Source: Branchiostoma floridae (Eukaryota > Chordata > Leptocardii > Amphioxiformes > Branchiostomatidae). From it: 64,000 nt of DNA. How positions within the stretch are numbered: position 1 is the stretch's first letter; every line of letters begins with the position of its first letter. This document shows positions 1 through 64,000 of the stretch, piece by piece. Position numbers and translations under genes: made by a program. The notes under the pieces were generated by a model. That model worked only from the letters and a program-made list of their open reading frames with translations, ran no database searches and had not been told where the DNA came from. The stretch spans positions 10,048,541-10,112,540 of the forward strand of contig NC_049990.1 in the NCBI RefSeq assembly GCF_000003815.2, in the 5' to 3' direction.

Positions 1-317
1 TAGAGAAGAGGTATAGAGAAGAGACCCGACAGATAGGGAGAAAGGGTTAGCCCCAGGAGTAAAAGGGGTTTATAATGGATCTTGTGGTTCGAGCGGGCTC
101 CCCTAGGGTACGGTGACTCTATTTCAGTATTTGTCCAATTTCGACAATTAGACCATCAAACCACGAAGCCTGGTAGAGGCTAGGGATTTCGAGCTAGGAC
201 CCCTTTTTAAATCAAATTCAACAATGCCTGGTCTTTCTATCTAATGCTGGATGGCTTGTACAAGAAAATTCAGATAAGTCAACGCCCCTAACCACAAGAT
301 CACCCTGCCACTTCCAG

Positions 318-3300
318 GTGATTGTGGAGGAACAGTAACAGGTGCGGAGGGGACCATCTCGTCCCCAGGGTACCCTGTGTCCTACCCTAGCCGCATGGAC
401 TGCACCTGGACGCTACCATCCCGCGGGGGGCGTCTTACTCTCAGCTTCACAGACTTCCAGCTGGAGAGACCGATCGGAATGCTGTCCTCCCGCTGTAACT
501 ATGACTACGTGGAGGTCCATGAGGGTGACGCGTTGGTCGGTACGGACACTTCAGTACAGTTTTTTCCTGTTATCTTGGAGACGTTTCTATATTGCAATTG
601 CTTGTAGGCTATAGAATAAATGAAACTATACTACTAGTCTCCAAGCAGAAGATGGTTTTTGACGACATTTAACGCGTTTTTGTAAAGCTTTCTATTTTGT
701 TAGGATTCCTTTTTGCCGGCCAGTCGACCTGAAAAGACTTCAAACATTAACCTCTTCTTGTAGAGTAACGTGAAAAAATATATTAAGTAAAATATAACAA
801 TATGTGCAAGAGTGGTTTCGATCCAAATTGTTTTGGCTTAGGTCATAGACTTTTTGACACACCCGTTCAAGGCTACTTCCTCCGTGTTTCTGCGATGTTT
901 GAACTCACAAAGTAAACGCTATAACAAACCTTAGCTTTTCCTCGCGCAAATATTTTTGAGTCAGTGGCGAGAAAGCACCAGCTGCAGGTGGGGCAATTCT
1001 CATCGGGAACTGTTCAGCAAGGTCAGGGGTGGGGATGGGGAAATCAAGACGGAAATCTGAGAAACTGACAGGCTGTTTACACGGAAAAGTTTATAAATCC
1101 ACAAAATGTGATCTGAAAATGATTAATTTAACTTTTTGACTATGACGCTACCCGGTATTTTGAAATATACAGTGCGAGAACTTGATACCCATACCGCCTT
1201 ATATAATCCTATTTTTTCACGTAAAAGTGTACACTTATACCAAATAAGTACGATATAATGTCTAGGATTAGAAATACTTGCCGTGGGTCATGACTTTACG
1301 TAAATGGCTTGGGAAAAGAAGTTATCGAAATACAGCGAAATGTTTCTTTTCAATTGGCGTGAAAAAAACGCATGATTTACCACTTTGATGAGACATTAAA
1401 CAATTTTGATCATATTTCTCTCTTATTCAGGGAGATGGTGCGGAGAGAACAGCCCGGGCACGTTAACGTTTGGGAGCCGAACTGCACAAGTACACATGGT
1501 GTCGGACAGCAGCATCTCACGCCGGGGGTTCAGGTTGCAGTGGTCTCTGGCTGGCGTGGCGCCCCCTTGCGGCGGAGTCATGGATGGTCCATATGGAGAG
1601 ATAACTTCTCCTAGGTACCTGTTCTTCTATTAGTATTACTGTACATTTTAGCCCTTTGACGTTATGAAATCGGAAGAAAAACCGACCAAGTTGAATTAAC
1701 TAAAGATGAAAATCCACTACAACTACATGAAAGGAATCCATGTACACGGTACCATTCGTCGTTGATACGGGTAACTTTTTTTCCAGCGTGTGGGGCCGAT
1801 CACGTCAATGGCTCTGGGCGGGGCGAATTTATCAGACAAGTTTGCGGTTTACAATGTACATGTATTAGATCATATGGAATAGAGGCATCGTTCAAATTGT
1901 GGAGTATGTGAATATATAACGTTAACAAACATGTTCACATGTAATTACCATGTCCTGATTTCATATCTACGTTCTGAGACCAAGGAGGTTATATCACACT
2001 GTGATATAACCTCCTTGCTGAGACTAATACGGCATCGCCGGTAACGCTACACGAACGTAGATACTGTAGTGTTGGTTAGTTAAAGTTTAGCTTATTCATA
2101 ATGTCATTTACCAACACAGATGAACTTTCATGATAAAACGTAGATACTGTCTTACTACAGATAGAAATATTCAACATACACAATGTCAGTCCGTCATTCC
2201 ATCCATATTCCCGAAGTTACGTATTTCATTGTGTTGTTTGCTTTGTTATTGTTGCCATACAACTCTTGAATAATGAAGTTCATTCGTTCATATTCTTCTC
2301 CCCTTGTTTCCCAGCTATCCGTTAGACTACCCCAGTTCCCAGGACTGCACCTGGACCATCGCGGCACAGGGTGGACAGATCATCGCCAGGTTTCTGGATT
2401 TCGCTCTTGAGACCGGGTCTTCATGTCAGTACGATTACCTGGAGATCATTGCCAACGGCGAAGCACCAAGTACGTATTTTTTAAACAATCGCAGATAATC
2501 ATGGCTGAAGAAAATTCTTCTTGTACCATATATATTTGTATAACTAAAATATCATGTTTAGAATTCCAGTGTACTGATGTATTTCATCACGTTAAACATT
2601 TTGGGCTGGATCACTATAAAAGTAGGAACCCTTACCGATAAACCCCGTTTTCATGTCCTTCAGGAAACCCAGCATTACTTTTCCTAGGCCGTAACGCAGG
2701 TGTGACATGACTTTTAGTTCAGAGACGTCTGTTAACGTATTCCTGATCATTCCTATAACTACAACTTATATAAGACATTTGTTGAAACAGGGCGCCATTG
2801 TGGAAGTGATCTTCTCCCGGACATCTCATCTTATTCTGACGTCACGTTACATTTTGTCAGCGACGGAAACAAACAAGAGAGGGGCTTTCAGCTGCTTTAC
2901 AGGTGAGAATATCTTCCTTTGTCTGTTCTCTCGTGACGTCTCATCTGTCGCATTAAATAATAGGATAAAGTGACAATTTTTTATTTCGCTTCTCAGTGTA
3001 TAATAAAGGAAACTATACCAGTAAAACGGCACAAAGGGAATTCTGTCTACAAAAATCGGGCATGACAGTTAACGCATTTTTATACGTCTATGAAGTTCAA
3101 CGTTAACCAAATTCAAGGTCTTCGTTTTAGGAGACCTGATTATGCATCACATTTATTTACTTTGCAAATTTGGAAATATTTCTGTCATGAAAAACGCGAT
3201 AGTCAAAAAGTGGTGATACTAGTATCTAGCTGTTTTATTTTTGTAACCGTAAAAACTAGATAAATTGTCATAGCTGGTTCTGATTCAAATACTGTCTTCT

Positions 3301-3492
3301 TCGGTTTCAGACCACTTCAGCACGCAATATTCCATGCCTCTTGACTTTCAAAAAATCGTTCTCATATCTTTATTGCATGTTCTACATTTCTCGGTAGTAT
3401 CCAGCCTGTGTCCAGCGGCGGTGTGTCGGCAAGCGGCACCGACCAATCAACTCCCCCGTCTCAGAGGACAACTGCAGGCCCTGTACAGTCAT
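318..3492 (+). CDS. Tandem CUB-domain protein, 3' part of gene
   Basis: Two consecutive CUB domains are read from exons 318-539, 1431-1614, 2315-2469 and 2791-2902, whose phases agree at every junction (1, 2, 1). CUB1 starts DCGGTVTGAEGTISSPGYP and has the DCTW, RCNYDYVEV and RWCGENSPG blocks. CUB2 follows almost directly (CGGVMDGPYGEITSP, DCTWTI, CQYDYLEI, RHCGSDLLPDISS) and ends VSDGNKQERGFQLLY. The four cysteines of each CUB fold are present. CUB domains are extracellular beta-sandwich binding modules. The 5' end lies outside the window. The last exon is uncertain: an acceptor after a pyrimidine tract near 3395 would add a Ser/Thr-rich stretch ending at a TAA at 3490-3492. The exact protein is not identified; spliced transcripts would settle the end. 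Confidence 0.85.
1981..2017. repeat. Micro-palindrome with 7-bp flanking direct repeats, copy 1
   Basis: A perfect inverted repeat lies in the CUB-gene intron 1615-2314: arms CAAGGAGGTTATATCAC (1981-1997) and its complement (2001-2017) around a 3-base loop. The flanks carry the direct repeat CTGAGAC, at 1974-1980 and 2018-2024. A second copy lies at 20631-20664. It looks like a very small inserted element or the residue of one. Confidence 0.8.
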
Positions 3493-3800
3493 AACTAACG
3501 ACAATGTTACTAATATAAATTAAGGGAAGGTGGTTGAAGATTTTCAGTGACACCTGTTTGGCAAATTGTAGCTAGATGGTTCTGAATTATATATTTTTGT
3601 CACTTACATAACTTTTCTGAAAATTAATAATCAATATTCTAACTTACAAAATCAATCGTATTTGTTTTCCATAATCAATTAACCAGACAGAGTGTTCATA
3701 TTTCGGCCTTTGGGCATATCTTAACGTTAACGGGACCAGCCGCACTAGAGAATGCTATCAAGTTTTTATGTCTTTCCGCTATTTCATTTCTAATAGTTGT

Positions 3801-4793
3801 TTAGGGTTCATATGGTGGTGGGGGTTCTTCTTCCTTTGGCTTAGCCGCACTGTACGGAGGAGCTGCAGGAACCTGTCAAGTGAAAAACAAGAAAATAGAG
3901 TTAACGTTGCGCACTGCCCTGACTGTGCGTTGACGAAATAAAGAGAGAATATGAGAAGAAGCTTACATCGATGACATGTTTGTGTGATCATCCAGACAGC
4001 CAGAACAGACTAGAGCTGTCGTGACAAGACAACAGTCTGTTTGTACCTGACATCACATCTGCACAACACATTTAGCTGTTGTCACAATAGTTCGTGTAGC
4101 GCGGCTTCAATATAGCGGTTATTTATACCTCAATGAAAAATGGAGCAATTGTTTGTTGTGTGTCTATTTGTGTTTCCAGTTTTCTGTTGTCAATATAACC
4201 TGCGAACCACTGGATGGATCATGATGTTTTTGTTATGTTGTTAATCTTGAGAAAATGAAGGTGAATGTCCAACTTGCATCACCTACTGGCGACTATCCTT
4301 GGTACTGCAGCAGAACTTCCTGTATTTTGTATCTATTGCCCTGGGCTTCAGGGCATGGTATGATTTTTGTTCGAAATGTACACACAGGAATATTCTAAGT
4401 AGACTATAGTTGAAATCTAGAGGGACGTAACAGGCATGCATGTCAAGCTAGGCAAAAGACAAATCTTTCGAACATGTCTTTAATACTTAAATGATGCATG
4501 CAAGAACCGTTAACCCAACAACATGGCGAGTCATATGTTACATAACGCCATAATCACATGACTGCAAACACCCTTAACTTACCGGCGCGTTCTGATATGA
4601 AGTATTAGGGCTGTACTGAGGAGGTTGTCCGGGGATTTGGATGTACTGTAGAGCAGGCCTCTCTTCTGTATTAGCTCCCACAGGAACTGTTGTGGGTGGA
4701 AGTCTCTGGTACGCCGCCCGTTGTCTTCTTATAAAACAGCACCGACAGACAATCAGAGTGACCTGAATGATTATGAAAACGACGACGAAGGGT
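3801..4793 (-). CDS. Shisa/WBP1/CYYR1-like single-pass adaptor, 3' exons
   Basis: Two exons on the minus strand join in phase 0: 4793-4583 (acceptor after CTCTTTTTCAG, donor CCG|GTAAGT) and 3872-3801 (acceptor CTTGACAG, stop TAA at 3801-3803). They encode a hydrophobic helix (FVVVFIIIQVTLIVC), a CRCC/RRQR juxtamembrane stretch and a Pro/Tyr-rich tail with PPQYSP, APPYSA and a terminal PPPPYEP. Short helix, basic-cysteine boundary and PY motifs are typical of the STMC6 superfamily (Shisa, WBP1/VOPP1, CYYR1), adaptors that bind WW-domain proteins such as NEDD4 ligases. The N-terminal Cys-rich exons were not placed with confidence; candidates lie at about 5320-5450 and 5095-5120. The exact subfamily is uncertain. 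The gene is tail to tail with the CUB gene. Confidence 0.7.
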
Positions 4794-7700
4794 CTGAAAA
4801 AGAGTAAAACGGGAAAGAAAAACCCAAGTAGTGTATTTAATATCCTTTATTACTGAAGGTCATTCGTCAGGTTCTAATAATAAATTCTAATCTTAAAGGA
4901 CAGTTAAGTTCTTACATGAAATGGCAATGAAAAATTTGGTTTTCACTTAGTATGACATAATTACCTTTTTGAAATTTTTTCTCAACTTCTAATATTTAGA
5001 CTTTACTCGTATACAGGTCCTTCTTGATAAGGTAAAGCCATCTCCAGTATAATCTGGAACAAAGCAAAGTGACATCTGATATTGTGGCACTCACCGCCAT
5101 ATGCGCGTACTTCAGAATCTGTGTTTAGAGAGGGCTTTTGGGGGGACACCGCAGAATTTTATTTTCTGCATGACGTCAAAAGGTTACTGTAAATTACATA
5201 TCATTAATACGGATAACCGGTCTTGAGGCAAACCTCTGACATATTTGAAACTCCATATAACGTTTAGCGGGTGTGTTGTGCCGAAGGGCGGTTATACAGG
5301 TTATATAAATACAGATACCGATACTTACATCCACCAATCGAACTTATCGAACATTGTTCTTCAGAAAACCTCTCCCTGGTCGACTTGCGATGACTTTCGG
5401 TGCAGCCAAACAATCTCACAGAACAATTTCCTACAAATAATGGCACTGTTAGTCACAATACTATGGGGGAGAGATCTGAACACACATCGTCATGTCTCAT
5501 TATGTAAGGTATACATGTACAGACAAACCGGTCGGAAAGAGTGAACCACGGATGTATTACGATCCCCTCCCCACTCAAATAAAATATATTGATACAACCA
5601 TTACATGACGGACCATATGACACTAATGTTATAAGCTTAAGGACGCATACTCCACGATTTTATACCACTACTGACTACAGAAGCCCTTCTCCGTCCGTTG
5701 ATATAGCATCTTGTGTATAAGCTCTCGATTGACCTTTGAAATTTGGATAGCGACTAGCTTCACCAAATACAGACGCCCCTGCCTATATATACTCTACCTT
5801 ACCTTACGTGGCAAGTATATCACACTGTACTACGTTAAAACATATGCCATATTCGGTTGCTGTGTGTGCGTGAATATCCATGCGTTACCAAAAAGGAAAC
5901 AATGACCCTACCAGTTAGAACGATCGGGACCGAGTTGCGCATAACCGCGTGACCTAAGGTTACATGTAGGTTTGAGTGCTCAAACATTGACCTATAAATG
6001 TTTACGTACGTACCAACACTTGTGTTAATGATTGACTAGACATCGGAGGATACTTGTAACAATGCAAATTCTTAAGGACGATTTCATTCTTTTCTCTCGT
6101 CATATAACGTTAGCATCAAGACGAATTTTATGCCAGTAGTAAAGGTATGACCAAAGAGGTTGATGAAAGCTCCTTGATGTGACCACGTATGTGACTAGGT
6201 AAAAGAAAAATTAGATTTTCGACTTTTCTCCCATCCTCATTTATCAATATATGGAATAACAAGCGCATTGCAAGGTCAATCAAATACGTGGTTCAGCATT
6301 TTGTAGCTAATCTGTAATCATTCGCTCGCGGTTCACTTTTTGGCTTCCAGTATCTACAACAGCTACGGGATCGGGAACATTAAAAAATCTCCGTGGACCT
6401 CTTTCTTTTCACGAACAAGGACTTCTAAAAAGTTACTTTCTTCACATCCTTAGATAGGATTTGTTTGTGACACTTAATACAACCTGAATACGTTTTACCA
6501 TACTAAGTATCATTCAATGAAAACTGAATGATACGTTAGTACAACATTATAATGATAATGTTTATTGCAAATTCTTGCCCGTGGGCTAATTGCAGGTAAC
6601 ATGAGAGATTCAGATAAAGTAAAAAAAAACAGTATCAAAGGTGTCTACTCTAGTCTGAAACTAGTAAAAGCTAACTCTAGGTCCTGGGTTATTGGTTCGA
6701 CTCCTTTTTCAAAGACAGTCAGGGTGGAGACTACTCCGATCTGGTAGAATCGGCGATCTGCTGGTAGAGATCCCGATCGGGACATCTAGCGGTTGGCATC
6801 ATAAATGCAAGATCAATACTGGAAAATTTTGAACCGCATGGCTAGTACTGGTCAGCACTTCTGGTGATCGGGTCGTGACATATAAGTTACAAATGGCAAT
6901 GCAATAGCGGTGTTGAAAAAAGATATCACTTATAATGAAAGTAAAATATTCCCAAAAAATTCAAATTCAGAGATTGTCATCAAGTTCTTCTTTTAACTTA
7001 GAAACCCCAAAATCTTTTCACATGACAGTAGGATCTTCATCTACATGTATTATGTCGGGAATCAACTCACTGAGAAAAATGCCATTATATAGATAACCGG
7101 GAGTATGCCTATCTAATTAGTCCTCCCAGTGTACAGTATGTTGTTATCTACACCAGAAGGGTCTATATATATTTATCATAAATTGTGATGATTTTAGGGA
7201 ATCAACAAACTTACCTTGTGCAGCAAAAATACCAAATGATGCAGATTTGTTAAAAGAGGATGTGTATTGAACTCACTTCAAGAATTGGTTATTGAGATTA
7301 TTTCTAACTTGAGGGGCGAAAACGTCACATAACTAGCCTTAAAGTGTTTTGTCCCTGTCTGATGCAACTGCAAGCAAAATGAGTTTAGACTGAACATGGT
7401 TGATGATGGCCGTATTATTTTCAAGCATGGACTTCCTTTGATGATGACTAGTAGCCTAAGTAATAATGGCGAAAGCGGCAAGTTCATTCCCAATGAACTT
7501 TGACTGCAGGACGACCTTTGTGTAGAACAAAGATGGCGTCAGATTTATTTGGATCAATGGGTCAGTCTCATGAAATATGGGTCCAGGGTGGAAACTTTAC
7601 TCCTGTGTAATTGTTTTCTACATACAACTACAATAAAATCTTTGCTTTGTTAGTAGAGAACTTATATATACTCTATGATATTCAACAAACAGATAAAGTA

Positions 7701-8157
7701 TGTGACTTCATACATTTCTTTTATTTTGGAAAATACAGGTGTTTGTACTTCTTTCCAAAATCCAAACTTATGACATTTGCAAAATTATCCATGTAATCCA
7801 AAACACAAATAAAGCTGTGGTGTTTACTTGTATTAGATGATGAAATAATGATGAACAATAGGTATAATAGTTACAACGACAATTGCAGAAAACATTAACT
7901 TCATATTCATACAGACTGGGATCACAATACTATTAACGAAGAGTGCCTTTAATGTTTCCTGTCTGGTACGACAAACCAGACTGGGCATACCTTCAGTACA
8001 CCTAGCTGTAAATGTAAGATACCCGTTATAGTATTACAGGTATTAACAGTCCACCTTGGCAGCATGAGATTTTGACTCTGTCTCAGCAACATACCAGTAC
8101 ACTGCAAGGGTGCATGTAATGTCCTAACTCCATATTTACAGACTACCACAGGTGTGT
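4794..8157. other. Intron or intergenic region without a firm gene
   Basis: The stretch probably holds the 5' exons of the minus-strand adaptor gene; a Cys-containing open segment with a GTAAGT donor on the minus strand is visible at about 5320-5446. A short hairpin lies at 6507-6534 (arms GTATCATTCA, loop of 8). Near 6655-6790 there is a weak tRNA-like stretch (GGTTCGACTCC). No other supported gene was seen. Confidence 0.5.
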
Positions 8158-9040
8158 TTATTTGTCAGGTGGGTTCTGAGGGAGATCAAAGCCGAGCATC
8201 TTGGCCGTCTCTTCTGTTGTCCTCTCTGGTCTCCCATAGTACTCGTCATGGAGAGCCTGGGAACACAAATGGGAAGGTCATAGTCTTCATTCATTACACA
8301 AAATAAAAACTCTCATAGCTCTGTGTTTCAACAAGGAACAAAACTCTAATACCTCCGTGTTTCAACAAGAAACAAAGTTTTCAAACCCCCATGAAATGTT
8401 TAACATCAACTTGTATAATTACATCAGATACATGAAACTAAAGTGATTTAAGACAGGCAGACACAGGTAAGTCTCACCTGTTGCAACCTGGTGCTCTTCA
8501 GCAGACACAGGTACGTCTCAGCATTGCGCTGTAGCTCCTGATGTGCCCGGCACACCCTCTGGTCAGTCACCTGATGTTTGCGGTATTGTTCCATCAGGTA
8601 GTTGTAGGCTATGGTTTCCTTCACTGGGCCCTGGAACACATGGTCTCAAGTTTGTAAAGAAGAAAGTTTTTTCTTACAAAGTTATGGCATTACACTTTTG
8701 ATTTTACAATTTATTTCTCTAGACGTGGCCTTTTCGTGCCGAGGAACACATGGTTCGTTTTCGAGTCTCTCTTTGTGTTTAGCTCTTTTGAGACGACACA
8801 AATCTATCTGTGGTGTTCCAAATAGAAACCTCATGGGGGAGGGGGGTGACTGTTTGTACACAACGATCTGTCGTCCAGTTACTCGCATGGATTCAATCTC
8901 CTCAAGTTATAGATTTCATAAGATCTACACATCGCTCTTATTAACTAGCACGTGATTATACCAGTCACCTTCTTGTGTACGTGCCGTAATTCCCGTATCA
9001 GCCCACGGAGAACCCGCAACCTTTCCATGGACGTCGCCAT
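8158..9040 (-). CDS. FMC1: FMC1, mitochondrial ATP synthase assembly factor 1 homologue
   Basis: Complete three-exon gene: 9040-8969 (24 codons), 8630-8478 (51 codons) and 8256-8158 (32 codons plus TAA), all introns phase 0, giving 107 residues; the human protein is slightly longer. The start MATSMERLRVLRGLIREL, the central block YLMEQYRKHQVTD, VCRAHQELQ and ETYLCLLKS, and the tail region beginning ALHDEYYGRPERTTEE match FMC1 (C7orf55) by eye. FMC1 is a small mitochondrial matrix protein that helps assemble F1-ATPase with ATPAF2/Atp12. The start is fixed by the only in-frame ATG at the head of exon 1. The gene diverges from IGBP1, which starts 240 bp away. Confidence 0.93.
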
Positions 9041-9280
9041 GTTGGACGGATCTAACAGCGTCAAGGGGGTAGGTACAACGTAGAAATAAATTTTTCATAC
9101 CTATAATGTATGTTACTCTATAATTGTAGCAACATGTACGTTTATTATTTACTTATGTATGGAAATCATGTACAAAAAAGCATATTTATGAATGTTTGAT
9201 CTTATTGCTGGATGGTAGTAAAACAATGTATGCTTTAGTAACCCCCATACTCTTGTGGTACCGTCTTCATCTGTGTAAAC
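9041..9280. promoter_or_regulatory. Shared divergent FMC1-IGBP1 promoter region
   Basis: Only 240 bp separate the two start codons, FMC1 leftward at 9040 and IGBP1 rightward at 9281, so both 5' UTRs and promoters must sit here unless non-coding exons lie further away. No clear TATA box is in a usable position. The half near FMC1 is GC-richer than the AT-rich middle. That this is a bidirectional promoter is inference from geometry. Confidence 0.6.
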
Positions 9281-12200
9281 ATGGCGGAAAAACACGAATC
9301 CGATGGGCCGAAATTATCTGAGGTTTTTGAACGAGGGTGGAAAATACAGAGGGATGTAGAGAAAAGCGATGAGCCGACGGGATCTTCAAAGTTACAGGTA
9401 TAAACTCGGGCCTTTGTCCGTGTTTTCCGCTTTCCGTGTGCACAGAGCAAGTGTTTTCATTTTACTCCACCTTTGTTGTTGTTGCAACGATATGTCAGAT
9501 AACGACAAAGTATGTTTTCCCTTTAATCGTGATCATAGATCTAACATTTGCAATGTAAACCAGTACCTTGTGGATCAAATCACCTAGAAAAGAAGTGGTC
9601 GAAGACTTCATACCTCATTGAAATATAATTTTGCAGCTTTTAGTATTTTCAGATTTGTATAATCCATGCATATGCGTGGTTTACGTTTAATTAGGATACA
9701 AATGTCTCAGGTATGAAATAACCATAATTTACCACTAAGGAACTATGCAATTTCTTGCATCAATCATGCAAATTATGGCCTTATTTGTGTAGTCAGTATC
9801 TGTCAATGTTGCACCTGTACAAACTTTGATACATGTACACATTACATATGAAGGGTTCAAGCCCTATGTTCCGAAATCCCTATGTTCCGAAATCCCTATG
9901 TTCCGAAGTCCCTATGTTCCGAAATCTTTATGTGAGTGTTCTAACACACAACTTAAATCATGTACATGTAACATGGATGGCGTTTACAAGTCGATAGCCA
10001 ATACCAACGAAGCTACACAGTTTCCCGATCATGATAACCGGCCTGAACGCCGACCCGAATCCGACGGTAGCATGGGTCACCCTGAGCTGAAAACACATGA
10101 AATTCTAGTTTGTTTTTATTTATGGAAATCAATTAGAATCCCAAAAAAATGTACTTAGAAAAGTTCAACCTTTTTCTAACACCTGAAACAGAGTCCGAAA
10201 TACGTACTCAATCACAAATTTCAGCTGAAAATTTCCATACTTGGTCTCGTGTATGATGGATTTATGGGTGACCAAGATAATCACGTATATATCTAAAAAT
10301 AATTTTTAGTATACATTCAATTATCCGTATGTCGTTTTCATGTATGAGTGTATCTGTTAATTTCGTCATCAAGAATTGTATTGAGATTTTCGTTATAATG
10401 CTATCAAACGGGTACGAGGTTAGGTGCGTTATAAACGATACATTTAGATGTTTGGCGATGGCACGCGTTTAGGTTTGCCTAAACGAGAAGTTTGCGGCTA
10501 AAATCTGCAATGGAGCTAACGGTAGTCCTCTGTTATTATTATTGTTTTAACAGATTTCAAGACATCCCAAATAACACAAAAAGAGAATACTAGTATGCCA
10601 CAACTAACTATTTTGCCGACCGCCTGTCGGCAGCCTTGAGCCCTGCCTTATGTACCTTTGGTCGGCTACCAACGGTCGCTGTACAACGCCAGTCGGTACG
10701 CTAGTGTGTTCGAACACTCACATAAAGATTTCGGAACATAGGACTTCGGAACATAGAGATTTCAGAACATAGGGATTTCGGAACATAGGGATTTCGGAAC
10801 ATAGAGATTTCGGAACATAGGGCGGTCACCGCGTTGGCAAATACTCCAGTATCCTAGCAATCCATCCAGAGGCTCTTAAGGTAATGCTGCAGAAATACAC
10901 ACAAGAGGAAATGGGGCCAAAAATATATCTCCAGTTTTCATGGACTCCGAGGTAATATAGATCAGTTCAAAATCATCTCCCCTGTTTTTCCACTGAACAG
11001 GACCAAGTGAAAGCAGGGATGGGGTTACTGGAGCAGGCTGCACACATGGTGCGAGAACTCCAGCTCTTCAGTGAAAATGAAGAGCTTCAGGAAGTGGCCA
11101 CGTGCAACATCAGGTCAGAGTTGTCAGACTTCTCTTCTATCCAGCTTGCAGTTGGTGTTCAAAGTTTCTTCATCTATGATTGTTGCTTACGGGTTTGTGA
11201 TTTGCAAAACCTGTTTTCAAATCTACCAGCATCAACAGGCACTGCCACCTTGGATTTTTGATACCATCTTGTTCCAGACTATCGATATAGTCCAATCACT
11301 AGTTCTGACAGTTGCAGTACCGTCATGGATTGCTAGTCTGTGCTTCAGTACCACCAAAAAATTAAATACATACTGAAAAATCCCTGCACAATTTTGACTA
11401 CGTGTATTGTAAATATGTGCCTGATCCAGATACCTGCTGCTGCCAGCCCTGATGAGTGACCTGACTATGCGACACATGGGTGAGGACAGGCTGGCTCTGG
11501 TGCAGAAGGCCAAGGTATGCCTCATGTAACAAGATATTCTATACTAGTAATGTGTGGACAAGTTTGTTACTGCTTGGTTCAGAGTATTAGAATAAGAGTG
11601 TCTATTGCCATTTTTGTTTACATCAGAGGTATTCGGTGACTGGTAGGCAATAGAATTAGAACATTTCTTTAAACGTAAAATTATTAATTTTCTGCAGGAT
11701 TATCTGACAGAGTTCCTGAAGGTCTGCAAGGCTTATGGTGTGACTTCTGAGGTGAGTGGAGTAAGGACTGTACCACTGATGATTGGGGGTGGCAGATTTG
11801 ACAAATCTGGGTTCCTATTAGAATCATAGCATTATGAAGGTTACAAGTGAAAATTGTGTCTTTTGGGATTATTATTGCCTTAAACGTCCTAGATTAGTTG
11901 ATGGCTATAATTCCCTTACATCGGAGCTCAATAATATGATGTAATTGAACATAGAGAAACTGCTAGGCAAGAAAAATCAAACAAGCTTAGTGAGAAGCTT
12001 TCAGAGGCACCTTCCAGTCTTCTTCAGCTCTGCTGATACTCACATGACCTGACAGTCCAAGGTCACCCAGGTTATGTGACATGAGGTTGTTGTAGAGGGG
12101 GTGGTGGTGGTAGCCTTGGTTGTTGTTTATGGATGGGGAGCAGGATTCAATGTGTACTGTCTCTTTAACCCCATGTTCAAACCATCTGCTATCTCTGTGG

Positions 12201-13223
12201 AGGATGTCAATCTTTTGTTCTTGGTGCTGTTTGTATGGTCTGTTATTTTGTCATAGATTAACATGTAAATTTGATGTTTTGTACAGGAGTACCAGTCTGG
12301 TGAGTCTAGCAGCAGTAAGGCCGGCCCCACAGACATGGCAGCCATGTCCAGACAGAGGGAGGCGACCATCGCTCGCTTCAGACAACAGAAGGAGAAGGAG
12401 CAGAAACTGGAGGCCATGAGGGTTGCCATGGAAACAAGGGAAGAGGATGACGAAGTACAGGTGATGAAGACATGAAGGGAGGCCTAGGTAGAATGGTCCC
12501 AACATAAATGATCCACCCTTGGGTTGTTGCCAAAAATAGATATCTAGTTACAAATGATGAGAACACATGTTTTAGTAGTACCGGTAGTTGTATCAGTGTC
12601 CAATATTTGGCTATACTGCTGTGGGTTCCCTGACATGGGTGGGCAACAGTCCTCTCTGGTGTAGCGGCACACTTTGATGACCTTCTTGACACATGTCGAT
12701 GTAGTTTAATGGGGTACACATAGTCCAGTTATAAAATACACAGATTTGTTCATGTCTTTCTGCTTATGTCATGTACAGCGTGAGTACTACACATTGCTGG
12801 TACAGAAATGGGTGTACACGGCCTTCAGAGAGCTGTCCAGTATAGACCAGGAGCTGGAGATTTTACACATGATGGCCAGTAGACAGCAGGGAAAACAAGA
12901 CTCACAACCACAGGAACAGAAGAAGGCACAGCCACATAGAAAGGTGGGTGGTGCTAGAAAGTTCATCACAACCCAAGAGAAGGGGGCTGACTGTTGATGC
13001 TTTAAATCTAGGGAGGTTGAGACATAAGAATTTTTAACAGTTGAAGGAGTATGTCACGCTTTATGAAAGGCAAATTCCATACTACTTTACTGGTATTGTA
13101 AGGTGGTGTTGGCTCCTAGGTGCTTAAGCTTAAAATGCTTAAGCTTAAAATCAAAACCAGTATCATTGAGATCCATTCATGACTTTATGCATGATTAAGC
13201 AAGCACACACACACACACACACG

Positions 13224-13257
<34 letters not shown>

Positions 13258-14550
13258 TAAACACACACACACACACACACGCAAATACACACACACACAC
13301 ACACAACCCTCTTGACGAAAGTAACAATAAACTCATGTACTGTAGACACTGCTTTTACTAAACTTGGGCATCTTTCAAAAGACAGAGTGCCTTTTATTAT
13401 TATAAGCAGCAATTTACTGTATTGAAGAGAGAAAGTGTCCTTACAAAACCAGATTCCTTACTCCTGGACTTACTGGCTGTTCCATCTATTGTCTGTAGCC
13501 CCTGAAACCCTTCATCCTGACCAGAGACAAGCTGCAGGCACAGGTGTTTGGTGCCGGCTATCCCAGCATCCCCACCATGAGTATGGACGAGTACCTGCAG
13601 AAGGAAGTACAGGAGGGAAAAATCCCAGCCGAGGCACTAAACAGGTGAGGACAGGTGTGAGCTGGACAGGTACAATGGCCAAGTGGGTAGAGTGTTCGAG
13701 GTTGAAAGTAAATCTCCATTTTTTTATCCAGTTGTAGAGATTCAATTGCATTTGAATGCTTAACACCTGCAGCTTCCTCCCACAGTTTATGTTGATTGTC
13801 CCCCCAGAGTCCCCGAGCCCACAGAACCAGGTGACTACAACGTGCGGCGAGTCGTTCCTGACGAGGCTGCGGAGGCGGAGAGGAAACAGATGGAGGAGGA
13901 GGAGAAGGAAGAAAGAGACGACGAGGAACAGCTCAGGAAGCAGCGCGAATTTGACGACTTCAAAGATGGTGAGACAGTAATTCTGCTCAGAGCATTTTTT
14001 TTTTTTCTTTCGTTTTTGAGGCTACCAACTTCAATTTTGCTGAAGACTTTTGTAGCCTATATAGGAGAGTCGTGTAAAGTGCCTTTCCCAAGGGCACAAG
14101 ATCGGTGACACGTCGGGGTTTGAACTCAGGACCTTCTGGACCTGGGTCATACGTGCTGACGATTGCGCCACGCGGCCCCACAGAGCATTATTTTTTTGCA
14201 ATAAAAAGGATACTAGTAGTTGTGTTGACTCTAACTGAATATTAGTCCACATGTATTTGATGACGCTTCCATTGTACAGTGTGGCACATATACATGTAAA
14301 TTCTAACAAGAAAATTGACCGGTGCATGTACCAACTTGCATGTGCACAGTTTTTTGGGGGGTGATTCCACTGAAAGCTATGACCATTATCCGTTCATACT
14401 CATTCGAACATTATAATTTCTGTGTAGATTTTATACTCAAGTTTGTGAATCAGCTTCTATTTGAACATGTGTAACAAACAGTGATTCTTTTGTCTTTTTC
14501 TATATTTAGATCACAGACGAGGTTGGGGAAACAGACAGAACATGGGCTGA
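9281..14550 (+). CDS. IGBP1: IGBP1, TAP42/alpha4 regulator of PP2A-type phosphatases
   Basis: Nine coding exons: 9281-9397, 11001-11113, 11430-11514, 11698-11751, 12287-12460, 12779-12943, 13499-13644, 13808-13968 and 14510-14550. Phases agree throughout; the product is 351 residues, close to the human length. Family blocks include [20 protein letters not shown] in exon 2, [14 protein letters not shown] in exon 3, the [17 protein letters not shown] helix in exon 5, [10 protein letters not shown] in exon 6, [20 protein letters not shown] in exon 7, an acidic Glu-rich stretch, and the conserved C-terminus [14 protein letters not shown]42/alpha4 proteins bind and stabilise free catalytic subunits of PP2A, PP4 and PP6 and link to TOR signalling. 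An AATAAA at 15035-15040 fits as poly(A) signal. Intron 1 carries a foldback element, intron 6 a CA tract and intron 8 a SINE remnant. Confidence 0.96.
9861..10822. mobile_element. Foldback-type element with tandem repeats in inverted arms
   Basis: The left arm (9861 to about 9950) has four copies of a 16-17 bp unit, CCCTATGTTCCGAAAT. The right arm (about 10706-10822) has six copies of the complement, ATTTCGGAACATAGGG. The inner edges also match inverted (CTTTATGTGAGTGTT against AACACTCACATAAAG). The 760-bp core has no coding signal. It lies in IGBP1 intron 1. No clear target duplication was seen. Confidence 0.7.
13203..13306. repeat. (CA)n microsatellite
   Basis: About 100 bp of nearly pure CA dinucleotide with a few CG, TA and AA interruptions, in IGBP1 intron 6. 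Open frames across it are composition artefacts. Confidence 0.95.
14100..14182 (-). repeat. tRNA-derived SINE remnant
   Basis: On the minus strand, GGCCGCGTGGCGCAAT resembles a pol III A box region and GAGTTCAAACCCC a B box, spaced as in a tRNA. No full cloverleaf forms. It lies in IGBP1 intron 8 and is probably an old SINE head. Confidence 0.5.
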
Positions 14551-16808
14551 GGTTCACTCCCAGGATTCCACAGGCTGTCACCTCTGCGAGCTAAACAAAA
14601 CTCGCTTCATCATTTTTTTACTCAGAAGTTCAGCAAAAAGAAATCCATCACTTTTGTAATCATATTTTTCCTGACGGATGCTACCAGTGCTGCAGTTGTC
14701 AGTCATGGTCCGGATCCCCCCCATGCGACCCCAACTGTGAACCCATCCCAACCTCCAGCCTCCAGATTACTCTGGTCCTTTCTCCAACAGACTACAAACA
14801 AGGAACTAGCTGTACCTTAGCGCTGGCTATATACAGGATAAAACCTCTGCAATACGAACAGAACTTGTTTGATTATTCTGTACATGTACTCGTGAATTTT
14901 GCAGAGAAAATACATTGAGTCTGCACTCCTTTCTATTCTACTGTGCATGCCATTTTATTTAATCGTTGTCCATTTGCCAAATTTCCAATCCAGGACAACA
15001 GTAAAACTATCATATAATGCAGATTATAGCCACGAATAAAGAATTACATACAGTTTGACTTGTAGTTTGTGTTTAAAAATGCATGATTCTGTTTAGTGGT
15101 AGATCATTATTTATCTATATGAAAGATAGAGTCCATTCCAAGACACCATGCGGATGTTTGTGGCCATTGTTTAGAATTGATTTTATAGTTTTGTAATCAT
15201 ATGTCTAGGACATTTGATACTTCAGAAATATTTGTAACACTGTTTCAACTTTATAGATATTTCCCTGGTCCTGTAAAACTTTGGAAATATTCATCGTGTG
15301 GAATTGGATACTTCTAATGGTTTCTAAATAATGATAACAGCATTCTACCATTATTTACCATTTTCTACCATTTTTTGTAAATGGTTCAGTGGGCTAGGAA
15401 GATAGCAATTCACACATTCTTGCAAAGTATGGTTGGGTGCCATGCAACAATGGCCCACCACAAAGGATTCACCAGTGCCCAGCAGTGAAATCTAAAAATA
15501 TACAGATACAACAATAGGGCTTACTTTTATGGGGGCAATAAACTAATTTAACCATTTGGCCAGGTTTACCATTTTTTGTAAATATTTGTAAATGTAAAAT
15601 AATCACACAGAGGTTTCACAATAATTCTAAATAAAGATATTTTTGTACAGTTACTTTCAAAATGTTTCTAAAATATTCAAAGGAATTCAAATATATGACT
15701 ACTTTCTCAGTCAATCTTTTAAAAATAATTTAATTATTGTGGCTCAGATATTCTTTTATTCAAAATAATTCAGACTAATTATAAATATCGCCTAAAAACC
15801 CTCATGGTGTCTTGGAATGGACTCTAGAGTATTTTGTTTACTTACTATTATAACTTGCTACTATTAAGAAAAGAGCATGAATGGCTTTGTGAAATTTGGC
15901 CAGTGCCTCCCCTCTGCTTTACGAAACCTCTGTCTCCATCCTCTCTGCCTTTTCACAGCCACTTGTGCCTCTGTCTGTGGGGTCATTGTGTCTGTGTGTA
16001 TGTTCGGTCTGTTTTCAACAATTGTGTGTCATTTTGGTTTGTCTTGCAATTGTGTGTCTATAGTTGGTGTAGCGTAAATATTATTTGGGTTAGTGTTTTT
16101 GTGTCTGTATAGTTGGTGTAGTGGAAATATCATTTAGGATGGTGTCTTGTATGTTTGTAGTTGCTGTGGTAGAAATGTTATTTAAGATTTTTTTATGCTG
16201 TAGATAATTTTGCAAAGAAGTCAAATTTTACTGCTAGGATGCTTGACAGATATAGACTTATGTCATGAAACATTGTCAGTCACTTCTTACTCATGACACA
16301 CACCTTTTTCATAGTACCACACTTTTTCTGCACCACCGGTCGGCTGACCCTGCACAAGTTAATTGCCCAGGGGATTAGAGAGGATAAAGACACATACAGT
16401 GGAAAAGACGTCACCAAAATGTTGTATCTATTCTATGAACACATTTGCATAAAATAGAACCACACTTTTTTTATAGTACCACGCTTTTTCTACACCACTG
16501 GTCGGCTCACACTGCACAAGTGAATTGTCCAGGAGATTAGAGACACATACAGTGGAAAAGACGTCACCAAAGGTGGTATTTATTCCTAGTATTACAAGGA
16601 CAATGGGGTTTTGTTTCTTTTTATGGACAGTTGAATTTGTTTCCTCGTTTCTAGTAAACAAACGTTGAGTCAGTGCCAGTATCGGGATAGGCAAGAATCC
16701 ATGATCACTGCGAACTAAAATACATTAAAGATAAGTATCACCGTGGGTATTGCAACCAATGATAGGCCCATCGATATCGGCCACTCGAACGCCTACTTGA
16801 CAGGAGGG
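14551..16808. other. IGBP1 3' UTR and intergenic DNA
   Basis: The first 490 bp fit an IGBP1 3' UTR ending near the AATAAA at 15035. The rest is AT-rich. A duplicated block lies at 16308-16580: two copies of roughly 125 bp sharing the CTTTTTCT...ACCGGTCGGCT...CACAAGT...AGTGGAAAAGACGTCACCAAA pattern, offset by about 165 bp. No gene was seen. Confidence 0.5.
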
Positions 16809-17123
16809 TCACTTTTTCCCGGTCCATTGAATCACATCTTGTTTGTTTCCCAAAACATATCCTCCCACGCAGAACTGTCCTACTTCTAGGTCCAGCTCTA
16901 GATCTGCGACCCAATCAGAGAGTGTGGATTTGATATTTCTATTTTTAACGATGACATCTCCGAAACTCCGGGAGGTTCTTAAGTATATCTGTATCATGAC
17001 TAGTGACTCTAGATTAGACAAATTTGGATCCACTGATTTATACATGTTTGTGACCAAATATTTTCCTTTTTGCGTTGCCATCCCTAATTCCTGGAAGTGT
17101 TGTTTCCGGTGAATACCCACCAA
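16809..17123 (-). CDS. Hypothetical small protein or first exon
   Basis: A 104-codon ORF starts with a methionine and has a second ATG 14 codons in (MATQKGKYLVTNMYKS). Its composition is protein-like, with no low complexity, and contains SDWVADLELDLEVGQFCVGG. It diverges from the cytokine-like gene with 148 bp between start codons. I do not recognise the family. It may be a complete intronless gene or one exon; a chance ORF is possible. Confidence 0.4.
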   Translation of the reverse strand: MVGIHRKQHFQELGMATQKGKYLVTNMYKSVDPNLSNLESLVMIQIYLRTSRSFGDVIVKNRNIKSTLSDWVADLELDLEVGQFCVGGYVLGNKQDVIQWTGKK

Positions 17124-17187
17124 ACGTCTTACTTACGACATCGACAAAGTTATTTCCGATAGTTCATTGTTGCAGTTAGAATAAGTG

Positions 17188-17195
17188 TATAAAAG
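17188..17195 (+). promoter_or_regulatory. TATA box of the cytokine-like gene
   Basis: TATAAAAG lies 84 bp upstream of the ATG at 17272. A start site about 30 bp downstream would leave a short 5' UTR. The upstream in-frame extension of the ORF has no ATG and overlaps the TATA box, supporting 17272 as the start. Confidence 0.65.
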
Positions 17196-17271
17196 AGAGA
17201 AAAGTCAGGGAACATTTATTGCTCACCGACCGATTGACCTCGAATCTTTCACCGTTTCCCGAAGCTTAGAA

Positions 17272-19412
17272 ATGGAGGGTTTTGTTCACCTGTACATGAT
17301 CGTACTGATGTGCGGTACATGCACTCTACCCGACCCTGCCGCCGCTGTCCCCGTCATACGCCATTCGGATCCTGCCGCACATCTGCCAGACTCTATCGCC
17401 GCTGCACCTGCCGCACATCTGCCAGACTCTATCGCCGCTGCACCTATCGCACGTCTGCAGGACCCTGCCGCCGCTGCACCTGTCGCACGTCTGCGGGACC
17501 CTGCCGCCGCTGCACCTGTCGCACGTCTGCAGGACCCTGCCGCCGCTGCACCTGTCGCACGTCTGTCGGACCCTATCGCCGCTCCTCAAGTAGCACATTT
17601 GCCGGACCCTACCGTCGCTGCCCCTGTCACACGCCTGCCGGACCTTTCCGCCGCTGTCCCTGTCACGCGTCTGCAGGACCCGACCGCACGTCTAGTTGCA
17701 CACGTGCCGCACACTACCGTCGCTGCCCCTGTCACACGTCTGCGGGACCTGCCGTACCCTGTCGCCGCTCCTCAAGCCACACGTCTGTTGGACCCTACCG
17801 CCGCTGCACCCGTCGCACGTCTTCCGAACCCTGCCGCCGCCGTCACACGCGTTCCGGACCCCGGCTTCCAGCAGCCGACGCTGGTCCAGGCCCTGACACA
17901 GAACATCCTCGGAACCAACTGGACCTTGGCGCTGACAGCGGAGGCAATCCGCGCTATGGTAGGGGACACTGTCAGCCAGTCATATTTGATCTCATGGCCT
18001 TTTGATATAATACGTAACGAATTGTGTACGACAAGTAAGGTGAGTTGATAGTAAATGTTACCGTAAAACAGGCACTTGTCTTCGTCGCAATAAAAGTGAG
18101 AACATGGCTAATGAATGTTGGTTTTTAGTATCAATACTTTTATGTAACATAATGTTTTTGTGCCTTCAGCGTGAAGTTCACTTCGGAGACCCACATTACG
18201 ACCCTGGCTTCGAGCAGCCGGCTTGGGCAAACATCACAGTCACTGCTGATGACGTGGGGAGTGGGAGATTGGAGGTTAGTCTACGTTTGAGTTTACTATT
18301 ATTTGAAAGGAAAAATGAGTATTTGCTGTGAAAGCCTCAGAGCATACAAATCGTTGTTCTTTTCCCCCGGCCATTTCATGATACCCCTGAGGCCTTGACT
18401 GTTTCTCTACTTGTGCTGGCAGGACTCTGAGATTCTAGACCGCATCTCGTCCCAACTTTACATCTACGAGCAGGAAGTGGGCGCCGTCAAGCAGGACGAG
18501 TTGACAATGATGACCAGTGACGCTGTGGAGGGGGGTGTCGCTCCCGAGGGGGGTGTCAGGAGGGTGTATCAGCTAGTCGTGCAGGTGTACGACAAGGCTG
18601 AGTACATGCGGAGACTTCTGGCCCGAACGGTAGGTCTGTTCAAGCTAGCAGGATGTAACAACCTCCTTGGACTTTGTTGTGTGTGTTTTTCTCTCATAAT
18701 TCGCGAATCAGTGATCAGTGGCCTCGAATGACGTAGTTGCTAGGCTAGTGGAGACGAAATTCTCTACAGGTCACGGGTTCGCTTCCTGGCATTGTTGGCC
18801 ACTAAAACGTTGTGTCCTTAACACAAATTTCCTCCATCCAGGTATAAAATGGGTACCTGTATTCGGTTAGGGATGAAAATGCTGTTGGGTTTGGCTTTAC
18901 CTTCCAATACCGTGCCATAGGCAGTGGATGCAACCCACTGCCCATACGGCGTCAAAAGGGCCAATGGGATTACGCTTTTAATTCACCAACTCCAAATTGG
19001 TCTGAAATAGCTTTTTTCGTAGATTCAGCCAATTATGTCTATATTACGAAATGCATAATATTTGACAGTTCAGTTCACCCTCATATGAGATGCCATTAAC
19101 AATGTCTAACCATGCATCTCTGGCTAGCAGATTGTAGTCCTTTGACAATCGTCTTCAATTTCACCCTAATCACAACAGGCCCATCTGATGGGACACGACG
19201 ACCTTGAGAATGGCCATGCCGCTGACCTTGACCCTGCCGAGCCCACAAGTGAGTACGAGAAGCAGCTCCGCGCTCTCCGAGTGTTCATGTCGTACCAGGC
19301 GTACCTGGGCCAGCTCCGCGGCGTGTTCGCAGCGCTCCTACAGCGGGAAGTCGCAACCACCGCCCGACTGGGTCCACCAACTTCACCCGGTCCGAGGAAC
19401 GCCAATGAGTAA
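17272..19412 (+). CDS. Putative secreted CNTF/CLCF1/cardiotrophin-like helical cytokine with N-terminal repeats
   Basis: Four exons, all phase-0 introns: 17272-18039, 18170-18274, 18423-18629 and 19179-19412, giving 437 residues. Residues 1-18 look like a signal peptide (MEGFVHLYMIVLMCGTC). Residues 20-197 are a Pro/Ala/Arg 12-residue tandem repeat (DPAAAAPVARLQ type). An N-glycosylation site NWT is at 215-217. Exon 2 has FGDPHYDPGFEQPAW, matching the GDPF-x-x-P-x-F-x-P loop after helix A in cardiotrophin-like cytokines. Exon 3 predicts two amphipathic helices. Exon 4 has EYEKQLRALRVFMSYQAY (about 385-402), resembling CNTF helix D. Phase-0 introns are usual in class I cytokine genes. IL-6-family cytokines act through gp130-type receptors and JAK-STAT. 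An alternative exon 1 donor at 17958 would drop residues 230-256. The family call is inference from recalled motifs. Confidence 0.6.
17329..17862 (+). repeat. 36-bp coding minisatellite in the cytokine-like gene
   Basis: About fifteen imperfect units encode a 12-residue motif of the form D-P-x-A-A-A-P-V-A-R-L-x; three consecutive units near residues 64-99 are almost identical. Outer units are diverged (PVTRLPDLSAAV, PQATRLLDPT). The tract separates the signal peptide from the helical domain. Confidence 0.85.
18730..18990. repeat. SINE-like dispersed repeat in cytokine intron 3
   Basis: A GGTCACGGGTTCGCTTCC box resembling a pol III B box is followed by a conserved-looking core (TCCTTAACACAAATTTCC, TATAAAATGGGTACCTG) of the kind seen in widely distributed animal SINEs. 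The ends are not defined. Confidence 0.45.
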
Positions 19413-21911
19413 GTACCCTGGATGCCAGACCGGACCGGGCAGCCAGCTAGTTTGTTCGGTCGTCCAAGCTTAAAGAGTCTACCCGCCGATCTCAGATTAG
19501 CACTCCGGGGAGTAAAAGCCCGAAAGGGGTTTTCGCTGCCCTTGCAAAACTCCCTTGGGCGAAACCTCCACGAAGCGCTACATTAGATTGGCGGGCAGCC
19601 TGAATTGAGCCACCGATGAAACCGACTGCCGTCCCTGTCGTCTGGTTCCAGGGTACTGTGTACTCTTGAATGTTTCAATGGTCCATTTTTGGTGACTACA
19701 GGTTTCTGCCTGTAGCGTCCCTGAAAGTCGTGTGACAAAATCTTACAACTGTGTTTTATTTTTAAAAACACGAATTTCCGAACACCTTCTCGTTGTATGT
19801 CGAGAGTAAATTAGTAAGCTATATTAGTTGAACGTTGAAGTTTATGATAAAGTAAGCTCTAAGTGCTGATAGTTTGCTACATGTTTATTGCTATTCAGGA
19901 TGCTTTAGACATAAAGCACTTTGCAGGAATGTTTCCTGTCTGTTAAAAATAGAAATTGCACAGACGTTATTCTATATTAGGTTAGTGATTTTACACATTA
20001 GTCATAAAACCAGTAACTACTCTTTGCAAGCTGATTAGGCTTAATACATATTTAATGTAATTCATGTCGAAGGTGTTAGAAGACGTGTATGTAACTACAT
20101 TGGAGGGGAAGTACATCAAATAAAAGCCAGTCGTGTCACACAACTCCTGTTTGTTTGATAGTATTTATGACTCATTGATCGATACAAGATCTATTGAGGA
20201 AATGTGTACAAGAGCGATACAACAGACACGGCAAATATGACTAGAATTGCTCTTCGTCCAATCATTCTTGTGATAAAACTTCCAAAATGCTAATAATGAA
20301 AACATGGTGTCCAGTCTATCAGCATGGGCGGCTCTCTTCGGGACTGCAGGAGCTCCCTGCCGCCGCCAACCATGGCACTTGGTGATAATTTGAAGTTGAT
20401 TAGCCCAAGGACATTAAACATAACGTTATACATAACGTCCTAGATTAGCCTTAACTTCAACCACGTAAAACTACTACCGTGTGTGATAGTGGGCACGGGC
20501 GGTGGAAAGCTCCCATGGCCACGAAGAGACCCCGCCCAATCCACGATAGACTGGATAAAAGGCTGACAGTAAAGAGATCTTCAGGCTACACTTTGTTACA
20601 CTCGGTGCGCTTGCTGATTATTAGGATTATCAAGGAGGTTATATTCAAGAATATAACCTCCTTGGGATTATTAACATCTTGGGAAATCATCAGACAGTGC
20701 ATAATCAATATAATAATAACAAACTACATTAATTCGTAGCCTCTTTATGGCAATTCCTTTCCATTGTTTTCAAGGAGTAAGTAGTCTACTTCATATACAA
20801 ATATATAAGATTCTAACACATTATATTCCTTTCGTTTCCACACAAGTTCAAACACTCAAACATCGAGGACATTGCAGTTGAGTTAAAGTGTCAAACTTCC
20901 TTTGCTCATTGATATCAAGTGTCAACTTCCTTTTCATTGATTTCTTGCAATTGCCCACATAGAAACCAATAAACAACTGACCGAACTGAAATTTCGATGT
21001 TTACACCATGTAAGGCAACAAGGTGTACAGGGTAGGTGAAGGAATGTCACTTGTTAATTAGTAACTTGGTAGCTGTTAGGGTCAGTAGATAAGATAACCC
21101 TGCAACAACCGCTCGATAGATTAAACACACATCAACGACTCAGTAAATGAAGTACGAGACAGAACATCTATATATAGTCCATAATAATAATATGTTTTAA
21201 AAGGTACATTTTCAAATTTTACATAGCTGAGACAAAAAGTGCGATCGAGCTCTTGCTTAGTCACATCCACGTTGATGGTTAAACATTGTCATGCATGCAA
21301 GACTAACTTTGGGATATGTCCTTCTAATGAAAACTAATGAATAATAGCCAATATATCACTTCCTATTTGTCATCGTATGTGTTCCTGTTTCTGCTGGAAA
21401 TATAGCCATTTCCGGTCTGATTCAAATTGTGAGAAATTCCCTCTATTCCAAATTACCCTGTTTAACAATCAAACAAATGAATTGAATTTACCAAAATTTT
21501 AGTCATCAGAAGAATTTCATATTGTCGGTCTCCCTGACAGATATGTGGAATCTAATGACCTAAAATTACAACTATCGCTATTGGCTAGTTCATTTTCATG
21601 AGCTAACTTTTTCAAACTTTGTCCATGTTCAGCAGCTCTGAATTTTTACCAAAATACGTACAGCAGCTTCCTCTTGCGACCAACATCGGCAACGCACCAG
21701 CCTCTATCGAGCTATAACTACATGTAGAGTTAAACGGTCCCATACCTTCGGCACTGATGATAATTCTGTTTCATTACAATACAAATGACATGCAAATAGG
21801 TCTCATATCAATGTTAGCATGATTTATATGAATTCATTATCTCTGCAAATCACATTTGTTGCTGTGTCCACCCAGTTACTCATGATGGCCCAATAGTTGC
21901 CTACGGAGGTG
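19413..21911. other. Intergenic region with no gene seen
   Basis: AT-rich DNA between the cytokine-like and NHL genes. It contains the second micro-palindrome at 20631-20664. The last kilobase is the 3' flank of the minus-strand NHL gene. No ORF here has protein-like composition. Confidence 0.5.
20631..20664. repeat. Micro-palindrome with 7-bp flanking direct repeats, copy 2
   Basis: Perfect arms CAAGGAGGTTATATTC (20631-20646) and complement (20649-20664) around a 2-base loop. The flanks carry the direct repeat GGATTAT on both sides (20624-20630 and 20665-20671). It shares the outer 14 bases of each arm with the copy at 1981. Confidence 0.8.
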
Positions 21912-23729
21912 TTAATAGTTTGTAAAGATAGTTATACTATCAAAGAGTCTATCCGTTACCAACAGCTGTCCATCGGGCCCTACCGTGGCAGTGCTAGGGA
22001 AAAAGAATCGCACCCCAGTATCCACCTGTCGGACAAACTCCCCGCGACGGGTGTACATCTCAACCCCGTTGTTTCCTCCGTTCACCACGATAAGATTTCC
22101 AGACCTGGTCAGGCAGATTCCAGTCACAGTATACCGAGAGTTATAAGTCCTGCCTTCAAATTTGAAGCGAAACCCAATCGAGGAATCAAAGACGTGGACG
22201 AAGCCACTAAGTGGGTGTACCGCAAAGATAGTCCCTTCCTTGTCCACAGTAAGGGACCCAAAACGACCCCTTTGCTCAGATTGGAACGTGTGCAATATGG
22301 TGCCGTCTTGCCGTAGAACTACGACCATGACCCGCTCATTGTACTGTCCTGCGATGATGACGTGGTTCCTCTGCCTGTCCATAGCGATGCCGCGGAACAG
22401 CAAGCCGGGTTTGATGGCCGAGAATCCGATTTCGATGCAGCCGTCTTCGGTGTACCGCACAATCCAATACGTGTTGGAGTCCGTCACCCCTACAACCCAT
22501 AGATACCCTTCATTGTCTATAGAAATATCGTATGGCTTCATTGTCACGTTTTTATTGCCAGGAACGACCGTAGGAAACTGCCGTAGGTGTACACCATTCA
22601 TATTGAAGACTTGGATACGCTTGTGACGCATGTCTGTGACGAAAATCTTGTTGCTAAGAGACACGACGATCCCGCCCGGAATTGTGAATTCACGAGTTCC
22701 TGCTCCCCCAAGCCTGAAGGTGAATCTGTAACCATGCTGTGCGGGAGGTACACTTTCGTCTCGTTCGTCAGCTGGTGGTTGAAAGCAATCTGATCCTTTA
22801 TTTGCTTCTAACCACAAGCCATCTTCTTCTATTCGTGTTGTGGGTGGCATGTTGGTAGTAGTTGTTGTTGGGAAAGCTATACTCGTTTGCACAGGAGTAG
22901 TAAACAGAATCTTGGTAGGTTTATATGACGACAAGTCCGGTAATGTTCCTGGAACTCCCATTGTTACTGATAGGTTTACAGTTGTTGGTGTCGCTTTGGG
23001 GAGAAAGTCTGTAGTTCCTTGCCTTTGCTGATGCCAGCTTTTGGCGCTTAACAGAAATGCAACTATCGTAATAAAAAGGATTGATATGACCACAGTTGTC
23101 CTGGCAACGCAACGTGAACTAACGCGACAGAGTTTGTCATATGTGGCCTTCTCTTCGTCTTTTATGTTATTCCTCCTGACGTAACTGTTCTTGTCATTTG
23201 AACACTTTGAAAGACTGATTCCTGTCGGTTCATCAACCTGTGTGGCTTGGTTGTCTTCGCCTTGCAGATCCTCATAGACATATTCTCGGCCCCATTCTGG
23301 ACTGACTGAGAAACTGGTTTCGGCAGTGGTGGCTCCCGGTCTGCGCCTTATGTCATTGACATCTCGTAATGGGAAACTGACAGGCTCTGGGACTTTGTAC
23401 ACATGTTCGGCGTTGTTGTGATGAGAAAGTGAATAGGAAATCGCATCTCCGGTGTAGGAAAAATCTGAGACTTGGAAACTGGCATCCTCTGCTTCCTCGT
23501 AAACATGCTCTGAGCGCTCACGGCGCGGTTGTGGCGGTGATTGTCTCAGTCGCCCACGGTGGGCATGCTGCGCAGGCAACACAACCACCTCTGGCTCTAT
23601 GTATACATGTTCAGAGATTTCAGAACATCGTAGCTGCCCTACTGGCTCTTCTAGTCGGTAACAGTCATCGTGGACTACTTCTTGGCCCAGATAGACGGGT
23701 GGTTCCTCATGAGAGATTTTGGTTGCCAT
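21912..23729 (-). CDS. Intronless type II membrane protein with NHL-repeat ectodomain and cytoplasmic Tyr motifs
   Basis: A single exon encodes 605 residues starting MATKISHEEPPVYLG. Residues 1-210 are hydrophilic and lack a signal peptide. They hold four similar tyrosine motifs: EHVYIEPE (Y43), EHVYEEAE (Y77), EHVYKVPE (Y111) and EYVYEDLQ (Y152). Residues 211-228 (TTVVISILFITIVAFLLS) form the only membrane helix, following basic residues, so a type II topology is likely. A Thr/Ser/Pro stalk leads to a C-terminal region (about 325-605) with NHL-type beta-propeller repeats such as PGGIVVSLSNKIFVTDM and TGICLTRSGNLIVVNGG, as in TRIM-NHL and related proteins. Y43 and Y111 fit Y-x-x-P (Crk-type SH2) and Y152 fits Y-x-x-L. 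Intronless structure suggests retroposition origin. Ligand and function are unknown. Confidence 0.85.
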   Translation of the reverse strand: MATKISHEEPPVYLGQEVVHDDCYRLEEPVGQLRCSEISEHVYIEPEVVVLPAQHAHRGRLRQSPPQPRRERSEHVYEEAEDASFQVSDFSYTGDAISYSLSHHNNAEHVYKVPEPVSFPLRDVNDIRRRPGATTAETSFSVSPEWGREYVYEDLQGEDNQATQVDEPTGISLSKCSNDKNSYVRRNNIKDEEKATYDKLCRVSSRCVARTTVVISILFITIVAFLLSAKSWHQQRQGTTDFLPKATPTTVNLSVTMGVPGTLPDLSSYKPTKILFTTPVQTSIAFPTTTTTNMPPTTRIEEDGLWLEANKGSDCFQPPADERDESVPPAQHGYRFTFRLGGAGTREFTIPGGIVVSLSNKIFVTDMRHKRIQVFNMNGVHLRQFPTVVPGNKNVTMKPYDISIDNEGYLWVVGVTDSNTYWIVRYTEDGCIEIGFSAIKPGLLFRGIAMDRQRNHVIIAGQYNERVMVVVLRQDGTILHTFQSEQRGRFGSLTVDKEGTIFAVHPLSGFVHVFDSSIGFRFKFEGRTYNSRYTVTGICLTRSGNLIVVNGGNNGVEMYTRRGEFVRQVDTGVRFFFPSTATVGPDGQLLVTDRLFDSITIFTNY

Positions 23730-26700
23730 CTTAGAACAACACCAAGGCCCACAGTGTGCGATACTGCAGAGGTAATCCTTGTACTGCCTGCTTGTTGCGG
23801 GAGGTACATGTGAATGTGATTATTGTCTGGAGCTTGCGGCAACGTCTAATAATAAGTTTCCGAGAAAGTAATGAATAGTAACAAGATAGTTGACCTTTGG
23901 GCAGATGTCAATTACTGCTTTTGATATTGTATAATATTGCTGTTGTGTTCTAAAATGATTTCGATAAATTTGAATTGACAATTGTCATAGATGCTAACAC
24001 ATAGTTACCATAGTTGCTGGCTTGATTCTGTGATCTGTTTGTCTTTGTTTTAAGAAAATCGTAAACGAAAAGCTGATGGAAAAGAAAGGGGTCTTATGTA
24101 AAAAGAAATTTGTATTTTAAGTACCATATTCCAATTATGTACCACACAGGAATAATGGCATGTTCGTGCTGATTATGTAATAAGATAATTATTATGCAAA
24201 TTAGGTTATGATTATTATAATCTATTCTAATTGATGGCCTTCACTTCCCAAGTTACATAACATGATTTTGTATATAGGGCTAGGGAAGTTCATCCTTTGG
24301 TAGAATTACTTATATATTTACATAATCTAGGCATTGAGATAATTAGCTTTAAGAAACTAACACATCGCGATCATTTACCGAATTTTACCGGAATTATATC
24401 ATCTTTGCATAAATGATGCAAATCATGTCTTATTTGCATATTTGGCATATGTTTATGCGCACATACTCACACGGCATGCGTACATACTCACACACGTGCA
24501 CACACACACAAAAAAAATACCTATTTTTTTTCTTAGAAGTAAACATAACCTTAACTTTGGCTAGAGTAGTTCTAGTGGTAATTACGAGAGTGAAGCAAGA
24601 ACCTGTCAATTATACAACTAAATAGAGGTCTAGAGCAGTTTTGAAGGCGTTCCAGGGTTATTATGCTGCAATATCCCAGAATCCCTACAGACAGTTAGAA
24701 AGATTCGAGCTTCTACATACATAACGTTAACGCAGAGTGACATGAACCACCTACTTGCCTTGTCATAATTGCTAGGCACAGTAGACAAACAGCTAATTTG
24801 TTTGTGGAGGTCCGTTAAAAATTTGTCTGCAGTTTGTAAGAGCAACAACCTCCATGGAGGTCATCTAAAAAGTTTCGCGCATACAGTCCGTATTGGCATT
24901 TTATTAAGGGAAGTTCATAATTGTGGCATTACGTGAAGGTGAACGTCGTTAAATATGAATTGGTCAGAAAAGGCTAATAAAAGCCTGTAAACTGTAATAC
25001 TTTGGACAACTCCTTTTATTTGAGTGGACTCGGAAGATGATCAAGCGATGCCATTTATGTAAATAAGGACCTAATTTGCATAATCAACGAGAACCACTCA
25101 TAGTACATCAATCGTAAAGATTCAAATCATTTTGTGAAGTAATGAGGTCCTCAAAATCTGTGGTACTATTAGTCTATCTTTTCATTCATATGCAAAAACA
25201 CGTATTCACCAATAAACGAAAAAAAAGCTGAAGGCTTCACCGAAGGCCAGTAATTTCCTTGTAGGAAATTGTGTCCGACAATAGACAATTTGGCGTACCA
25301 CGTGATCAATCATATAACGTCTTGCTGGAAAAGTCTAGAGGCCCGAGTCCTCATTCTGCTATCCGCAGCTGTGAAGAGAGGCGCGGCGGTACAGCAACCC
25401 AATTAGGCTTCTTCATAAGGTAAGCTAATTCTTAAAGATCAATCAACAACATTCGGAGACCTTTTGTGGGTTGCAGGGAGACAGATAGCATATGTGAGTA
25501 ATCACCTGTACAACCTTAATCAAGAAATAAAAGACAATAAGAGAAAATCGAATACACAGGGAGATGTGCTGGTCAAGAAAAAAACTGGCGCTGCGAACGA
25601 ATGAAAATTCAGGATGTACTAGGAAAATATCTTTCCACTCTGAGTTTCTACTAACGTTACAAGACAACAGTTGCAGTGGATACCTTAAGCTTGTGTCACA
25701 GTCGTGTTTGAATAGACATCACGAGTGATGACAGCATTTTAGTATCATATCATAGACACCTACCAGTCATACCGTGTGCATGGCACTTTGTACAAAATTG
25801 TTCTCTTCCATGGGGAGTTATTTAGTAAATAAGAAAAAGAATAAATGTATCTACATCTGTTATTTCGCACTTTTGAAACCACACTCTAAGCCACACTTTT
25901 TTACATGTGTACATTTTGTGAATTATGTATTTGTGTCAGGGTCTCATAATAAGTGGCGATATGGTACGGACATTGTTACACAGGTAGTGTCCCTTTACGT
26001 AAATGGCCAGAGGCTCAAATTGAGTCGCTAGACAATTACAGCCGTTCTTTTCATAACTGCGCCATCACAGGGAGTGTCAGACCACAGTGGTGGGCGCCAG
26101 ACTTCACCAGGCTTCGGTAAAACTTCTGTTTTAAAAGGTAATAGTAAGTGCTTATATTTTGTAAGGAATGTCTATACACTCTTAATCCAAGAGTCAATGT
26201 CTATGTGATGTTAAAATATATCATCTGTAGCTCGCTTAGAAAACGCGTTAAATGCGTTTAGGTTGTGACTGAAAAATATAATGGCTAAGCTTTTAGTCAG
26301 TTTTAGTATGAATCAACGAATTGAATTCCTCAAGTATCAATATAAAATGTCAATCATGAAGATGCCTTACTAAATCAACGTATGGGCATGTAGTCATACC
26401 TTACAACGCAATAAAATTCTACAACAAAACTTTGATTTAGAAAATGGATGCAAATTTTCCAGATTGAACATTTCTCTAGTTACTGCGCAGACAGTTCTCT
26501 CTTGATCTAATGTTAGTACATGCCGCTTTAAATTTGTTGTGTTTTCCCCGGTAGGGAATACTGTCGTTTTTGCTGACGTGTTCTTTTCTTTTCCTCTTTC
26601 TTCTCCTTATTTCATTCTGTCGGTTGTCAATCAGAGCTTTATAGGTTGGATATTAGCTGGTTAGCTGTTCGGCAAAGGTGAGAAATTGTGTAGTCAATCA

Positions 26701-27566
26701 GAGCTTAAGTTAGATATTAGCTGTTCAGCAAATTTGTTTTTTTTTTTACTCGGACAAAATACCATAGGGTGATTCTAATGTCATAGAATAATTGTGTTAA
26801 TGACTTGTACCAAAAACCCAGAAGATGTATTTTCTTAGTCGCATACAATACTATAGGGCAAGTCTAATGTTATAGTATTTTTTTTTTCTTTATTGAAATA
26901 CGTGTAAATATACAAATAAACGGACGAGGACAAAGTGAAGGCGGACTCAAGTTACATTCAACTTATATTAACGCCGCCAATGTTATAGTATTGTGCGCGA
27001 GTACCCTGACAAAAGGCAACGCCAACGGGGAAACATTGTGCATTTTCGCGAAAATGTTGCCTTTCTAGTTAGTAATTGTTTTTCTAAATATTGCAAAATA
27101 CTAGTAGTGTACTTTCTTTGTGACGTACTTTCTTTGTACATAAAGCATTTCTTTTGCATCGTCTAACAGCACGAGTACACCGACGAGGAAAAAAGTACAT
27201 TGTGGTGCAGAAGTGGCCCCAGAGCGAAATCACTCTCCAGTCAACTAGAGCCAGAACAGAAAAAAACACCGCATGTCTAGTAGGACATCTTAGCTCACTG
27301 GTAGTTTCATAGATTGATTGGAATAAGAAGTATTTGTGTGTGTGTTTTTTTTTCTCACCATAACACCCATTTCAGAATTGATTTGCGCAAGTGAAGTAGG
27401 GAAATAGCACACCGAATTACCATTCTTATAATTGAGCATACATTGATTATTTCATTAGAAAAATTAGTGCTACAAACAGGTACTACATAATTAGATTATT
27501 TGCCTACACCCAACAATTGTTACCCTAATCCACAATATCGTTTTCTGGCCAGTCAATCATTCCAAC
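23730..27566. other. Intergenic region between the two receptor genes
   Basis: It holds the promoter side of both the NHL gene (leftward) and the LRR gene (rightward). Contents are AT-rich unique DNA, a partial tandem duplication near 26630-26735 (TCAATCAGAGCTT and TTAGATATTAGCTG-like blocks repeated) and the retroposed insertion at 26880-26978. No further gene was supported. Confidence 0.5.
26866..26992 (-). mobile_element. Short retroposed sequence with 14-bp target duplication
   Basis: AATGTTATAGTATT occurs at 26866-26879 and again at 26979-26992. Between them is a 99-bp insert that, on the minus strand, ends with CAATAAAG followed by an A tract, the layout of a 5'-truncated LINE or processed transcript end. 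The parent was not identified. Confidence 0.75.
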
Positions 27567-29123
27567 ATGGTTTACCAAAACAGTGAAATACGACTTTTCA
27601 GATCGCCTCGATTGTTCGTAGGATTGCTTTTAATCCTTCTCCCTGTAAACATAGCAAAGGAATCGAAACAACTGCAACTCCAAAAATGTGAAGAGGCGAC
27701 AGGTTTTAATGATTTATTAACGATATCGTGTGACGGGAAAGGTTTGACGAGTGTACCTGAAGAATTGACGCCAAAATCTGTCTTTGAACTGGCGCTTCCC
27801 AACAACAAGCTAACTACCTTCCCATGTAAGGCCCTGCCCTATCTGCAAACGTTGAATCTAAGAAACAACAAAATCGCCTATTTCCCGTGGAAATGTCTGA
27901 AGAACATGGCACGTTTGGTGCATCTAGACCTGTCACATAACAAGATTTTCTGTGTCAACCTCTTCCCTGTAAAGTCACACTTACCGCGTTTGCGAAGGAT
28001 CGACATCTCTCACAACAACCTGACGACTTTGACTTTATGTGACATTGGAATTGGCCAGTCAAATACGGTATCATACGACGTTATACTAGGGGGAAACCCT
28101 TTTCACTGTGATTGTAAGATAGCTTGGATCGTGGATGTTGCGATTCATGTTGAAATGTGTCGATACGACAGATCCAAATCTTGTGTAGAGTTTTTTGACC
28201 GACTCTCTTTGGCAGTAGCAATGTACAATGATAAGTCTTTGTTCACCTGCAGTTCACCTCCCCAAATACAGGGGGCAGAGTTGAATCAATTAGACGTCTC
28301 TAAGTGCCTACATTTTGTAGACGAGACAGGACGAAATAGATCATATATACACCGGGATAACTGTTCTCCAGATCGTTCTTGCCCCAATGAAAGTACAGAT
28401 CTTTTCGCGCCGAACACCTTCGCTTCGCCCATATTGCCACCGAAAACCAGTAGTTCTGGCACATTTTCAACAACTAACGTTAGTGCACCACACAATGTGA
28501 TACAGGCTGAAATACATAATGAATCCCAAAGTGTGGCAGATACCCATAAAGGTATCATGAGCCCCAACCAGGCGCCCACTTCAACAGCAAAGTTTGAAGT
28601 GACCGAGGAGGTTGAAAAGGCGCATTTTGAACAAACTACAGGAAAAGCGAAAAGTGAGCCCTCTGTCGTGTCACAATTTATTGTAAAGACTCCACAGCCC
28701 AGTATTACAGCATCAGGTTGGACACTCACCATTGTTGGAATGATTGTTGGCGTGGCCGTTTTGGTCGGTGTTGCGCTCTTATTAGCTGTGTGCTTGGGTA
28801 TTCTTAGGAAGCGAGCCGGCAAAAATGTTTCCGGACAAGCTATGGCTCTCAATGGTCTAGCCAGTACCAGTCAAAACACACAGGCTAATAATTATAATGG
28901 CCAGGAGACATCTTGCAATGGCCTGAAATCAGACCCCGATTCCGACAACATGTATGAAGTTATTCCCGAAGACGCTGCATATGCTGCATCGTCGTATGTT
29001 TTCGACGTACCTCAGTACGATATGGTGGAGATTGAAAATAGTGGCGAAGTAGAAAAAGATGGTATCGGTAGTCACGATGAAATCGAGGACAGTGAAAATA
29101 TCTATGAAAATGGTAATCACTGA
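27567..29123 (+). CDS. Intronless LRR type I receptor with Tyr-rich cytoplasmic tail
   Basis: A single exon encodes 518 residues. A hydrophobic stretch at 15-30 (PRLFVGLLLILLPVNIA) fits a signal peptide. A Cys-containing N-cap (C41, C55) is followed by about four leucine-rich repeats (LQTLNLRNNKIAYFP, LVHLDLSHNKI, LRRIDISHNNLTTL) and an LRRCT cap (NPFHCDCKIAWI ... C198, C206, C228). A Ser/Thr-rich stalk runs to about 384. The membrane helix is 386-412. The tail contains NMYEVIPE (Y463), YVFDVP (Y477), YDMVEI (Y484) and NIYENG (Y513, a Y-x-N Grb2-type site). Such proteins are common in expanded amphioxus innate-receptor sets; no TIR or other known signalling domain is present. Function is unknown. 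Confidence 0.9.
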   Translation: MVYQNSEIRLFRSPRLFVGLLLILLPVNIAKESKQLQLQKCEEATGFNDLLTISCDGKGLTSVPEELTPKSVFELALPNNKLTTFPCKALPYLQTLNLRNNKIAYFPWKCLKNMARLVHLDLSHNKIFCVNLFPVKSHLPRLRRIDISHNNLTTLTLCDIGIGQSNTVSYDVILGGNPFHCDCKIAWIVDVAIHVEMCRYDRSKSCVEFFDRLSLAVAMYNDKSLFTCSSPPQIQGAELNQLDVSKCLHFVDETGRNRSYIHRDNCSPDRSCPNESTDLFAPNTFASPILPPKTSSSGTFSTTNVSAPHNVIQAEIHNESQSVADTHKGIMSPNQAPTSTAKFEVTEEVEKAHFEQTTGKAKSEPSVVSQFIVKTPQPSITASGWTLTIVGMIVGVAVLVGVALLLAVCLGILRKRAGKNVSGQAMALNGLASTSQNTQANNYNGQETSCNGLKSDPDSDNMYEVIPEDAAYAASSYVFDVPQYDMVEIENSGEVEKDGIGSHDEIEDSENIYENGNH

Positions 29124-29195
29124 AAAGCGTGACAGGGCCTTAAATACACATATTACACGAAAGATCTTTATCTGTATGAATATACATTTATATTA

Positions 29196-29466
29196 CACTG
29201 AATCTGCCACACCCAACCATTGAATTTTATATCAAACTGAATCTGTGACACCCAACTATTCTATGTCATTATCATATCAAACTGAACCTGTCACACCAAA
29301 CTATTCTATGTCATATCAAACTGAACCTGTCACACCAAACTATTCTATGTCATATCAAACTGAACCTGTCACACCAAACTATTCTATGTCATATCAAACT
29401 GAATCCGTCACACCCAACCATTGTATACTATATTAAACTGAATCCGTCACACCCAAATATTGTATA
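29196..29466. repeat. 39-bp minisatellite in the 3' flank of the LRR gene
   Basis: About six or seven units of a 39-bp repeat (CTGAACCTGTCACACCAAAC core), the middle three nearly identical and the outer ones diverged. It begins some 70 bp after the LRR stop codon, so it probably lies in the 3' UTR. The small ORF through it is a by-product of the 13-codon period. Confidence 0.85.
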
Positions 29467-29544
29467 AAGTATGTATATATAGCTGTAAGTTTTAGTGATG
29501 ATACCCGTGCAAGTAGGACGAAGTTCCACTGTACGAAAGTTCCA

Positions 29545-30165
29545 GGAACAAGTGCTTTTAAAAAAGCTGGCATTTTGCCAATGTTTGCGTGTGTGAACGT
29601 TTTTTTCTAGTTATTAGAATGTCATATAAATAGAACAGAGTAACTAAACCTGATATTGGCGCATGGAGAGATTCACATATGTGCCTGAATCTAGATCTAG
29701 ACGCCACCTGTTAAAATTTGCGTGAACTGCAGCAAATTTCACTACACTGCCTGTTTTTGAGTGAGCTCTGTTGCGGGGCATTTTTAAGTTTTTTTTTTTT
29801 TTTTAATTTTTAAAAAATTAATTTTTATTTCTATTCGGCAAAAAAACGAAGCGGCGAATCCGTTAACCAAAGAAATAAATTGGTGTGGCCAAATGGATGT
29901 AAAAATTAGTATTTTAATGGATGTAAAAAAGAAAAAAAAAAAAAATCTACCTCCCCGGATTCGAACCGGGTGCATTGGTTTAGAATGCGTAAACTTTAAC
30001 CACTGCGCCAGTGCGAACATGTTGGAAAAATGCTTGTTTTAACAGGCTTAGAAATGTTTGGCATGGATTGAACAGGTCCGTTCATCTCAACATCACTCCA
30101 TCACAACGGCGACTATTCTGGCCTCAGAGCATTTTGCCGCTAAGGCGGCAAAATGCAAAAATGAC
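29545..30165 (-). repeat. tRNA-like dispersed repeat, copy A
   Basis: A composite repeat of about 620 bp. On the minus strand it holds a tRNA-like core (GGCGCAGTGGTTAAAG and CCCGGTTCGAATCCGGG, near 29945-30018) with a perfect T-arm and a pairable anticodon arm but no acceptor stem. One end carries the hairpin GCATTTTGCCGC-TAAG-GCGGCAAAATGC (about 30130-30157). A half-MITE with the GGCCACACCAATTTA terminus lies inside. Related copies are at 50245, 54773, 56334 and 58038. Confidence 0.75.
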
Positions 30166-32551
30166 TTTTTAACACCTCAACTCTGGGTTGATAACTTTGG
30201 TACATGACTATTGGTTTCTTTTACATGGTTTGACACCTTCATATGGTTCTTTCGGTGAAGATGACTGACTGTAGTAACCACTGGGAACCCAGGGTTCTAT
30301 CCACTCTCTTTTGTTGGAATTCCATTTTTGACACAATAGGTCCTTTACTTTCTCATAGTTTGTAGACACTTGCCTTTCGTCACACTTTTATAATAGCAAG
30401 GAATGAAATATTTAGTGAAATGCTGTGGCACTTGAATACAATAGCCTGTGTTCACACAATCTCTCGCTGGCTGGGGTTAATGACCCCCTCCCCCCTTAGG
30501 GCGGTGGGAATTGTATGACCGGCCGCTAGGGGCACGATTTTAGTCATGCTATTGAATACAACGGGTACTTGTGTTTTAATGATTTATATGAAAGTCCCTT
30601 TCTCTAAAACTCTCATCTGCACTGTAGCATTAAACTAGAATTCGGGCACCTCATAAATCCACGTATTTAGAGCTTTTGTAAATTTTATGCAAATGACTTA
30701 TACATTTACATGATTTATGCATGGTGATGTTCATCATTGCCTAACTTACACATGTCACAATTATAATGAAGTCACAGATAAATGTGTTTGTGACAACTCA
30801 TATTTCTTTTATCTTACTGACTTTCAATGCAGCATGGACATTGTAGGCGTTGTGGCCATAGACATAGATGCACCTGTACATGTTATCAGCATTAAAATCA
30901 ATACTAACTTCATTTCCTTGTCTTTATTCCATTTTGCGTAAACATAAATGATAGAAAGATCCATGAACTGGCATACAGTGTATTCATATATTTTAGGTTT
31001 ATCATACTTGAAATTTGTATCATCAATTAAGTCACAGTCTTTACAATATCCTCATTCAAATTTTGTAACCCTGTGTTTAGTGTAGCAACAAGTTAGCCAA
31101 ATAAGGATCAAAGATTCATTTAGTAAGGTTCTTTTTAGCACAACCAAAACTAAAGCGTATTGGTTGTGCTAAAAAGAACCTTACTATATGAATAATTGCC
31201 AACCTGATGAAGTTATTCACGAAGGATCAAAGATGTTGAAAATCAAAGCATTTTGTAACGTTATATCCTATACACATGTAACATTCATCACTATTATTAG
31301 TACATGTCATGTATAGCTGCCCTAAACATCTTCAACTTTGTCCTAAAACAATCTTGATAGGTACTGTATGATTCTACATGAAACTTAAGCACAAAAGCAA
31401 AGCTATAAAAGAAGATATTGTATTGGTGAGTTCATCATCCAGTCAATCATAAATACAGAAGTACACAAGTACATTTACTTCTGGACAAAAACCTCCAAAA
31501 TGATGTGCTATCACTAGTATACAGCCATATTTGTCCAGTATTTTCAAGTGTCAATGTTAAGCGAATCAATGTTAATCTTAAGCCACTTTCACGGCGTTTA
31601 AGTCATACAAACATCTTTTCATTTCTACTTCTTATTGATAAAAATGCCATTCATCATATCTATCCTTTTCTACAGATTCAAGGCCCAATATGCTGAATAG
31701 TTACAAAGTGCAACATGCATTTCAACCTATAGAGTGGTGTTAACCATTAACCCTTAGCCTCTGAGCACCAAAGTACAACTACCTGTAAACACATGCATGT
31801 ATTACATTGGGAAGTTGAAGGTTGAACAGGGCAATGCACCTGCATTACCAATACACAACATATTGTAATAAGGAAAACTCTAGTTAGTGAGTTCAACTGA
31901 CAGCAGAGCATTTCTTCTCTAACATTGACATTGCAATAATGTACAGCTAGTGGAGTTTTATTACAAAGCATGAAATATCTTTGTACAAGATAACAAGTCT
32001 TGCATTCAAAATAAGACATCAAAGATGAAAACAAAAAGTCAAAATTTTAGAAACTCAGACTTAGATTTATTCAAAGAACATGATTTATCATAATCAATTA
32101 AGTTTGATAACTACCTAGTAATATATGGCATTCTTTATGTTTTCGTGGCACTGCCAGACAAAAGATATTTAAATCTCACTCGATCCCCCTGCCTAGCCCT
32201 TCATACAAAATGTCTCCGCCCCTGAGGCATCGCCAAAAAGTAGAATGTTACTCTGAACCAGTGATATGGTAATGTGTGTTCAGGGTATACACGCTATACA
32301 TTGTCGCTTTATTAGCTAATGGTGTCCACTTGTGTGGCTGTAACAGCGAAATGGCTACAACTGACACAGTGGTCGGAACATGGTGCATGTTATTTATAGG
32401 GTAACCAAAATGGTACTGGTCAACATCATTGAATTCTACCTCTCAAACACTTCATAACACACTGTATGGGTGAAAAATGTTCATATACACTGGGGGATCT
32501 TGCACTGTCTTTTGTACTTGGTTGTTGTTGTTGTGATTTTGTTGTTTCCCA
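30166..32551. other. Intergenic and RRAGA 3' flank
   Basis: AT-rich DNA, the right part likely RRAGA 3' UTR on the minus strand. It contains the strong hairpin at 31121-31186. No protein-coding signal was found. Confidence 0.5.
31121..31186. repeat. Perfect 27-bp inverted repeat (hairpin)
   Basis: Arms 31121-31147 (TAGTAAGGTTCTTTTTAGCA onward) and 31160-31186 are exact complements around a 12-base loop. With one mismatch the arms extend about six bases further. It could be a tiny MITE with a TA target or a small-RNA precursor; no neighbour argues for either. Confidence 0.75.
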
Positions 32552-35500
32552 TCACTTGAGTAGCATCTGAGCATTGTTGTACCCCTCCAGCTTTTCAAAA
32601 TGCTTCCTGGCATTTTTTATGTTTATCAACATGGCGGCTGAGGCTGTTGGGCAACAGGAAAATAATCTCAATGTAATGACTAGAAGCTGTAACTGGGACT
32701 CTTTAATGTGTTATACTGTAATACACATGAAAATGAGATGAAGGATACTTGAACTGTAATCTTTCATCTAAAAAGTCATTGTATTACACAACATAATGAT
32801 TTAATTGTAAACAGACAAAAGGATGTGATTGATACATACTTCAGAGTCTAAGTAACAGCAAAATGATCTGATAAGTTTTACATAAAACTATTAAAAGACA
32901 TGAAGTATTTATGATGTAAAAAGAGATGAACAGCCACGAAAACATTTCACCATTAACAGTTCAGTAGGACACATCAAACAGTAAAAAAACTGTATATTTG
33001 TAACATTGGAACGATGTTCCAGTTGCACATGTATAAAAGAATAATGGAATGAATGGATAAAGAAAGGAATACTCACGTATGCTTGTGTCGGACATGATGA
33101 CCATCACGTAGGTGTTAGATGTGAAGATGTCGATGAAGGCCGCAAACGCTGAGTTACGAACCTCCATGCTCTGGAACGAAGCTGCCAACTTGCTGCAGAT
33201 TTAACAAGAAATCAAAGATCTCCATGAAACAATTAGAGTTTTTGCAAATTTCTCCCTTTGTTCATTATTGTGAATTTCTAGAAAATTATGTCTAGGTATT
33301 TTCCTGCTTCCTTGTGAGATTTGGACTCAAGTCAAGCCTGCGGGAACAACTTTGGACCTGGGCCAAACCAGCCCTCCCCTCCTTTGATTAAGAATAGCAG
33401 GAACAAACATGCACACACCAAGACAAACAAACCAAAAACAATACCTTAGTTTTCATGGAGGTAACAATCAAACGTGGTCAGATATGTCTTAAACTGTAAA
33501 ACCCCATGAAACATGAATCTATGGACATCGTGGTTAGCTTTTTAGCTTGTAAATGTAGTAAGTTTTGTTGGAGAACTATTTGAACCTGAAATCTTACCTG
33601 CAACTCAACTTGAACTGCTTGATGATGTTGGAGATCTTCTCAAACCTGTGGACGTCTCTGTGTGGCTTCCTCTGACAGTGGGAGATAACCTGCACACACA
33701 GGGAAAGGGTTACTCAGCCTTGCACTGACAACTAAGAAACCTGTTCAGTTCTGTTCTTTCTGTGTTTTGAAAGGCTAAATGAAAAACAGGATGCCCTGCA
33801 TTTCAAGAACAAGCTGCTAAGGGACCCAAACTTTCATCAAGAGTTACCTGCCACTGAAAAATCAAGACCACAGAATGTCCAAGACTAAAGTTGCAGTACC
33901 AAGGTTAGACACCAGGAGGCCCAAATTTGACCTTGACCTTTTTGTCCACAACAAATACATCAGCCAAAACTATACTAACAACATACAGCAGCCACCCTAA
34001 TACAAAAGTTGTTTGGTGTTATGCTTTGGTCAGCATTTCACAAGGTACAAAGATAGATTGAAACATAATGCAAAATATCTTGCGCAAGCTGTTTCTTTCC
34101 ATAGCAAAAAAAGTTTCTATGTCAGTGGTATAGACTGTATGTTGTTTTTCTCATATCATGTACTCTTGCACTCTTTTGTTTTTTCCTTTTCTTAGTTTTG
34201 CAGCAGCTATAGAAGTAGCTCTGATCTCTGAAAGCACTGACCAGGAATGTAGCCCTCTCAAACAGCAGCACTTCATCTGCATCAATAACTTCTGCAAAGT
34301 TCCTCAGGTTGGTCTCCAGCTGTTCTACATTGGGAATCAGTTGGTACACAATACTGGACCAGGCCTGCAATGTACAACAGTCACAATAGTCAATGGTTAG
34401 AAATTACTGTACATGTAAGCAAGTACTTGCATGCAAGCTTGTTTAAACAGTAGGCAGTTGGTGAACTCCTACAATGTAGAACATACAGTTTATCAGGACT
34501 TTACAGGTGTTGACAGTAGATTACAAAGTTCTTCCCTACTATTAGATTCTTTCTATACTTAGTCTAACAAATCCTCAGCAGATTGGATATTGAAAACATG
34601 ACAATTCAAGGAAATGAAATATAACATTTTTTACAAAGTGCCAAGAAAAAAGAAAACAACTGACTTTTAAAAAATTAGCTTAAAAGAGTCTATGCTGGAA
34701 GATGCAGAAACTTGCCTTGTATAGTGTCTCATCCCATATTGATGTTCTGAAGCATGTGCAGTCCAGTGGTTTAGACAGACGTCTCAAGTCTTCTTCTCTT
34801 TCTCTGAAGATCTAATGAAAGGAAAGAAGATGAGTTACATACCAAAGTTTCCTCAAGGTGTCAATACATGGAGCAGTTGGTCTCACCATGTATCTATATC
34901 TAAAATATCAAATGTAACAGAATGTTCAGAATTTTTTCCTGCGCAGCAAAATTTGTCAGAATGACAGACCATAGACTTAAACTCCCAGCTACACACAATG
35001 TACACAAGATGAGACCTCACCAATTCCCTCTGGTCCTCCTGTACCAGGTCCATCTTGTGCACCAGACAGAAGATCTTGGCATCAGGCGAGTTCTGTAGGA
35101 TAGCCTCCAGACAGGACTGGTAGTAGTGCATGTCCTTCTCCAGCTCACGACTCTCCACATCAAACACGTAGATCAGGACCTCCACGTTACGGAAGATGTT
35201 GTCTCTCTGACTCGCAAAGTAGTTCTCCATAAACGCCTCCTGACTGTTGAGGGAAATATTGCAGGCACAAGTTTGACACCTGTTCATTCAAACATGTACA
35301 ACTTGAAATATATACATCTATTTTTTCTGAACAACTGTACTGGGGGAAGTTACATTGTTTGCACCAGACAAGTCAATTTGCCTGTACAAATTATGTTGGT
35401 AAAAATCATCCTTTCAAATCAAAGTTTGCCTGTAATTTCCAAGACAAAAATTAGACTTCAGTTGCAGAAAAAGTTACAACTACCCTTTAACAAAGATGGG

Positions 35501-37329
35501 GGCATCACAAACTTTTGCAACTTATGATCCACTGCTCAGTGAGTCACATGTTCTATCTCCATTACAAGACTCCACAGAACGCTCAACACAAACTCACCCT
35601 CCACAGTCCCATAGGTTCAGTACCAAGTTGCCCAGGAAGCGAACATGAGAATGTTCAACATCAACTACAATGTAAAAGAAAAGACATTAGAGATTAGAAA
35701 TCATGTACGAAACTTGGTTGCCATATGGCACAACATGTACACATTACACATCTGACATGACAGGAGAAAATGAACTGTTTTACCAACTTTTGATTGACAA
35801 CACTAGTATGTACATTATAGTACATTTGAACATGATTATATGTACTTATACAAGTATCGAGTATACTTATGATGATGATAATATAAGTGATTCTGGATTG
35901 GAAAAGAAGTACTCCATACACTTAATACACCAACTGTTTCTTGTAGGTATAGGACTTACTAGACACCAGTTGCCTAACAAAAACATACATGCTAACATCA
36001 TAGCTTACACTATCAATGGTAACCATTGTAACACAGGGTCTAAATACTAGACATAAATGTAAACTTAGACTTACTTGTAGCCCCTAATCTCCTGGTGTCC
36101 CTTGCAATGTAGTTTGCAAAAATGATGGAGCGCATACTGGTCTTTCCTGACCCACTCTTTCCCATTAACAGGACCTGGGAGGAAAAGCAAGATAAAAGCA
36201 TGGTTAAAGACATCTAGATTACTAGTACACAGCAAATCCTACTTTTTTTCTATAAGGGTGGCAGGTTCTTTAAAATGCTATAAGTTGTCCTAAAAGTAAA
36301 ACTCGGGACCTTTATTTCTTGTCACAACTCAGATCCAAGTAACATCCCTGGGGAAGGTACTCATTGCCGCCCGATTCGAGTCAAGAGTGATGAAATTGTA
36401 GCCTGATTAAATCTCACTTATAGCAGCCCGCCAAACATCCGCCGTCCCCCTAGTGGGGAGGGGCCAGTTACAGCCCTGGACAGCGGAGTTTGTGTTACAC
36501 AGACTAATGAAATTGGTGCTAACCTGAAAACCGTCCCTGTCACATATAAGCCATACTTTGTATCTTGTACAATTGTTGTGCAATAAAGTTATTATTATAA
36601 GCGAGGCTTGGGCGGTTGCCACGGAATCGTTGTCCGATCAATTTTCGCCAAATGTGACAGGGGTATAAGGGCCCAACTGCCCCAACATCAAGAACTGTCG
36701 GGGATTCAAACTCAGCATGACCGGTTCTGACTTCTGAGTCAACAAACCTAACCACAAGGCCACTGCCATAATGCCAATTTTTAGGGCCGACTTAAAGCCT
36801 TCAGATTTTCTTGTAGCAGATGATGCAACATTTAGGCAATGTAGCTTTTTCGTAACAATTGATAGATACGACAGCAAAGTTTCTAGTGTCACATACACAT
36901 CACCACAACACTCATCTCTACGAGATAACGTTATTTTATACATTCTGTCCTAGATGTATTTTCACCGATGACCAATACCTAGAAAAATATAAAAATGGTT
37001 TTCTTGCAACATGATTTGACATAATTTTTCGAAGTACAATGTTGGCATAGCTTATTACATTTTGTAGTTATATAACTTTCGTTGCTGTTCTTGCAGCATA
37101 TCTTGATATTTACAAGCATTCAACGTTGTGTTGTTTACTTAGTGGTTACACCTGGGTTAAGGCCTGCCCCTACCGCCCGGTGAGCTACAGGTGTGACCTA
37201 ACACGAACTTTGTCATAAACCTTGGATATGGGGAGGGGGGCAGTGATGTCATCATTCCACAGGAGAGAAGTCCATCAATAAAATGCTCAACCTGAAACAA
37301 CACTACAAGAACTTTACCTTCTTCTTCAT
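32552..37329 (-). CDS. RRAGA: RRAGA, Rag GTPase A/B
   Basis: Nine coding exons on the minus strand: 37329-37318, 36174-36075, 35664-35598, 35243-35021, 34811-34716, 34364-34242, 33689-33598, 33192-33077 and 32643-32552. All phases agree; the product is 306 residues, near the human 313. Exon 1 encodes only MKKK. The P-loop GKSGSGKTS and switch region ([16 protein letters not shown]) are in exons 2-3, and [13 protein letters not shown] spans exons 3-4. The G4 motif HKMD is present, followed by the C-terminal roadblock-like domain ([15 protein letters not shown]). RagA/B pairs with RagC/D on lysosomes, held by Ragulator, and recruits mTORC1 when amino acids are available. The exon 5 donor is AAG|GCAAGT, a GC-AG intron. 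Intron 1 (36175-37317) contains repeats. Confidence 0.97.
36300..36600 (+). mobile_element. Non-LTR retrotransposon 3' end fragment
   Basis: A plus-strand stretch inside RRAGA intron 1 ends CAATAAAGTTATTATTATAA, the poly(A)-signal plus ATT-repeat tail usual for LINE 3' ends. The upstream GC-rich part resembles a LINE 3' UTR. No RT coding remains; boundaries are approximate. Confidence 0.5.
36650..36775 (-). repeat. tRNA-derived SINE-like fragment
   Basis: Read on the minus strand, GGCCTTGTGGTTAGG resembles an A box and GAGTTTGAATCCCC a B box, 40-45 bases apart as in tRNA-derived SINEs. It lies next to the LINE tail in RRAGA intron 1. Confidence 0.5.
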
Positions 37330-38141
37330 CTTGTCTGTTGTCTCGGTCTCCTGTACGGCCTAGAAAATCTTTTTTCTTCGCGGAGAAAGTCACGGAGGTA
37401 AATTCTAGTGTCTTCCCCTCTGGCCTTGGTGGTCTGCCACGGTCCTGTGACGTATCATGTGATAGGTGGACTGGTCCACGTAACCTTAAATGTAGGGTCC
37501 AGCTATCTATTTTGCGTGGTTTTGAGGCATTTTGTGCGCTATTCTGGTGATATGGGATTCTTTTGTAGATTAAAAAAATAAGAAAAGTTTCTACAACTAA
37601 AAAAGGGTACAAATTTTAACATAAATACTCGTCTAACAAAATGCATCTGGTTTGGTCATTAGAGCCTAGTGTGAAATACGAAATACCCCCTTGAAACTGA
37701 GTGGACTACGCCATACATTCTCGTGCTCAGGGTGCTTTTTCGTGAAATTCTGAAAGTGTCTTAATATGAGCAAAATACAAAAGTAAAGTACAAGATTATA
37801 TAAGGCTAATATATGAATATTAGTGATATTCCATATGTCTACAAAAGTGTCGTTATATTGATGAAAAGTGTGCGAAGCAACATTTGAAATGCCTGGGAAC
37901 GACGTTATGCAAATAAGGAACCGATCGAGGAGTTCAAATTTTGCCCGCTTGGTGAAAAACAAAACAACGAGTCGTCTGTAGTGTCGATAGATGGCGTTTA
38001 TCAACTATTTTTCAATTCGCAGTGGTTATAGAAAGCCATTTTAAGGTAAGAAACATTCCACAAAGTATCAATATCTTGGTTTTATGTTTAATTTGACAAC
38101 AACTTAGACGTGCAAAATTAAGTGTTGAGTTGGGGAGGGGG
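37330..38141. other. RRAGA 5' UTR/promoter side
   Basis: The first few hundred bases upstream of the RRAGA start codon should hold its 5' UTR and promoter; a moderately GC-rich stretch lies at 37390-37500. No TATA box stands out and no other gene is visible. Confidence 0.4.
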
Positions 38142-39765
38142 GTTTGTTTGTTTGTTTGTTTGTTTATTAGGAATCTCCATTAGTTACATTGAACTATTCT
38201 TCCTGGAGTCCTTTACACACAATGAATAAAATACATAACAACAAATTATACAGATAATGTTGATCAGACAACTAGCATAAATCAATCATTAACATTCTTA
38301 ACTTATCATATTATGCAATACATTAAATTACTCATAACGTCAATCAATCAATTCATCATTATCCTCATTCAATTAACATAAACAAAAACATTATTATCAT
38401 ATCATATCATACATGTACATAATATTATCATATATTAGATATTGTGGAGGTCAGAGGTCATGAAATATACAGATGGGACATAGTCAAGTTTACCACCATG
38501 AGCTGATAGGTGAGTTTTTATGTCTTTGAGTTTTTGTCCAGGACCAGATTTTTACTTTGAATGCACGTGGATTTGAGGATGTAATGTGAATTGGTAGAGT
38601 GTTGTATGTTTTGATAGCTCTGTATAAGAAGGTTCGAGTAATGGCATTAGTTCTGGGTTTGGGTAGCAAGAATGCTCCTTTCTGTGCTAGTCTGGTGTTG
38701 TGAGAATGTGCGGTGTTAACTGTTTTTAAACGACTGAAAATGCATTTTGGCTGTTTTTCCTTTACAACTTTATGGAATATGTTGATAGTGCCTGTGAAAA
38801 GTCTTTCTTTTACTGAGGGCCAGTTTAACTGATTATGTAGTACGTCTAGGTTTGCGTCAAAACATGCACCTGTTGCCAGCCTAGCTGCTCTATTCTGGAT
38901 AACTTGCAGTTTGTCTAGGTGTGTCTGAGGCGATGAGGACGTGAGTACTAAGCCGTAATCTAGGTGAGATAGGACCAAGGTCTGTATCACAGTTTTCAAC
39001 AGGTTGGTAGTGAAGTATTCCTTATATTTCCTAATTGAAGCAAGAGCTCCTGCCATCTTCATCTTTGTTTTGTTTACTTGTAGAGCCCATGAGAGCTGCT
39101 GATCCACAGTGACACCTAGTAAGTCCGCCTGTTCCACCTGTGTAATGATTTTGCCTTCGATGGAAAGTTGTAGCTTCGGCTTCCTTTTTAGCCTATGTGG
39201 TGAACCCAAGACGATTGATTTTGTTTTGCCAATGTTGAGGATTAACTTGTTTGTCCTCACCCAATTCCATATCTTAGACAAGTCTGTCTGCAGCTTATTT
39301 TGTAATGCTGTAATGTCAGAAGCTGATGTGGATGGGGTGGAATCATCGGCATACATCACAACCACACTTTGGGTAGTTACCGTTGGCAGATCGTTTGTGA
39401 AAATACAGAAGAGAAGGGGACCGAGGCAGCTGCCTTGGGGTACGCCACATTTTGTTTCAATGAATGATGAGTAGCTTCCATTCACAAACACGGCCTGTTT
39501 CCTGTTTTCTAGGTAGCTTCTTGTCCAGTTTATGGCAGATTGTGTAAAGCCATAACTTTGTAATTTGGCCAGACAGATCTCATGATTGATAACATCAAAA
39601 GCAGCACTAAAATCTAACAAAACTGCTCCTACTAAGTTACCCTTGTCTATTTCTTCCAGCCAGTAGTCTGACATTTGTGTGAGCGCGCTAGAAGTGGAGT
39701 GGAAGCGCTTATACGCATGTTGATTACCGGAGAAAATATCATTTGAGTTGTTTGCCTAATTTCTG
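38142..39765 (-). mobile_element. 5'-truncated non-LTR retrotransposon (reverse transcriptase fragment)
   Basis: A minus-strand ORF at 39674-38490 encodes the C-terminal half of a LINE reverse transcriptase; in-frame similarity continues upstream to about 39760 (QHAYKRFHSTSSALT). RT motifs in order: VLLDFSAAFDVINH (motif A), CGVPQGSCLGPLLF (motif B) and VVMYADDSTP (motif C, YADD). A thumb and C-terminal region with LDYGLVLTSSSP and RAARLATG follows. No endonuclease domain remains. Downstream the element ends in a CAAA microsatellite (38142-38166 on the plus strand as TTTG), as in CR1/Jockey-like elements. It lacks its 5' half, so it cannot be autonomous. Confidence 0.93.
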
Positions 39766-39930
39766 AAAATTTTAATATTCATATTCAACTCAAACTACTT
39801 GAAACTTACATATGGCTTCAGCCTAGAAAAAAAATGAAACGATGGCACTTCTATCCCATGTGCGCTTAAGTATGTTACTGGTTACTGTCAGAAAGAAGTG
39901 GTAGATTTTTGTGTTGAAAAATAAGGTATC

Positions 39931-40616
39931 AGGACAACTCGGCACCTGGGACAACTCGTCCCCAGTCAATCAGGACAACTCGGCACCTAGCCCAGGACAA
40001 CTCGTCCCCTAGTTTAGGACATGTCGGCACCACATAATGACATATACATGAGTACATCATTTGTGTAATTTGGGCTCGTAAAACATTTTTACCAACTTTG
40101 GAGCTCTAGTCGATCTCATGACTATGATTTTCACTTTGCCAGGCAGGTACTTTGAAAGTTTCATAGCGTCGGCAAACTTGGGTGTGCTATGTATGAGCAG
40201 AACCACTGTGACCTTATCGGCCTCGGCAGTCAGTTCACCCGAGTTGGCTCAGAGACTGCTGGGTTACATTATATTATATACTAGTAGGCTACATGACATT
40301 ATGAAGCATACACTAAGCTTCTTGGTCTTTGTGAATGTTTCTGTATATTTCAAATAAAGCTTACTCGTATTTTGACTTTGAGTATAATTTTTGAGTGACG
40401 CTTCCGGTCCTATTCGTGGACATAAAGTTCAATTAAAGAATAAAATGAAAGTGTCCAAATTTCTTTCATGGCTTTATATTATCTATAGATACCCAAATTG
40501 GGGTAATTTTGTTGCTCGGAAATGTCCAAAACTAAGGTGCCGAGTTGACCTGCGCTGGGTGCCGAGTTGTCCTGATTGGTCAGGGGCCCAGTCGTCCCAG
40601 GTGCCGAGTTGTCTCG
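39931..40616. mobile_element. Foldback-type element with GGACAACTCGGCACC arms
   Basis: The left arm (39931-40032) carries alternating AGGACAACTCGGCACC and GGACAACTCGTCCCC units; the right arm (about 40537-40616) carries the complements, GGTGCCGAGTTGTCC among them. The core has no coding sequence. The architecture repeats that of the unrelated element in IGBP1 intron 1. Confidence 0.7.
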
Positions 40617-41038
40617 GAATCAAAAATAATATCTAACATATGCGCCAAAGCAGATGTATGGCTTCATTTTGCTTTATTTGTTTGTCTTTTAACTTTTCAA
40701 ATTATTGAAGTGTTAAACATTCAATTAAACATTCAATGGAAATAAAAAGGATTCTAATAAAAAAAACTCGCAACTTGGAAGCTGTACAAAAGATAAAAAT
40801 GCCTCAAAACAAGGGGGAGCCATATAATGATATTACATGTATAAAAAACGTTTTGACTTGATTTTATTTAATTGAAACATTGTTGACGATAGATGATATA
40901 ACCTTCTGGCCTATACATGGGGTAATTTGCTGCTGCATGTTACTGCATTGGCTAATTTGCCATCTCTTTTTTTTTCTTCCAAGTTTCAGGCTGTTACAAA
41001 ATTATCCGCGCAGACTGCATCACCAAACAGTAGCAGAA

Positions 41039-44000
41039 ATGGCAGCGTTGTCAGTGGGTGATGATGATGATGACATGATGAGTGGATTCGGGCCCCTCAG
41101 TAGTGTTCCCAGCTCTCCTGCTGCTCCGCATCACTTCAGCAGCCCTGCACAACAACAACAACAACAACATGGGAGAAAACAACAGCAACATGCAGGTATA
41201 CTGATAATCTGATAAATTGATATTGCAATATTTCATTTTGGAGTGCTATGTGTAAAAATGTTTATATATTTGTTAAATGTAGTGTCTAAGTTCTCTAACG
41301 TAGGCAGTAAAAATCTACTGCTATTACCTTTTCCAAACAATTTTACACAAATTGCATGGTGAGTTGCAATGCACACTTTACAACAGAGTTGACTGTGGAC
41401 TGTCTTTACATGCAAACATGTACCACTAGTTAAATAATTTCTGATGTTGTAATGATATGAAAGAAGTTGTAATTTTGCAACATGTTTTTTGTTGTTGTTG
41501 TTGTTGTCATCTCTATGACATGCAAATTATTTTGCAATGAAAGTCAAAGTCAGATCAGAGTATCATTCAGTTTGTCATTGAAAATTCATGTTTATACTTG
41601 TCTATACAGCTGACAGCGGCCTGAGCCCAATCACTACAGGCACCAGTGTGAGTCCCACTCTCACTCTTACAGCAGTGTCCACAGCGACCAGTCAGTCGAC
41701 GCGATACCCACATGTCGACTCCTTCCTGTCTTCACTGGAAACCCCCACCACCTTCATCAGGGAGATGGAAGGGGTGAGGAACAGTCTGCAGAACATGCTC
41801 AAGTTGGGCCAGGCTATGGCAGGTGAGGCAATTCACAAATCTACGGCTGGTTTACTAGTACTTCCAGGTACTTATTGCAACCTGAATAAACAATAAGGTT
41901 AAAGTTAGGTAGGCTACTCAGAAGCTCATGTAATGGAATTTGGTTGTGGCTTGCTTTTGCTTTGTTCACCATGCTTGAAATGTGATAAAATGACACAAAT
42001 ATGTTGACAATACGCATCCTCCTAACGCCCGGTCCCCAACGGCATTACCTTATGGGACCCTGCTATCCCATGCCCTATAAGTGGCTATTATGATTGTCGC
42101 CACAAACAAGCTGTCAACCAATCAGAGAATAGGCCTTTCTTGGGCTTGTTGTTGTCGCAAGCTGTCTCGCAAAGGCCGCTGGGAAGCTATCAGCCAATCA
42201 TGTTACGTATTACCATGGCTTTGTTTGCTCACCATGCCTACGCCCAATATACCCAACGGCTGACTGCCCATATAAGGGTAAGCTCATTAATATTTATAAG
42301 TAGGGCGGTCCCTAACTGGTCAGAGTACACAAGGTAGCAGAGGTAAACACAGGAAGTTTTGACACGACTGTGGTTCCTCTGCGTAGGAGAATGACAATAC
42401 GTTGCAAATACATGTATCAATCTGACTGGAGATTCTGAAATTCAGAATATTTGTTCTTTTGGCGCCAAAATTCAACAATACACTGTACTTGTCTAGTCTC
42501 AAAGGCCTTCATTACCCACAATTCATGTTGCTGTGCATGCATATACTACAACATGTACTACAGTACTCAGAACAGTGAACAACCATATTCTGTTCAGCTA
42601 GTGGAATCAGACCCAAATTATTTTTTGCTGATTAGTCCCTCCACACAGTCATATGTTTAACCATGTGTAGTTGTGTCCACAGACAGAGACAGTTTTGAGC
42701 GAGTGGAAGGTCTCGGCCTGCTGACAGCTGACCGACATAACAGGAAGGAGGCAGACGAGTCTTTCGACAGCAACACAACCGCACAACTCTTAACGTAAGG
42801 GACTGTGTTTTCAGTAGATTGTTATTGAATGAGTGAGAATATTTTGAGCTGGTACATAATTGTCTTTGTACGTACCAATTATTACCAACCAGTGTTCCAG
42901 CCAGCCTGAAATTTTTTTCCGTCCCCTAGATTTTGAATGGAAATCTTGTCGAAGGCACGGCAAGGGGTATCAGAGAGTAACTAGGAAAATTTTTAAATCT
43001 AGAGTTTCTAGACCCTTTGAAATACTATTTCCTATATTGTGAGGGGCAGCTTGGTTCAACTAATATCTTTACATGCCGATTTTTGTCCATCACAGAGGAC
43101 GGAATGGGCAAAATTTTTGTCCGTCCCCAGCGGCAAAATCCATCAAAGAATATTGAAGGACAGATGCTGGCTAGAACTCTGTTACCAACAATGACCCATT
43201 TGAACAATTGGCTAACATATCTTGTCTCATTTCAGTGCTAAACCAGTCCTGGTATCACAGGATGTGTCCCCTGTGTCTGTGGACAGTGGTTTGCATACCG
43301 CACGGGGCCAGTGGTCAAGCAGAGTGGATGGGGAACTGGCGTCCGAGCGGCGCAACAGCCGCTCTGAGTCTTTGTACGTAGAGAACCAGATTCTACGGGA
43401 CAGTGTGGAAAGGGAACGTTTCAGACGCAAGGTACATGTGATAAGAGTTTTCTGTTTAGCATAATAACATAAGTGGCTGTTTTTATCTTCAAGGCTCTTT
43501 TACATGGTACCTAAGTTATACTTGATATTGCCATCTTCTTATAACTTATGTGTTCTCCACTGTCAAAGCTTAAACTTTCAAGAGAAGGAGTTGTTTGAAA
43601 TTGTTACTTGGTGATGTACTGGAGTAATAAGTAAGACTTGTTTTGTCCTATAACTTACTTACATATTTCATTTCCATTTTTATTCATTTCAGCATTGTGA
43701 GCAGCAAATCCAGGAACTCCAGAGTAAGGTAGGCATTAAAGTTAAATGTTCTTCAAAAAACTAACTTTTACTTAGTATGTAAGCCTTTATTCATTCCTCG
43801 TAATCAGTGACAGTTGATCATGCCAGCTCTGACAAAAAGTGACAGTCAATGTAACTGTCAGTCCGTAACACCCTTGCCCAGTCAGTAGTATGTGTTTTAA
43901 TGACTGTCCATTGGCACTGTTATTTCCATTACTGTAGCAGTATGTTATTATAGTGCTATCGTGAACTCAAAACCACCACAATTTCTCCTTGATGTGAAAT

Positions 44001-47000
44001 TTAATCACCACAAACTTAAAAATGTAAATGTTTTCAATTCAGTTCAGACATATTCACCAATTCGATTGCAATACATGTCCATATATACTATAGTAAGTAC
44101 TGAGTGATCAAGTTTATATTTTCATCAACATATTTCACTTACAGATTCTGGAACTGCAACAACAATTAGCAGTAGCTGTCTCCACAGACAAGAAGAAGGA
44201 TGTCATGATTGAACAACTTGATAAGGTTTGGCACCCTTCTATACTGAGTAGTCATAAAAGATTGAGTAGGCGTGTGTTGCATAGAAATCTGTCATTATTT
44301 GTGAAGGTCCTGCAAAATGATGGAGTAACAGCAACTTTGTAATTTTACTTTCCAGACCCTTGCTAAAGTTGTGGACGGCTGGAAGAAACAGGACACTGAG
44401 AAAACTGAGCTGATCAGAAAGCTGAAAGAGGAGAAGTATGCCATAGAGAAGGGTCATTCCAGACAACAGGAGGTGATTGTAACTTCAGTTTGTGAAAATA
44501 ACTTTACCGAGTTTGACTAAAATATTCCTGTAGCATACAAACCAAAGACCAAGTGCTAGCCGGTTTCTTGTAAAGTTGTATTAATGTATTTTGTCCTGGT
44601 TACTGGTAATAATGCCAATGTAGGCTGCTGAACTTCTGCCTTGTACACATAGGTGTTGATGAACTTTGAGAAGGATCTTGCCCAAGCCGTGGAACAGCTA
44701 GCCATAGAGCAGCAGAGAGCCAGCATGGCTGAACAGGAGAAAGTGGCTCAGGTACTGAATTTTTTTTGTGTGGGGATTGCTTCATCATGTATATGTAAAA
44801 CCACTACTACCACTACTACTGCTTCTACTACATGAACTACCACTACTAGTACTACTGTAAAAAACTAAAACCACTGGTGTATGTACGTGTAAACTGGCAA
44901 ACTGGTAGCAGCCTCACAGTGGAGCTCCTAGCCCCAATTTGTTTGTAACTCACTGGGAGAGCCAAATCAAATCCTGGAAGGGCATCTTGGTTGGAGCTAC
45001 ACTATCCTTTTGGAGGGATGTAAATTGGGGATCTTATACACCTTTCTCACGCGGCGGCCATGATAGATCGAAGAAGAGGTCAATGAGGCAAACAGACAAA
45101 ACTTATTTCTAAAATCAGGTCCCATTTAGTTTTCCCCCAAACCACACAAATTTTCATGATATAAGATAGAATAATAAATATTACAAGAAGTGTTATGCAC
45201 CGAAAGATGTAGCAATTTAGAGTAGTGTAGACTGACCCCATAGTCCCTTAAGAGATGCAAAATAACAACATAATAATGCAAATTTTTAACGAATTTGCAG
45301 CCATTCACTTATTGGTCGATTTCCTAATTGGCAGGCTACCATTGGTCGAACTGCTAATTATGATGGACAGCCTTTTGTTTGCCACATTGAACTCGTTTTA
45401 GATCTATCATGGCCGCCGCGTGAGAAAGGTGTATTATCAAAGAGGTGCCTCAAGCACATTAATGGGGAGGGCCTAGCAACCCCTTCCTGTAAACAAAAGT
45501 ACCCTGCTACAGAAACAACTGGTTGTGCTCTTTTTGCAAGGACCTTGTAGGGTGTACAAATAAAGACAATGTGATTCTTTTATTGATTGAGCTGCCAGAC
45601 CCTACATCCACCAATCTAAGTTGTCCACTTTCATTGTTAGTTTCAAAAGCAGCAGGAGGAGAAAGCCAAGACACTGGATCTTCTACAAGGAGAGCGGGAG
45701 AAAGCCATACGGGTGGAGTCTGAGAGGGACCAGCTATTACAGCAGGCAGAGGCTCTACAGAGGGAAGTGGACAACTTCAACCAGACGCTGGAAACAGTAT
45801 GAAAGCACTCTATTATACAATTGTGTTTGTTTAAAACTATTTTCTACACAAAAGAGGATGACAAATGACTTATTTATCTATTTTTATTTTGAACTTTATG
45901 ATTGAGATTTTTTGAGACAAGACACAAATTAGACAAGAAGACAGCAAACAGCACATCATTTGACAGCATTTGATTATAAAAAGTTTAGCTATTTAGATGT
46001 ACTTGTATTCTCTCTAGGAAAGGAGTACCTTTAGAGCTCAAGAGGAAGAACTGCAGAAACAACTAGAGCTGCTGACAGAAAAACACCAAGAAGTAGTCGA
46101 TCAGGAAAAGGTGAAAACAATATAAGTTGACCAACATTTTTTATTTTATTTGTAAATCTGAAATTCAATAAATTACAGACATGTACATTATGTGCATGTG
46201 CAATTTCGGCCATTTTTTGTCTGTGGAATTGTGGGATTGTGATGAATTTGGTATGTGAATGGGAAACATACTCTAAGCCTAGACATTGAATAGTGGACTA
46301 CAATTTACCATGAATGGTGTACCTCAAGGATCCCTTCTGCTCCCCAGGCTGCAGTCCATGCTGAGTCCCAGAAGGCCCAGGAGCACCAGAAGGCTCTGTC
46401 CTCAGCACACAACGAAATCGGTCAGCTGAAGATGGAACTGAGTGCAGCCAACAGAGACAAGGTTACTGTCCACAAATGAGTATTGCCAACGCTGTAGAGA
46501 TAGTATTGCGGAAGAATATTGTAGTCAAATGATGTCATATACAGCCAAATCTATACAAGTGACCACCTGACTGTATTAGGACCACTAGGCCTTAAGTGAC
46601 CACTTTTTGGTCGCCCTTTATACAATATTTCCCATTGACACAAGCATTAAGAATCCTGGCTATAATAGTGATCATTTACATAGACCCTATTTTGTTTGTC
46701 ACCCTGAATGGTCTTTTGGGTTTTTGACTGTATGGGTTTGTCTTGCATGAACCCTGATGTATAGATAAATTCTGACATTGACAGTTTCTGCACATGAAAT
46801 ATGTTTTAGGTTTAGTAACTGAATTTTCTGAGATTACATGCATCACTGAGTAAATTTTGTTTTGAGAGAATGTGCATCACTGAATAGCAGTTTCTGTTGT
46901 CTATTCCAACAGGAGAACCTGAAGATGGAGCTGAGTCTCCAGGAGGCCAGGTTTGAGGCCAGTCAGAGTAAGCTGGAGTCAGAGTACCAGGCTGAACAGG

Positions 47001-50000
47001 AGAGAAAGGTAATACTAATGGCCACTAAAACTGTTTGTTAGCTCTTCAATGACCAAGGACCGTGAGGGATTAGAATGAGATATCAAACTGCTGCAGTACA
47101 GAGGAAAGTCGTCAGGGGCTTGAAATCTAATGATTGGTTTGTTGTTTGTTTGAAACTTTTTTATTCACGAGAAATTCAATCAGGCCGCTTTTTATTTAGG
47201 TCATGAGAGAGGAATGGGCCAGTTGAAATATAACAGATACAGATTGCATGTCTTTGGTAGGATTACGACTTAACCACATAGCAAATTTCATAACAATCCA
47301 TCCATAGCTTTTCCAATTATAGTACATTTGTACATACATACAAATGCAACCAAAGCATATTAACTTTCTAAAAACAAAGAGGAATGAATATTTTTTTGTT
47401 TTTATCAGTCAAAAACCAATGCTGGCGCAGATGCCATCAACAAAATTTAATTGCTGTGGCCTTATTAATGTGAATCCACCCCAAAATACTTGATAAAAGT
47501 CAAAAATGTGAGTTGTCATTCCAGATGAGCCAGCAGCTAGCGGAGGCACATGAACAGCTGACCCAGACGGAGGAGAGGCTGAGAGAGCAGCACAGACGAC
47601 AGATCCAGGAGGTGGCAGACAGGCACAGACAGGACCTGGACACACACATGAAACAGTTTCATCAGGAGCTGGAGCAGAAGGACACCAAGCTGAGGGAAAC
47701 ATGCCAGGAATATGATGACAGGTACTGTGATTCTTAAAAAGTTTGTGGCGGTTTTGTCTAAGAGATGACATCTTACAGAAAAAATCACAGCAAATGTACT
47801 GCAAAAGACAAAATTAGGTGCAAACTTCAAACACCACAAAAAGCCCATTTTCCTCCAACAGTGAATCAAAACCAAAAGAGAATATGTTAACAGCCCTTGG
47901 TGAATGTCTATCAGCACCAAGGAAAGGGATCGTGATAGTGTGAATGTCTATCAGCACCAAGGAAAGTTATCGTGATAGTTTGAATGTCTATCAGCACCAA
48001 GGAAAGGGATCGTGATAGTGTGAATGTCTATCAGCACCAAGAAAAGGGAGAGTATCAGTTTGAATGTCTATCAGCACCAAGGACAGTGACAGTATCAGTT
48101 TGAATGTCATCAGCACCAAGGAAAGGACATTGTTAGTGTGAATGTCTATCAGTGAATGTCTGTATTTTTACCAGGATTTTAGAAGCCAGAGAGAAGATAT
48201 CTTCTTTGACTCATGAAAATGAGAAACTGGAAAGCCAGAAAAACGCCATGAAGACAAGACTGCAGTCTCTTATCCAGTCCCACGTAAAGGAGGCCATGTT
48301 ACTGTTGTCTGATGTCACATCAGATGCTCTGTCCAGCTCTGCAGAGGTAGGACTAATCATGGCACAACAGTCATGTTTACCATTATATTACAGTGTAACA
48401 CAATAAAGCATGTTAATCATCAGTATTTTTTGTTTGATTACATTATGAATTCTGACTTCTGATGGGTCAAATTTATACTGATAGTATTATTGGCATAAGG
48501 TGATAACATGTAAATGATATCTTTGCCAAACTATGACATTGTTGTCTCTTACTCTATGTTTTTTGCAGCCGGCTGTCAGCAGCTCATTTCGTCTTGGTGC
48601 ACAGAGTGGTGGGAATAATACAACAACAACCAGACCAGGGCTGGGTGTCGGCCTAGGACCCTCCATGTTCTCAGTCAGTGGTCGTTCTGGGAACCTTGCA
48701 CAAGAGGAAAATCAGAAGTTCAGCTTTTCAACCCTCTTCAAATCCGTTGGTGCGTTTTCCTTAAGTACATTGTTTTCTGTAAAGGAACAAGCAAAATAAA
48801 TGTTTTCAGTAAGTTTTGGACAGTTTATACTTTCTTGAAATTTCCATTATGTCTTTTGATAATATTGAGCAATATATAAAACGTTTATTGAATGCTGTTT
48901 CAACAACCTCTAAATACATCGCAGCACCCTAGGGCGCTGAATTGCGTATTTAGGCATCAAAAACATTTACACATACATTAAAAACTTAACATGGTAAGGC
49001 AATTAGACTAACATTTTGCAGATTGTGATGGCAGCATCTGTTTGAAAATGTTGCTCTTGGTTTTATTCCAGATGCTGAAAGATTAGTTGTTCAGAGGCAG
49101 GAGAAAACAGAGACATTTGCCACACAGACTACTGACAGTGTACCACAAGGGGAGAGACAAGCCAAAACAGAAGTACACAGAGATATCACAGGACCATGGG
49201 AGTGGCAGGCCAAAGCAGAGGTGCACACCACTGCCCCAGGGGACAGGCAGCCCCCCACAGCAGAGGCACACAGACACACCACTATCCCAGGGGAGAAACA
49301 GCCTAGTGACATGACTATATACACCCAGACACAGACAGCGCCTGACACACATGTCACTTGGAGCCCAGAGTCAGTGATTGTGGGTGAGACTGTCGGGTAC
49401 ACCGAGCAGGACATTGATGACGGGGCCAGTGTTCTGTCAACAGAACCAACAAGGTTAGTTTTTGAAACATTACTCAAGTTGGCAAAAAAAGGCAGAGCAA
49501 ACTAATATCCGGATGGTATCCAGGCTAGCAAACTGCTTCAAATACAGTTCTATTTTACAGTTCTGTAGTTCTATTTTATACACTCTTAAATAACCACTTC
49601 ATACAGACATATTCATGCACGTATGTTATGACTGTCATATCCATATAGTTAAGAGTGATAATTTAGATTGGTTATTCATTTTTATTTTGCTGTGTTATAA
49701 CATTCGGTTATGCTGAATATGATACTTGACATTCTTAAACTACACACTATTTGAGTACATTTGAATAAAGCAGTAATACTGTAAATTTTTGCTTCTGCTT
49801 CTTGTTTATTCAGTACTAGTAACCTCTTCACTGTGAACTTAAAACCAGCTCAAAAGTGATGGATCTGTCTTCTGCCTGCTTACCTTGTTGTTTGAACTAT
49901 GGTCTAAAAGCCACTGCAAACACTCTATTTTGTCCATACCACAAAATGAAATCCCGGCATTTATAGTATGCATGCAGCTTAGATATCTGTAAGAGAGTAA

Positions 50001-53000
50001 TATCATATTTCCCTGTGTTCCAGACGGATGGTAGACAGTCAGTATGAACCACTCCTGGAGAAGTTCAGTCACCACGAGACCAAGCAGTCGGAACTGCAGC
50101 ACTATGTAGAGCTGGTAAGTTATAGGACACTTTAAACCATGATTTACATAATGATTGAGCTAGTACCTACACATCTGAAATCAAAATGCTGAGATCATTT
50201 CTCTCTATTCCCGGTTAGTTCACACCTAAAAATTGTTTGGTGAGTGATTTTTGCATTTTGCGACTTGCAGTCGCAAAATGCCTTCTGGCCAGTGTAGTCG
50301 CCGTTGTGATGTTGAGATGAACGGACCTGTTCAATCCATGCCAAACATTTGTATACCTGTTAAAACAGGCATTTCTTCAACATGTCCGCACTAGCGCAGT
50401 GGTAAAGTTTACGCATTCTAAACCAATGCACCCGGTTCGAATCCGGGGAGGTAGATTTTTTTCAACTTTTTTTTTCCTTTTTTACATCCATTAAAATACT
50501 AATTTTTACATCCATTTGGCCACACCAATTTATTTCTTTGGTTAACGGATTCGCCGCTTCGTTTTTTTGCCGAATAGAAATAAAAATTTCAAAAAAAAAC
50601 TTAAAAATGCCCCGCAACAGAGCTCACTCAAAAACAGGCAATGTGTAGTGAAATTTGCTGCAGTTCACGCAAATTTTAACAGGTGGCGTCTAGATCTGCT
50701 GCAGTTCAGGCACATATGTGAATCTCTCCATGCGCCAATATCAGGTTTAGTTACTCTGTTCTATTTATATGACATTCTAATAACTAGAAAAAAACATTCA
50801 CACACGCAAACATTGGCAAAATGCCAGCTTTTTTAAAAGCACTTGTTTTCTTTATTTTGGACTAAAAGTCAAGAATACTACATTATGTTTTCTGCTAACA
50901 GAATTAAGGGTTTATGCATTTTTTCTAAAATGTTCAGTATTGTAATGATAATGTTGATAATTTTGTCCTTATATCCAGCTGCTGCAACAATCCCCAGCAG
51001 GATATGTTGATGTGTTTCCCAGTCAAGACAGACCAGTACAGGAACACAGACATCACACAGGTCAGAACCTGCAATGATAGTCTTCTTAGCTGGGATGTGA
51101 CCCAACATAAAGAAATAATGTGTCAGAAACTGATGAGTCATTTCTCGAAGTGTGAGATTTTTGTGATGGAATGGTTGTATTTGTCCATACAGAAGTGCAG
51201 ACAGGACCTCCCAGTTTGGCCTTCCTGCCACCAGAGACTGTAGATTCCCCTCCTACGTCCGCCAGGACTACTCAGGTACTTCCCATGGCTTTGTTTTCTG
51301 CTTGCTTCTAGAGTCATGACATGTCTAATTTGCTGACTAATTGAATTCCATAAAAGAACCATAGAATAAACCTCTTTACATCTGATTTCCAGGTTGATGT
51401 CCAGGCAGTTGTTCCCAGTTCCCTTCAGTTCACCAACCGGTACATTCCTCAGCAGCCTGCACCAGGCCCTGCAGCCGGTCTACTCACCAGTGTACCAGAC
51501 AAAGATAGCCTGGACCCCCAGCCACCACAGCAGGCACCCTCACTCAACACTCGCCCAGCTCTCAGTGCTGAATGGCTGACACAGCTCAGGACACAACAGC
51601 CTGACAGCCAGCCTACACAGAGAGATACACAAGCAGAGATTGGAACACATTTAAACACCAGCAGTCAGAATATTCCTTCTAGAAACATCCCTGTCCCTGT
51701 TATGAAAAGCAGGCTCCCACCAACACAGGTTGGTGCCGGGGTCTCTCACAGCTACCCTCCTATGATGGCCAGCAGTCCACGAGTCCTGCCAGTGTCCAAC
51801 AGCCACAGAGGAACACCCAGTAAGGATAGACACGTAGGTCCAGGTGTGGTGACAAGGGTTCTCCCTACAGAGAGAGCGGCAGGACAACAAGCTCCTGTCA
51901 TTCAGAGAACCAAGGTTTCTGTGGGGGTGTCACAGCAGGCAGGGGGACAGAACCAACATGGTTCATCAGGTAACATTCTTACTAAATTAGAAATAACAGC
52001 TTCATGTTCATAGATACAGTAGTGTTCAGTAGTTTTCCCTTTACTGAATTTTCAAGCACCAGTAGTGTATACTGTGTCTGGCTGACAGAGAGATAGAGAG
52101 GGAGAGTGTGTATACAAATGGTTTGAATAGTACAACCCTACACCTTTGTTTATTCAGTAGAAACCACTTATTTGGAAAGCCCATTTTCCAGCATTTGTAT
52201 GATGAAATGATAAAAAAGTTGAGCATTAAATCAATTTTTTGTTTTGCTGTAGAAGCTGTTCCCCAACAACAGCCGGTGTGGCCCACTGACCCTGCAGTGG
52301 TACAGGAGCTGCTGAACATATATGCCAACAGGGCTGGTCAGGGATATCTGGCCTCTAACATGAGTGGACATCATGCTAGGTAGGTACGATGTACATGTCC
52401 TGGTAGAAAAATTTTTTCTTGTTGGAACGATCAAGAAAAAAACTGACCTGAAAATAAACAAGAAAGCTTCTGAAAAAAGCTGGCCGGTGCGTATTTTGGA
52501 AAAAGCCTGGATGTTAAACAAAATCACACGAAAAAAAGATTTTTTAAACATCGGCAAAAAGTTGACCAGATGTTGGACCGGTTAGGAAATGAACAGATTA
52601 TACTGGCAGGCATTCACTCGTTTGGGGGCTTACAGATCCTAGTAGAAAGTAACAAGAGCAAAGTAGAGGAGAGTTGATAGTCATTTTTACCAAGTTTCTA
52701 CAGTCAAACTTGGTCTGAAACAGAGACTGTTAATGTTCCTTACATGAAAATAGAATTTTAAAAGTTTTGATCTGTAGGAAGGTGATACCTTGTCTGATAC
52801 TTCATGATTGTTCTGTACATTTTTGTATTTGCAGTTTTGCTGCTCCGTCACAAACCTCTGACCTGTCCTCATCCAGAGGCCCTGCCAGGGTGAAGCGCAG
52901 TCTGAGTGCAAGTTTTTCTCAAGGGGTAAGCCAAGCTCTGATAGGACTAGAAAGCCATGAAAAAGTGTATATCTTGTGTATGGTGTTTGCACTCGCGGCC

Positions 53001-53427
53001 CGGCCCCCTAGGTGCTTGTCTTTTACAGCTGTGCTAATCACAGACCAGATAGTTATACATGTAGCCTATAACATTGTAAGACTCTCTAAGAATCTAGGCA
53101 TCTCTAATTTCTTCCTTGGCCGTCCATTGCCGGTCAGGTTTCAAGAATGTACATGTAAATCTCTTCAGGACACAGTCTTTTTGTGTCTTTTATATCATGT
53201 ATCATTTCCTATCATGTATCATTTCCTATCTTCAACAGGAGTCCAATCAGCTTGAAAGTGAAAGCAAGAACATCAAACCACAATCTGCCAGCAAAGCACA
53301 AGTACCTCCCAGAAGTGCCAAGATGGGGAAGACCCAGGTAGTGAAGCCCACTCAGACAAAAAAACCAGAAAGGAAGGTGGCAGCTGGACATAAAGGGGAC
53401 AAGAAGTCTGGTTCAGCTTGGAGATGA
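41039..53427 (+). CDS. CNTROB: Centrobin, centriole duplication/elongation protein
   Basis: Twenty-three coding exons: 41039-41195, 41610-41822, 42683-42794, 43236-43431, 43693-43728, 44145-44225, 44356-44472, 44653-44751, 45641-45796, 46018-46110, 46348-46461, 46913-47008, 47525-47721, 48175-48346, 48569-48749, 49072-49453, 50024-50114, 50979-51060, 51193-51275, 51393-51969, 52253-52379, 52835-52925 and 53239-53427. Every junction keeps frame; total 1213 residues. The N-terminus is disordered. A long coiled coil begins at exon 5; HCEQQIQELQSK, ILELQQQLAVAV and MIEQLDKTLAKVVDGW match human centrobin closely. The C-terminal half is Pro/Gln/Ser-rich and disordered, ending in a basic tail GDKKSGSAWR like the human WR end. 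Centrobin sits on daughter centrioles and is needed for centriole duplication and elongation. An acceptor at 40988 suggests an upstream non-coding exon. Confidence 0.95.
45037..45433. mobile_element. MITE with 30-bp terminal inverted repeats, TA target
   Basis: CACCTTTCTCACGCGGCGGC opens the left terminus (45039) and its complement closes the right (45431); the match extends through CCATGATAGATC. TA flanks both ends, fitting a TA target duplication (Tc1/mariner-type). The AT-rich core is non-coding. It lies in CNTROB intron 8. Confidence 0.85.
47900..48152. repeat. 40-bp minisatellite in CNTROB intron 13
   Basis: About six copies of a 40-bp unit containing TGAATGTCTATCAGCACCAA; starts are spaced at 47901, 47941, 47981, 48021 and 48061, with later units one base shorter. 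It ends 22 bp before exon 14. Confidence 0.9.
50245..50865 (+). repeat. tRNA-like dispersed repeat, copy B
   Basis: The same composite as at 29545 but in opposite orientation. It opens with a hairpin variant (GCATTTTGCGAC...GTCGCAAAATGC), then the tRNA-like core (GCGCAGTGGTAAAG, CCCGGTTCGAATCCGGG, about 50385-50455) and the GGCCACACCAATTTA half-MITE at 50518. It lies in CNTROB intron 17. Confidence 0.75.
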
Positions 53428-54259
53428 AGCTGCTGGAAATATATGTATATCAACTTGAGGATGCTTCTGTATCAATTGTCTGGGTTTTTAAGATTGATAT
53501 TTGGAAAGTACATGTGATGCACTCTCGTACACAATTTCACAAATCCTCACCTACAGCCTATACAGTAGTGCCTATCTTTTCACCAGCTAATCAGAGAATC
53601 GACTTTACTTAAAGAATATATTTAGACAATTCTCTGGAAATCTTAGTCCGGTTTAGCAGAGCCTACCTTAGGTATACTGTTTAGGCTAAGGCAAGGCTCT
53701 GCATGAGAGAATGTGATGGAGGGAAACCTTTTGATAAAGTTTCGGTCAAAATATTCCTGAAGAAAATGATGAATAAGTAAATTTGTAGTATTTGTTCCTT
53801 TTTTTAATTCTAGGAAGTAAGTGTGTTTTTGAAGCCTTGAGACTGTGTGAGCTGTATATATCACTTTTACATCCTTACTTGTATATGTTGTTAACAACTT
53901 CTCATGGCTTTGTTTAGTTAAGATAAAATGTAGAAAATGTTAAAGATTATTTTGTTATGAGGGAAGAAGTAAGATAAACAAAAGAGTGACATGTACTTGT
54001 GTAAGAATGGTCTTATTGGCAGTCATGCCCTGACAAGTGGAACAGATTATCAACAGTGGAAAGTTTTTGTGATAATTTTTTAAATGCCTGTTTCTACTAT
54101 TTTTTTTTAATCAGAAAGTTGTGACCTGAATATGTTTGAGCCATTTTAGTCCAAGATTGTAGAATATACTAGTAGTCCTTATTTTTTCTGTAGTTAATGA
54201 TTTTAGTTCCATTAGATTTAGTTTACTTACATGCATAGCATGTATGAATTTGTTTGTAA

Positions 54260-54675
54260 GGCCACACCAATTTAATTTCTTGGTTCACGGATTCGCTCGC
54301 TCCAATTTTTTGGAAAAAAAAATAAAAATAAAAATTACCACTCAGCAAATTTTCACCATTAATGAAACTATTCACCAACTTTCTGGTGTAGCAAATTGGC
54401 CTTTATATTATACGGGTATTATCATTGCAGTTATACTTTCATTCATGAAAAATGGGACAAAAACTGACACTACTTTTGTAATTTTCAATGAACAGGTGCT
54501 GTTACTGTATAGTAATAGTGTTTTTGTACCTTTTTCAAGCTGAAAACTTTTTATTCTTTATGTTTTGGATCAGCCCTTACCTTTACCCCAACCATTTTAC
54601 AATTTTTATTTCGCCCTCTCGCTCCATATTTTTTATGAAAAAATCTGTGAACCAAGAAATTAAATTGGTGTGGCC
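54260..54675. mobile_element. MITE with GGCCACACC termini and TAA target duplication
   Basis: Termini GGCCACACCAATTTAATTTC and its complement, with inverted similarity continuing through the CTTGGTTCACGGATTCGC region. TAA occurs directly outside both ends (54257-54259 and 54676-54678). TWA duplications are typical of PIF/Harbinger elements. The core is non-coding. Confidence 0.85.
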
Positions 54676-54772
54676 TAATATTACATATTAAGGAAAGTCT
54701 TCTATACTGTAAGTATGCCATATCTTAGCCAGCCATTTTTCTATATTTATAACAATATGTCACAGCCATTAA

Positions 54773-55087
54773 ACAAGTGCTTTTAAAAAAGCTGGCATTT
54801 TGCCAATGTTTGCGTGTGTGAACGTTTTTGCATTTTGCCGCCTTAGCGGCAAAATGCTCTGAGGCCAGAGTAGTCGCCGTTGTGATGTTGAGATGAACGG
54901 ACCTGTTCTATTCATGCCGAACATTTGTATACCTTCTAAAACAGACATTTCTTCAACATGGTCGCATTGGCGCAGTGGTAAAATTTACGCATTGTAAACT
55001 AATGCACCCGGTTCGAATCCGGGGAGGTATTTTTTTCAACTTTTTTTTTCTTTTTTACATCCATTAAAATACTAATTTTTACATCCA
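54773..55087 (+). repeat. tRNA-like dispersed repeat, copy C (rearranged)
   Basis: It begins with the AAGTGCTTTTAAAAAAGC end, jumps to the hairpin GCATTTTGCCGC/GCGGCAAAATGC, then the tRNA-like core with CCCGGTTCGAATCCGGG near 55008. It lacks the middle of copy A and abuts the MITE at 55091. Confidence 0.7.
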
Positions 55088-55090
55088 TTA

Positions 55091-56041
55091 GGCCATACCA
55101 ATTTAATTTGTTGGTTCTCGGAATCGCCGCTTCTATTTTTCCCAATTTCGAAAAAAAAAAAATCAAAAAAAAATCCCTGTAACGTTACGGTAACGTTAAC
55201 GCAAGTTGCTGGACTTGAAACAAACTTTGGTTCAGTTGAAAATAAAAGAACTTCTGAAACTAGTACTGGACTTGCAAAATAACTATCACCTGCTTATGTT
55301 CTCCTTTATGTTGAAAATCATCGAAAACCACCCATAGATCGTTAAATTTGTGCTTGAAAAAGACGAAAATGTTGCAGTGGGACAAACAAAATGGCAGCTG
55401 CCATATTTGGAAATGGCTTGGCCAATGCTGCCATATTTGGAAATGGCTTGGCCAATGCTGCCATATTTGGAAATGGCTTCATTAATATGGAATGAGTACA
55501 CTAACGCCCTCAAGCGATTTTTATTCAAACTGCAGCTTTCACAAAGAGAATACAATGATGTTTCAGGCACTATCTATTCTTTGGGGTGAAATTAAGTCAA
55601 TTTATTGTTCTTGTTGCTACATTAGACATTATACTATGCTGAAAAAGTTTTTCAACCTTCTTAAAGGTTTTTAAAAGTTGTGTGTGTTGAAATACTCTAT
55701 GTTTTTGTCTTTATTACTAAGCATTATTACAGCAATGTTACTGTGAATACTTAAGCAAAACTGATTGCACATAATTTTCCATTTGTATTGCTAAAATTCC
55801 ACGTAAAGTGTATGACAAAATGCAAATTTTGCATGTAAGTGTAACTGGATCTACCACACATACATGTATACACCAGATTACTATTATTATCATTATATAC
55901 CATTGGTTCAAGTCTGGAATTACGAACCTGAAACTTTGGACCTGACTGAACCCAGAGTTGTTGCAAGTTTTTTTTTTCGCCCTGTCGCTTCAACTTTTTT
56001 CTGAAAAAATCCGAGAACCAACAAATTAAATTGGTATGGCC
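55091..56041. mobile_element. Longer MITE with GGCCATACC termini and TTA target duplication
   Basis: Termini GGCCATACCAATTTAATTTG and complement, flanked by TTA on both sides (55088-55090 and 56042-56044). It is related to the element at 54260. Inside, a 30-bp unit (GCTGCCATATTTGGAAATGG start) is present 2.8 times at 55397-55480. No transposase coding was seen in the 951 bp. Confidence 0.85.
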
Positions 56042-56333
56042 TTATTATACTAATGAACAATACTTTTGTACAGAACATTAAAACTCACCTTTGCACCTCT
56101 TCTACTGCATTTTTCCGCAGTTGGGATGTTTGAATGAACGAACCGTGAGACGTGCGATGCTCTGCGTATATGTTTCTTTCTAACTTTCCATAAAATGCCC
56201 ATACAACATCTATATCACAGAATTACACAAGAACAAACTGATTTTCTCGAAAATAACTGCATACTGGATAACAAAAAGTTTCAGGAAACATATTCATTTT
56301 CATATTCCAGGACATAACTCATTTGCATATTTG

Positions 56334-57118
56334 TGAATCTCTCCATGCGCCCATATCAGGTTTTTTATTCTGTTCTATTTATATGACATTCTAATAACTA
56401 GAAAAAAAACATTCACACACGCAAACCTTGGCAAAATGCCAGCTTTTTTAAAAGCACTTGTTTTCTAGTTATTAGAATGTCATATAAATAGAACAGAGTA
56501 ACTAAACCTGATATTGGCGCATGGAGAGATTCACATATGTGCCTGAATCTAGATCTAGACGCCACCTGTTAAAATTTGCGTGAACTGCAGCAAATTTCAC
56601 TACACTGCCTGTTTTTGAGTGAGCTCTGTTGCGGGGCATTTTTAAGTTGTTTTTTTTTTAATTTTTATTTCTATTCGGCAAAAAAACGAAGCGGCGAATC
56701 CGTTAACCAAAGAAATAAATTGGTGTGGCCAAATGGATGTAAAAATTAGTATTTTAATGGTGTAAAAAAGAATGCGTAAACTTTAACCACTGCGCCAGTG
56801 CGAACTTGTTGAAAAAATGCCTGTTTTAACAGGTATAGAAATGTTTGGCATGAATTGAACAGGTCCGTTCATCTCAACATCACAACGGCCACTATTCTGG
56901 CCTCAGAGCATTTTGCCGCTAAGGCGGCAAAATGATGCAAAAAATCTACCTCCCCGGATTCGAACCGGGTGCATTGGTTTAGAATGCGTAAACTTTAACC
57001 ACTGCGCCAGTGCGAACTTGTTGAAAAAATGCCCGTTTTAACAGGTATAGAAATGTTTGGCATGAATTGAACAGGTCCGTTCATCTCAACATCACTCCAT
57101 CACAACGGCGACTAGTAC
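56334..57118 (-). repeat. tRNA-like dispersed repeat, copy D (head-to-head and duplicated core)
   Basis: An inverted 130-bp piece (56334-56460) is joined head to head with a second copy, so TTAGAATGTCATATAAATAG and its complement face each other. The tRNA-like core then occurs twice, a truncated one near 56770-56805 and a complete one near 56940-57018, with the hairpin between them. Confidence 0.7.
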
Positions 57119-57301
57119 TACTATGGATAGAAATGCAAACAAGAAAGAATAAAATTCGTTCGGTGATTTTTATCATTAAAGATCGACAAATCCTTTCAAG
57201 TTGACTTTTATCCCCCGAAAAATTAATTTTTCCTCATGTTCCAGGCATCATTTTAAAGCTTGAAATGTGCTCTTTCAACATTCATTCTACTGCGGTCTAA
57301 G

Positions 57302-57424
57302 ACGGCGAAGCGCAAGCGCAGTAAAGTGGGGGTTCCCGAAAGTGTGGAAGCAGGATCCGATGACCCGACCTCCCCGCTTACACCGGCGAATTTCTGGCAT
57401 TTTAAAAATTTACAAGCAAAATAA
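57302..57424 (+). CDS. Possible terminal exon of unknown gene
   Basis: An acceptor-like TCTAAG at 57296-57301 is followed by 41 codons ending in TAA. The peptide has a basic start (TAKRKRSKVGVPES) and an ordered-looking end (PLTPANFWHFKNLQAK), and base composition is far more GC-rich than the surrounding repeats. No matching upstream exon was found. A possible further segment, MVGNLRIAVLQRVF onward with a GTAAGT donor at 57606, lies at 57518-57605. Both could be chance. Confidence 0.3.
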   Translation, partial: TAKRKRSKVGVPESVEAGSDDPTSPLTPANFWHFKNLQAK

Positions 57425-58037
57425 ACACATCACAAGAAAAAGAAACTTATATCCTTTATTTTGATGGGTAACTTTACCTCTAGAACCGGATAGTTTTTGT
57501 ACCGCGGGTGTGGGAAGATGGTAGGAAATTTACGGATCGCCGTACTGCAGAGGGTTTTCGCGGATCAAATTATGAATATTCGCAAGGGCCTCTGGGACGC
57601 TATATGTAAGTGTTATGTATATATATTCGATTTATTTGGAAAACATTTCATCTTTATGAATTGCTAATGCATGGTTAAATGTTAAAGCAATTATTTGATG
57701 ATATGCTGCACCAATCTAAGGAATATCATACTTCATTTATTAAATTCAATGAAATATCAGGGGCAATTACGGACCACAAACAATGACTCATGACAGAGCT
57801 TTTAAGAAGTATACAAATTCTTAGCAGATACTGTAAATCACTTTATCTTCACGGTACCAAATTTTCACGGTCTGAGAAAATTGAACTTGTTCTCGGAACT
57901 ATATGTTCACTGTCGAGGCAAGTGCACATGAAAAATGTCTGTGAATTATTTTTTATCGGTAATGATAAGTTCACGTTACAGTCGTCACCGTGAAAACAGT
58001 GAACATAACATTACAGTGAAAAAAATCAGGAATTACA

Positions 58038-58120
58038 GTATTGAACAGGTCCGTTCATCACAACGGCCACTATTCTGGCCTCAGAGCATTTTGCCGCTAA
58101 GGCGGCAAAATGCAAAAATT
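58038..58120 (-). repeat. tRNA-like dispersed repeat, copy E (end fragment)
   Basis: Only the terminal part is present: GAACAGGTCCGTTCATC, then GCATTTTGCCGC-TAAG-GCGGCAAAATGC. The tRNA-like core is missing. Confidence 0.75.
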
Positions 58121-58647
58121 TGAATGATCATTGTCGATGCTGGTATGTGACCTTGTTACTGCAGTAGAACTTCTGGTTTTGTACCCTTTGACCTGTGTTA
58201 TGTTATTTTTGACCTGTGTTATGTTATTGATATGTTATCCTTTGTCCTGTACTTTTCTTGTTGTTTTGGTGGCAGATTGTTTCTGATGTCAGTGAGAGGT
58301 GACATAGGTTTAGGCCCACTAGCAGCTTTTTCTGGGACTACAGAGGCCTTTTTTATAAAACATTTTGGAGGATAACTAAACAAAGGAACGACAAAGGGAT
58401 TATCTAATTGCCGCACTGCGGTCCCTCCTATTGTGTGCAATTGCATTGGGATTTGGGAGTCACACTCCCACCAACAGGGTTTTCACCTTTCCGGTCACTA
58501 AACAATATTGCACCACACTGACGGTAAACTTGTCGGACAACTCTGTCTGAAACAGCCATTTTCGGGCGGAGTGTTTTTGCAATATGGGATAATCATTATA
58601 TGGTTACTGAGTGCAGTACAACTTGTATTTGACTTTAATTTTTACGT
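58121..58647. other. 5' flank of the DIPK2-like gene
   Basis: Probable 5' UTR and promoter of the downstream gene, starting with a dispersed repeat fragment (TTACTGCAGTAGAACTTC) that recurs near 4305 and 60810. No other gene was seen. Confidence 0.4.
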
Positions 58648-59973
58648 TTGTTGGGGTATATGCCTCTCGTCATGAAAACCTCCTTGCGCTTGCATCGCAT
58701 TCTTCGGCACCACAGGTCATCGGGGGTCAACGTTTTCTTGTTACTAGTTTTGCTGATAGTTGTTTTTATCTACACTCTTCATATCAAACGTAGGGAACCT
58801 GTCAGCACAGCACTAAATGACTTCCGCTTTCTCTGGGCCGAGACAGGAACATGCCCTGCGTGTTTTGGACACACCTGTGGACTTATACAGCAGGGGAACT
58901 TCCGAAGGGTGAACCCTAACAGAGAGCAGAAGAGATGTGTGGTGTCCGTTGGTAGTATAGATGGAGATATGGTGATTGCTAAAGCTCTGAGTGAGGAGGA
59001 TGTATGGCGTAGATATGACAGTTTCATTTGTCGGACATCCCCACGCCCCGAGGCCTGCAATGCCTCGTCTTTCATACTGGAGTCCATGTATGTGACGGAC
59101 GCTGCTTTGAAATTGTCCTGGCTTTGGGAGGCTAGGAAGATTACCCATACGGAAAGGGCGGTTTCACCACTTTGTGTGTCAGCAAGGTTTCTGCAAGAAG
59201 TCAAACAGTTGTATGTTGAAAACGAAGGTACAGAACTGGAAAGAGTCGAACGCGCGTTTATGGCAACATCACTCCTCCTGGACCAAGAGGCGGTGATACT
59301 GCGATACTTCACCACAAAATCTGCAATCGTTTGGCCCTTTCCGAAGTACTACGGGGCTTGTGGGAGAGTGGTTGTGCTGCAACACGCTGGAAGGACACTC
59401 GATGCTTTTCTGGACTCCCCTTGGGAACACCGAGCAAACATTGCAGTACAGTTGTTACAAATAGTAGACACCCTTCGCGAAAAGGACCCCGACTGGATTT
59501 TGTTCTTTCTAGACGTATCTATGGAAGATTTCGCAGTCGACAGAAGCGGCAGGGTGCGACTGATCGACTTTGAAGACGTCATGGTGATTGATAGACAAAC
59601 GGTTGCCGATGAAGGGATAGAGGAGGGGTGCAACGAGCAGTGTTATATGAACTTCCAACAGGAACTAATGAGCGACTACTATCATTGTAAAGATATACTT
59701 AGGTACACCCAAATGATGTATGCCAACATTTGTGTTCGGATTTTATCCAACCGTCGAGAAAACGAAGAGAAAGCCGAGTCGGAAGAAAGAAGTGAAGAGA
59801 AAGGGGGACAAAGTGGGGAAGAAAAGCCTAATAAGCCCCAAAAAGGCCTTCTGTATGATCCTCCAGATGACATGAGAGAGTCGCTAGAGAGCGCACTTGG
59901 ACATTGTGTCCATGAGACACAGCCAGGGGGTCGACTGAAAGCAGTATTGACGCTAAAGGAAATCTTGAAGTGA
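58648..59973 (+). CDS. DIPK2-like divergent protein kinase, intronless
   Basis: A single exon encodes up to 441 residues; the start may be M1, M5 or M9. Residues 28-43 (NVFLLLVLLIVVFIYTL) form a signal anchor, so a type II Golgi/secretory-pathway protein is expected. Family blocks of DIPK2A/B (DIA1, C3orf58) are clear: CPACFGHTCG (69-78), MVIAKAL with the presumed ATP-site Lys112, ICRTSPRPEAC, WPFPKYYGACGRVVVL (229-244), a catalytic-loop-like FLDVSMEDFAV (287-297), the DFG-equivalent LIDFEDV (305-311) and GLLYDPP near the C-terminus. Cysteines match the extracellular-type fold. DIPK2 proteins belong to the FAM69/SELO-related kinase-like group in the secretory pathway; catalytic activity is not settled. 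Vertebrate homologues have introns, so this copy may be a retrocopy that stayed open. Confidence 0.88.
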   Translation: MLGYMPLVMKTSLRLHRILRHHRSSGVNVFLLLVLLIVVFIYTLHIKRREPVSTALNDFRFLWAETGTCPACFGHTCGLIQQGNFRRVNPNREQKRCVVSVGSIDGDMVIAKALSEEDVWRRYDSFICRTSPRPEACNASSFILESMYVTDAALKLSWLWEARKITHTERAVSPLCVSARFLQEVKQLYVENEGTELERVERAFMATSLLLDQEAVILRYFTTKSAIVWPFPKYYGACGRVVVLQHAGRTLDAFLDSPWEHRANIAVQLLQIVDTLREKDPDWILFFLDVSMEDFAVDRSGRVRLIDFEDVMVIDRQTVADEGIEEGCNEQCYMNFQQELMSDYYHCKDILRYTQMMYANICVRILSNRRENEEKAESEERSEEKGGQSGEEKPNKPQKGLLYDPPDDMRESLESALGHCVHETQPGGRLKAVLTLKEILK

Positions 59974-60845
59974 ATTTATGGTCTCATCGATGTATCACTC
60001 CGAGTGGGTACCCTAAAAGAGATCCGAGCCAAAAAATGAACGGCTGCACGGACGCATGTTTTTAGCTGCGAGAAATTCCCTTTTAGCCAGCGGAACTGAT
60101 CTCAAAAGTTAGATTGGTAAAGGCTTGTTTGTAACTGTAGAAATTAGCATGTAAAGGTTTGCAGCCGCGCGCTAGGTCGGAGGTACACAGTCGTGGGTTC
60201 TGATTGGTGCGGTTGTACAGTAGCAGCGAAAAAGTGCCTTTTGTGGGGATTGACTAATCGTAGTTTGTAATTGCTATAAAAAAAGTTCCTATGTATAGTT
60301 TACGTTGGCAATTTTTTCCCACCATATAGGGTAAATGTGCTCGACATAGAATGAAAAATCTGCTGAAATTTCACGTAGCTTCATTATAAACGCGCCCATT
60401 TACACCACGAATTATAACATAGAAGTCTATGGGAAGAAGAAACTCATCAATGAGACCTTATGATGCATCTATCACCACCCGAGGGAAAGGAAAATAACTT
60501 GCTGAAACAATAGTGTTATACATGTATTTTGAACGATTGTTTTAGAAATCTTCACTCCAGAAATGTATTGTTTTATTCGGATTCCTTTGCGTCGTACGTT
60601 AAAATTTATACTGGCATGTAAGATAATAAAGCTCATACATGAAAAATGGAGGCAAAGGTTTTTTTTGTGTGTGTCTGTCTGTCTGTATGTGTGCCCGGAT
60701 ATTTGTGGTCAGCATAACTTTAGAACTTCTGGATGGATTGTAATGATACTTGGTATGTGGGTAGGTGTTTGGAAAGGTCAATGTCGATTCTGGGCCCCCT
60801 TGTGTGTGACCTTGGTACTGCAGCAAAACTTCGAGTTTTTTTATC
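59974..60845. other. Intergenic DNA before the tandem array
   Basis: The 3' flank of the DIPK2-like gene is followed by a TG/TCTG-rich microsatellite (60661-60692) and a dispersed repeat (GGATTGTAATGATACTTGG, then GTACTGCAGCAAAACTTC) that runs straight into the 97-bp array. Confidence 0.5.
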
Positions 60846-62373
60846 TTTGGACCCCGAAAACTTTCCGCAGGTCCGCGCCTTTGCAAAAATGCCATTCTGG
60901 GCCCAAAACGGGCCATCTCGGCCGGTCTGGGGAAATTTCATTTTTGGACCCCGAAAACTTTCCGCAGGTCCGCGCCTTTGCAAAAATGCCATTCTGGGCC
61001 CAAAACGGGCCATCTCGGCCGGTCTGGGGAAATTTCATTTTTGGACCCCGAAAACTTTCCGCAGGTCCGCGCCTTTGCAAAAATGCCATTCTGGGCCCAA
61101 AACGGGCCGTCTCGGCCGGTCTGGGGAAATTTCATTTTTGGACCCCGAAAACTTTCCGCAGGTCCGCGCCTTTGCAAAAATGCCATTTTGGGCCCAAAAC
61201 GGGCCATCTCGGCCGGTCTGGGGAAATTTCATTTTTGGACCCCGAAAACTTTCCGCAGGTCCGCGCCTTTGCAAAAATGCCATTTTGGGCCCAAAACGGG
61301 CCATCTCGGCCGGTCTGGGGAAATTTCATTTTTGGACCCCGAAAACTTTCCGCAGGTCCGCGCCTTTGCAAAAATGCCATTTTGGGCCCAAAACGGGCCA
61401 TCTCGGCCGGTCTGGGGAAATTTCATTTTTGGACCCCGAAAACTTTCCGCAGGTCCGCGCCTTTGCAAAAATGCCATTTTGGGCCCAAAACGGGCCATCT
61501 CGGCCGGTCTGGGGAAATTTCATTTTTGGACCCCGAAAACTTTCCGCAGGTCCGCGCCTTTGCAAAAATGCCATTTTGGGCCCAAAACGGGCCATCTCGG
61601 CCGGTCTGGGGAAATTTCATTTTTGGACCCCGAAAACTTTCCGCAGGTCCGCCGCCTTTGCAAAAATGCCATTTTGGGCCCAAAACGGGCCATCTCGGCC
61701 GGTCTGGGGAAATTTCATTTTTGGACCCCGAAAACTTTCCGCAGGTCCGCGCCTTTGCAAAAATGCCATTTTGGGCCCAAAACGGGCCATCTCGGCCGGT
61801 CTGGGGAAATTTCATTTTTGGACCCCGAAAACTTTCCGCAGGTCCGCGCCTTTGCAAAAATGCCATTTTGGGCCCAAAACGGGCCATCTCGGCCGGTCTG
61901 GGGAAATTTCATTTTTGGACCCCGAAAACTTTCCGCAGGTCCGCGCCTTTGCAAAAATGCCATTTTGGGCCCAAAACGGGCCATCTCGGCCGGTCTGGGG
62001 AAATTTCATTTTTGGACCCCGAAAACTTTCCGCAGGTCCGCGCCTTTGCAAAAATGCCATTTTGGGCCCAAAACGGGCCATCTCGGCCGGTCTGGGGAAA
62101 TTTCATTTTTGGACCCCGAAAACTTTCCGCAGGTCCGCGCCTTTGCAAAAATGCCATTTTGGGCCCAAAACGGGCCATCTCGGCCGGTCTGGGGAAATTT
62201 CATTTTTGGACCCCGAAAACTTTCCGCAGGTCCGCGCCTTTGCAAAAATGCCATTTTGGGCCCAAAACGGGCCATCTCGGCCGGTCTGGGGAAATTTCAT
62301 TTTTGGACCCCGAAAACTTTCCGCAGGTCCGCGCCTTTGCAAAAATGCCATTTTGGGCCCAAAACGGGCCATT
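60846..62373. repeat. 97-bp tandem array, about 15.8 copies
   Basis: A GC-rich unit starting near TTTGGACCCCGAAAAC and containing GCAGGTCCGCGCCTTTGC and CATCTCGGCCGG is repeated almost without change. Early units have ATTCTGGGCCC, later ones ATTTTGGGCCC, so local homogenisation is visible. One unit (near 61650) has an extra base. As 97 is 1 mod 3, one reading frame passes through all three frames of the unit, giving long open frames of 472-632 codons that are not evidence of a gene. Confidence 0.97.
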
Positions 62374-62856
62374 TTTTACAGGCCGCTACACGGTAAAAAT
62401 CAGTTTTCCTGGGATAATGACTAATATGGCAATGAAGGTCAAGACTTCTTCTGCATACTGAGTAAAAAGGAAAAAAGTTATCCGATACGTTTTCCGCGAG
62501 CTCCGATGGCGCTAAAACACCCAAAACGCACATAGAACGCACGATCTGGGTAATCAGGCGACGAAACGCTTTACCGCTATCGCGCGCACTAATACCAGGA
62601 AGTGTTCGCCGCACGATCAAATCTCCGACACCATAAAACGCTACGAACAACAAGCATTTAGAGGAGTATAAAAGATTATAGGTTGCTAAAGCGATAGCCG
62701 AAAAATCTAGAGCGAAAACTATGGAGACAACCTCTGATTTGCGTCTTATTCCGAACCGGAACCCTAATATCCATAGCAATGTTTTTTGTTAGACAACGGA
62801 TATAGGTTAAAAGTGAACTGGTATTGAATTGAAAACTTATAACTTTACTCCGACAG
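62374..62856. other. Flank between array and EF-hand exon
   Basis: Unique sequence, probably intron of the gene whose last exon follows. No earlier exon was identified. Confidence 0.35.
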
Positions 62857-63030
62857 GATGGCAGTCGTTTCATCACACGTGACGTGCTGAAGGCAGGCAT
62901 GGCGACACTCGGCATCAGCAATGATGACGTCACCAACATCGCCATCATCGAGATGGCTGACGCAAACAACGCCGATAGGATTAGCGTCCAGGAGTTCCCT
63001 CTGCGTTTTTCACATAAAACAAAAATATGA
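62857..63030 (+). CDS. Terminal exon of an EF-hand-like protein
   Basis: An acceptor (TTTACTCCGACAG) opens 57 codons plus TGA in phase 0. The segment ITRDVLKAGMATLGISNDDV resembles the helix before a calmodulin-type last EF-hand, and DANNADRISVQEF fits the 12-residue loop (D1, N3, E12), with the usual Gly6 replaced by Asp, so calcium binding may be weak. Upstream exons were not found in the window side that can be read; the gene may start beyond the 97-bp array or the exon may be an orphan. Confidence 0.55.
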   Translation, partial: DGSRFITRDVLKAGMATLGISNDDVTNIAIIEMADANNADRISVQEFPLRFSHKTKI

Positions 63031-64000
63031 CCGAGAAAGACTACATCACAATCTATTTGGGGACATATCCAAGACCAGTTTAAATGTACAAAGCATTTCA
63101 CATCGAGGATCTAATTCAAGACACGTTCAGCACTTGGCAAAACTATCACGTCACTTGAATGAACTGACTGGCAAAACAATAGATGTATATAACTGGAAGA
63201 ACCTGTTGACTACTAGTATTCTCCAAGCAGAGGTTCGGCTAAAGCTGTTTTCGACGCTTTTTTTTAGTCTTTCTTTTATCCAAGGTGGAAGACATGAAGA
63301 AAGTAGCACAAAATAGAAAGCCCGGGATTAAATAATGATATTCTATTGCAAGATCATACCAGTGGGCTAATTGCAAAGTAAGACAGTGGTATACAGAACA
63401 TGAACATGTCCTATTATTTAAATCTATGTCTATCTAAACTATCTGAGTGGTTTGACTTCTTTTTCGTATGCAATGGGGAATGAACTGTCCAACATTTCTG
63501 TATCTAAGCGGGTTGAGCGCATAGTAAAACGTCTAAAAACAAGGGCCGAGACTGGAGAGTATCTGTTGATCTTGTGTGTTAAATTGCTTTTTATTTGATG
63601 ATGGGGCCCCCGTAGGGGCTCACAAAAATTGCCATAGTGGACGGTATTTCACGTCCCCCAGGCGGGGTATTGGGAAAAGTTTTCAACTAGCAATAATCAC
63701 GCCTCGGTTGGACCTCATCGGCTATGATATCGCCTCTGCGCAAAGCTATCGATAAAAGGTCGATTCTCTGCCCGCCACTGGGGACAACGACATTGTGATT
63801 GTGGTCAACTTCAGTAACCAAAACGATTTTACGCTATATTTATATGTTAGGAAGGCTGGGACCTCTAACAATTTATCTATTAATTGAGAACCAACTTATT
63901 TATTAATTCATTTAGTCGTATACGCCTCAATGCCTATATCAATTAGATGTTACAATGATCAACTTGAACTCGTGTATATCAACTTCAAGGGTGAACCAAG
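63031..64000. other. Window end, no firm gene
   Basis: Mostly unique DNA. A possible short exon at 63759-63887 (after GATAAAAG) would encode GDNDIVIVVNFSNQNDF and end in TGA; the VIVVNFSN string resembles C-terminal strands of GH13-type enzymes, but this is weak. Confidence 0.3.

Follow-up and report, generated by a model that had tools for sequence, protein, structure and literature searches.

Does an invertebrate chordate carry a cytokine of the CNTF/CLCF1/cardiotrophin (CT-1) type? The question is raised by a predicted gene of the amphioxus Branchiostoma floridae, for which a sequence-only reading had proposed that identity from a signal peptide, four phase-0 exons, a cardiotrophin-like loop and a last-exon helix. 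The window analysed here is the whole stretch of 64,000 nucleotides at C12:10048541-10112540, and the genome searched comprised 513,431,437 bases in 431 contigs.

The predicted gene and the end of its first exon

To judge from its sequence, the C12 candidate is a real gene: its four phase-0 coding exons are bounded by consensus splice sites, and both a TATA box and a poly-A signal accompany them (Table 1). The exon structure claimed earlier held up, with the ATG at 17272, exons 2-4 as claimed, lengths in multiples of 3 and AG/GT borders. A hydrophobic N-terminal stretch read by eye as a signal peptide (MEGFVHLYMIVLMCGTC) is present and has a similar counterpart in the C9 paralogue, and the sequences quoted for the loop (GDPHYDPGFEQP) and for YEKQLRALRVFMSYQ are present as stated. 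Codon usage, scored with a model trained on three long frames within the window against non-coding sequence, is coding-like in exons 2-4 (0.41-0.43 bits per codon) and in exon 1 up to 17955 (0.37-0.50). The STAT-type palindrome that precedes the TATA box could be a chance occurrence.

Table 1. Predicted features of the C12 candidate gene (positions within the window)
Feature	Position	Strand	Basis or remark
STAT-type (GAS) palindrome TTCCTGGAA	17088..17096	.	Pattern match; 100 bases upstream of TATA box
TATA box TATAAAAG	17188..17195	+	Pattern match; 84 bases before ATG of the candidate
Exon 1 as preferred here, with putative signal peptide, repeat region and helix A; last residues TAEAIRAM	17272..17958	+	Frame, codon usage, donors, paralogue ends
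Degenerate tandem repeat, 36-bp unit x 12.9 (12 aa, e.g. PVARLPDPTAAA)	17371..17840	+	Between signal peptide and cytokine domain
81 bases VGDTVSQSYLISWPFDIIRNELCTTSK: exon-1 tail of the sequence-only reading, probably intron or alternative exon end	17959..18039	+	GC 0.41, 0.02 bits per codon
Exon 2: AB loop, REVHFGDPHYDPGFEQPAW...	18170..18274	+	Frame, multiple alignments; match to C9 exon 2 weak, z 1.4
Exon 3: helices B and C	18423..18629	+	38% identical stretch on C9, z 15.6
Exon 4: CD loop, helix D (SEYEKQLRALRVFMSYQAYLGQLRGVFAALL), stop	19179..19412	+	41% identical stretch on C9, z 15.2
Poly-A signal AATAAA	20119..20124	+	Pattern match

The first exon had originally been extended to 18039. 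Going by donor score alone, that site is the better one (AAG/GTGAGT, 8.27), as the in-phase donor at 17958/17959 (ATG/GTAGGG) scores 2.85, and the other two donors of the gene 3.54 and 3.80. Against this, the 81 bases that separate the two sites look non-coding, with a GC content of 41% versus 57-66% in the other exon pieces, and their best match to any C9 exon reaches z 1.5. The paralogues stop at the equivalent of 17958; for example, exon 1 of C9 stops at the matching residue, where QPTLVQALTQNILGTNWTLALTAEAIRAM and QQTVTEALTASLQKTELVLERTTTALGTI are equal in length (29). Because the tail is non-coding-like and poorly matched in C9, and because C9 exon 1 stops there, exon 1 probably ends at 17958 and the short form of 410 aa is preferred over the earlier long form of 437 aa, to whose numbering the domain boundaries ‘residues 198-437’ refer. 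Both donors may be in use.

Between signal peptide and cytokine domain, residues ~34-190 (~155 aa) consist of Pro/Ala/Asp-rich 12-residue units, which are absent from the C9 paralogue. This repeat likely expanded the N-terminus and would act as an extended spacer; we know of no vertebrate family member with such a spacer. The long degenerate repeat and the weakness of the preferred donor are what would be seen if the candidate were a decaying copy of the family, invaded by the repeat and not expressed, but the four open frames, the splice sites and the TATA box have been kept and codon usage outside the 81-base tail resembles the pattern in the window's other frames; we consider decay improbable.

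Elsewhere in the window, a single-frame protein-kinase domain of FAM69/DIPK type lies at 58639-59973 (+) and a U4 spliceosomal RNA at 63607-63747 (-; 121.6 bits). Long frames at 27495-29123 (+), 21912-23819 (-), 34883-35287 (-) and 38490-39755 (-) include LRR, NHL-repeat and RagA-type GTPase domains and one reverse-transcriptase frame. A 97-bp tandem repeat at 60839-62372 (15.8 copies, 99% alike) yields spurious long open frames.

A family of paralogues in the amphioxus genome

Searching the genome with the candidate returned C9 exons that follow one another in the expected order along a single strand (E 0.033 and 0.044). A search from C9 then reached C4 (E 0.18), from where additional genes came to light on C4 itself, C15 and C17. 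The family thus assembled has seven complete models, namely the C12 candidate, C9 (220 aa), four on C4 (C4a 208, C4b 206, C4c 205 and C4d 220 aa) and one on C15 (237 aa before its exon-4 start was shifted by eye), together with two partial loci, one on C17 and the other a tandem second copy on C15, each represented by exons 3-4. At C15:10353716-10357498 the family gene is accompanied by this second copy, in which exons 3-4 and a portion of intron 2 are nearly identical to its own, which suggests a recent partial duplication. Coiled coils of JIP proteins, the only PDB matches of the C9 protein (best E 0.034), were rejected as its identity and attributed to coiled-coil composition.

Membership of the candidate in this family is supported by several comparisons. 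The short form aligns locally with C9 at z 38, and the candidate alone matches the six other family members at P 1.1e-6, the best of 60 shuffles reaching 0.055. Candidate and C9 together match the other six at 96.8% (P 2.5e-10). Additionally, two motifs recur in C15 and the candidate, GFQQ just ahead of helix A and FGDPxY..PG within exon 2. All seven complete models follow the same phase-0 exon plan, helix A / AB loop (34-38 aa) / helices B-C / helix D, a uniformity that is partly built in, since the exon limits of the paralogues were set by eye in the expectation of a family member, and a scan admitting only phase-0 exons supplied the first two exons of C4d. Class I long-chain cytokine genes have phase-0 introns that cut them in the same way (A / AB loop / B-C / D). 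For vertebrates, this plan is found in the genes of IL-6, IL-11 and IL-27 p28, as in the candidate, whereas CNTF-type genes have fewer exons than its four.

Comparison with vertebrate cytokines

Profile searching had been proposed as a check on the CNTF-type identity, and its outcome depends on whether the candidate or its family is searched. On its own, the C12 candidate finds nothing convincing in Pfam or PDB; for the short form Pfam gives a single match, to Big_3_2, which at E 0.097 is not significant, and no rival family with clearly better scores came up. This null result is weak evidence, because human CLCF1, CNTF and LIF miss one another in the same PDB search, each finding only itself among cytokines. 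In Pfam, CLCF1 passes the PRF cut-off and barely passes that of CNTF, and a CT-1 fragment stays under every gathering score. The Pfam CNTF profile has 0 matches in the genome, as do the controls.

Pairwise alignment of the candidate is weak, giving z 2.9 with CLCF1, 2.0-2.3 with CT-1, 1.5-2.0 with CNTF and below 0 with LIF. The best plain alignments with CLCF1 and CNTF pair the wrong helices; globally, CNTF and LIF score under their shuffle means, and the CNTF score is reached by 50 of 70 decoys. A four-sequence vertebrate profile gives the candidate 4.2 bits, a score reached by none of 70 decoys and none of 500 shuffles (best shuffle 4.0), and the C9 paralogue 8.5 bits. In profile comparison with the CNTF type, the candidate alone is not significant (P 0.046) and candidate plus C9 reach 6.9% (P 0.005). 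The link of the candidate to vertebrate cytokines therefore runs through its paralogues.

Two family alignments were compared with PDB, A2 with eight sequences (C17 entered as exons 3-4 only, the second C15 copy left out) and A6 with six genes, without the C12 candidate and C9. Among 177,635 PDB sequences, with matches taken at E up to 10, CLCF1 comes first for A2 (E 0.011), followed by a designed coiled coil (0.028), IL-27 p28 in third and fourth place and a hypothetical protein, so that three of five matches are class I cytokines. For A6 all ten matches are: CLCF1 (0.00094), GH in second rank (0.083, five sequences), CNTF (0.22, two sequences) and IL-27 p28 (0.73, two sequences). Individual members were also compared with Pfam. 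At E up to 1, PRF is matched by two of eight (best 0.0073) and IL11 by two of eight (best 0.031), eleven further families, none of them cytokine or hormone, are matched by one member each, and C4c, C4d and C15 match no family; the sole match of C4a is PRF (E 0.0091). No match of any family member reaches a Pfam gathering score, which sets the family apart from CNTF (PDB 1cnt), CT-1 and the plethodontid receptivity factor (Pfam PRF).

Direct profile comparison with hhalign places A2 closest to the CNTF type, at 96.3% (P 1.8e-9, 169 columns), ahead of IL-6/IL-11 (59.6%), LIF/OSM (6.5%), G-CSF (4.2%), GH/PRL (2.3%, P 0.02), EPO/TPO (0.5%) and leptin (0.3%). The best of 150 column-shuffled targets gives P 0.043 and the reversed target P 0.47. 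Leaving out any one amphioxus gene keeps the CNTF-type value at 95.4-96.4%; on the target side it is 95.5% without CT-1, 95.7% without CNTF and 68.1% without CLCF1. Against single targets A2 gives 94.2% for CLCF1, 40.2% for CNTF and 9.1% for CT-1, and in these profiles CLCF1 clearly carries much of the CNTF-type signal. The CNTF-type profile holds three sequences and the rival profiles one or two, which favours the CNTF type, though CLCF1 singly still reaches 94.2%. As a yardstick, the vertebrate CNTF type itself gives 60.5% with LIF/OSM, 0.6% with IL-6/IL-11 and 0.1% with GH/PRL. In five of five overlapping groupings of the amphioxus genes, the CNTF type ranks top among seven families.

These results bear on whether the candidate could be an unrelated helical secreted protein, its motifs being due to chance and common helical composition. 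The lack of a convincing family match for the candidate itself, the mispaired helices and the global CNTF score under the shuffle mean would agree with that, but the paralogues with the same exon plan, the uniformly class I matches of A6 and the failure of the column-shuffled and reversed controls already largely refute it, and we regard it as very improbable. We are highly confident that the C12 candidate is a class I helical cytokine, and its nearest vertebrate kin is very likely CNTF/CLCF1 and not GH or a further cytokine branch. With nearly the same confidence, the candidate can be described as a secreted long-chain class I cytokine whose amphioxus family, with seven or more complete genes, has a common origin with the CNTF/CLCF1 branch of vertebrate gp130-type cytokines.

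When the candidate was aligned with CLCF1, CT-1, CNTF and LIF by MAFFT, unsupervised, GDPHYDPGFEQP came to stand under GDPFGLPSFSPP of CT-1 and GPPFNEPDFNPP of CLCF1. A pattern G-x-P-x3-P-x-F-x-x-P in the AB loop after helix A is found in the candidate (GDPHYDPGFEQP), CLCF1 and CT-1, and is absent from CNTF. The cardiotrophin-like GDP loop noted earlier was recovered in the candidate and in C15 (FGDPDYSHPG), but the C9 and C4 genes are without it. The site-3 motif FXXK at the start of helix D corresponds to F152 in CNTF, F178 in CLCF1 and F178 in LIF (PMC10022904). The same MAFFT alignment puts YEKQ of the candidate under this motif, and FXXK, by our reading of the alignment, is absent from the candidate. 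Across eight members the position is aromatic in six, and Lys at +3 occurs in none (Arg in C4d).

Human CLCF1 (PDB 8d7h), the top PDB match of the family profile, is colinear with the family across the helices but differs in its FXXK and is 11% identical in the profile alignment. IL-6, IL-11 and IL-27 p28 share the Pfam IL11 and PDB matches described above but show lower profile similarity (60%), and helix D of the candidate lacks Trp at the site-3 position. Because the candidate has YEKQ in place of FXXK, it is not filed as CNTF, CLCF1 or CT-1 proper, and because its family seems to include a published amphioxus hormone (below), it is not a one-to-one homologue of any of the three. As the sequence comparisons stand, the candidate is best placed among class I helical cytokines, within a family found in amphioxus. 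The CNTF/CLCF1/CT-1 identity claimed for it thus survives at the level of the family, whose profile is closest to CNTF/CLCF1, but is not borne out for the candidate alone.

Single-sequence AlphaFold models, both of the long form (pLDDT 44.0, pTM 0.40) and of the short form minus ten C-terminal residues (pLDDT 51.4, pTM 0.44), are too low in confidence to speak for or against a helical bundle; within that limit, helices B, C and D are long and placed as expected, while helix A is interrupted. In helical-moment plots, amphipathy is best at the start of B and in C, with little in D and none in A. The C12 protein would be cleaved after its signal peptide and secreted, and its helical domain would fold as an up-up-down-down four-helix bundle.

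The growth-hormone-like gene, candidate receptors and implications

According to PMC9010856, the amphioxus GH-like hormone GHl (KJ735508; Li et al. 2014) is a 208-aa type-I helical cytokine that was grouped with GH by phylogeny and is active in zebrafish assays. The existence of a growth-hormone axis before the vertebrates is argued from it, and the amphioxus genome is described there as containing several divergent relatives. The ghl primers P19/P20 (PMC5376476, Table 1) match C4c best among eight loci scored (19/25 and 18/23), the next-best locus having 17/25 and 16/23. By hand, they sit in frame in exons 3 and 4 of C4c, with LFLDEVL in both primer and exon 3, and PTDIT in the primer against PTDVT in exon 4. 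Because the primers match C4c best and read in frame, C4c and GHl are very probably orthologues, which makes GHl a member of the same amphioxus family as the C12 candidate, the comparison running through primers rather than through the GHl protein sequence. The modelled lengths of C4a-c (205-208 aa) are also like that of GHl. The candidate differs from C4c in being 16% identical to it in A2, in lacking its two Cys and in having the repeat region. The gene matching the published primers lies at C4:33808864-33811457, and its family looks nearer CLCF1/CNTF than GH/PRL by profile.

One alternative is that the family is nearest to GH/PRL, as published for GHl, and that its CLCF1 likeness reflects general class I ancestry. 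The phylogeny and zebrafish activity of GHl (PMC9010856) speak for it, as do the second rank of GH for the A6 profile and the 12.6 bits of GH1 with a six-gene profile, a score that none of 300 shuffles reaches. In addition, exons 2 and 4 of C4a-c carry a single Cys apiece, as a disulfide of GH type would require. The GH type has a disulfide from AB loop to helix D, with Cys in both. The cytokine domain of the candidate (short form), on the other hand, has no Cys, CLCF1 stands above GH in PDB with an E value ~90-fold lower (A6), the GH/PRL profile lies far behind the CNTF type in A2, and the CNTF type also leads in the grouping with the GHl-type genes (41.1% versus 0.4%). A position nearest to GH/PRL is thus unlikely, though the least unlikely of the alternatives weighed here. 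Since the family of the primer-matched gene looks nearer CLCF1/CNTF than GH/PRL at profile level, the classification of GHl as a growth hormone may need review.

For the sea squirt, a gp130-like class I receptor has been published (PMC1963337). In the amphioxus genome, Lep_receptor_Ig (PF06328) passes its cut-off at C7:19439200-19439397 (37.9 bits) and falls just under it at C7:20697186-20697380 (27.5 bits); the remaining 30 of 32 matches are below cut-off, most of them spanning the same positions by a 73-aa frame, in the manner of a repeat. The exon downstream of the first C7 Ig exon reads PEEPVLDRCLSENLDLFTCWW and scores 27.6 with EpoR_lig-bind against a cut-off of 27.3, LIFR_D4 and IL6Ra-bind being weaker. 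Against PDB, the first Ig exon matches titin best (2.2e-14), and also CRLF1 (E 0.0013) and the leptin receptor. No WSxWS exon was established. The intervals C7:19434600-19444500 and C7:20692500-20702400 thus hold Ig exons of gp130/leptin-receptor type, with a cytokine-receptor-module exon following in the first. Because the Ig exon passes the Lep_receptor_Ig cut-off and the next exon that of EpoR_lig-bind, a gene combining Ig and cytokine-receptor modules probably exists on C7.

We infer that this Ig-CRH gene could encode the receptor of the C12 ligand. Through its four-helix bundle the ligand would bring together a pair of class I receptor chains, both of Ig plus cytokine-receptor-module type, and the bridged receptors would activate JAK/STAT. 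That the C12 ligand acts through a gp130-like receptor is somewhat favoured.

Among the open-licence PMC matches listed, from queries that were not all on this point, none claims an amphioxus CLCF1/CNTF-like family. On balance it is fairly likely that amphioxus has a whole family of this kind, GHl included, which faces Ig-CRH receptors like gp130 and CRLF1, so that gp130-type signalling predates vertebrates and GHl is to be re-filed, the C12 gene being the member with a repeat-expanded spacer. Because the closest known relatives of the amphioxus family are CLCF1 and CNTF, which in vertebrates signal in the nervous and immune systems, a signal of the CNTF/CLCF1 kind is likely older than vertebrates. 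If a cephalochordate family has CLCF1 as its best profile match, the CNTF/CLCF1 branch would have arisen ahead of the genome duplications of vertebrates. Such a family offers a testable re-reading of GHl, and with it the question of how gp130 signalling began could be put to the test in a living animal.
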